Assembly (NCBI GenBank): GCA_021163245.1
Contig: JAGGXB010000127.1
Coordinates: 1-37,247 of the forward strand
Source of the DNA: Thermoproteales archaeon
GTDB lineage: Archaea; Thermoproteota; Thermoprotei; Thermofilales; Thermofilaceae
DNA: 37,247 nt
Reading direction: 5' to 3'
Numbering within the stretch: the first letter of the stretch is position 1; each line of letters starts with the position of its first letter. Below, one piece after another: positions 1 to 37,247 of this stretch. The position numbers and the translations under genes are program-made. The notes under the pieces are model-generated. The model had not been told where the DNA came from. It did not search any database and saw only the letters and a program-made list of their open reading frames with translations.

Positions 1-218
1 ATATTATATTTTTTTAAAAAATTGATAGTATAAGGATACATATATGCTAGAGCTCTATAATTTTTTGTTCTTTTATCATACTTAAAAAACGGTGGTATAT
101 GAGAAAAATCAGTAACATTTTTTAATATTATAGTTCCTCTGTCGTAACTTAATGTTATCATAATATCATTACGTCCTTACTTATTAGCAAATATATAACA
201 ACAATAATAATTATATTA
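1..218. other. AT-rich upstream region, no gene seen
   Basis: No convincing coding frame is visible here. A TATA-like stretch at about 191-198 lies some 25 nt before the ATG at 219, which would suit a leaderless transcript of the first gene. The rest is low-complexity AT-rich sequence. Confidence 0.5.
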
Positions 219-569
219 ATGATGAATATTAAAGAATATTCCTTCGGGAAAATCAAGATAGACGATTCGGTATACACTAAAGACCTTGTTATTTCTAATA
301 GCAGAATATACCCAAATTGGTGGCGAAAAGAGGGACATAATCTCTATGTAGAGGATATCGAAGAATTTATTGAAAAAGAGAAACCTCAAGTTATCGTTAT
401 AGGAACAGGCTATTATGGCGTAATGAAAATTGATAATAAAACAATAGAATATCTACATGAGAAAAAAATACGTGTATATATCGAAAAAACGAAAAACGCA
501 GTGGACATATTCAATGAACTCATCAAGAGAAAAGAGAAGGTACTAGGATTTTTTCATTTAACCTGCTGA
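219..569 (+). CDS. Mth938-like domain protein (DUF498 family)
   Basis: A 116-residue single-domain protein. The N-terminal pattern YSFGKIKID, the WWRKEGH block near residues 34-40 and the central VIGTGYYGVMKI segment are typical of the Mth938 domain, a small alpha/beta fold shared with mitochondrial complex I assembly factor NDUFAF3 and mammalian AAMDC. The biochemical role of the archaeal members is not established. The protein is full length for the family. Two adjacent ATGs (219 and 222) are possible starts; there is no SD, and a TATA-like box about 25 nt upstream suggests leaderless expression. Its 3' end overlaps the convergent tRNA thiolase gene by 16 nt. Confidence 0.85.
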   Translation: MMNIKEYSFGKIKIDDSVYTKDLVISNSRIYPNWWRKEGHNLYVEDIEEFIEKEKPQVIVIGTGYYGVMKIDNKTIEYLHEKKIRVYIEKTKNAVDIFNELIKRKEKVLGFFHLTC

Positions 570-1480
570 CCATTTAATGTTACTTGTCTAATCCTACAAA
601 AAGAGCATATTTCCTTAGTTGTAGGCATCCCACATTTCTTACACATCTTGATATTTTGAATCTCCAATATACCTTTAACATATGGATTAATTCTTTTTAA
701 TGTTGACCTTAGAAAGAGAATTTTGGTTGATGGTGATTTTCTCTCAATTTTATCCATGATTCTTTTATAAAATGATATAATAGCGTTGTGATAATAAGGA
801 CATTTATTAGTGTCTATTGAAAAAGACTTTAGTCTAGCATATAATTCGATATCTTTTTCATAAGTTTCAATTAATGGTTTTATTCTCGTTACCATTTTAT
901 GTTTAGTTTCAAGCACAGGAGAAAGTTTAGGTAGATAACTTATATTTCCTCTTAAAATATGGAAGAGCAACAATCCCGTAATATCATCAAGCGTATGTCC
1001 TGTTGCTATTCTGTCAAAATTATTATCATAAGCATATTCGTTGATAATATACCTTTTTATAATTCCACAAATCGAGCAAGGTTTACGATTTGTAAACACT
1101 TTGACTGCATCATCAAGAGAGAATCCGTACTCTTTTTTAAGATCAAAGATAGTGTAATTTACTCCTAGTTTTTTATAGTTGTTTATTGCAACTTGAATAT
1201 AACTTCTGTATCTTTCTATACCTAAATCTATAGTTAATCCGTGGAGGATAAAATTGTACTCCTTAGCCAACTTATATAGTATGTGAAGCAGAGTTGTACT
1301 ATCCTTACCCCCAGATACAGCTATGAGAATTTTGTCACCAGATTTAATCATATTATATTTTTCAATAGTTTTTCTTACTCTATTTTCTAAATAATTTATA
1401 AAATGAATTTCACAGAGTTGTAAATCTGCATATCTTAAATACACTATAGGTTTACGTGTACAATAAAAACATCTTTTCAT
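554..1480 (-). CDS. ttuA: tRNA 2-thiolation enzyme, TtuA/NcsA (Ncs6) family
   Basis: A 308-residue PP-loop ATPase of the TtuA/Ncs6/Ctu1 family, which adenylates a tRNA uridine and exchanges oxygen for sulfur. Visible marks: an N-terminal zinc finger (C4, C7, C23, H26), the PP-loop SGGKDS at 56-61, cysteines C135 and C138 plus C227 matching the three ligands of the catalytic Fe-S cluster, a GHTLDD motif at 161-166 (GHNLDD in many relatives), and a C-terminal zinc finger (C280, C283, C292, C295). Whether the target is U54 (thermophile 2-thioribothymidine) or the wobble U34 cannot be told from sequence. The ATG start overlaps the stop of the upstream radical SAM gene (ATGA), indicating translational coupling. 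Confidence 0.9.
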   Translation of the reverse strand: MKRCFYCTRKPIVYLRYADLQLCEIHFINYLENRVRKTIEKYNMIKSGDKILIAVSGGKDSTTLLHILYKLAKEYNFILHGLTIDLGIERYRSYIQVAINNYKKLGVNYTIFDLKKEYGFSLDDAVKVFTNRKPCSICGIIKRYIINEYAYDNNFDRIATGHTLDDITGLLLFHILRGNISYLPKLSPVLETKHKMVTRIKPLIETYEKDIELYARLKSFSIDTNKCPYYHNAIISFYKRIMDKIERKSPSTKILFLRSTLKRINPYVKGILEIQNIKMCKKCGMPTTKEICSFCRIRQVTLNGQQVK

Positions 1481-2439
1481 TTCTTTTTCCTGCCAATTTC
1501 TGGATGTTTTCTTACAATAAAGGTATATCCACCATACTTAACATTTAATATAATTCCTTCTTCTATAAGCTTGTCTAAAATACAATGCTCTATATTGTTT
1601 TCATCCAAAAATTTATAAACATAGTCTATCCTCATTGGGTGAACTGAAACGATAGACAAGAGAGAACTAATTGGATCATCCACCCTATAAAAATCTCCAG
1701 ACTCATAACTTATAAGAAGTTCCACGTGTTCTTTACCTAAGTACTTTGCAAATATATTATATGCAATTAATACCTTCTCTTCATCCGAGGGCTTCACCCA
1801 TTTTTCAGCCGGAGGCCTTATAGGCAAACTAATAAAAGCTTTATTTAACTTAACTTTACGTAGAAAAGATGCTATTTTCTCTATTTCCTCAATATTGTCA
1901 TTTACATCCTTTACTAACATCGTCTCAGTAAACAATGTTCCATTATAACTTTTTGAAAAATCTATAATTTCCTCTAAAATATTATCTAGTTTTAGCCTGT
2001 GGTGAGGTCTATTTATTTTAATCCAAGTCTCATATGTTACGGCATCAACCTTAAGAGAGACAGCGTCAAATATCTTCAAATCTTCTCTAACAGAATTATC
2101 ACATATAAGTGAAGAATTAGTAATAATAGCCTCTTTCACACTGGTGTCATTTTTTATTTTTTCTGCCTCGTAACCAAGATTTATATCAAGTGTCGGTTCA
2201 CCATCAGGAACAAAGGTTGCGTAATCAATAATATTGTAATTTTTGATTATTATGTTGACAGCCTCATCTACTAATTCGTCAGGATCATAAAATTTTCTCC
2301 TATGATATTCAAAAAATGAAGTTCTTCCAACTTGACAGTAAACACATGAATATGTACAGTGTTTTGGTGGAATGTTATTTATTCCTAAAGATCTACCGAA
2401 TCTTCTACTTGGCACTGGTCCAAAAACATATTTAGGCAT
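1477..2439 (-). CDS. Radical SAM protein, COG0731-like, with C-terminal winged-helix-like region
   Basis: A 320-residue radical SAM enzyme. The cluster motif CxxxCxxC is at C28, C32 and C35, preceded by the VFGPVPSRRFGRSLGI block found in this archaeal and bacterial subfamily. The glycine-rich SAM-binding segment is DGEPT at 79-83. After the barrel (to about residue 250), residues 255-315 look like a small winged-helix domain. The subfamily is related to the wybutosine enzyme TYW1 but lacks its flavodoxin part; the substrate is unknown. It is the first gene of a two-gene unit with the tRNA thiolase (4-nt overlap), so a role in tRNA modification is a reasonable but unproven inference. Confidence 0.8.
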   Translation of the reverse strand: MPKYVFGPVPSRRFGRSLGINNIPPKHCTYSCVYCQVGRTSFFEYHRRKFYDPDELVDEAVNIIIKNYNIIDYATFVPDGEPTLDINLGYEAEKIKNDTSVKEAIITNSSLICDNSVREDLKIFDAVSLKVDAVTYETWIKINRPHHRLKLDNILEEIIDFSKSYNGTLFTETMLVKDVNDNIEEIEKIASFLRKVKLNKAFISLPIRPPAEKWVKPSDEEKVLIAYNIFAKYLGKEHVELLISYESGDFYRVDDPISSLLSIVSVHPMRIDYVYKFLDENNIEHCILDKLIEEGIILNVKYGGYTFIVRKHPEIGRKKK

Positions 2440-2553
2440 ATTTTCTCAATATTACATCGTCATATAGACTAAAAATTTTATCCAACATATTTAGAGAAAT
2501 CATACTAAAATAACCTAGCAATGTTAAAGTAAGACATTATATAATCGTATCTT

Positions 2554-3954
2554 ATGGAAAAATATCAAAGAATTGGTAAAAAACTTGTAGTCAAACCTGT
2601 CCTAGTTTTCCAAATCTACCAACGAAAAGATATGACTAGCTGGAGACCTTGGGGAGGATTACATACGGATGAAGACGTTGATAGAGAGGTTTTACGCATA
2701 AAGGATGATTTAGTGAAGATTCAAGAAAATGTTGATTTTAAGCTAGAGATCTTGGAAATAACAAAAATAAAAACTATAAATGATATATATGAAATTGAAG
2801 ATGAGTTGAAAAAAGTCGATGTAATACTAATTTATCCTGCTTCAGGATCTAAAGAACTACTTAACAAGTTATGTGAATATGGTAAATGGATACTATTTTT
2901 TATTAGACATAAATCTGGTCCTATTTATTTATGGTACGAAATTATATATCCTATCTTACTTCGAGAAAGAACAGATCGCTATATGAATCCGAGAGTCTCA
3001 ATTGATGATATCATAATCGACGACACTGAAGAGCTCACATGGAAACTACGTGCATTATATGGATTAAAAAATACTATTGGAAGTAGAATAATTGCTGTAG
3101 GTGGACCTGCTGGCTGGGGTATTGGACGAGTATATGGACCAAAACTCGCTAAAGAGATTTGGAAATTTGATATAATAACAATCACATATAGTGAGCTTTC
3201 TGAAAGATTAAAAAAAGCTAAAAATGATTCAAAACTTGTTGAGAGAGCTAGAATTGAAGCCAAGAAATATTTGAATGAGAAAGGTGTAGAACTTAAAACA
3301 AAAATGGAATTTGTAACAAATGCGTTTATCTTATATTATGTGTTTAAAGATCTGCTAAAAGAACATGATGCTTATCATATCACAATAAATGAATGTATGG
3401 GAACAATAATGCCTATAGCCAGAACAACTGCATGCCTAGCCCTTAGTCTACTTAACGACGAAGGCTACATAGCTTTTTGCGAATCCGACCTTGTTGTCAT
3501 TCCTTCAGGCGTATTACTGCATTATATCTCTGGTCTCCCAGTTTTTCTCAATGATCCTACCACTCCACATCATGGAATAGTTACATTGGCTCATTGTACT
3601 GCTCCTCGTAGGATGGACGGAATAAGTAGGGAACCGGCAGATATAGTTACTCATTTTGAGTCGGATTACGGAGCTGCTCCAAAAGTCTATATGAAAAAGA
3701 ATCAGACAGTTACAGTAATTGATCCGGATTTTGAGGGTAAACTATGGTTAGGTTTTAGAGGCAAAATAATTGATTCCCCAAACTTTGATATATGTAGATC
3801 GCAAATAGATGTCGAAATAGATGGTGATTGGAAACTTCTTTTGGAGAAGATGAGAGGATTCCATTGGATGTTATGCTATGGTGATTACCTGAAGGAATTT
3901 GGCTATGCATTGAATAAAATAGGTATTAAATGGTTAAACATATCTGAACATTAA
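2554..3954 (+). CDS. Fucose/arabinose isomerase-like sugar isomerase family protein
   Basis: A 466-residue protein whose layout matches the L-fucose isomerase-like family (COG2407). It has two Rossmann-like N-terminal domains (about 15-110 and 175-300), then NECMGT at 279-284, a CESD motif at 309-312 where the family carries metal-binding acidic residues, TLAHCTAP at 344-351 supplying the usual H/C pair (H347), and a C-terminal barrel-like domain with CRSQIDVE at 414-421 and a CYGDY segment at 441-445. The substrate cannot be deduced. A TATA-like box (TTATATAAT near 2537-2545) lies just upstream. It is divergent from the radical SAM gene and shares a TTAA stop with the convergent zinc-finger gene. 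A damaged relative lies at the other end of the window (36.8-37.2 kb). Confidence 0.7.
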   Translation: MEKYQRIGKKLVVKPVLVFQIYQRKDMTSWRPWGGLHTDEDVDREVLRIKDDLVKIQENVDFKLEILEITKIKTINDIYEIEDELKKVDVILIYPASGSKELLNKLCEYGKWILFFIRHKSGPIYLWYEIIYPILLRERTDRYMNPRVSIDDIIIDDTEELTWKLRALYGLKNTIGSRIIAVGGPAGWGIGRVYGPKLAKEIWKFDIITITYSELSERLKKAKNDSKLVERARIEAKKYLNEKGVELKTKMEFVTNAFILYYVFKDLLKEHDAYHITINECMGTIMPIARTTACLALSLLNDEGYIAFCESDLVVIPSGVLLHYISGLPVFLNDPTTPHHGIVTLAHCTAPRRMDGISREPADIVTHFESDYGAAPKVYMKKNQTVTVIDPDFEGKLWLGFRGKIIDSPNFDICRSQIDVEIDGDWKLLLEKMRGFHWMLCYGDYLKEFGYALNKIGIKWLNISEH

Positions 3955-4214
3955 ATTATATTCATCTTTTTAGCGCATTCTTTGCATATTAACTCAGGTC
4001 CTCTACGAATAGAACATTCCTCGCATACTAATCTACCACATATCTTACAATAGCCTATAGACAAATTTTTTCCACATATCTGACATAAAGACTCCTCACA
4101 TGCAGCACATATCCCTTTACTAAAATTGTAATCTTCGCTACATACTAATCTACCACATATGTTACATTTAAAAAGATTATCTGTTGGCTTGCCGCAAATT
4201 TCGCATTTACTCAT
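3951..4214 (-). CDS. Small multi-zinc-finger protein
   Basis: An 87-residue protein made almost entirely of CxxC pairs: CEICG, CNICG, CAACE, CQICG, CKICG, CEEC and CKEC. These form two to four treble-clef or B-box/HIT-like zinc sites in two similar halves, each containing a CGRLVC block, which suggests internal duplication. No catalytic residues are visible; a protein- or RNA-binding role is likely but not shown. The start ATG lies inside the end of the upstream MinD gene (8-nt overlap), so it is the last gene of the NifX-MinD cluster. Its stop shares a TTAA tetranucleotide with the convergent sugar isomerase gene. Confidence 0.8.
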   Translation of the reverse strand: MSKCEICGKPTDNLFKCNICGRLVCSEDYNFSKGICAACEESLCQICGKNLSIGYCKICGRLVCEECSIRRGPELICKECAKKMNII

Positions 4215-5094
4215 ACTCCTTAGAAATATAATATGCTATATCTTTTATTACTTTTGAAAAAGATATATCAGGATATAGTTGAACTACAGGTAGACCCCTC
4301 GAGTATGCTTCTACTACCTTTATATCATATGGTATCATCCAATATGTAAGCTTATTTTTCTCAATAAAGGAAATAACTTTTTCTAAAATTCCTCCTTTTA
4401 AACTAGACTTATTTATGACGACAAGAAGATTCCTAATATCACCATATTTCTTATATAAAAGATAAAATTTTTCCAAATCATTTAATCCCAGTCTCGTTGG
4501 TTCCGTAATAGCAAGTGTTACATTAGCTTCACGAAGTATAGCATATACCCCTGAACCAGTACCTGGAGGTGAATCTATAACAGTATACTGATACTTTAGA
4601 TTTTTATCACCAATATACTCTATAACATTTATTATCATATTAACCGCTCTACGACTCGAAGGATTTAACTCACCAACAATCATATCAAGATTGTCATTCT
4701 CTGACCTCATGTGTTTTATCCATCCAGTTATATAATGGTCTTCATCTATTGCGTTATATGGACATATAATCTTACATACACTGCATCCGGAACAAAGATT
4801 CTCCATCAATATAACACTCTTATTGGGAATTATCATTAACGCATGTTCCGGACAAAGTTTTACACAAGCTCCACAAAGGGTACATCTCTCATTAATTTTG
4901 GGTCTAAACTCAGTAATTTCTACATTAGAAATCTCATATGATGGAATAAGAGTATAAGTACATGGATTTTCAACATCTGCGTCAACCAACAAAACTTTTC
5001 CATTATTTAACGACAAAATATAGGCTAAACTAACAGCTATAAGTGACTTGCCTGTTCCTCCTTTACCCCCAGCTACAGCTATTACTTTACTCAC
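4207..5094 (-). CDS. MinD-superfamily P-loop ATPase with ferredoxin insert (second copy)
   Basis: A 295-residue ATPase of COG1149. A deviant Walker A GGKGGTGKS is at 9-17 and a DADVENP switch segment at 38-44. A ferredoxin-like insert carries two [4Fe-4S] motifs: C71, C74, C77, C81 and C101, C104, C107, C111, all intact. The Walker B-like segment is VIDSPPGTG. The family is related to Mrp/Nbp35 Fe-S carriers and to nitrogenase iron-protein relatives; the exact client is unknown. The GTG start is preceded by GGAGGTAG at good spacing and lies within the last codons of the first MinD gene (8-nt overlap). Paired copies are common in anaerobic archaea next to NifX/NifB-like proteins. Confidence 0.88.
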   Translation of the reverse strand: MSKVIAVAGGKGGTGKSLIAVSLAYILSLNNGKVLLVDADVENPCTYTLIPSYEISNVEITEFRPKINERCTLCGACVKLCPEHALMIIPNKSVILMENLCSGCSVCKIICPYNAIDEDHYITGWIKHMRSENDNLDMIVGELNPSSRRAVNMIINVIEYIGDKNLKYQYTVIDSPPGTGSGVYAILREANVTLAITEPTRLGLNDLEKFYLLYKKYGDIRNLLVVINKSSLKGGILEKVISFIEKNKLTYWMIPYDIKVVEAYSRGLPVVQLYPDISFSKVIKDIAYYISKEYE

Positions 5095-5974
5095 TAGTAA
5101 CTACCTCCCATATATTTTCGAATGAGTTTATCATTTCTTTTACAATGTCAGCTTTAGGAAAATATTTTATCAACGGAAGCATTTGTGAATAAGATTCAAC
5201 AACAAGGTTATCATATCTTATTTTTCCCAAGATAGGTACGCCAAGTAGTTTATTTATTCTCTCAGATACACTAACGTTAAGGTCATATTTATTGACAATA
5301 GCGTAAGCTTTAACGTTAAAATGTTTTGAAAGTTCAATCAATCTTCTAGCCCCTTTCAGTGAAGGAGTCATAGGTTCTACTACAACAATTAAGTAATCTG
5401 CCCCAGCAATACTTGAAATAACTGTACATCCTATACCAGGAGCAGCGTCAATAACTCTATAATTGATATTTTCCTTAAGAGCCAAGCTTTTTGCAACATT
5501 TTTTATTTCATACACTATATGACCCATGTTTCTTTCACCTAAACTAAGATCTCCTGTCACAACCGGTATCCCTGTTTTAGAAACTGCGACGTATAATATT
5601 CCAGTTTTCTTCATATAGAATGATATTGCTTTTTCAGGACATACATAGTAACATGCTTTGCATCCTTCACAGAACTCAGGTACAACAGTTATCTTACCAT
5701 TATTTTTTTTAAGTGCATGAAAAGTACAAATACTTATACAATTTTCACAAAGTGTACATTTTTCCTGGTTAATTTCTGCTTTCTCCGACTCAAATATGTC
5801 TTTTTTCCAAAGAGTTCGTAAAGCACCGCCGAGAGCTATTAATAAATCAGGTGCCTCTACATCTGCATCAACAGCAATAACTCCCTTAGCTTTTTCTTTT
5901 AAAAAAATAGAAAAATTTGAAGAAATAAAAGTTTTACCAGTACCTCCTTTTCCACTGGCTACAACAATCTCCAC
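5087..5974 (-). CDS. MinD-superfamily P-loop ATPase with ferredoxin insert (first copy)
   Basis: A 295-residue paralogue of the following gene with the same plan: Walker A SGKGGTGKT at 7-15, DADVEAPD at 36-43, two [4Fe-4S] motifs (C73, C76, C79, C83 and C102, C105, C108, C112) and a VIDAAPGIGC switch II region. The two copies probably act together, possibly as a heterodimer, in ATP-dependent Fe-S or metallocofactor handling; this is inference from family and pairing. The start is GTG at 5974, 8 nt after a GGTGA motif located in the end of the NifX-like gene, whose TAA stop directly precedes it. Genes on both sides are on the same strand and almost contiguous, so one transcript is likely. Confidence 0.88.
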   Translation of the reverse strand: MEIVVASGKGGTGKTFISSNFSIFLKEKAKGVIAVDADVEAPDLLIALGGALRTLWKKDIFESEKAEINQEKCTLCENCISICTFHALKKNNGKITVVPEFCEGCKACYYVCPEKAISFYMKKTGILYVAVSKTGIPVVTGDLSLGERNMGHIVYEIKNVAKSLALKENINYRVIDAAPGIGCTVISSIAGADYLIVVVEPMTPSLKGARRLIELSKHFNVKAYAIVNKYDLNVSVSERINKLLGVPILGKIRYDNLVVESYSQMLPLIKYFPKADIVKEMINSFENIWEVVTSE

Positions 5975-6508
5975 TTATTCTTTCACCAAGCCCAACTGGC
6001 GAAGTGCTTCGATAACCGGCGTTCCAGGCTGCACAGTATGTGTAGTTATACCTGCCTGAGCTAATGCTCCACCAGCATTAGGTCCATATGAAGATCCTAT
6101 CACTACCCTAACACCACAGCTTACAAGCCATTGAGCAACCATCATACCTGCTCCTCCCATTGCATTAGCAGCAGGATTAGGTACAATGTTAACATTGACA
6201 ACTTTTCCAGCAGAAATATCTATAATAGCCATATACATAGACCTTGCAAATCTTGTTGAAATTCTGGAGTTTATCCCTGCATTTTCATCCACACTTGCAG
6301 CTACACGTAATGCTCCTGGAGGTGGAGGAGGAATACTTGTGTATTGACCCATACCTGGTTGCTGAAAACCAGGACCATATCCAGGGCCGTAACCCATTCC
6401 GTATCCTCCATAACCACCGTATCCTCCTCTTCCTCTACCTCTTCCTTTTCCTTGACCTCTACCCCAACCATAACCCATATCTATACCCTCACTAAGGCCG
6501 AAACCCAC
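5975..6508 (-). CDS. NifX/NifB-like dinitrogenase cofactor-binding domain protein with Gly/Arg/Tyr-rich N-terminus
   Basis: Residues from about 68 to the end (177) form the COG1433 domain (dinitrogenase iron-molybdenum cofactor biosynthesis family): VAASVDENAG, a VNVNIVPNP segment, the GGAGMMVAQWL helix and GPNAGGALAQAGI. This domain binds metal-sulfur clusters in relatives; no nitrogenase genes are in the window, so a different metallocofactor role is likely. The first 65 residues are low complexity: GRGQGKGRGRGRGG followed by GYGG repeats and a proline patch. GTG at 6508 follows GGAGG by 8 nt and overlaps the DUF5320 gene by 17 nt; ATG at 6478 (11th codon), preceded by GAGGG, is an equally good alternative start. 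Confidence 0.85.
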   Translation of the reverse strand: MGFGLSEGIDMGYGWGRGQGKGRGRGRGGYGGYGGYGMGYGPGYGPGFQQPGMGQYTSIPPPPPGALRVAASVDENAGINSRISTRFARSMYMAIIDISAGKVVNVNIVPNPAANAMGGAGMMVAQWLVSCGVRVVIGSSYGPNAGGALAQAGITTHTVQPGTPVIEALRQLGLVKE

Positions 6509-6842
6509 TTGGTTGTCCTCCTTCTTCCATCATTTTTTTCAATTCCTTTATCCTTTCTTCAACACTTTTTATTTCTTCTTGAAGCTCTTTAAGATCCTCT
6601 TCTAATGCTCGTTTATAGTCTTCGAGCATAGCTAACTCATCTTCGGGAGTAGCCGGAGGTGGAGGAGGCATCCAATACGGCATTGGTGGCATTGGAGGAT
6701 AGTAGCCTTGTTGATATTGCTGACCTTGTTGAGTTGTTTGTTGTTGTGCTGGCGGTTGTTGTGGAACATATGGATAGGGATAAGGTACTGGCGGCGGCAT
6801 CATATAACGCATTCTTCGCATCCATCTATACCAACTATACAT
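6492..6842 (-). CDS. DUF5320-like protein, proline/glutamine-rich with C-terminal coiled coil
   Basis: About 116 residues. The N-terminal part is aromatic and basic (WYRWMRRMRYMM), followed by a long low-complexity region rich in P, Q and Y, and then a heptad-like coiled coil (DELAMLEDYKRALEEDLKEL and onward, with alternating E/K). This matches the DUF5320 family that regularly precedes NifX-like and MinD genes in archaea. The function is unknown; a scaffold or multimerisation role is a guess. I place the start at the ATG at 6842, which is 5 nt after GGTGA; an in-frame TTG at 6869 has no SD. It is the first gene of the metallocofactor-like cluster. Confidence 0.75.
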   Translation of the reverse strand: MYSWYRWMRRMRYMMPPPVPYPYPYVPQQPPAQQQTTQQGQQYQQGYYPPMPPMPYWMPPPPPATPEDELAMLEDYKRALEEDLKELQEEIKSVEERIKELKKMMEEGGQPSGFRP

Positions 6843-6873
6843 GCATTTCACCCATCTAATTATGTGCAATAGT

Positions 6874-6891
6874 CCAAAATTAGCTTTTTGG
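6874..6891 (-). repeat. Small inverted repeat upstream of the DUF5320 gene
   Basis: CCAAAA and TTTTGG arms of 6 bp are separated by 6 bp, lying between the end of dppC and the DUF5320 start. On the minus strand a TATA-like TATTTAAAA lies just upstream (about 6910-6918). The repeat could be an operator or a weak hairpin ending importer read-through; the sequence does not decide. Confidence 0.3.
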
Positions 6892-6918
6892 CTGAAAATA
6901 AGAAGAAGTTTTAAATAG

Positions 6919-7809
6919 TTATTCTGTTCTTAAACGAGGATTAAATATTTCTTCTAATGCACTCATAAAGAGTATAAAACCTGTCTGCAACAATATGATT
7001 GCACCTATTGGTGACAACAAATAAGGCCAAGCTTTAGGATTAATTAAAGCGCTTTGTTGCATCGCTATGTTAATCATCATTCCCCAATTCATCGTCGTAA
7101 AAGGTAGCAATCCAAGAAAATAGAGACCTACTTGTGAATACACAGCACCAATAATAGATAATATTAAATTCATAGCAACATAAGGCATAAGATTCGGCAA
7201 AATTTCACCAAAAACAATCTTTGAACTACTTAATCCTAAACACCTTGCTGCCTCAATAAAAGCAGAACGTTTAATTGCGAGTACCTGTGATCTTATGGCT
7301 CTTGCAAGACCCGCCCATCCCACAAGGCTTATAACAAATGCTATTTCCACAGCAGTTAAAGCTCTAGGAACGCTTGCGGCAACAATTACTAATAATGGAA
7401 AACTAGGTATAATTAGGAAAATATCCATGATAGTTGTCAAAACAGTGTCTATCTTTCCACCCATATATCCTGAAAATATACCTATTGAAAAAGCAATTAT
7501 GACTGTTATTGAAGCAGTTAAAATTGCCACCGTAAGCACATCTCTTGAACCATGAACGATCTGTGCCAAATTATCCCTTCCAGCAAAATCAGTACCTAAG
7601 GGATGCTGCAAAGACGGAGGTAGAAAACGATCTTGAATCTTTGGAGAAGGATCATATGGTAATAATATAGGACCTATTGAAGCCATAACCGCATAGCCTA
7701 TAATAATTATCAGACCAACAATCGAAGAAGGATATTTTCTTAGTATTTTTATAAACGTTTTGATTGAACTTTTAATGTCATGTGTCATAAATCCTTTTTC
7801 ATTCGACAT
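6919..7809 (-). CDS. dppC: Peptide/solute ABC transporter permease, DppC/OppC family
   Basis: About 296 residues: an N-terminal cytoplasmic tail and first membrane helix, then the OppC_N-type segment (LLPYDPSPKIQDRFLPPS and PLGTDFAGRD), then a five-helix permease core. The cytoplasmic EAA loop that contacts the ATPase is EAARCLGLSSSKIVFGEILP. Membrane-spanning half of a binding-protein-dependent importer. A GTG at 7818 is possible, but the ATG at 7809 follows GGTGGT in the end of dppB by a usual distance. It is the last gene of the importer cluster. Confidence 0.92.
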   Translation of the reverse strand: MSNEKGFMTHDIKSSIKTFIKILRKYPSSIVGLIIIIGYAVMASIGPILLPYDPSPKIQDRFLPPSLQHPLGTDFAGRDNLAQIVHGSRDVLTVAILTASITVIIAFSIGIFSGYMGGKIDTVLTTIMDIFLIIPSFPLLVIVAASVPRALTAVEIAFVISLVGWAGLARAIRSQVLAIKRSAFIEAARCLGLSSSKIVFGEILPNLMPYVAMNLILSIIGAVYSQVGLYFLGLLPFTTMNWGMMINIAMQQSALINPKAWPYLLSPIGAIILLQTGFILFMSALEEIFNPRLRTE

Positions 7810-7810
7810 C

Positions 7811-8797
7811 TCAACCACCTGTTCTAATACGTGGATCTAACCTACTATATAATAGCTCGGCTACAAAATTTGATAAAACCACAGCCATAGTAGTAACTAA
7901 GAAACAACCAGTCATTAACGGATAGTCACGATTTGTAAGACTCATAGTGAGATACTGGCCAATTCCTGGATAAGAAAATATGTTTTCAATAAATACCACA
8001 CCACCAAACATATATCCAATGGAAATTGCAAGTCTTGTAAATAACGGTAAGATTGCGTTTCTCCCAACATATGTTAAAACAATTCTTCTTCTAGGTAATC
8101 CTCTCGCCTCAGCCGCAACTACAAAATACTCACCTAAGACAGATGCAGTGCTACTCTTCATTGACAACATCCATCCACCAAATGAAGTAACGAAATAGGT
8201 CAATACCGGTAGTGCAGCATGCCTAAATACACTGAGTATAAAAGGCAGATTAAATCCTACCTCTACCTCAGGATCATAGGGACCAATTATAGGAAATAAA
8301 TTCAGCTCAACACCTAGAAATAATGCTAACAAGACGCCAGCTGCATAATGTGGAAAACCGCCTAGTACGGAAGCCAATAGAGATAAAGCCTTATCGAGCA
8401 AAGACCCTCTTCTATATGCTATATACATCCCCAGAACAATCCCTATAGAAAAACTAATAATTAAAGAGATAGACACTATGAAAACTGTCCATGGGATGGC
8501 ATAAGCTAAAAGTTGACCAATAGGAACAGCTAAGGTAATCGATCTACCTAAATCTCCCCTAAATACACCTAAAATAAAATCTATATACTGTTTCCAGATA
8601 GGTTCATTCGGTATAAATGGTACAATGGCTGACACCGCCGTCACTGCTTCTTTGTAAGAATACCCCATTTCCATGTATTGCATGATTAATATATCTATAG
8701 GATTTCCTGGCATTAATCTTACTAAGAAAAAGTTTATAGTTATAGCTACCCATATTGTTAAGAATAGAACTATGATTCTTCTATATATCCACTTCAT
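7811..8797 (-). CDS. dppB: Peptide/solute ABC transporter permease, DppB/OppB family
   Basis: About 328 residues with six predicted membrane helices. The typical DppB start is present: a first helix containing LTIWVAITINFFLVRLMPGN, then a periplasmic-type loop and the EAA loop AEARGLPRRRIVLTYVGRNA. The C-terminal block ENIFSYPGIGQYLTMSLTNRDYPL is characteristic. It pairs with DppC to form the channel. The ATG at 8797 is preferred over an in-frame TTG at 8809; a GGTAT lies 5 nt before it. A T-rich stretch separates it from dppA. Confidence 0.92.
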   Translation of the reverse strand: MKWIYRRIIVLFLTIWVAITINFFLVRLMPGNPIDILIMQYMEMGYSYKEAVTAVSAIVPFIPNEPIWKQYIDFILGVFRGDLGRSITLAVPIGQLLAYAIPWTVFIVSISLIISFSIGIVLGMYIAYRRGSLLDKALSLLASVLGGFPHYAAGVLLALFLGVELNLFPIIGPYDPEVEVGFNLPFILSVFRHAALPVLTYFVTSFGGWMLSMKSSTASVLGEYFVVAAEARGLPRRRIVLTYVGRNAILPLFTRLAISIGYMFGGVVFIENIFSYPGIGQYLTMSLTNRDYPLMTGCFLVTTMAVVLSNFVAELLYSRLDPRIRTGG

Positions 8798-8810
8798 ATA
8801 GGATACCAAA

Positions 8811-8839
8811 AAGAAAAAACAAAAAATAATATAAATTTT
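8811..8839 (-). terminator. U-rich tract between dppA and dppB
   Basis: On the minus strand the transcript after the dppA stop contains several runs of five or six U within about 30 nt. In archaea such tracts are enough to end transcription. A partial stop here would make more binding protein than permease, as is usual for these importers. This is inference from composition only. Confidence 0.4.
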
Positions 8840-10912
8840 TTATGTACCTTTCTTTTTCATATAGAGATAAACTGCTACGACAATTATAACTAGCAGGACC
8901 ACAATTCCAGCATAAAGCGCGTACGGTGGCTGCTCCTTCACAAATACAGCTTTAACAGTATGAGGCGAATCCATTGTTATAGTTATCGTTGGACCCTTTA
9001 CCTCCTTTCCATCAAGTATCCATTTATCTAACTTGTATCCACTCTTCGGTTGCGCTGTAATTTGTATCTTGGCACCTTTAGCATATTTGTATTCTCCTGG
9101 AGCTAAGCTTAGTGTTCCTCCCTCTGCTGGCTCAACTTGAACAGTCAAGAACATGTAAGGTTTAACTATATGTCTCTTAAATAACAGAGCTCTTCCATGG
9201 GCTGCATATGAGGCTAAGCTGTTCCAGTAATCCATGTCTTCTGGTGAAGGCCATCCTGTGAATTTCTCTTTGTTAACATATATTATGATTGGTGTTTCGA
9301 AGAGTGATATAACTGGGACATAATTTCCTGTTATCCATGTTAATAAAGCCATGGCATTATTACGTTCTGCTTCAGTAACATCGACTGGATATTTCTGTAA
9401 CATACGTATAAGTTCTGTAACGTTCACTGGCTTACTTGTCCATGGTGTTTCCCACAAATCTGGGAAGTGGTTTCCAGGATATACTACTCTATACTTGTAG
9501 AAGAATTCTTCGAAACTAAATCCTGGACTTGCGAAAACGCCTATTGCTATATCGTATCTACCCTGATAGAATGGTCCATCTGAAGCCCAATAGGCTCCTG
9601 AACCCATATTTCTCAAGTTTAGCTTTATACCAACTTTCCTTAACTGATTTGCCAATGCCTCTGCGGCAGGTGCAGATAACCAACCGTCAAATACAAGTTG
9701 GAATTCTAGACGTGTGCCATTTGGAGTTACATAGACTCCGTCTGATCCTTTCTTAAATCCTAAACCTTGAAGTAGCTCCTCTGCCTTTTTCGGATCGTAA
9801 TCATATCTAAACTTAGTTACATAAGTGTTAATGAATGAGTCATTCAAGTATCTTCGCATATATAAAGTGGAATATCCAACCATGTAATCTTCTGGAATAC
9901 CACCAATAGGATACTGTATCCAAGCAAGCTCAGTCCTATTTATAGCATAGGCAAATGCCTGTCTAACCTCCTTTATATTTAGTGGATATTTCTTATAATT
10001 GAAGTATATTAATGGACCCAAAGGCCTTCTGATCTTAACTATCTGTGCAAAAGGCTTTGACTTAAGTTGATCAAGAGTCTCGGGTGTTGGTGTACCCCAA
10101 TACCAATCTATCTTACCGCTTAGTACCATGCTCCAATAAATATCGTTTGAAGTTATTCTTACTAAACGTACTTCATCAATTTCTGGGGGGCCACTCCAGT
10201 AATCCTCAAATTTCTCAAGTATGATCTCAGTATCAGTTATCTTCTTCAATTTATATGGTCCGGTACCTATGAACTTCTCAGGCCTATAGTCCATAAGGGC
10301 CTTTCTTATTGGCTCAAATTTCTCAGGATTCTTGAATATATCGTAACCTTGCCCTATTAATTCTAACACTTTATCAGAGAATTGTCCATATTGAGAATAT
10401 GGCACTATGTTGTAGTGCCATAATACGTAGAACGGGACATAATCGTTAGGCTCTTTCATATAGAATATCAGGTGATAATCATCGACGACCGTAATATTCT
10501 TTAGATAATACCAAGGTCTATCTCTTCTGAGATAGATACCGCTATACCATGTTGCTATAACATCCTTTGCAGTAAATTCCCTACCATCATGCCATTTTAC
10601 ACCTTTCCTTAAAGTTACTTTAAATACCATATAGTCTGGGGAAAGTGTCCAATTTGTAGCTAATCCGGGCAAATATGTATCATTTACTCGAACATAATCA
10701 GTCAATGTCTCAAGTACCCAATCCATAAGACCACCTAGGAATCCAGGAGCAAAGAAGTTAAAATGACCTACAGGTGGAGGCTTATAATTCCCTCCAGAAA
10801 TGGTAAAAACAGTCTTCTGTTGAGGCTGAGAATACGTATAGTTCGTCGTTGGAAGCATTGGTACAACAAAAATGGCAACCAATATTAACACTAATAATAT
10901 TCTTTTTTTCAT
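8840..10912 (-). CDS. dppA: Extracellular solute-binding protein, family 5 (DppA/OppA type), membrane anchored
   Basis: A 690-residue receptor for the neighbouring ABC importer. Residues 1-29 form a signal peptide (KKR, hydrophobic core, then TYSQ). The body is an SBP_bac_5 domain (about 45-560) with the usual blocks LTDYVRV, TLRKGVKWHDGREFTAKDV, and FAYAINR. Residues about 590-655 form a small beta domain like the divergent InlB B-repeat (SGYKLDKWILDGKEV, TVKAVF). A C-terminal hydrophobic helix followed by KKKGT anchors the protein to the membrane, as in archaeal binding proteins. The ligand is unknown: peptides are the family default, but archaeal members also bind oligosaccharides. An AAAGGAG SD lies 6 nt before the ATG, and the gene seems to have its own promoter. 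Confidence 0.9.
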   Translation of the reverse strand: MKKRILLVLILVAIFVVPMLPTTNYTYSQPQQKTVFTISGGNYKPPPVGHFNFFAPGFLGGLMDWVLETLTDYVRVNDTYLPGLATNWTLSPDYMVFKVTLRKGVKWHDGREFTAKDVIATWYSGIYLRRDRPWYYLKNITVVDDYHLIFYMKEPNDYVPFYVLWHYNIVPYSQYGQFSDKVLELIGQGYDIFKNPEKFEPIRKALMDYRPEKFIGTGPYKLKKITDTEIILEKFEDYWSGPPEIDEVRLVRITSNDIYWSMVLSGKIDWYWGTPTPETLDQLKSKPFAQIVKIRRPLGPLIYFNYKKYPLNIKEVRQAFAYAINRTELAWIQYPIGGIPEDYMVGYSTLYMRRYLNDSFINTYVTKFRYDYDPKKAEELLQGLGFKKGSDGVYVTPNGTRLEFQLVFDGWLSAPAAEALANQLRKVGIKLNLRNMGSGAYWASDGPFYQGRYDIAIGVFASPGFSFEEFFYKYRVVYPGNHFPDLWETPWTSKPVNVTELIRMLQKYPVDVTEAERNNAMALLTWITGNYVPVISLFETPIIIYVNKEKFTGWPSPEDMDYWNSLASYAAHGRALLFKRHIVKPYMFLTVQVEPAEGGTLSLAPGEYKYAKGAKIQITAQPKSGYKLDKWILDGKEVKGPTITITMDSPHTVKAVFVKEQPPYALYAGIVVLLVIIVVAVYLYMKKKGT

Positions 10913-10990
10913 GTTGCTCTCCTTTACTATATAATTAAGATAAATTGGAATTTAAGCTTTACTCAAAAATTTTATATGTTATTAATCATC

Positions 10991-11003
10991 AAAAAATTAA
11001 AAA
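10991..11003 (-). terminator. U-rich terminator after dppF
   Basis: Immediately after the dppF stop the minus-strand transcript has runs of five and six U, a typical archaeal intrinsic stop. With the 96-bp gap and a TATA-like box further on, it separates the ATPase genes from dppA. Confidence 0.45.
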
Positions 11004-11008
11004 TATTA

Positions 11009-12019
11009 TTATTCTCCTGTTTTAAATTGCTCAGCATAATGGCAAGCTACTAATCTATCATCGACTTTTCTATATTCGGGGACTTTCTTTTCACATATGG
11101 TATCTGCGTATGGGCAGCGTGAACTAAATTTACACCCGGGAGGAATATTTGTTAAACTGGGAATATCTAAACTTCTTAGCTTAGGTATTCCACGCGACTT
11201 AGCCATTTTTGGGTCAGGTATAGGTGAAGCTTCGACTAAAATTCTTGTATATGGGTGATAAGGATTACGTATCACTTCCTCACCCTTACCTAGTTCAACA
11301 AGGCTGCCTAGATACATTACCGCTACTTTTCCACCTCCCTTATGTATAAAGTATCTAGTTATTCCTAAATCATGTGTTATAAATAAATAAGATAAACCGT
11401 ACTCCTTCTGAAGATCTAATAATAGATCAATAATGCCGAGTCTTAAAGAGGCATCTAGCATTGAGACAGCTTCATCTGCAACTATATATTTTGGTCTTAA
11501 ACTTATTGCTCTAGCAATAGCTATCCTTTGTAGCTGTCCACCACTCATTCTTGAAGGATATCTGTTCATGAAATCAGATGGAGGCTCCAAACCAACACGC
11601 CTTAATAGATCAGCAACCATATGATATGCTTCTCTCTTGTTTCTAGCTATCTTATGATGTAGTAATGGAGTAGATAATGAATAGAAAATAGTTTTAACAG
11701 GATTAAAGGAGGAGTATGGATCCTGATGAATTATCTGGGCATTTCGTCTAAATTCTCTAAATTCTTCTTTTGTCATTTTCCAGATATCCTTTCCCATATA
11801 GAAAACATTTCCCGAAGTAGGTCTGAGAAGACCAAGGGTCAATCTGCCTAAAGTACTTTTTCCGCTGCCTGACTCTCCAACTAGCGCTAAATTTTCTCCC
11901 TCTCTTAATGTTATCGATACATTATCGACTGCTCTTATAAACCGGTCTCCTCCACCAAAACGACGCCTTATCTTAAATTCTTTTACTAAATTTTTAGTCT
12001 CAACTAAAACTTCAGACAT
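11009..12019 (-). CDS. dppF: Peptide/solute ABC transporter ATP-binding protein, DppF/OppF family
   Basis: A 336-residue ATPase: Walker A GESGSGKST, Q-loop IHQDPYSSFNP, ABC signature MSGGQLQRIAIARA, Walker B followed by ADEAVSMLDAS (A replaces the usual P after the catalytic E, a tolerated change), and H-loop ITHDLG. The C-terminal oligopeptide-transporter domain carries the four-cysteine pattern (GCKFSSRCPYADTIC and a later C), a likely metal site as in other Dpp/Opp ATPases. The ATG overlaps the end of dppD by 8 nt and follows a GGTGGAGGGAGAT SD. It forms a heterodimer with DppD on the permease pair. Confidence 0.93.
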   Translation of the reverse strand: MSEVLVETKNLVKEFKIRRRFGGGDRFIRAVDNVSITLREGENLALVGESGSGKSTLGRLTLGLLRPTSGNVFYMGKDIWKMTKEEFREFRRNAQIIHQDPYSSFNPVKTIFYSLSTPLLHHKIARNKREAYHMVADLLRRVGLEPPSDFMNRYPSRMSGGQLQRIAIARAISLRPKYIVADEAVSMLDASLRLGIIDLLLDLQKEYGLSYLFITHDLGITRYFIHKGGGKVAVMYLGSLVELGKGEEVIRNPYHPYTRILVEASPIPDPKMAKSRGIPKLRSLDIPSLTNIPPGCKFSSRCPYADTICEKKVPEYRKVDDRLVACHYAEQFKTGE

Positions 12020-13031
12020 GATTTATCTCCCTCCACCTATGACAAGATATCCATCTTTTGTAGCCTATTTTTTCTAGATTAGGCTCAACCTTAGAACAAG
12101 TATCTGTAGCAAAAGGACAACGTGGATGAAACCTACATCCTGGAGGAGGATTAACAGGATCAGGAGGTATTCCAGGAATTGGTTTAAATTGGCTTACATC
12201 ACCTACTACGCTCGGTATTGAGTTTAAGAGTGCCTTAGTATAGGGATGTAATGGATTATAAAATATTTCTTCAACTGGACCCACTTCAATAACTTTTCCC
12301 GCATACATCACTGCTACCCTATCGGCTATTTCAGCTACAGTAGCGATATCATGCGTTATGAACATCATAGTAATATTCTTTTTTCTTTTAATTTCTGCCA
12401 AGATTTTAACGAAGAATTTTTGAGTTAACATGTCCAGTGCTGATGTAGGCTCATCGAGAATAACCAGCTTTGGATCAAGCAATAAAGCTAGTGCAGAAAC
12501 AACTCTTTGTTTCATTCCGCCGCTTAATTCATGCTGGTATCTTCTCAAAACTACATCACTGTCAAGCCTTACCATCTCTAAAAGCTCGGTTGCTTTTTTG
12601 ATAACACTTTTTTTATCTCTTATACCATGGGCTTCTGCTGTATCAACCATATGGCTAATAACTCTTAAAACAGGGTTCAATGATGTAAGAGCTCCTTGAA
12701 AAACTATAGATACGTCTTTCCATCTATATTCTCGTAATTCCTTATCGGAAAATTCGAAAACATTACGGCCCTCAAATAATATCTTTCCATCCCTAATAAT
12801 TTCGTTAGGATCCTTTAGACGTAAAATAGCATGAGCCAGCACCGATTTACCTGATCCACTTTCACCAACGATACCTAGGCATTCACCCTTATATACGTCA
12901 AGATTAAGTTTATCTACTGCTCTAAGTAATCCTCTAGGAACCTTGAAATCTATAGTTAAGTTCCTAATACTGAGTATTATCTCGTCTTCTTCTTGAGAAT
13001 TAGATTGTTCCGTTTCTTGTAGACTCTCCAT
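12012..13031 (-). CDS. dppD: Peptide/solute ABC transporter ATP-binding protein, DppD/OppD family
   Basis: A 339-residue ATPase: Walker A GESGSGKSV, Q-loop FQGALTSLNPV (the usual Q-D/E-P is Q-G-A here), signature LSGGMKQRVVSALAL, Walker B LVILDEPTSALD and H-loop ITHDIAT. The C-terminal extension has the cysteine pattern GCRFHPRCPFATDTC plus a final SCHRW. The first 20 residues are acidic and polar (ETEQSNSQEEDE). It is the first gene of the importer unit; divergent from the small membrane protein gene with only 71 bp between, so both promoters share this gap. GGTGA lies 9 nt before the ATG. Confidence 0.93.
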   Translation of the reverse strand: MESLQETEQSNSQEEDEIILSIRNLTIDFKVPRGLLRAVDKLNLDVYKGECLGIVGESGSGKSVLAHAILRLKDPNEIIRDGKILFEGRNVFEFSDKELREYRWKDVSIVFQGALTSLNPVLRVISHMVDTAEAHGIRDKKSVIKKATELLEMVRLDSDVVLRRYQHELSGGMKQRVVSALALLLDPKLVILDEPTSALDMLTQKFFVKILAEIKRKKNITMMFITHDIATVAEIADRVAVMYAGKVIEVGPVEEIFYNPLHPYTKALLNSIPSVVGDVSQFKPIPGIPPDPVNPPPGCRFHPRCPFATDTCSKVEPNLEKIGYKRWISCHRWREINHV

Positions 13032-13102
13032 ATTTATGTTTCACCAGTCATAGACAGCTTAATCTATACATTTATATTATCCTATAAATACTATTCTTTT
13101 TA

Positions 13103-13333
13103 ATGGATCCAACATTATCAAGAATCGCGTTTACGATAGCTATGACTTTCTTAATATTGGCTATCTATTCTCTGATATTAATCGATCCCAATTCTCCTGA
13201 ATTCATAATTGATGTAATATCAATAATCATTTTGACTGTATTCATACTTGTTGTTCTTTGGGAAACAAAAAGGGAGTTGTCATCATATGAAAAAGAATTA
13301 GAATCGCTTGAGAAAGAATCACAGAAAAGTTAA
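13103..13333 (+). CDS. Small membrane protein, unknown function
   Basis: A 76-residue protein with two hydrophobic helices (about 8-27 and 34-53) followed by a charged, coiled-coil-prone tail (ELSSYEKELESLEKESQKS) likely in the cytoplasm. I do not recognise a family. The start is ATG at 13103; TTTATATTAT at 13071-13080 is a TATA-like box about 27 nt upstream, so a leaderless transcript is likely. It shares a TTAA stop with the convergent CARF regulator gene. Lack of homology leaves some doubt, but codon use and neat boundaries favour a real gene. Confidence 0.6.
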   Translation: MDPTLSRIAFTIAMTFLILAIYSLILIDPNSPEFIIDVISIIILTVFILVVLWETKRELSSYEKELESLEKESQKS

Positions 13334-14154
13334 AATCCAATTGGTTGCGGTAATTTTATCTTTCTCTCAATCTCGGAAACTTTTCTTTTAATTTCCTCTA
13401 TTCTTCTCGTTGCTTCAACATATGCCTTTCCGAACTCTGTTAATAGAACTCTTCTATTTTTCCCCCGATACTCTCTTTGAACAAAACCTTTACTCTCAAG
13501 CTCAGAAATCCATCTACTGTATTGAGCCTTATTGATTGCAGTTATCTCTTCACCCGACCATCTAATTATGGTCTTTATACTGTCCGCTTTTCCACCTTTA
13601 TCATACAGAAGTTTCAGTATCCTGATTTTCTCATAATCTTTATTAGGATCAAGTATTTCCTTACGATTATTAGGTAGTCCAACACCAAGTAACTCTAATG
13701 CTCTTTTATTATCTTTTCGTGTAACCCATTCCTCGAAATCTATAGTGTCAGGTTCAGGAATAAAATCTCCCCTATTTTCCGACTGGACACTATAAATTTT
13801 AGCATTTTTAAACTGTGTAACTACGACTGTCACAGCTGAGGCCATTATCGATGGCATATCTGTAATGTCAACTAACACTTCTTTTCCTCTTTCCATCTCA
13901 AACTTGATAATCGAATAAACCCTACTATAAACACTTTTAAAAGATAAAGGATTAACCGGTAGAACAATTGGTTTAAAAAATGAGAGAACACCCTTTAAAC
14001 GTCTTACATTGTATTTTGATACATATCCGTATTTATCTTGTTTGCCGTCATACAATAAATATACACGTTCGACAGGGTAAGCTAGCCTAATCTTTTCAAA
14101 ACCATCATATATTAATGTTGGATGAAACGAAACGTAGTGAAGTGTTACGACCAT
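13330..14154 (-). CDS. CARF-domain winged-helix transcriptional regulator (DUF6293/Csa3-like)
   Basis: A 274-residue two-domain protein. Residues 1-125 look like a Rossmann-type CARF sensor: strand plus HPTLIYDGFEK, VERVYLLYDGK at 28-38, and a second conserved turn VDITDMPSIMASAV at 95-108, which is where CARF domains contact cyclic nucleotides. Residues 172-245 form a winged helix-turn-helix (KIRILKLLYDKGG, YSRWISELESKGFVQRE, RVLLTEFGKAYV), and 246-266 a basic helix. Relatives include Csa3 and the DUF6293 regulators, some of them CRISPR-linked. No cas genes or repeats are present here. It is divergent from nurA-herA, and dyad-symmetric motifs lie between. Ligand and targets are unknown. Confidence 0.75.
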   Translation of the reverse strand: MVVTLHYVSFHPTLIYDGFEKIRLAYPVERVYLLYDGKQDKYGYVSKYNVRRLKGVLSFFKPIVLPVNPLSFKSVYSRVYSIIKFEMERGKEVLVDITDMPSIMASAVTVVVTQFKNAKIYSVQSENRGDFIPEPDTIDFEEWVTRKDNKRALELLGVGLPNNRKEILDPNKDYEKIRILKLLYDKGGKADSIKTIIRWSGEEITAINKAQYSRWISELESKGFVQREYRGKNRRVLLTEFGKAYVEATRRIEEIKRKVSEIERKIKLPQPIGF

Positions 14155-14248
14155 TCCTTTGAACCCATATAGTACGTATGTATTATCTCAGTAATATAAT
14201 CGTCATAACTAGTATATATAAGTAGTGTACAATAACAACTGAACTTCA

Positions 14249-14272
14249 ATGGTAACAAAAAATTGCTACCAT
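14249..14272. promoter_or_regulatory. Operator-like dyad 1
   Basis: Half-site ATGGTAACAA is followed by four A and then TTGCTACCAT, an inverted copy with a single mismatch in ten positions. The centre is about 106 nt from the regulator start and 160 nt from the nurA start. It shares the core GTARCAA / TTGYTAC with dyad 2. Confidence 0.6.
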
Positions 14273-14293
14273 GTTCTCCTAAAAAGAGGTAAT

Positions 14294-14328
14294 ACAGTAG
14301 CAAAATATTGTTACTGTTATAACAATAT
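14294..14328. promoter_or_regulatory. Operator-like dyads 2 and 3 (overlapping)
   Basis: Dyad 2 (14294-14317) has arms ACAGTAGCAA and TTGTTACTGT around a 4-bp spacer, again one mismatch in ten. Its right arm is reused in dyad 3 (14305-14328), where ATATTGTTA and TAACAATAT form a perfect 9-bp inverted repeat around 6 bp. Dyads 1 and 2 are centred 45 bp apart. A further half-site ATAACAA is at 14232-14238. The likely binder is the adjacent CARF-wHTH protein; this is inference. Confidence 0.6.
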
Positions 14329-14419
14329 CATATCCTTAACAAAAATGTGTTTTGTAAAATTTTTATGTTATTAAGACTACTTTTTTAAGACTTACAATAT
14401 ATAGTATATATCGATTATA

Positions 14420-15457
14420 ATGACAGAAAGCATATTACTTGGATTCCGTAGATCTGATATAGCTTTGATATTTGATAAATTAAGGAAAATCTATGTCGAT
14501 AATAGAAGAATTATACAGTATACTTTGGAAGGCTATCCCATCTTGAATCCATATCCTGTGCTAAAAATAAAGAATAAGGAGGTAAAGGGAGTTGTTATAC
14601 AACGAGAATATTTTAGGTATCTAAATGAAATACCACATAATAAAAAAATATTAAGTGTAGATGCCAGCATAAAAGTTCTCTTTAATCTTGGTACTATGCG
14701 GATAGTCGAGGCCAAAGTTGCAGCAGGTGTTTGGCAAGGTTTAAATAAAGCTAAAATCAGAGGCCCAATAAAAAGATTGACTATAATAGAAAAAAAGGAA
14801 GAAGCGGCAGAATGGCTTATGAGAATAGAGTTCGAAGAAATTATGAAACTCTCATATCTCATTTCTCCTGGAGATATAGTTATATTAGATCGTAGCCTTT
14901 CGATACCTCCACTTTTAAAAAAATCGACTAGGAATCTAGTAGAAACCTTGGATAAAATTGTTTCGTCGAAAGGTGGAATATTAGTGGGTTTAACAAAAAG
15001 TAGTAAACTTTCATTGAATACTGGAGAAAGTGTTATAGGCTATTTAATAAATCTAGGTGAAAAAATTTACCGAGGTTTACCTTGGTTTTATCACCCACTT
15101 TTCAGAGAAGATTCCTTACCAAAATGGTTCCTGGGAGATATAGTGGTTGCGAAACTTTCTGAACTAGGTGAAAATGCTTTTAGAATAGACATATCAAGAA
15201 AGTCATTAAAAAGATATTCCATAGAGGAAATACTTGGAAAATTGTCTTTCGTCCAAGATATAGCTATACCAGGTTATCCATATCCCTTAAAAGCTGTTCA
15301 TGAGTTAGCAAAAATAAGTGACAATGAACTTGAAGTTGACAAAATGCTTTTTCTAGACATTTTAAAGGATAAAAGTTTTGAAAATGATTTTCTCTCAGAT
15401 TTAAAATCTGCCAATTTCAGAGAAAGATATCTTTGGGGTGATAACATATCAGGCTAG
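14420..15457 (+). CDS. nurA: NurA 5'-3' nuclease (DNA end resection)
   Basis: A 345-residue NurA-domain nuclease, the partner of HerA in archaeal double-strand break resection with Mre11-Rad50. Catalytic landmarks: D81 in LSVDAS, acidic cluster E138-E140, D157 in VILDRS, and the C-terminal PYPLKAVHELAKI block with Y288 and H294. GLTKSSKLS (190-198) matches the family's G-x-x-K-x-S turn. Length is normal. The ATG start seems leaderless. The last codons contain the SD for herA (GGTGAT at 15437-15442), and the two genes overlap. mre11 and rad50, often in the same operon in archaea, are absent here. Confidence 0.88.
   Translation: MTESILLGFRRSDIALIFDKLRKIYVDNRRIIQYTLEGYPILNPYPVLKIKNKEVKGVVIQREYFRYLNEIPHNKKILSVDASIKVLFNLGTMRIVEAKVAAGVWQGLNKAKIRGPIKRLTIIEKKEEAAEWLMRIEFEEIMKLSYLISPGDIVILDRSLSIPPLLKKSTRNLVETLDKIVSSKGGILVGLTKSSKLSLNTGESVIGYLINLGEKIYRGLPWFYHPLFREDSLPKWFLGDIVVAKLSELGENAFRIDISRKSLKRYSIEEILGKLSFVQDIAIPGYPYPLKAVHELAKISDNELEVDKMLFLDILKDKSFENDFLSDLKSANFRERYLWGDNISG
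15436..15442 (+). promoter_or_regulatory. Shine-Dalgarno motif deciding the herA start
   Basis: GGGTGAT inside the end of nurA is a strong match to the archaeal anti-SD. The codon 6 nt after GGTGA in the herA frame is ATC (15448), and it stands just where the conserved HerA N-terminus begins. No ATG, GTG or TTG lies in this frame between the upstream stop (15442) and 15598. Confidence 0.55.
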
Positions 15458-17046
15458 GAACAGTTGTATGGGTCGAAGGCACAACCGTCAAATTTAGAAT
15501 TAATGAAAATATTCTAGTTGAAAGAGGAGAACTTGTCAAGGTAGAGGATAAAGGACAGAGATTCATCTTAAGAGTATTTGATTTCAAGCCAGAATCCTTG
15601 TTAACACCAGCAGAGATAGCAATGGTAAGTAAAAAGGTTGAAAATGGGGAGAATCCCGCATTATATGATAAAGGTTTACGATTATATGACACAGCTCTTT
15701 CGACTATAATTGCTCAAATAGATAAGAATGGGAATGTACATGGTCCGACAGCTGTACCCTCAATATTTAGTAGTGTTGAATCTTTAGAAAAAAGGGATTT
15801 AGAACTCTTACATCTTGACACAGGCGATATTTCTATAGGATATGTTAGAGTAGGCCATAAAAGTTCTGATATAATAGTTACTTTAAATGGAGAAAAAACA
15901 ATACCGCATCATATCTTAGTTTGTGGTGTTACAGGAGCTGGAAAAAGCAATTTGGGAAAAGTATTTGCGGCATCGATAATGTCTTTGAACAACAAGAAAT
16001 ATAGTCTTATATTATTCGACTGTGAGAGCGAATATCTAAAAGGTGGAGGTCCTGGACAACTTGGATTAGCTCATTTGCCTCAATCAGAAGACAGGTTGCT
16101 TTATGTGACAAGTCTAATCGATAAACCATCCCGTATAACTATGAATCTTAGGATTGACGGATTCTCAGTAAAAAGAAGTATTCAAACTTTTCCATTAAGA
16201 GTCAGTATATACAGATTAGTTCCAAGTGATTTCACAATGACAGGAGAATTTACCGGACCACAGGAAGAACTATTATGGATGGTATATAACCTGTTTCGAG
16301 AAAAATGGATCGATATTTTGCTCTCTATGGATACGAAAAATCTTTATCGGAGACTCAATAGACTAACTTCGGTTACTACCCTAAATGTTACTAAAAGAAA
16401 GATAAAGCATATGCTCGGTAACGGAGATATATTTGTGAATGAAGACAATGATTTTTTCAAGAGTATATTAAGTGCTGTATCAAAAGGTATGGTTATTCTT
16501 ATAGATACACCCTTTGCAACAGAGGGTGAAGAAAAACTGTTGTCTGTAGCAATAGCAAGAAGAATATTTAACATGTACGAAAAAATGCGCAAGGAATTTC
16601 CCGAAAAATGGGAACAATTACCATATGTTTTGATAATGGTTGAAGAAGCACATAGATATTTAGCAAGACAAAGTTTAACTGCAGGCGGAGAAGTACGAGA
16701 AAATATCTTTTCTATAATAAGCAAGAGAGGTAGAAAGTACAGGGTAGGTGGACTTTATATAACTCAAATGCCAGGAGAACTAATGGAAACTGTCATTAGA
16801 CAAACACTCACCAAAATTATATTGCCTCTACCAACTAAGCCTGATTACTTAAAAGTAATACAATATAGTCCTTATCTGGACGAGGCAGAACAAGAAATAA
16901 AAACGTTAGATCGCGGTGAAGCATTGGTTGTTTCACCACCATCTGGGATTAGGTTTGCTGTACCAGTGAAGATATTCTCATATGAAGAGTTAGTAGAGGA
17001 GTTAATCGAGAAAAATAAAGTATCGCAGACTAATGTTTACTCATAG
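15448..17046 (+). CDS. herA: HerA bipolar DNA helicase/translocase
   Basis: HerA is a hexameric FtsK-like ATPase that drives NurA in DNA end resection. From the ATC at 15448 the protein is 532 residues: a HAS-barrel (IRLGTVVWVEGTTVKFRI onward, 1-60), Walker A GVTGAGKS at 160-167, Walker B LIMVEEAH, a sensor/arginine-finger region SKRGRKYRVGG, and TQMPGEL. The first canonical start is TTG at 15598 (LTPAEIAMV), which would drop 50 residues, including most of the HAS-barrel that binds NurA. The open frame, homology and SD spacing favour initiation at ATC or a sequence error here. It overlaps nurA by 10 nt and the convergent PaaK-like gene by 17 nt. Confidence 0.85.
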   Translation: MRLGTVVWVEGTTVKFRINENILVERGELVKVEDKGQRFILRVFDFKPESLLTPAEIAMVSKKVENGENPALYDKGLRLYDTALSTIIAQIDKNGNVHGPTAVPSIFSSVESLEKRDLELLHLDTGDISIGYVRVGHKSSDIIVTLNGEKTIPHHILVCGVTGAGKSNLGKVFAASIMSLNNKKYSLILFDCESEYLKGGGPGQLGLAHLPQSEDRLLYVTSLIDKPSRITMNLRIDGFSVKRSIQTFPLRVSIYRLVPSDFTMTGEFTGPQEELLWMVYNLFREKWIDILLSMDTKNLYRRLNRLTSVTTLNVTKRKIKHMLGNGDIFVNEDNDFFKSILSAVSKGMVILIDTPFATEGEEKLLSVAIARRIFNMYEKMRKEFPEKWEQLPYVLIMVEEAHRYLARQSLTAGGEVRENIFSIISKRGRKYRVGGLYITQMPGELMETVIRQTLTKIILPLPTKPDYLKVIQYSPYLDEAEQEIKTLDRGEALVVSPPSGIRFAVPVKIFSYEELVEELIEKNKVSQTNVYS

Positions 17047-18433
17047 TTCCTTGATGTTTTCTTAGATCCAAAACCTTTGTACCTTTGAGTTTATTAAAGA
17101 TATTCTCAACAAGTACCTCAAATTCTTCGATTTCAACTTTAGGAGTTATTTCAAAGTAATCCTTAATTAAATGCCTTATTTTAGTTATAAGCTTCTTAGT
17201 GTTATCCTCTATATTTGTTCTAGGGGCAACTTTTATTATAAGTTCATCCAAGGAAAACTTATCTGTCGGATCTCTTTTTGTTATTAAAATTTGGAATTCC
17301 TTTATTTCTTCTATACTATTTAATACATTTTCCAGTGCAATAGTATTTATCAAAGTTCCTTTAACCTTAGTTATCTGTAACTCTTTTTCATCACTTACCC
17401 GATATATATCGCCTACCATCTTTAAGTTTCCATCTTCATAAAATATTCCTCCTTTGATATAATCATCAGTCCAGTATCTCAAAAACACTGTTCCTCTAAA
17501 ATCAATATGTGAAAAAACAATTACACCGCTTTCACCATAGTCAAGAGTCTCGCCTGTTTTTGGGTCAACAACTCGCCAAATATGAAGATCGGGATTAATG
17601 ATATATCCGCCATCCTCTTCGTTCTCAAATATTGCTACTTTCGATTCAGTTAAAGCGTATGTCCTTATTACTGTTGGTACTGTTCCAAGCGATCCAAAAT
17701 TATCTTTAATTCGCTTTACCAAGGCTTTTTGCGCTGCCTCACCTCCAAGAATAATGTACCTTACATAAGATTTTGTATTCTCCTCGATAGCTACCTCACT
17801 GAAATATTTCACATAACTTGGCATCCCCATTATAGCATTTATCTTAAATTTATCAAGCAAACTTGCTTGTAGCCTTGTTCTGCCAGAACCTAACAAGGTG
17901 GCAAATATGTGACTGTTATTTAACCATCCAAATGTTGCATGCCAAAATGCGAGATGAGGCGCATATGGAAACATTATCTGTAAACGAACATTATTATCTA
18001 ATTCTTCTACCATATGTCTAGTTGAAATATTTCCTTGCTTAGCTATTAGCTCAAAATCATATCTTGTATAGAAACAAGTAGAGGGTGTCCCTGTTCTACC
18101 TGATGTAGCGAAAAAGGTGGCTGGTGCATACTCATATTTGATTTCCTGCATAAATTTTTCTTTTTTAAACACAAACAGTAACATATCCCAGGGAGAAATA
18201 TAGTGGATTATTTTCTTTTGATATGGCGTTAAGATAAAATCTTTTTCTTTTCCAACCCAATCAGGTTTTTTTGTGAATGGTATTTTATCAAGATCCTTTA
18301 ATGTTTTGAAGTTGTTAGGCTTTAATTTTAACTTTCTAAGAAGTTTACCATAGTATGGGTGAAAATCATAAATCCGTTTTAGAAACCATCTAAATTTTTT
18401 CATTTGATATCTTTCAATATCATTAAGATTCAT
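17030..18433 (-). CDS. Phenylacetate-CoA ligase-like adenylate-forming enzyme (PaaK/CapK family)
   Basis: About 467 residues of the ANL superfamily, PaaK/CapK branch. Visible: the phosphate-binding loop FATSGRTGTPS near residue 110-120, ILGGEAAQ (substrate pocket region), the motif RTYALTES, and FLRYWTDD followed by a YRVSD hinge (D/R-x-x hinge) leading into the C-terminal lid. Such enzymes activate a carboxylate with ATP as acyl-AMP, usually passing it to CoA. The acid is unknown. ATG at 18433 is preferred because GGTGG lies 5 nt upstream; GTG at 18442 overlaps that motif. The gene overlaps the end of the hexapeptide-repeat protein gene, implying coupling. Confidence 0.8.
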   Translation of the reverse strand: MNLNDIERYQMKKFRWFLKRIYDFHPYYGKLLRKLKLKPNNFKTLKDLDKIPFTKKPDWVGKEKDFILTPYQKKIIHYISPWDMLLFVFKKEKFMQEIKYEYAPATFFATSGRTGTPSTCFYTRYDFELIAKQGNISTRHMVEELDNNVRLQIMFPYAPHLAFWHATFGWLNNSHIFATLLGSGRTRLQASLLDKFKINAIMGMPSYVKYFSEVAIEENTKSYVRYIILGGEAAQKALVKRIKDNFGSLGTVPTVIRTYALTESKVAIFENEEDGGYIINPDLHIWRVVDPKTGETLDYGESGVIVFSHIDFRGTVFLRYWTDDYIKGGIFYEDGNLKMVGDIYRVSDEKELQITKVKGTLINTIALENVLNSIEEIKEFQILITKRDPTDKFSLDELIIKVAPRTNIEDNTKKLITKIRHLIKDYFEITPKVEIEEFEVLVENIFNKLKGTKVLDLRKHQGTMSKH

Positions 18434-19119
18434 TCTTTCCACCTTTTAATCTTTCTTACTGGAACACCTCCATATATCCATCCTCTTTCTAGAATGCTGT
18501 TTTTTGGTACAAGGCTATTAGCACCCACAATAACGTCATCTTCAATTATGGTCCCTGGAAATACTGTAGTATATTGACCGATGGTCACATTATTACCTAT
18601 CTTAACTCTCTTCAAAATAAGTTTCCCTTTTTCAGCAACATGACCTATTATACTTGCCATATCACCGATTAAAACATTATCGCCAATTTCAATTAAATGC
18701 AGGTCATTAACATCTTTTGCAATGATTATTGTATTTTCACCAATCTTTGCTCCTAAAGCTTTATAGAAAAGGTTATTCAGCCCACCTCTAGCAAAGGTTA
18801 AGAAAAAGAAATCAACCATCTGGAGCAAACTGGCATAGAGTAACCATTTTACCGTTGGGAAACTTCCTATAGGATATTCTCCTTCTCCAACCCTCAGATT
18901 TAGAATCCTAATAAATATAACAATTACTATCATTAGAAACATTCCAAATACAAAGTATGAAAAACCTATAAGAAATAATTTTATTAAAATGAAATTAAGA
19001 GATAAAGCATACCTGACGATAAAATAGCTTGGTATTAGTGAAATTCCAACAATAAAAGCACCAAGAGTATACAATGCTAAGCTTGATATAATCGTAAAAA
19101 AATCTTCTTTCAAACTCAT
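18430..19119 (-). CDS. Membrane-associated hexapeptide-repeat (left-handed beta-helix) protein
   Basis: 229 residues. Two long hydrophobic segments (about 8-38 and 42-72) are followed by an amphipathic region and then a left-handed beta-helix (about 125-225) with hexad repeats: IGENTIII, IGDNVLIGD, IGNNVTIGQ, VIVGANSLV and YGGVPVRKI. The final IYGGVPVRKIKRW is the usual end of acetyltransferase-type beta-helices. Membrane helices fused to such a helix also occur at the C-terminus of some non-ribosomal-peptide-synthetase-like proteins. An acyl-transfer role using the product of the neighbouring adenylating enzyme is inferred. The SD AGGTG is formed with the TAG stop of the upstream small gene. 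Confidence 0.75.
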   Translation of the reverse strand: MSLKEDFFTIISSLALYTLGAFIVGISLIPSYFIVRYALSLNFILIKLFLIGFSYFVFGMFLMIVIVIFIRILNLRVGEGEYPIGSFPTVKWLLYASLLQMVDFFFLTFARGGLNNLFYKALGAKIGENTIIIAKDVNDLHLIEIGDNVLIGDMASIIGHVAEKGKLILKRVKIGNNVTIGQYTTVFPGTIIEDDVIVGANSLVPKNSILERGWIYGGVPVRKIKRWKE

Positions 19120-19129
19120 TTTAAAACAC

Positions 19130-19318
19130 CTAAAAAATGAATTTACCGAAATAAACCCCTAACCAAAAGGCAATTTCGCTTACAATACCTATAGATAAAT
19201 AAACCATGGCAGCTGTTCTGTCATCATTTCGAAATTTAAGGAATAATGCGAAACCACTAAAAACTCCTAGAAGTGCAGCTATTACCACATAAATATATGC
19301 TTTATTATCAAACTCCAT
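19130..19318 (-). CDS. Small membrane protein in front of the hexapeptide-repeat gene
   Basis: 62 residues with two hydrophobic helices (about 8-27 and 37-58) joined by a charged loop (KFRNDDRTA). No family recognised. No SD is visible before the ATG at 19318; a T-rich TATA-like stretch about 30 nt upstream suggests a leaderless start. Its stop codon TAG is part of the AGGTG SD of the next gene, so the three genes down to the PaaK-like enzyme form a coupled unit. Confidence 0.65.
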   Translation of the reverse strand: MEFDNKAYIYVVIAALLGVFSGFALFLKFRNDDRTAAMVYLSIGIVSEIAFWLGVYFGKFIF

Positions 19319-19384
19319 AGGAAAATAATCCGAATAGACAAATAAAAAATTTTACTACGACAACTAACTAAGTATTACTAAACA

Positions 19385-19744
19385 TTATTCTCTGGTTGTT
19401 TCCCCTCTTTGTTCTTCTTCTTTTTTCTCTTCCTTTTCTTGTTTTTTCTCTTCTTTTTCTTCTGTTTTTTGTGTTTCTTGTTTTGTTTCTTCTTCGAGTT
19501 TTTTAAGTTCTTCTTCAAGCTCCTTCTCAATCTCCTCTATAGGCTTAGGAGGAGGAGTAGTAGCAAGAGTATAACCAATCCAAGCAAGAATACCAAGCAC
19601 ACCAGCAACAGCAACAAAACCAGTCAACTTCAAAACAAACATAGAAAGCCAGGATCCTCCGAAAAATAAAAGATAACCATATATTAATATCCCAAGAACG
19701 CTTCCGATTGCTAATAAACCTCCTACGAGCTGATCCTTACTCAT
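19385..19744 (-). CDS. Membrane protein with long Glu/Lys-rich tail
   Basis: 119 residues: two hydrophobic segments (about 8-28 and 33-60), a short proline patch (TTPPPKP), then about 50 residues almost only of E, K, Q and T forming a highly charged helix. I do not recognise it. AGGTG lies 5 nt before the ATG. It precedes the 62-residue membrane protein by a 66-bp gap on the same strand and is divergent from the ABC exporter. The DNA of the tail is a strand-biased purine/pyrimidine tract. A cell-envelope role is possible but unproven. Confidence 0.6.
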   Translation of the reverse strand: MSKDQLVGGLLAIGSVLGILIYGYLLFFGGSWLSMFVLKLTGFVAVAGVLGILAWIGYTLATTPPPKPIEEIEKELEEELKKLEEETKQETQKTEEKEEKKQEKEEKKEEEQRGETTRE

Positions 19745-19897
19745 ACAAACACCTTTTAGATTCTTAATATATTGTCTTCCATACCCATTTATATTTTTTG
19801 ACAGATAATTGAATTAGATAAACATAAAAATTAAAATAGTAAAAAGAAAAATATAAAGCATATCGAAAATATTTTAACATACGCTTCTTAGGTATTA

Positions 19898-20908
19898 GTG
19901 GCGATTCTCATGGAAAAAATAAAAGCTGAAAACCTCCGAAAGATTTTCATAACTAAAGAGAGAAGAGGTATATTTAAAGGAGAGAAAAGAAAAGTAGAGG
20001 CACTTAAAGGTATCTCTTTTGCGATAAATAAGGGCGAGATATTTGGTTTACTTGGACCCAATGGTGCAGGAAAAACAACAACTATAAAAATACTTTCTAC
20101 GCTTCTTTTACCCGACGATGGAGACGCATGGGTTAACGGATATCATGTTGTTAAAGAAGCAAATAAGGTTAGAGAAATTATTGGTGTAAGCCTATACAGT
20201 GATAGAGGTTTCTATTGGAAGTTAACAGGGTATGAAAATTTAATGTACTTTGCCTACCTATACCATCTTAATCCGGAATATGCGAAGAAGAGGATCAAAT
20301 ATTTGTTAGACATACTAGAGTTATCAAAAGATGCCGATAGATTGGTAGAAGAATACAGTACAGGTATGAAATCTAAACTTAATTTTGCTAGGGCTCTAAT
20401 ACATGATCCAGAAATAATATTCCTTGACGAACCGACAATAGGACTAGATCCTAATTCAGCCAGAAAAATAAGAGAAATCATCCGAGACCTTAAGAAAGAA
20501 GGAAAAACTATTCTTCTAACTACACATAATATGTATGAAGCTGATATACTATGTGATAGAATAGCGATCATTAATAAGGGTAAAATAATAGCTTTGGGAA
20601 CACCAAACGAACTAAAATCTGTAGTTGAAAAAGACAGAGTAATTGAGATACAAATCTATGGCATCCTTAATGGATTAACAGATAAAATAAGGAAAATTAA
20701 TGGCGTAAAAAGGGTCGGCTTAATCCAAGAGGAAAAAAGTTTAAAAAATCGTATAAAAGTAATCATGGAAAGCGATGATGTTGTACCAGAAGTGTTGAGA
20801 ATTCTTGTTTCTGAAAAAATAAAGGTTGAGTCTATTAAATCGGTAGAGCCTTCCTTGGAAGATGTATTCGTATACTTAACGGGTGAGAGACTTGAAAAAG
20901 AAGAATAA
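19898..20908 (+). CDS. ABC exporter ATP-binding protein (NatA/CcmA-like)
   Basis: A 336-residue ATPase for the two following permeases. Walker A GPNGAGKTT near 53-61, Q-loop replaced by SLYSDRG as is common in this branch, signature STGMKSKLNFARAL (STGMK in place of LSGGQ, as in NatA-type proteins), Walker B IIFLDEPTIGLD, H-loop TTHNMYEAD. The last 80 residues form the usual C-terminal regulatory domain (DUF4162-like). GTG at 19898 or ATG at 19910 may be the start; neither has a clear SD. The substrate (drug, lipid or polysaccharide) cannot be told. Confidence 0.9.
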   Translation: MAILMEKIKAENLRKIFITKERRGIFKGEKRKVEALKGISFAINKGEIFGLLGPNGAGKTTTIKILSTLLLPDDGDAWVNGYHVVKEANKVREIIGVSLYSDRGFYWKLTGYENLMYFAYLYHLNPEYAKKRIKYLLDILELSKDADRLVEEYSTGMKSKLNFARALIHDPEIIFLDEPTIGLDPNSARKIREIIRDLKKEGKTILLTTHNMYEADILCDRIAIINKGKIIALGTPNELKSVVEKDRVIEIQIYGILNGLTDKIRKINGVKRVGLIQEEKSLKNRIKVIMESDDVVPEVLRILVSEKIKVESIKSVEPSLEDVFVYLTGERLEKEE

Positions 20909-21725
20909 ACAATTGCTTTTGATTAAAGGTATATTTATAAAAGAGATCAAGATTATGTCCCGATATATTGGTAACTGGATTATGATTATAACACTACCGT
21001 ATATGCTGGCAGGAATTTTCTTGGGAGTTGGATACGCTGTCGGAGGAAAAAATGCCTCAATAAACTTCTATAAGAACACAGGAATTTCGGACCCCGCTCT
21101 TTATTCGATACTTGGAGGCGCAATTATGATCGCTACCATGATAATACTCGAAAACACAGGAGGATATATAAGAGAAGAGCAATTAATAGGAACCTTTGAG
21201 TTACATTATCTAACACCTAACTCAACACTACAAATATGGTTTTTCCATATTTTGCCAATTGCAACGATAATGATCGGGATATTTTCCATAACTATAACAC
21301 CTATATTATTGTTTAAAGGTAACCTTTTATCATTTAGCGAATGGCTCATTGCTGCAACGGTTATTTTCTTATCGTTAATGCCATTAGCAGGTATAGGATT
21401 AGTGATAGCTGCTTTAACCGTCCGTTTTAAAGAAGTCTGGGCAATTGTGAATGTAATTAACTCTGTTATAACATTACTTTCCGGCTTCTATTATCCTTTG
21501 GAAATATTTCCTGAAATGGTTCAAACAATAGCATTGCTTGTGCCTTCATCTACTGCCGTGAAAATTTTAAGAACAATTATACAACATAGATACACTTCAC
21601 TCAATTTTGGACCTCAAATAATATTATTTCTCGTTTTATCAATGATCTATCTATCTTCTGGATATATCACCTATAAGAGGTGGGAGAATGCAGCTAGAAA
21701 AAACGGAGAACTCTCAAAGTATTAA
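20892..21725 (+). CDS. ABC-2 type permease (first)
   Basis: About 277 residues with six hydrophobic helices and an N-terminal basic amphipathic stretch (KKKNKQLLLIKGIFIKEIK). Typical ABC-2 features: an EEQLIGTFELHYLTPNS segment after helix 2 (the coupling region) and a late PLEIFPEMVQ loop. I choose TTG at 20892, which stands 5 nt after GGGTGA in the end of the ATPase gene; GTG at 20883 falls inside that SD. It overlaps the ATPase gene by 17 nt and the next permease by 38 nt. Confidence 0.88.
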   Translation: MKKKNKQLLLIKGIFIKEIKIMSRYIGNWIMIITLPYMLAGIFLGVGYAVGGKNASINFYKNTGISDPALYSILGGAIMIATMIILENTGGYIREEQLIGTFELHYLTPNSTLQIWFFHILPIATIMIGIFSITITPILLFKGNLLSFSEWLIAATVIFLSLMPLAGIGLVIAALTVRFKEVWAIVNVINSVITLLSGFYYPLEIFPEMVQTIALLVPSSTAVKILRTIIQHRYTSLNFGPQIILFLVLSMIYLSSGYITYKRWENAARKNGELSKY

Positions 21726-22548
21726 TGGAAAATATCTCAAAGGTATAATGTCCATATTTTTAGAGCTATATGCAACTGCGTCAAGAGGATACAAGATATA
21801 TTTTAGATACACTGCTTGGTTTATTGCAGACTTGATCACAACGCCTATATGGATACTGGTATTTCTTCTACCAATTCTAATGTTCCTGCCAAAAGAACAA
21901 TGGAATAACCCAACTACGATTAATTTCTTCTTCTGGGCAATGGTTATGTGGGATATAGTGGGTGCCGGATTATGGAGCTTTGGTCAAGCAATTAGAAGAG
22001 AACAACAAACTGGAACGCTAGAGTTCCTATTTCTTACAAATGCCAACAGAATAATAATGTTTACAAGAAGTATTTTTACTCGCGGTCTTGAATTAACAAT
22101 CATGTTTGCTTATATGGTGATAGTGTTTAAACTTTTATTTGGTGTCGACATTATTTTAAGGAATATTTTAGGAGTTATATTTATACTGACATTAGGACTC
22201 CTGATAGCGATGGGTTTTGGCGAAATCTATGGTGCATTAGTACTTAGATTTAAAAACATAGGACCCGTAACTAATATTTTAGAATTTGTAATTCTAGGAA
22301 TAAGTGGCATATTCTTTCCAATATCCAGATTACCAGATCAAATAAGGTTAATTTCTCTACTATCTCCATTTACATATATAGCAGAAATGACTAGATATAT
22401 GGCAATGGGAATTGAAACATATTTGGATCCTGGATTTGAATTAATACTAATGATTCTAATGGCGATAATATTTAATGCTATAGGCTTTGTTACAATTCTA
22501 TATATTGAGAAAAATCTCAAAAAAACTGGAAAACTTGGAGCCTATTGA
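21688..22548 (+). CDS. ABC-2 type permease (second)
   Basis: 286 residues, six hydrophobic helices, with the coupling segment RREQQTGTLEFLFLTNANR and the conserved PISRLPDQIRLISLLSPFTY loop before the last helices. Similar to the preceding permease in plan but clearly diverged, so the transporter is probably a heterodimeric channel. GGTGG lies 4 nt before the ATG, within the upstream permease gene. The 3' end overlaps the convergent peptidase gene by 7 nt. Confidence 0.88.
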   Translation: MQLEKTENSQSINGKYLKGIMSIFLELYATASRGYKIYFRYTAWFIADLITTPIWILVFLLPILMFLPKEQWNNPTTINFFFWAMVMWDIVGAGLWSFGQAIRREQQTGTLEFLFLTNANRIIMFTRSIFTRGLELTIMFAYMVIVFKLLFGVDIILRNILGVIFILTLGLLIAMGFGEIYGALVLRFKNIGPVTNILEFVILGISGIFFPISRLPDQIRLISLLSPFTYIAEMTRYMAMGIETYLDPGFELILMILMAIIFNAIGFVTILYIEKNLKKTGKLGAY

Positions 22549-24416
22549 GACGATTTATAATCCTTTAATACTTTGCTTAGGTTAAACCTCTTTGGCTTCT
22601 TAGCTAATTTAACTTTAAAGAATTCAGTAATAACCTTGTATCTTTTCGCTCTATGAATGGGTTTACCCTTTATACTATGTCCATGAGCTCCTTTCTTAAA
22701 AATTAATATATAGGCCTCCTTACCCATATCTTTTAAAACATGATAAAACATAACCGACTGATCAAGTGGACATCTATAATCCTCTAAACTATGGATAAAC
22801 AGTACAGGAGTAACTACATTAGTAGCATAAAATATTGGACTTAGCTTTCTGAAATTTCTGCTTCTAAAGGGATTACTTCCTATTATCTCTCTATCAAACC
22901 ACAAACCTATATCAGAAAAAGCAAAACTTGTGAACCAATACGAGATTCCGTTTTCACTTACTGCTGCTTTAAATATATTGGTTTGTGTTATAGCCCAATT
23001 TGTCATAAATCCTCCATAACTTATTCCAGTTATACCTATACGCTTAGGATCTACATCCTTATTGTTAATGAACCATTTAACACCTTCCATTATATCTTTA
23101 AAATCTTCCAGGCCCGTTCTTTTAACAACTTTTAATGCAAACTTTTCGTCATAACCTCCACTACCTCTAGGATTAACAAACACGACATAGAACCCATTCT
23201 TAGCGAGTAATTGCATTAGGAAACTGAAACGATAACCATACATTCCTTTTGGTCCACCATGAACAAATACTATCATCGGAGCTTTCTCCCTAGTTTTCTT
23301 GTTATCTGGTTCTAAATACCATCCATCAATCTTTGTGCCATCAAAGCTTTCATATGCGAAATATTTATTGTGTAAAAGCTTCAATTTATTTATAACTTCT
23401 CTATTATAGTTAGTTAACTGAATATTTTTCTTTCTAAAAATGTAAACTTCTCCCGGGTTTATATCGGACATTAAGATATATGCTAGCAACCCATCCTTGA
23501 CATCATAATAGGTAACCCATCCATTTTCCTTAACAAGTGTTTTCTTTTCTCCATCACTGAATACCTCTAACAATATTTTTCCTCTTTTATATGTTTTAAA
23601 ATATACTTTCCCCCTATCTATCTTCGGGTCAGCGTTCTCAAAAACAAAATCTTCAGTGAGTGAAACTAATTCATCTTTATCATAGAGATACACAAAATTG
23701 TGCTCCATTATCGATTTTTTCTTAGGTTTACCTAAAAGAACAATTTTTTTACCCTCTACATCGGTAGCCTTAAAGGATACATTTCGTAAAATAAACTCTT
23801 TTTCTTTCCCATCAAGTAATACTATATCATATAGTTTGTATGGATTATTTCTTTTAGGAATATTAGAGAGTATTTTGTCACCGCACCATAATGAAGTCGA
23901 AAAACGAGGCAAAGTAAAAGTATCTAATACTTCTCCAGCTTCAATATCTAAAACCTGTAAAAGAACTTCTTCACCATCGAGGAACCCTTTATTATCAAAC
24001 CATACGGGAATATCATCTTCAAACCATAGATCAGGATCATCTCTTCTCCTTATGGAAGAGATAAGAACTTTTCTACCATCCCTGTTCCAATCCATATCAG
24101 TTATAGTTTTAGTTTCCATGATCTTTCTGCTACTTAATGTGTCTATATCACAGACATATAGCTCAAATTTTTCTTTATCCTCCAATCTTTTAACATAAGT
24201 CAATCTTCTTCCATCCGGGCTAAATCTAGGCATTAAAGCGTCCTTCACAAATTTTCTTAATCCATCTTGCTCAATCACAATTGTATTCTCATACTTATTA
24301 TCAGAAAAATTAACTTTTGTTAAAACATATGCTATTAAACCTTTAGGTGATACACGTATATCACTAAGATAAACAAATTTTCCAAAAGTTTTCTCATCCC
24401 ACATACTAAAAACCAT
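22542..24416 (-). CDS. S9 family serine peptidase (acylaminoacyl-peptidase/prolyl oligopeptidase type)
   Basis: 624 residues. Residues 1-345 are beta-propeller repeats (for example MPRFSPDGRRLTYV at 62-75 and TDMDWNRDGRKVLIS at 106-120). Residues 350-600 form an alpha/beta hydrolase with the nucleophile in GISYGGF (S466), aspartate in HSLEDYRCP (D546) and histidine in GAHGH (H578), plus the oxyanion block VFVHGGP and NPRGSGGY. Such enzymes cut short peptides, or N-acyl residues from peptides, in the cytoplasm; no signal peptide is seen. It may process peptides brought in by the importer, but that is only a guess from general function. An alternative start is ATG at 24404. Confidence 0.92.
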   Translation of the reverse strand: MVFSMWDEKTFGKFVYLSDIRVSPKGLIAYVLTKVNFSDNKYENTIVIEQDGLRKFVKDALMPRFSPDGRRLTYVKRLEDKEKFELYVCDIDTLSSRKIMETKTITDMDWNRDGRKVLISSIRRRDDPDLWFEDDIPVWFDNKGFLDGEEVLLQVLDIEAGEVLDTFTLPRFSTSLWCGDKILSNIPKRNNPYKLYDIVLLDGKEKEFILRNVSFKATDVEGKKIVLLGKPKKKSIMEHNFVYLYDKDELVSLTEDFVFENADPKIDRGKVYFKTYKRGKILLEVFSDGEKKTLVKENGWVTYYDVKDGLLAYILMSDINPGEVYIFRKKNIQLTNYNREVINKLKLLHNKYFAYESFDGTKIDGWYLEPDNKKTREKAPMIVFVHGGPKGMYGYRFSFLMQLLAKNGFYVVFVNPRGSGGYDEKFALKVVKRTGLEDFKDIMEGVKWFINNKDVDPKRIGITGISYGGFMTNWAITQTNIFKAAVSENGISYWFTSFAFSDIGLWFDREIIGSNPFRSRNFRKLSPIFYATNVVTPVLFIHSLEDYRCPLDQSVMFYHVLKDMGKEAYILIFKKGAHGHSIKGKPIHRAKRYKVITEFFKVKLAKKPKRFNLSKVLKDYKSSQ

Positions 24417-24456
24417 ATAATAATTATCATACTTAGAAAAAAGTTTAATTCCTCCT

Positions 24457-25593
24457 CTACAATCTTTTTTCTATAAATAAAAGTATCAAAATAAATACTG
24501 GAGAAACTAAAACTATAAGAAAAGATATATATAGAGAGAACATACTAGAGAAAAATCCTATTAGAAGCGAATATGTAAAAGAGCCAAGAATACCTATGCT
24601 GAATAAAAGTCCAGAGAATATACCTATATGTTTTTTACATGTTTCTATACATAACCCATAAATTGTCGGGAACATTGGAGCGAATAAAAATCCGACTATT
24701 ATCCAATAAAAAATGTTTAATTGACTCCTTTCAAAAACGCCGAGTACTAAAAATAAGAATGCTAATATACTTGAGATCCCTATAGCTTTTCTGAAACCTA
24801 TCTTATCGACGAAAATTGACCAAATCATTCTTCCTATACCGAGAGATATCCAGAAGAGTCCTAGTGAAATCTCTACGATAATTTTAGGTGAATTGTTCTC
24901 ATATAAAAGCGAAGGTAACCATACATTTATCGCTTGCTCAATGCCTAGGTATAAGAACATGACCAATGATATAACAAAAAATTTTTTCGCTGTATCTTTT
25001 TCCATAAAGATTTTAGTGGAAGATTCTTCTTCAGGCATTATTCCTCCTATCTCTTTTCTAGCAGTAAATAATAGAGAGACTAATCCGAGCAGACATAAAG
25101 ATATTATGTAGTATGGTATCAGGTAGTTCAACCTATAAACAGATGTTAATGTTATCAGTGCTGGTCCTAAAAATGCTCCAATATTCCAACCAATATGTAC
25201 GAGATTAAGTACCATACCCTTTTTCTCTTTATATGCGAATCCTATTATAGGATTTACCGCTATCTCAAAAAATCCTGTTCCTAAACCTATTAAAAAATAT
25301 AAAAAGTACATAAGGAATGAGGGAATAACGGATGGAAAACCGGATAGGCCCAAGAATATCATTCCGGTTGAGAATAGAATAAGATTATAATATCCAACAT
25401 AAGAAACAAGAATACCACCGATAAAAGACAAGAAACCTCCAAAATAAGACATGCTAGCAATATAACTTATCTGTGAATATTCTAACTTATATGTTTTTCT
25501 AAGAATAGGTACGATTGGACCTAACAAGGTATTCGCTGCAGCAATAAAAACATAGTATATAAATAATATTAAAGCTACCCTAAACTTTTTCAT
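24457..25593 (-). CDS. MFS transporter, FucP-like
   Basis: 378 residues with about 12 hydrophobic helices. The N-terminal half (AANTLLGPIVPILRKTYKL, then GTGFFEIAVNPIIGFAY) resembles sugar:proton symporters of the FucP branch; an inter-domain loop with EEESSTKIFMEKD separates the halves. The substrate is unknown; the occurrence of two fucose-isomerase-like genes in the window is suggestive but they are far away. A GAGGTTTG motif lies about 9 nt before the ATG. The start is only 32 bp from the divergent DUF362 gene. Confidence 0.82.
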   Translation of the reverse strand: MKKFRVALILFIYYVFIAAANTLLGPIVPILRKTYKLEYSQISYIASMSYFGGFLSFIGGILVSYVGYYNLILFSTGMIFLGLSGFPSVIPSFLMYFLYFLIGLGTGFFEIAVNPIIGFAYKEKKGMVLNLVHIGWNIGAFLGPALITLTSVYRLNYLIPYYIISLCLLGLVSLLFTARKEIGGIMPEEESSTKIFMEKDTAKKFFVISLVMFLYLGIEQAINVWLPSLLYENNSPKIIVEISLGLFWISLGIGRMIWSIFVDKIGFRKAIGISSILAFLFLVLGVFERSQLNIFYWIIVGFLFAPMFPTIYGLCIETCKKHIGIFSGLLFSIGILGSFTYSLLIGFFSSMFSLYISFLIVLVSPVFILILLFIEKRL

Positions 25594-25625
25594 CTACAAC
25601 AAACCTCTCAGTCCAACTTTTAACA

Positions 25626-26411
25626 ATGACAAAATTATTATTATTGTTTTTCTTCAAAAACATGATGCCCCAAAAATCTATAGATATGCCCCATATAATT
25701 AAAAAGTCAGACATTGCTAATCTAGTTAAAATATTCTCAAGTTTCTTATATGGAAACTATAAGATCTGTATGATAAAATCAAATGTATGTGGTTATTATC
25801 CACCCGATATTGAGATTTTACATGCAATTTTAAGGGAGATATTTCCCAAATGTAACAGGATATTTATTGGAGATACTTCAAGTACTATCTATAACGCTGA
25901 TAAAAGACTCGTTGAACTAGGTTTAACGAGACTCTCAGATAGTTTTGGAGAAAAAGTGAAAGCAGTTGATTTTTCAAAAATTTCAGAAACTATCAAAGTC
26001 CAAGTTCCTAAACCTCATTCATTAAAAAATTATCCTATTCCTAAAATCGTCTACGACACTGATTTGTTAGTTAACATTGGAAAAATAGGTATACATTCTA
26101 CAACAACCATTACAGCCGCATGCAAGAACCTTTTTGGACTTGTTTCAAGTAAGATGAAGTACTTCAAATATCATCCCTTAGGAATGGATAGAGTTATAGC
26201 TGACCTTGTACAAATAATTAAACCCGATATTAATATCTTTGAGGCAGGCAACTATATAGTTATAGGAAAAGATGTATTAAGTGTTGATATTGCCGCCTCT
26301 CTCTTAATAGGAATTAATCCAGTTAATGTAAAACATCTTAGGTTAATCTCAAGTGATAGAAATCTTAATCTTGCCGATATTGTAAATTTATTAAAAGAAT
26401 CTATTGAATAA
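25626..26411 (+). CDS. DUF362 domain protein
   Basis: 261 residues of the DUF362 family: KICMIKSNVCGYYPPDIEIL near 47-66, IFIGDTSS, then DLLVNIGKIGIHSTTTITAACKNLFGLV and DINIFEAGNYIVIG. The family is a single alpha/beta domain, often found with ferredoxin domains, of unresolved enzymology. Here no 4Fe-4S cysteines are present, so this is the short form. The N-terminal extension LLLLFFFKNMMPQ before the domain is unusual; the ATGs at 25662/25665 or 25686 are alternative starts, and they would also widen the very short divergent promoter gap. Confidence 0.8.
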   Translation: MTKLLLLFFFKNMMPQKSIDMPHIIKKSDIANLVKIFSSFLYGNYKICMIKSNVCGYYPPDIEILHAILREIFPKCNRIFIGDTSSTIYNADKRLVELGLTRLSDSFGEKVKAVDFSKISETIKVQVPKPHSLKNYPIPKIVYDTDLLVNIGKIGIHSTTTITAACKNLFGLVSSKMKYFKYHPLGMDRVIADLVQIIKPDINIFEAGNYIVIGKDVLSVDIAASLLIGINPVNVKHLRLISSDRNLNLADIVNLLKESIE

Positions 26412-26489
26412 TCCAAATGACTATAACTTAATCTATGGTTATGTTAATCACTGGAAAGGTGCACAAAACTATATAACATAAATGTTTAA

Positions 26490-27614
26490 CTATCTTAGTT
26501 TTCCATATTTTAAACCGCAATCTATATAGTGGATTATATTTTCCTTTATTTCTTTCTTCAAGGGAGTTGTAAGTGGCATAGCTGTTGGACATAGAATAAA
26601 ACCACCATTTGATGCTCCTTCCCTTATAGCTTTAGCAACATATTTCTCTATAACCTCCTTAGTTCCAATTTCGAATAACCTTTCCTCAATATTTCCAATA
26701 AGTACAATATCACTTCCAAGAATTTTTCTAGCCTCTCTAAGTTCTATATCTCCGTCAGGAGGAGGCTCTAGAGGATCTATAGCATCTATCTCCATATTTT
26801 TAATATATGGTAATACTTTTCTAACCTTACCATGTGAATGAAGTCTAGCAAAACCATTATATTTATGGATAAGATCTACTAGTTCAATATCGTAAGACAC
26901 TACTAGATGTTCAAAATTTTTAGGATGAAGAAAAGGCGGTGTTGCATATTCAGGTCCTACTATTCTATATAAAGTTACAGCTCCGTTTTGCAATAAGTGT
27001 TTAAGATAGTTATATATTCTCTCATGGAAAAAATCCATCAATTCAAATATGAGTTCTCTTCTTCTAATAAACATTTTAATGAATCTTGATAATCCAAACA
27101 ATTCAACTGTAAGACACAGAGCATCAGGAATACTTCCCATAATAATTCCTGAATCAACAAGTTTTTTATCCAATTCGAAAAATGAATCAATCTTTGGTCT
27201 CCATGGCTTATAAGGAATCGACAGTATCTTTTTGGCATCTGCTTCATCTTCACATAAATGCTTTATTGTCCAGGAAGTATGAACTCCCTTATCTTGTCTA
27301 ATAATAGAGGAAAGGATGCCTTTTGGAGTATTTAATATTGTTTTAGTGTAAACTGATCCTTTTTTCTCCCAACTTATCCTATTAATGTCTTCCTTATCTA
27401 TAACTCCATAAAACAAAACAGGTTTTTCACTTGAGGGTGCCCAAAAATACATTTTATCGGTCTTTCCCTTAGCATACTCAAGTATCTCAACATATTCTGG
27501 ATAGTTATGTATCCAATTATCATAGAAACCGTCAAACTCATATAGAGAGATAGGGACTCTGTCAACATCTTCTCCCTGTAATATCCTCAACAGACGTTCC
27601 CTAGAACTCAACAT
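26490..27614 (-). CDS. Uroporphyrinogen decarboxylase (URO-D) family protein, methyltransferase-like
   Basis: About 374 residues of COG0407. It starts with the family block SSRERLLRILQGEDVDRVPI, and has HSHGKVRKVLPYI (where MtaA/MtbA corrinoid:CoM methyltransferases have a zinc-binding HxC motif), DPLEPPPDGDI, GNIEERL and GGFILCPTAMPL with the later cysteine. The first C of the usual motif is H here, so the metal site, if present, is H/C mixed. True HemE is unlikely because the N-terminal substrate signature is absent. A longer form from 27716 would add 34 atypical residues; ATG at 27614 matches the family start. Substrate unknown. Confidence 0.82.
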   Translation of the reverse strand: MLSSRERLLRILQGEDVDRVPISLYEFDGFYDNWIHNYPEYVEILEYAKGKTDKMYFWAPSSEKPVLFYGVIDKEDINRISWEKKGSVYTKTILNTPKGILSSIIRQDKGVHTSWTIKHLCEDEADAKKILSIPYKPWRPKIDSFFELDKKLVDSGIIMGSIPDALCLTVELFGLSRFIKMFIRRRELIFELMDFFHERIYNYLKHLLQNGAVTLYRIVGPEYATPPFLHPKNFEHLVVSYDIELVDLIHKYNGFARLHSHGKVRKVLPYIKNMEIDAIDPLEPPPDGDIELREARKILGSDIVLIGNIEERLFEIGTKEVIEKYVAKAIREGASNGGFILCPTAMPLTTPLKKEIKENIIHYIDCGLKYGKLR

Positions 27615-27737
27615 ATTCAAGTCTACCTTTAATATTAAACAGTAAAAATCAATATATATATAATAATCATCACTATACGCTATCCTTAAACCCATTCTAT
27701 AAGAGAAAGATATCAATTAGGAATCTTCCATTTAAAA

Positions 27738-28928
27738 TTAATCTTTTATCATTATCAAAAGAATAATTACGAAGATTAGCAACATAATTGTCGTTATAAA
27801 TGGAGCTCTTGGAGAATAATCATACAAGTATCCTCCAATCAAAGGACCTGGAGTTCGTGCAATACTACCTAGGAATCCCCAAACACCCATTGTTATAGGG
27901 ATTATATCTTTTGAAATTTCCTCACTTTTCTCAGTAATGTAAGCTGTTGATATTGGTCCCCAGAAACTGAACATAAATCCCATAAAAATTGCACCAATAT
28001 ATATGATGAAAATATTCCATGCTAAAACATATAGACTAAGAAAAATTATCCCTGTCAATTCTGACAATATTAGGAAAAATACTCTTTTTTTCATTTTATC
28101 AGATAAATAGCCTGAAAAAATGAACCCTAAAATTCCAATAATATTAGATACAAGATTTATTACTGCTTGATCATTAGGTGTAGCCTTTAGAGTTTGAGCA
28201 ATGTATATAGATGTATACATAAATATTAAACTCCATGAAAATCCATCTATTTGAAAAACTATCAATGTGTATAATAATTTTCTATGTTTAAAAATTAAGG
28301 GTATCATTTTAAATTGATCTAATATTGATGTTTCTTTTTTTGATGTCGTCTCATCGTTCAATGAAAGATATAACAAGGGAATAATCCCAATTAAGAGAAT
28401 CAAAAAAGAAGTTATAAATATCGCCGGAAAACCCATACCTAGTCCTTGATACATATAACTTCCTATAAAGGGTCCTATAGAAGAAAATAATGTTTGTAAC
28501 GCCGAAATAATACCCATAACTGAAGCCCTCCTCTCACTGCTAAAGTATTTGGCTATAACAGTCCCCCTGACAGTATTATAAACTGGAAACATCATTCTTG
28601 AAAAAATCACACCTATTGAAAAGAAAATAAATGAAAATATACCAAGACTAGCAAAATAATAGAACAGTCTTGAAAACATTATAAATGAATAACCTATAGA
28701 AAATGTTTTAAAATACCCGACTACTGGCATAATTGAGGAAAACGGAATCCTACTAAATATTATTATTGTAGAAGCTATAGTACCTATAAGTCCATATTCT
28801 TTCATAGGTATTTTTAACGCTAATATAAAATAAGGGAAAACAGATACCACAATCGATGTTCCTAAGCTACTTATCGTTAACGTTAAAACGAATAAAATTA
28901 TTCTCTTTCGCTCGATATCGTTTAACAT
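27738..28928 (-). CDS. MFS transporter
   Basis: About 396 residues, 11-12 hydrophobic helices. Family blocks: FSRIPFSSIMPVVGY between helices 2 and 3, then an SSERRASVMGIISALQTLFSSIGPFIG region, and the late GFLGSIARTPGPLIGGYLYD. It looks like a drug- or metabolite-exporter type of MFS; the substrate is unknown. The ATG at 28928 follows GGTGGAAAAGG closely and is preferred over the TTG at 28985. It lies upstream of the URO-D gene on the same strand with a 123-bp gap (to 27614) rich in AT, which could hold a separate promoter. Confidence 0.82.
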   Translation of the reverse strand: MLNDIERKRIILFVLTLTISSLGTSIVVSVFPYFILALKIPMKEYGLIGTIASTIIIFSRIPFSSIMPVVGYFKTFSIGYSFIMFSRLFYYFASLGIFSFIFFSIGVIFSRMMFPVYNTVRGTVIAKYFSSERRASVMGIISALQTLFSSIGPFIGSYMYQGLGMGFPAIFITSFLILLIGIIPLLYLSLNDETTSKKETSILDQFKMIPLIFKHRKLLYTLIVFQIDGFSWSLIFMYTSIYIAQTLKATPNDQAVINLVSNIIGILGFIFSGYLSDKMKKRVFFLILSELTGIIFLSLYVLAWNIFIIYIGAIFMGFMFSFWGPISTAYITEKSEEISKDIIPITMGVWGFLGSIARTPGPLIGGYLYDYSPRAPFITTIMLLIFVIILLIMIKD

Positions 28929-29020
28929 CCTTTTCCACCAAACATATTGTGAATAAAAATAAAGGATATTAAAATTATTTTGCAATATATGCTAAGAAAG
29001 CTGGAAATTTATGTTTATGA

Positions 29021-29046
29021 AATACTAATATTTATATATTAGTATT
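29021..29046. promoter_or_regulatory. Perfect palindrome over the promoter of the orphan 241-residue gene
   Basis: Arms AATACTAATA (29021-29030) and TATTAGTATT (29037-29046) are exact inverted copies around the 6-bp spacer TTTATA. The spacer and right arm form a TATA-like TTTATATATT, and the palindrome ends only 9 nt before the ATG at 29056. A protein bound here would cover the TATA box, so repression is the simplest reading. Confidence 0.6.
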
Positions 29047-29055
29047 TGTTTCTTA

Positions 29056-29781
29056 ATGAGTGATATTATGATAAAATTCTCAAATAAATTTGATGCTACT
29101 AATATAAAAATGCCTTCTTCGATGAAAAAAGGCTGGGAGCAGAATACTGATTATTTTCCTAGTGGTAACAATCAGGGAAATCAAGTTAAATTATCACCGG
29201 CAGCTATCATGTATCTTTTTCCCGAATTTTTTTCTAGAAAACCACGGTTTGGTGGTTTTAAATCTCCTTGTAACAATGTAAAAGTGAAACATAATGAACT
29301 TTTTTACTCTATGTTTATAGGGACTCTTGCCGTCATGGAATATCGTAAGCTAATACGTTTCTATAAATATAAAAAGGGATTTTTAATAAAGTCCTCTAAA
29401 TTGGGAGTTTTAAAAAATAGTATGTTTGATCCAATAGAATATGGTTATCTTGCTAGACGAATTGCACGCTTGCAGGTGGGTCAGACAATATCAATATATG
29501 GAGTATTAAAGGTAGATGTAGAAACTGTAGTTCCCGAGAAATATTTTATTAACCAGGTATTCAAATATGATCTGACAGGTAAAGGATTATTCTATGACGA
29601 TGACTCTAATAGACCAATTTGTGACAGAATATATTTTTATCGCGGTAAAGTTTCTGAGCTCAGTAAACTTTTGCAAAGTTTTGCTTTCTATAGAAAAGAT
29701 GAATATAAGATGATAATAAAGGAAATACGACAAGTCTTTACAGATATGAAACCTGAGGAAGAGGAGGACGACTGGGACTAA
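29056..29781 (+). CDS. Unknown 241-residue protein with acidic tail
   Basis: I do not recognise this protein. It is soluble-looking, with no signal or membrane segment. Residues 45-62 (KLSPAAIMYLFPEFFSRK) and 80-125 (ELFYSMFIGTLAVMEYRKLI and onward) are probably helical; DPIEYGYLARRIARLQVGQT at about 125-145 is followed by short beta-like stretches, and a YDDDSNRPICDRIYFYRGK segment precedes a C-terminal helix. The end is strongly acidic (EEEEDDWD). A regulatory or adaptor protein is possible, but no DNA-binding motif is certain. A perfect palindrome overlaps its promoter and T runs follow it, so it appears to be a single-gene, tightly controlled unit. The ATG at 29068 is an alternative start. 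Confidence 0.7.
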   Translation: MSDIMIKFSNKFDATNIKMPSSMKKGWEQNTDYFPSGNNQGNQVKLSPAAIMYLFPEFFSRKPRFGGFKSPCNNVKVKHNELFYSMFIGTLAVMEYRKLIRFYKYKKGFLIKSSKLGVLKNSMFDPIEYGYLARRIARLQVGQTISIYGVLKVDVETVVPEKYFINQVFKYDLTGKGLFYDDDSNRPICDRIYFYRGKVSELSKLLQSFAFYRKDEYKMIIKEIRQVFTDMKPEEEEDDWD

Positions 29782-29810
29782 GTCTGAGAAATGACATCAT
29801 ATAAATTATC

Positions 29811-29831
29811 GTAATTTTTTTAACATTTTTT
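29811..29831 (+). terminator. U-rich terminator between the orphan gene and the his operon
   Basis: Runs of eight and six T (about 29814-29831) lie some 30 nt after the stop of the 241-residue gene and before the TATA-like TTTTTAAG (29840-29847) of the his operon. This is a typical archaeal T-run termination signal. Confidence 0.5.
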
Positions 29832-29871
29832 GAGTAAAATTTTTAAGTTATTTATTATTAGTAACTAGTCT

Positions 29872-29877
29872 AAGGTG
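29872..29877 (+). promoter_or_regulatory. Shine-Dalgarno motif at the head of the his operon
   Basis: AAGGTG, 6 nt before ATG 29884, sits about 25-30 nt after the TATA-like TTTTTAAG at 29840-29847. The spacing is right for efficient initiation, but the ATG opens a frame that stops after 10 codons, out of step with hisG. Confidence 0.5.
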
Positions 29878-29883
29878 TAAAGG

Positions 29884-29916
29884 ATGAGGGATCGTACCCA
29901 CAAAGAGTATCTATAG
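29884..29916 (+). other. Short open frame with good SD, one base out of frame with hisG
   Basis: ATG at 29884 reads ten codons (MRDRTHKEYL) to TAG at 29914-29916. The hisG frame is open from 29888 onward, one nucleotide ahead. A +1 shift anywhere between the ATG and the TAG, such as near the CCC at 29897-29899, would join this start to hisG. It contains a single His codon, so a classical histidine attenuator peptide is unlikely. Confidence 0.45.
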
Positions 29917-29920
29917 AAAA

Positions 29921-30886
29921 ATTAGGTTTGCTATACCTAAAGGTTCATTACAAGAAGATACAATAAGTTTTCTAAAAAGAGCTGGTTACGAGATTAAAGG
30001 AGAAGATAGATCTTATAAGCCTAAGATTAATGATCCAGAAATTGATTTGAAAATACTTAGACCTCAGGAAATTCCGATTCTTGTACAAGAAGGGTTTTTT
30101 GATATTGGAATAACCGGGTTAGATTGGGTACTTGAAACTAACTCGAAAGTTAAAATACTTCAAAAGCTTAATTATGGAAGAGTAAAGCTAATAATGGCTA
30201 CTTCTTCAAGATTCAGTTTTAATTCTGTCGAAGAACTTTTAGAGACAATGATTGTAAACAAAGGTTTTATAAGTATTTCTACAGAATACCTAAACTTAGC
30301 CTCTAGATACATTTCATCCTTTGACAAATACAAAGATTATTGTGGCGAGGAACATCCAACTATATTAACTCCTTGGATTAGCAGAAAAGGATGTGACAAA
30401 GTTAAAATATTTCTGTCATTTGGAGCAACTGAAGCAAAGCCACCAGAGGAAGCTGATGCAATTTTTGATAACATGTCTACAGGCATAACTCTTTTTCAGA
30501 ATAATTTAAAAATTATAGGAGAGTACATGGATAGTGAAGCTGTTCTGATCGCAAATAGGGATGCTCTATTAGATGGTAGAAGAGAGAAAATTCTCGATAT
30601 AAAAACTATCCTTAAAGGTGTAGTTGACGCTAAGGAAAGACTACATATATTTGTAAATGTTAAGGAAAATAATTTAGAAAAACTTCTCGCCAAACTTCCT
30701 GCATTAAAAAGCCCAACAATTTCACCCCTGAAAGATAAGGGATGGTATTCCATTAATTCTGTAATTAGGAAGGAAGATTTTTTCAAGATTGTTAGAGATT
30801 TAAGGAAGCTGGCTCAAGGATTAGTAATATATGAACCTAAACAAGTCTTACTTTTAGAGAGTGATGCGAATGAGAATAATGGATGA
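29921..30886 (+). CDS. hisG: ATP phosphoribosyltransferase, long form (first step of histidine synthesis); start unclear
   Basis: Joins ATP and PRPP to give phosphoribosyl-ATP. The conserved N-terminus IRFAIPKGSLQEDTISFL is encoded from 29921, but the frame has no ATG, GTG or TTG before TTG 30047, which would remove 42 residues of domain I. Domains I/II include GFFDIGITGLDWV (about 50-62 from IRF); the C-terminal 75 residues (HIFVNVKENNLEKLLAKLP onward) are the regulatory ACT-like domain of the hexameric long form, the site of feedback inhibition by histidine. ATT at 29921 or ATC at 29909 are possible starts; a frameshift from ATG 29884 is the other option. The 3' end overlaps hisC. Confidence 0.85.
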   Translation: MRFAIPKGSLQEDTISFLKRAGYEIKGEDRSYKPKINDPEIDLKILRPQEIPILVQEGFFDIGITGLDWVLETNSKVKILQKLNYGRVKLIMATSSRFSFNSVEELLETMIVNKGFISISTEYLNLASRYISSFDKYKDYCGEEHPTILTPWISRKGCDKVKIFLSFGATEAKPPEEADAIFDNMSTGITLFQNNLKIIGEYMDSEAVLIANRDALLDGRREKILDIKTILKGVVDAKERLHIFVNVKENNLEKLLAKLPALKSPTISPLKDKGWYSINSVIRKEDFFKIVRDLRKLAQGLVIYEPKQVLLLESDANENNG

Positions 30887-31949
30887 AATAAAAAATATTA
30901 AATATAAACTTTATAGTGAGCCAAGAGATAGTGTAGAGAAATATAGGCTTTTTTATAATGAAAATCTTTTCCTCCCAGATGAATATTATGAGAAGATATT
31001 GGAGGAAACTGACATTAAGTCTTCAGATCTTAGATTTTATCAAGATTCATATAATGAATCAGCTAGTATTTTTCTATCAGATTTCTTAGACATAGACAAG
31101 AAAATGATACTTTTTGCAAATGGAGTAGATCACCTAATTATACTGATATCAGAGCTTATTTCTAAACTTAAAAGAAGAATGGATATATTGTATCCTACAT
31201 TTGACATATATGAGGAACAAGCAAATGTACAAGGGATACCAGTGAGAAAATTTTTCTTAAAAGAAGACTATTCACTAAATCCAGATATCCTCATTGAAAA
31301 GAGTAAAAATTCATTTTTAATAGTGTGTTCGCCTAATAATCCTACAGGTAAACAGTTCGACAAAGAGAGAATGCTTTATCTAATAGAAAACTATAATGGA
31401 ATAATCGTTCTAGATGAGACATATGGGGATTTTGCTACATATTCCTTGTTAGATTACATATACGAATATGATAATCTAATAGTTTTACGTTCCTTTAGTA
31501 AAGCTTATGGCCTAGCTGGACTAAGAGCGGGTTACGCAGTTTCTTCAGAAAATATAATTAACGCATTACGTATGTTTATGGACCCCTATCCTACACCACT
31601 AATAGTAAAGAAGATCGTTAAGAGCGCTATTAGTAATTATAGCTATGTAAAGAAAGCTATAGATGAAACTAAGAACATTAGGAAAATCGTATTTAAAGAA
31701 CTAGGAAAAATCCCTACTGTTATTCCTTATCCATCAGAAACAAACTTTATATTCTTTAAAACATATCTCCACAAGATAGTTTTTCGAGAACTAGCTATGA
31801 GAGATATACATATTAAAGATGTATCTGCTAAACCTCTTTGCGAAAACGGTCTTCGTGTAACTTTAGCACCATACAATATAATTTCTCTTTTTATTAAAGG
31901 TCTTAGAGAGATTATAGGTGAAAATATTGGAAGACAAGAAACTAGTTAG
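30870..31949 (+). CDS. hisC: Histidinol-phosphate aminotransferase
   Basis: A PLP enzyme converting imidazole-acetol phosphate to histidinol phosphate. About 359 residues, normal length. Motifs: SPNNPTGKQF, the PLP-contacting aspartate and tyrosine in LDETYGDF, the Schiff-base lysine in SFSKAYGLAGLRAGY, and LRVTLAPYN with the carboxylate-binding arginine near the end. Several starts are possible (GTG 30861, ATG 30864, 30870, 30879); 30870 has the AGTGAT motif at a suitable distance. It overlaps hisG by 17 nt and hisB by about 23 nt. Confidence 0.9.
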   Translation: MRIMDEIKNIKYKLYSEPRDSVEKYRLFYNENLFLPDEYYEKILEETDIKSSDLRFYQDSYNESASIFLSDFLDIDKKMILFANGVDHLIILISELISKLKRRMDILYPTFDIYEEQANVQGIPVRKFFLKEDYSLNPDILIEKSKNSFLIVCSPNNPTGKQFDKERMLYLIENYNGIIVLDETYGDFATYSLLDYIYEYDNLIVLRSFSKAYGLAGLRAGYAVSSENIINALRMFMDPYPTPLIVKKIVKSAISNYSYVKKAIDETKNIRKIVFKELGKIPTVIPYPSETNFIFFKTYLHKIVFRELAMRDIHIKDVSAKPLCENGLRVTLAPYNIISLFIKGLREIIGENIGRQETS

Positions 31950-32505
31950 AAAAACTAGTGAGACAGAGATAGAAATTACATTCAACTTATATGGATCTGG
32001 AAAATCTCGTATAGAGACAGAGTATAAATTTTTTAACCATATGATTGAAGAATTAGCATTCTATGCATTGTTTGACCTAGAGATAAAAGCTAAAGGTGAT
32101 CTTGCACACCACGTAATTGAAGACACAGCTATTGTTCTAGGCAGACTTTTAAGGAGCTATTTATCTGAGATCAGGTATCCTTTGGTAAGATTTGGATATT
32201 CTATCACTCCCGCGGATGATGCTCTCATAATAGTTTCCATAGACCTCTCAGGAAGATCATTCTTTAACTCTAATCTTTCTATTAAACGCACAATGATAGA
32301 AGACACTGCATCCGAAGACCTTCTACATTTCCTTAGAACATTTTCAGAAAACGGAAGATTTAATCTTCATATACTTCAGCTAGCCGGAAAAGATGATCAT
32401 CACATATTTGAAGCAACGTTTAAAGGACTAGGACAAGCATTTCGTATAGCAAAAAATAGAGATAATGGACGGGAATCAGTAACCAGTACAAAGGGATCTT
32501 TATGA
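31927..32505 (+). CDS. hisB: Imidazoleglycerol-phosphate dehydratase
   Basis: Single-function HisB (no N-terminal phosphatase domain, as usual in archaea), 192 residues. Both metal-binding repeats are present: FNHMIEELAFY and HHVIEDTA in the first half, then DHHIFEATFKGLGQAF in the second. GGTGA at 31917-31921, exactly 5 nt before TTG 31927, identifies that TTG as start; GTG at 31918 lies within the SD. The ATGA at the end joins it to hisH. Confidence 0.92.
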   Translation: MEDKKLVRKTSETEIEITFNLYGSGKSRIETEYKFFNHMIEELAFYALFDLEIKAKGDLAHHVIEDTAIVLGRLLRSYLSEIRYPLVRFGYSITPADDALIIVSIDLSGRSFFNSNLSIKRTMIEDTASEDLLHFLRTFSENGRFNLHILQLAGKDDHHIFEATFKGLGQAFRIAKNRDNGRESVTSTKGSL

Positions 32506-33101
32506 AGTTTACAATATTAGATTACTCTGTAGGAAATCTTTTCTCTATAACCAATGCCTTTAGAAAAGAAGGAATAGATACAGTTATTAGCTCATCTATA
32601 AGGGACCTATATGAGAGTGATGCTATAATTCTACCAGGAGTAGGATCCTTTCCAGCCGCTATGAAAAAAATCAAAGATATAAAAAAGATTCTCATCGAGA
32701 TAAAAAAGGAGAAATATTTTTTAGGAGTCTGTCTAGGTCTTCAACTATTCTTCGAGAATAGTACAGAAGGAAGAACTTTAACACAAGGACTTGGGTTTCT
32801 TGAAGGGAGGGTCGACGAACTTCCAGATAACGTTAAAAAGCCACATATGGGATGGAATAAGGTTAATGATAAAGGTAGTATATTATTAGAAGATGTTGAC
32901 TTCTCATATTTCTACTTTGCTCATTCCTATATCGTTTTTCCAAAAGATAAAGAAATAATAAGAGGTTCTACATACTATGGTGTTGAATTTCCTTCAATAA
33001 TAGAAAAGGACAATATTTTTGGTACACAGTTTCATCCTGAAAAATCAGGAAGGGATGGAAGGAAGGTCATAAAGAATTTTATCAGAAAGGTTAGAGGGTG
33101 A
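32502..33101 (+). CDS. hisH: Imidazole glycerol phosphate synthase, glutaminase subunit
   Basis: 199 residues, class I glutamine amidotransferase. Nucleophile in GVCLGLQLF (C near 77), histidine and glutamate in FHPEKSG; the N-terminal DYSVGNLFSI and ILPGVGSFP blocks form the oxyanion region and PGVG loop. Supplies ammonia to HisF through the heterodimer interface. The ATG overlaps the hisB stop (ATGA). Confidence 0.94.
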   Translation: MKFTILDYSVGNLFSITNAFRKEGIDTVISSSIRDLYESDAIILPGVGSFPAAMKKIKDIKKILIEIKKEKYFLGVCLGLQLFFENSTEGRTLTQGLGFLEGRVDELPDNVKKPHMGWNKVNDKGSILLEDVDFSYFYFAHSYIVFPKDKEIIRGSTYYGVEFPSIIEKDNIFGTQFHPEKSGRDGRKVIKNFIRKVRG

Positions 33102-33107
33102 CTTTAA

Positions 33108-33830
33108 TTGATTATTGTACCTGCTATTGATATTGTAAAGAATAAAGTAGCTATATTATACCAGGGAAAAATCGAGAAAGTCAGGTTTTTTGGAGATCCT
33201 CTAAAATGGCTTCGTCTCTACGCTTTAAAGGACGCAGTCTATGTAAATATAATAGATATAGAGGCTGCAATGGAGATAAGAGAAAACCAGATAATTGAAA
33301 CACTGATTAGAGAAGGTAACGATCTGGGTCTTAAGATAAATGTAGGTGGAGGAATTAGATCATTTAGAAAAGCCTCAAGAATGTTAGAGATAGGTGCCGA
33401 CAAGATAATAATTAGTTCATTAGTTTTTTCCAATCTTCCAGTTTTTAGAGAGATTTTAGAAAGATATAGCCCTGAGAGAGTTATAGTTGCTACTGACATA
33501 CTTAGAGGTAAACCAGTCATAAAGGGTTGGAGAAAAACAGTTGATAATAGTATAGATTCCTTATTCCTTTTTCTAAAGGAGAATAGAATAAAATATGTAC
33601 TTACTACTAATGTTGAGAGAGATGGCACATTAAAAGGATTTCAAAGTCCTATTCCCCTAAAGTATCTCAAGGAATTCAACGTTATAGTAGCTGGAGGAAT
33701 TTCTTCTTTAAATGATCTATACATCGCTTGTAGCTCTGGTGCATGGGGAGCAGTCCTAGGTAAAGCCATATATGAGGATAAGATAGACCTAGACATATTA
33801 TCTCGGCAGAAATGGTGTATTAAATGTTAG
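33108..33830 (+). CDS. hisA: ProFAR isomerase
   Basis: 240 residues, (beta/alpha)8 barrel with two phosphate-binding half-barrels: VGGGIRSF and [10 protein letters not shown]. Catalytic aspartates fit AIDIV (D8) and the [11 protein letters not shown] loop. The start is TTG at 33108, 6 nt after GGTGA. The 3' end overlaps hisF by 7 nt. The protein clearly differs from HisF next door (CLDI versus AIDI; TNVERDG versus SIDADG). Confidence 0.92.
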
Positions 33831-34582
33831 CAAAGAGAATTATACCATGTTTAGATATAAAGGATAACAGAGTTGTTAAGGGTATACATTTTAGAGATCT
33901 TAAAGACGCAGGGGACCCCGTGGCACAGGCCTCAATATATGACGAAGAAGGTGCTGACGAACTTGTATTCTTAGATATCACTGCCTCAAAACAAAAGAGA
34001 AAAACCCTAATTGAACTGGTTAGAAGAATCGCTGATGTTCTCACAATCCCATTTACAGTAGGTGGCGGCATAAAAAGTATAGATGATATATATGATATCT
34101 TGAAAGCTGGAGCAGATAAAGTTTCCATAAATACCTCTGCTGTAAAGAACCCAAAGCTTATCGAAAAAGCAGTATTCGAATTCGGTAGACAATGTATCGT
34201 TGTCTCAATAGATGCACTTAAGAAGAATGAATGGTATGAAGTATACATTTACGGTGGTACAAAGCCTACCAGACTTGATGCCTATGAATGGAGCAAGAAA
34301 GTCGTAGAATTGGGTGCAGGAGAAATTCTTTTAACCTCTATTGATGCAGATGGTGCACAGAAAGGATATGATATTGAATTAACCAAAAATATTAGTAGTA
34401 TTGTTAATGTTCCAGTTATCGCTAGTGGTGGAGCTGGAACATTGAAACATATATATGATGTATTAACAATCGGTAAGGCTGACGCAGCGTTAATGGCAAG
34501 CATACTACATTACGGAAAATACAGTATCCGAGAAATAAAGGAATACTTATTGTCAAGAGGTATTAATGTGAGACCTATATGA
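33824..34582 (+). CDS. hisF: Imidazole glycerol phosphate synthase, cyclase subunit
   Basis: 252 residues, (beta/alpha)8 barrel. Catalytic aspartates in [14 protein letters not shown] (D11) and [14 protein letters not shown]; phosphate sites [10 protein letters not shown] and [10 protein letters not shown]. Uses ammonia from HisH to make imidazole glycerol phosphate and AICAR. Normal length. The ATG of hisI overlaps its TGA stop. Confidence 0.95.
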
Positions 34583-35460
34583 ATACCAAGAATATAATAG
34601 AAAAAATCGATTTTTCCAAACTTAACGGTTTAGTTCCAGTGATTATACAAGATATTAGGAATAGAGAAATCAGAATGGTAGGATTTTCTAATAAGGAAGC
34701 TATCCGAAAAACACTGACTAGTGAAAAAGCAACTTTTTGGAGTAGAACTAGGAAAAAATTATGGACTAAAGGTGAGACTACTGGCAATTTCTTAGAAATA
34801 GTTGATATAATCGCTGACTGCGACTATGATTCACTCCTATATAAAGTTATACCACATGGACCTACATGTCACACAGGAAAAATATCATGTTTTCATAACA
34901 TGCTTAAGTCACTAAAGAATAAGTATATTATAGAAAGAGCAAATAAGATTTTTTCAGAATCTATACTATATAATAATATAATGTATAATTCATTAAACGA
35001 TTTTAGCAAACCGCTAGATTCCATGTCTCTCTCACTTTTCCTAGAATACTTATCAGAAAAAATAGACTTCAAAAATATTACATCTATTACCACTCCAAAG
35101 GATAAAAGTGTAGTTTTCGGGAGTATACTTTCCTATTTGACAAATAGAGAAATCACTGTGATCGATATAAATAACTTATCAAGTATCTCCGTAAATCCAA
35201 ATACTAGTACTCTATTTTTTGTCTCCATACTAGATAATGAATGGCATAGTGTCAAGAATCTTATAGACAAGTTGAAGAAAGCTAACGTACATATAGATCT
35301 TGCAACCATCGCCATTAATAAAAATATCATTGAGAAAATCTATAGAGAAAAAATACCACTTTATTATCTTTTCTCATATAGCATTGAAGAAAGATTGCTG
35401 AAGATATCCTCTAAAGAAATAGGTTATAAAAAGGTTTTCTGTTTAAGTGAGAGAAGATGA
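34579..35460 (+). CDS. hisI: Phosphoribosyl-AMP cyclohydrolase fused to a degenerate phosphoribosyltransferase-like domain
   Basis: 293 residues, more than twice the length of a bare HisI. Residues 18-110 are a complete cyclohydrolase: [28 protein letters not shown], metal ligands in ADCDYDS (C81, D82, D84) and [13 protein letters not shown] (C97, C104). Residues about 120-290 do not look like HisE (no E-x-x-E-x-x-D helix pattern). They resemble an orotate phosphoribosyltransferase fold: a SESILYN stretch, [32 protein letters not shown], and a late [20 protein letters not shown] then IPLYYLFS. The PRPP-binding motif is not recognisable, so it is probably non-catalytic. It is coupled by ATGA to both hisF and hisD. 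Confidence 0.85.
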
Positions 35461-36662
35461 TACATCTAATTTCTCTAGAAAAATTATCTACTATAATTAA
35501 GAAAAGAAAAACTACAACCTTTGATAAAGAAGTCATCGAAAATACACAAAGAATACTAGAAGATATACGTAGACATGGACTCTCATCAGTTCATAAATGG
35601 TCCATGAAATTTGATAAGCTTAAACCCGTCATTTATCAAAAAGACGATTTCAAGAAATCATGGAAGTATTTTAAGGACAAAGAACTATTCATAGAGTTTA
35701 AAAAAAGAATAGAGCTTTTCCATAAAGTTCAAATGCCATACCCCCTTGAAATAGATATAGGAGAAGTTAAACTCAAGCTTATATGGAAACCCATTGAAAG
35801 AATAGGTCTCTATGTCCCTGGTGGAAAATATCCATATATTTCAACATTATTTATGGGAGCAATACCTGCTAAGATAGCTGGTGTAAAAAAAATTATAGTT
35901 ACGTCACCTATACATGATGAAAAAATTCTTGACACTTACTTGGCATCCTGTTATCTCCTAGATATAGATAAGTTTGTTACAGTAGGCGGCATCCAAGCAA
36001 TTGGAGGAATGGCCTATGGTACTTTTGGGTATAGTGTTGACAAAATTATAGGTCCTGGGAACATATATGTACAGGCTGCAAAAAGGGAGTTGTATGGGAC
36101 AGTAGGAATAGACATGATCGCAGGACCAACAGAATTAATTGTCTTAGCTGATGAGACGAGTCCACCTGAAAGAATAGCTTTCGATATGTTGGCTCAAGCC
36201 GAACATGGGAAACATTCAATCATAATTCTTCTGGATACTTCACATAAACATATGAATCAAATATATAATATATATATTAAATACTATAATGAAGACATGG
36301 CAGAAACATACTTTACACATATAACGGTGCTAAGAGATGCACTAGATTTCATAAATAGCTTTGGTCCTGAGCATCTTCTTATCGCCTCAAAGAAATTAAT
36401 CAAAGTAAGCGAAAAAATACATAATGTTGGAACAATATCTTTACTAACCCCCCCTGCATTTTCTGATTATTCTGCTGGTTTAAACCATATTCTTCCCACA
36501 AAATCTGTTTCAAGATATAGAGGTGCATTAACAGTATATGATTTCTTAAAGCCTATCCAGATAATCGAGGGATATGATAAAGAAGGATTACATTTTTCAT
36601 CAAAAATATCATTGTTAGAAGGAATGAATTATCATACTAAAAGTTTAAAAACACTTGAATAA
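35457..36662 (+). CDS. hisD: Histidinol dehydrogenase
   Basis: 401 residues; NAD- and zinc-dependent oxidation of histidinol to histidine, the last step. Motifs: GLYVPGGKYPYISTLFMGAI, the GPGNIYVQAAKRELYG and IDMIAGPTELIVLAD blocks, AQAEHGKHS (zinc-ligand H/Q region), FGPEHLLI and DYSAGLNHILPT. Slightly shorter than the bacterial form (about 430). Last gene of the operon; T-rich DNA follows. Confidence 0.95.
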   Translation: MIHLISLEKLSTIIKKRKTTTFDKEVIENTQRILEDIRRHGLSSVHKWSMKFDKLKPVIYQKDDFKKSWKYFKDKELFIEFKKRIELFHKVQMPYPLEIDIGEVKLKLIWKPIERIGLYVPGGKYPYISTLFMGAIPAKIAGVKKIIVTSPIHDEKILDTYLASCYLLDIDKFVTVGGIQAIGGMAYGTFGYSVDKIIGPGNIYVQAAKRELYGTVGIDMIAGPTELIVLADETSPPERIAFDMLAQAEHGKHSIIILLDTSHKHMNQIYNIYIKYYNEDMAETYFTHITVLRDALDFINSFGPEHLLIASKKLIKVSEKIHNVGTISLLTPPAFSDYSAGLNHILPTKSVSRYRGALTVYDFLKPIQIIEGYDKEGLHFSSKISLLEGMNYHTKSLKTLE

Positions 36663-36720
36663 CTCCCTTTTATATAATAATTATTTGCTTAGTATTCTAG
36701 GTATTAAAACTTATAGATTA

Positions 36721-36745
36721 ATTTTAATTTTTAATAAAGGTTTTT
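36721..36745 (+). terminator. T-rich stretch after hisD
   Basis: Two runs of five T and one of four T lie about 60-85 nt after the hisD stop and are plausible as the end of the his transcript. The evidence is composition only. Confidence 0.35.
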
Positions 36746-36781
36746 AGAGAGCTTAACTATTTTTTGTAAGTGAAGATAAAT

Positions 36782-37240
36782 ATGTTTCCAAATAAAACAA
36801 AGATTTTTATTATTTTTACCTCTCTCGGATATGGAGGAGCTGGCAATCCTCCTTCAAAGCTTTTGACGAATGATGGGCTTCTGAAGATACTCAAGATAAG
36901 TGTAAAGATATAAAGTTTATTGTGAGAGATGTTTCTAAAGGTGATAGATTAAGCTCCAGTTGGAGAAACTGTAACTGTATAGAAAGTCGATGTGTTAAAC
37001 AAAACAATTCTGGTTCATACAGGTGTTACGGTCGATGGCAATTCTATCTATAGTGGACTTGATACGATAATGTGCAGGACAAAATGTGTTATTAAAGTAA
37101 ATGATGCAAGAAAGCTATTAAGATATTATAGTCCTGATAAGTATGGAATACATAAAGCTGTAACATTTGGAGATCTTCGTCAGAAAATAAAGGATCTTGG
37201 AACACTGATAGGGTTTAAATTAATAGAAGAAGATATATAA
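36782..37240 (+). pseudogene. Remnant of a second fucose-isomerase-like gene (N- and C-terminal pieces, middle lost)
   Basis: The 3' part (about 36953-37240) reads APVGETVTV, an in-frame TAG at 36980, then KVDVLNKTILVHTGV, CRTKCVIKVNDA and GIHKAVTFGDLRQKIKDLG. This matches, in order, the C-terminal domain of fucose-isomerase-like proteins, including the CRSQIDVE and CYGDYLKEFG segments of the intact gene at 2.5-4.0 kb. The 5' part (about 36820-36960), in another frame, reads SRIWRSWQSSFKAFDE, a TGA, and DIKFIVRDVSKGDRL, which resembles the N-terminus of the same family (compare TSWRPWGG there). About 300 central codons are missing. The 3' ORF from GTG 36992 (82 residues) is not likely to make a working enzyme. 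Confidence 0.55.
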
Positions 37241-37247
37241 AAATTTA

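Follow-up and report, generated by a model that had tools for sequence, protein, structure and literature searches.

A putative CARF-winged-helix switch divergent from an accessory nurA-herA pair in a Thermofilaceae archaeon

The window (the whole stretch of 37,247 nucleotides that was analysed) encodes a putative regulator with a CARF and a winged-helix domain, transcribed divergently from a nurA-herA pair (here nurA2-herA2). It is probable, though well short of certain, that this protein is a dedicated switch which, from two dyads in the shared gap, controls both its own gene and the accessory nurA2-herA2 genes, and that its ligand is not a product of Cas10. What the sequence itself shows is the domain make-up, a pairing and dyads that are conserved, membership of a paralog clade, a full set of nuclease residues and no dependence on Cas10. 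The positions and strands of the three genes and their divergent gap of 265 bp, as placed by a first-pass annotation of this DNA, agree with the ORF listing (Table 1). For herA2, the start in the table is approximate and set by homology, with the frame open upstream; the mechanical call is a TTG at 15598.

Table 1. Features of the regulator-nurA2-herA2 locus, with positions in the window
Feature	Position	Strand	Basis or remark
CARF-wHTH regulator, 274 aa	13330..14154	-	Pfam, PADLOC, AlphaFold2, Foldseek
Predicted regulator domains: CARF ~1-125, linker ~126-172, MarR-like winged helix ~173-248, then C-terminal helix			
Predicted regulator TATA box	14213..14220	-	TATATAT columns invariant or almost invariant across 10 diverged gaps; presumed promoter role
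Predicted operator dyad 1, GTAACAAAAAATTGCTAC	14252..14269	.	Assembly motif scan, gap counts, gap alignment
Predicted operator dyad 2, GTAGCAAAATATTGTTAC	14297..14314	.	Same lines of evidence as for dyad 1; centre 45 bp from that of dyad 1
Overlapping inverted repeat (third dyad of the first-pass annotation)	14305..14328	.	No conservation among relatives
Candidate nurA TATA region (ACTTTTTTAAG)	14379..14389	+	Conserved in part in gap alignment; presumed role
NurA paralog (NurA2)	14420..15457	+	PF09376 over cut-off; residues D81, E137, D157, K193, H294 kept
HerA paralog (HerA2)	15508..17046	+	PF01935; HerA structures 4d2i, 9x1l matched

Regulator domains, ligand pocket and Cas10 context

Pfam analysis of the regulator gave 32.8 bits against PF22665 (DUF6293_C), above the cut-off of 27, and 27.6 bits against PF19810 (HFX_2341_N), just below the cut-off of 30; at E values up to 0.1, DUF6293_C was matched by 19 of 20 homologues and HFX_2341_N by 13. 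The best PADLOC model is CARF3 (6.4e-17). An AlphaFold2 model built from the 20 homologues (mean pLDDT 90.9) had Csa3 (2wte/6wxq) at the top of its PDB matches with Foldseek (best E 1.7e-8), Csm6 and ring nucleases being also among the best. Taken together, these profile and model matches identify residues 1-125 as a CARF domain and the C-terminal part as a MarR-like winged helix, the architecture that had been proposed from the letters alone. Membership of the CARF superfamily is borne out by the fold and by the DxT of the beta4 loop, whose D96 and T98 are invariant in 20 sequences. By the curated model (TIGR01884; 23.4 bits, cut-off 60.2) the protein is not Csa3, and it also scores below the cut-off of the NCBIfam HFX_2341 equivalog (15.7 bits, cut-off 500).

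Csa3 contacts cA4 by means of motif 1 (Phi-G-F-N/D) and motif 2 (G-Phi-R) (PMC8844856). With the correspondence to Csa3 residues read from the 20-sequence alignment rather than from a structural superposition, motif 1 is largely retained among the homologues (YVGFHPT), the window protein having S for G (VSFH), and the DxT of motif 2 does not vary, while its Gly and Arg/Lys have given way to a conserved DMPP within the order (TDMPP/TDMPS). This replacement makes cA4 less likely than some other ligand or no ligand at all, and the pocket could be vestigial. A Lys occupies the Arg98 position in some distant homologues, among them those of family f11 and genome G027 (TSTTK in locus L045 of f11, TSASK in L046 from one f8 genome), and the CARF residues invariant in all 20 sequences include Y32, S46, N49, N68, D96 and T98. 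The nucleotide signal originally suggested for this locus is unproven, the cA4 pocket known from Csa3 being changed in one of its halves.

No match to Cas10 (PF22335) was found in the source genome nor, overall, in eight of the fifteen regulator carriers with a completeness of 90% or more; a second Cas10 model likewise found none in these eight, and recovered two positive controls. The eight assemblies are 93-98% complete, so that a single absence is weak evidence and eight jointly are not. Cas1 is also absent from two of them (G011 and G022). The source genome has its own cas1 on a separate contig (C107), the regulator gene lies outside any cas locus, and no cas family was found in the sampled flanks of regulator loci. 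The absence of Cas10 from eight near-complete carriers makes a type III-made oligoadenylate an unlikely general ligand, and bears out, as far as type III is concerned, the suggestion of a use of CARF outside CRISPR.

Pairing of the regulator with a NurA-HerA paralog

A class-level search of 61 genomes identified 25 regulator carriers, and in all 24 of the loci inspected the regulator (approximately 27-53% identical to the window protein) is divergent from nurA-herA. Relatives with the regulator include Thermofilum sp. NZ13, Thermofilales archaeon RSNS8 and Thermoprotei MAGs; a first scan of the genome contigs with a single regulator protein as query gave no match. At phylum level the regulator was found in 36 of 398 genomes, and of 13 further loci (L081 and twelve from outside the class) seven are divergent from nurA-herA and six are not. 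Divergent pairing therefore holds for 31 of the 37 inspected loci, spread over 14 or more families within the phylum. The unpaired regulators belong to families f44 (four), f53 (one) and f64 (one): as read from translations, the next gene is a NAD synthetase in two f44 loci, and the f53 and f64 regulators adjoin glutaredoxin-like and anaerobic ribonucleotide reductase-like genes. A HerA2 orthologue was not found anywhere in these six genomes (best E 1.6e-14, against <1e-150 in carriers), and the functional link is therefore supported rather than broken by this minority, in which the regulator stands by unrelated genes without dyads. The genes flanking the module vary between genomes, and the three genes are therefore the unit. 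The sampled flanks hold genes of various kinds, the majority housekeeping and one next to a Piwi gene, and do not make a defence island.

A canonical nurA-herA-mre11-rad50 operon is encoded elsewhere in the same genome (contig C80). In maximum-likelihood trees the 28 regulator-linked HerAs form a single group (support 100/99), as do the 29 regulator-linked NurAs (100/100), and both groups are separate from the canonical copies and the others that were sampled; the NurA-HerA pairs sampled in two genomes of the same class (G042 and G050) fall outside the clade and are not orthologous. HerA2 is absent from the searched genomes of the order that do not have the regulator, with the exception of G023, in which the contig ends just upstream of nurA. 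The pair in the window is thus a member of a distinct monophyletic paralog clade, which occurs only together with the regulator. It is not the mre11-rad50-linked resection pair, a correction to the first-pass annotation; the C80 operon and the trees rule out that it is the housekeeping pair. The catalytic residues of NurA2 are intact: D81, E137, D157, K193 and H294 are conserved in 33 of 33 sequences, D81, E137 and D157 being the acidic ones. The alignment of HerA2 to HerA hexamers of solved structure (4d2i, 9x1l) runs through the ATPase motifs. Since the pair belongs to a separate paralog clade, DNA end resection is a possible function among several, and nuclease defence is another.

Palindromes in the divergent gap

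Both dyads lie within extended palindromes (14249-14272 and 14294-14317), in which complementary bases flank the 18-bp cores, and the two cores are the sole GTARCAA-N2-8-TTGYTAC matches in the 1.95-Mb assembly. Among relatives the conserved dyad is GTAWC-N8-GWTAC, with centres 45 bp apart; of the half-sites first described (GTARCAA/TTGYTAC) the GTAWC part is conserved, but the inner AA/TT reflects AT-richness only. The relaxed dyad GTADC-N8-GHTAC occurs at 28 sites in the 31 paired gaps (a count of sites, close relatives not being independent events) against 0.093 expected from dinucleotide shuffles (1000 rounds, maximum 2), which rules out a chance origin. With other spacers it was found seven times at nine bases (six of these in f8/f11 loci) and once at nineteen, and at no remaining length from 0 to 20 in the same gaps. 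Exact dyads are present at least once in fifteen of the 31 gaps and at least twice in eleven, and the gaps of the six unpaired regulator genes contain none. Only degenerate dyads were seen in many relatives (e.g. L031, L032, L035-L037, L039, L052, L103-L105, L113 and L081), which tells against the regulatory reading. In a 10-row alignment of gap DNA with a mean identity of 57%, positions of the G-T-A-x-C / G-x-x-A-C type in both dyads are kept, together with the regulator TATA. The two dyads are real and form a phylogenetic footprint across homologous gaps, which supports the proposal of shared operators. The third dyad put forward for this gap does exist, but its sequence borrows the right half-site of dyad 2, and relatives do not conserve it. 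A lone half-site near 14232 falls in a partly conserved stretch that adjoins the regulator TATA box.

In most exact pairs 44-46 bp separate the starts of the two dyads, against 35 bp in L051 and 75 bp in the f8/f11 loci with nine-base spacers; these steps of about 10 bp are suggestive, in few cases, of a helical phase that is kept. The distance from the dyads to the regulator start is almost constant among relatives of the order that keep both exactly, and that to nurA varies more. Both dyads are upstream of both presumed TATA boxes, a placement less suited to simple occlusion than to activation or to one cooperative complex serving both sides. Autorepression, on the other hand, would fit the half-sites that some relatives have next to the regulator TATA or near the regulator start. 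A search for a wider regulon found no further target, the relaxed dyad occurring at 9 sites genome-wide against 10 for a reversed control, and one perfect palindrome checked elsewhere (contig C92) lies within an ORF.

Possible mechanism and relation to known systems

The three genes are best read as an accessory module, in which a CARF3-type CARF-winged-helix regulator stands divergent from a nuclease-translocase pair. Dimer binding to the dyads, positive or negative control, the ligand and the function of the module are inferred as follows. Presumably dimerised through its CARF domain, as Csa3 is, the regulator would bind the two dyads between the promoters and from there control nurA2-herA2 and its own gene, being probably autoregulated. 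Occupancy or geometry would change when the CARF pocket takes up a small molecule, which is most likely nucleotide-like rather than cA4 made by Cas10, and NurA2-HerA2 would then degrade or resect DNA, either in repair or against invading DNA. More tentatively, the locus may be a stand-alone CARF nuclease module that works without CRISPR or Cas10, where the sensing of another nucleotide (e.g. a damage, dNTP-pool or non-Cas10 cyclase signal) turns the second NurA-HerA on for repair or antiviral purposes.

It is rather unlikely that the regulator is a ligand-free autorepressor, with CARF as a dimerisation scaffold and its own gene and nurA2-herA2 held at a set level: the altered motif 2 and the half-sites by the regulator TATA and near the regulator start in several relatives would suit such a role, but the many invariant CARF residues go beyond the apparent need of a scaffold. 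An output of type III CRISPR, with the regulator binding cA4 or another cyclic oligoadenylate like Csa3 and inducing nurA2-herA2 as an antiviral arm, would agree with a CARF fold nearest Csa3, a largely kept motif 1, the Lys of the f11 and G027 homologues, and the action of Csa3a/b on nurA-herA in Sulfolobus (PMC7480081; PMC12977600). Against this, which we regard as decidedly unlikely, stand the Cas10-less carriers, two of them also without Cas1, and the presence in the order of TDMPP in place of the phosphate-contacting Gly-x-Arg/Lys. We also attach little probability to dyads and adjacency being independent, with the dyads serving another factor or autoregulation only and nurA2-herA2 uncontrolled; the near-constant distance of dyad 1 from the regulator start, next to the more variable one from nurA, would be compatible with this, but gains and losses of the regulator coincide with those of HerA2, and the unpaired regulator genes carry no upstream dyads.

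To our knowledge, nearly all that is known of CARF domains concerns the reading of cyclic oligoadenylates that Cas10 makes. Here both the CARF regulator and its predicted operator are conserved in Cas10-less genomes, which makes CARF sensing outside CRISPR testable on one promoter. The NurA-HerA clade, being separate and presumably under a control of its own, should not be annotated as the housekeeping resection pair. No description of a dedicated CARF regulator divergent from a NurA paralog and HerA paralog was found in the literature searched, the coverage of which is incomplete, so an earlier mention is possible.

The regulator resembles the HFX_2341/DUF6293 family (PF19810 plus PF22665; CARF3 in PADLOC) in its matches to the two domain models, the C-terminal one over its cut-off and the N-terminal one just under, and differs in scoring below the equivalog cut-off; neither target nor ligand of this family was found in the literature searched. 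In the defence systems HerA-Sir2 and HerA-DUF4297 a HerA hexamer motor is likewise joined to an effector enzyme, whereas here the partner is NurA, the CARF regulator is dedicated and the sampled flanks hold no defence island. The CRISPR-linked nurA-csm6-herA clusters of Pyrobaculum (PMC3396285) similarly tie a NurA-HerA paralog pair to a CARF protein, but there the CARF gene, annotated csm6, is inside the cluster and near CRISPR arrays, in contrast to the divergent regulator of the window. In principle, control of nurA-herA by a CARF protein has a precedent, Csa3a and Csa3b of Sulfolobales. They share the CARF-wHTH architecture and fold, an 18-bp palindrome with an 8-bp spacer, and a reported action on nurA-herA-mre11-rad50 (PMC8699464, PMC7480081 and PMC12977600): Csa3b overexpression raises nurA-rad50-mre11-herA 2.4-3.0 fold (PMC7480081), and Csa3a is reported to bind nurA/herA promoters, as cited in PMC12977600. 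The Csa3a palindrome, TCCC-N8-GGGA, is found 12 bp upstream of BRE/TATA, and its geometry, which matches that of the dyads, speaks for the favoured reading. Despite the conservation of this palindrome, Csa3a binds DNA non-specifically in vitro (PMC8699464), which counts against the dyad-bound switch favoured here. The window regulator differs from Csa3 in its half-site (GTAWC rather than TCCC), its location outside a cas locus and its unconserved cA4 motif 2, and its presumed target is local, dedicated and a paralog instead of the mre11-rad50 operon.

Putative operator geometry among relatives

The dyads in the gap between the CARF-winged-helix regulator gene and nurA possess a spacer of 9 rather than 8 in families f8 and f11 (intergenic gaps of L045, L046, L047 and L048), and wherever two are present in these gaps they are located approximately 75 bp apart. 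The regulator and the geometry of its putative operators thus appear to have evolved in step. An additional site of the GTAAC-N8-GCTAC type, probably lying within the regulator leader, was identified near the regulator start codon in some relatives (gaps of L029, L033 and L043); its counterpart in the window is degenerate.

Gene neighbourhoods and further nurA-herA copies

A Piwi-domain protein is encoded two genes away from the module (the regulator with its divergent nurA-herA pair) in one relative. Genomes G010, G003 and G006 possess a third nurA-herA pair (L091, L084 and L085), which falls outside both the mre11-rad50 clade and the clade linked to the regulator.

Regulator homologues of families f44, f53 and f64

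In f44 (loci L106 and L107), where neither nearby nurA-herA nor dyads were found, the gene directly downstream of the regulator homologue is predicted from its translation to encode an NAD synthetase. In f53 and f64, a putative glutaredoxin-like gene followed by that of a putative NrdD-like anaerobic ribonucleotide reductase is divergent from the homologue, hinting at a nucleotide-pool connection for the regulator's CARF family.

Features at homologous regulator loci
Locus	Coordinates	Feature	Family	Strand
L029	5823-7211	Piwi-domain protein gene		
L029	10023-10280	Gap with additional site		
L106	9031-10714	Putative NAD synthetase gene and regulator homologue	f44	same
L107	9262-10887	Putative NAD synthetase gene and regulator homologue	f44	same
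L109	5766-7324	Glutaredoxin-like and NrdD-like genes (putative)	f53 or f64	divergent
L115	2433-5958	Glutaredoxin-like and NrdD-like genes (putative)	f53 or f64	divergent
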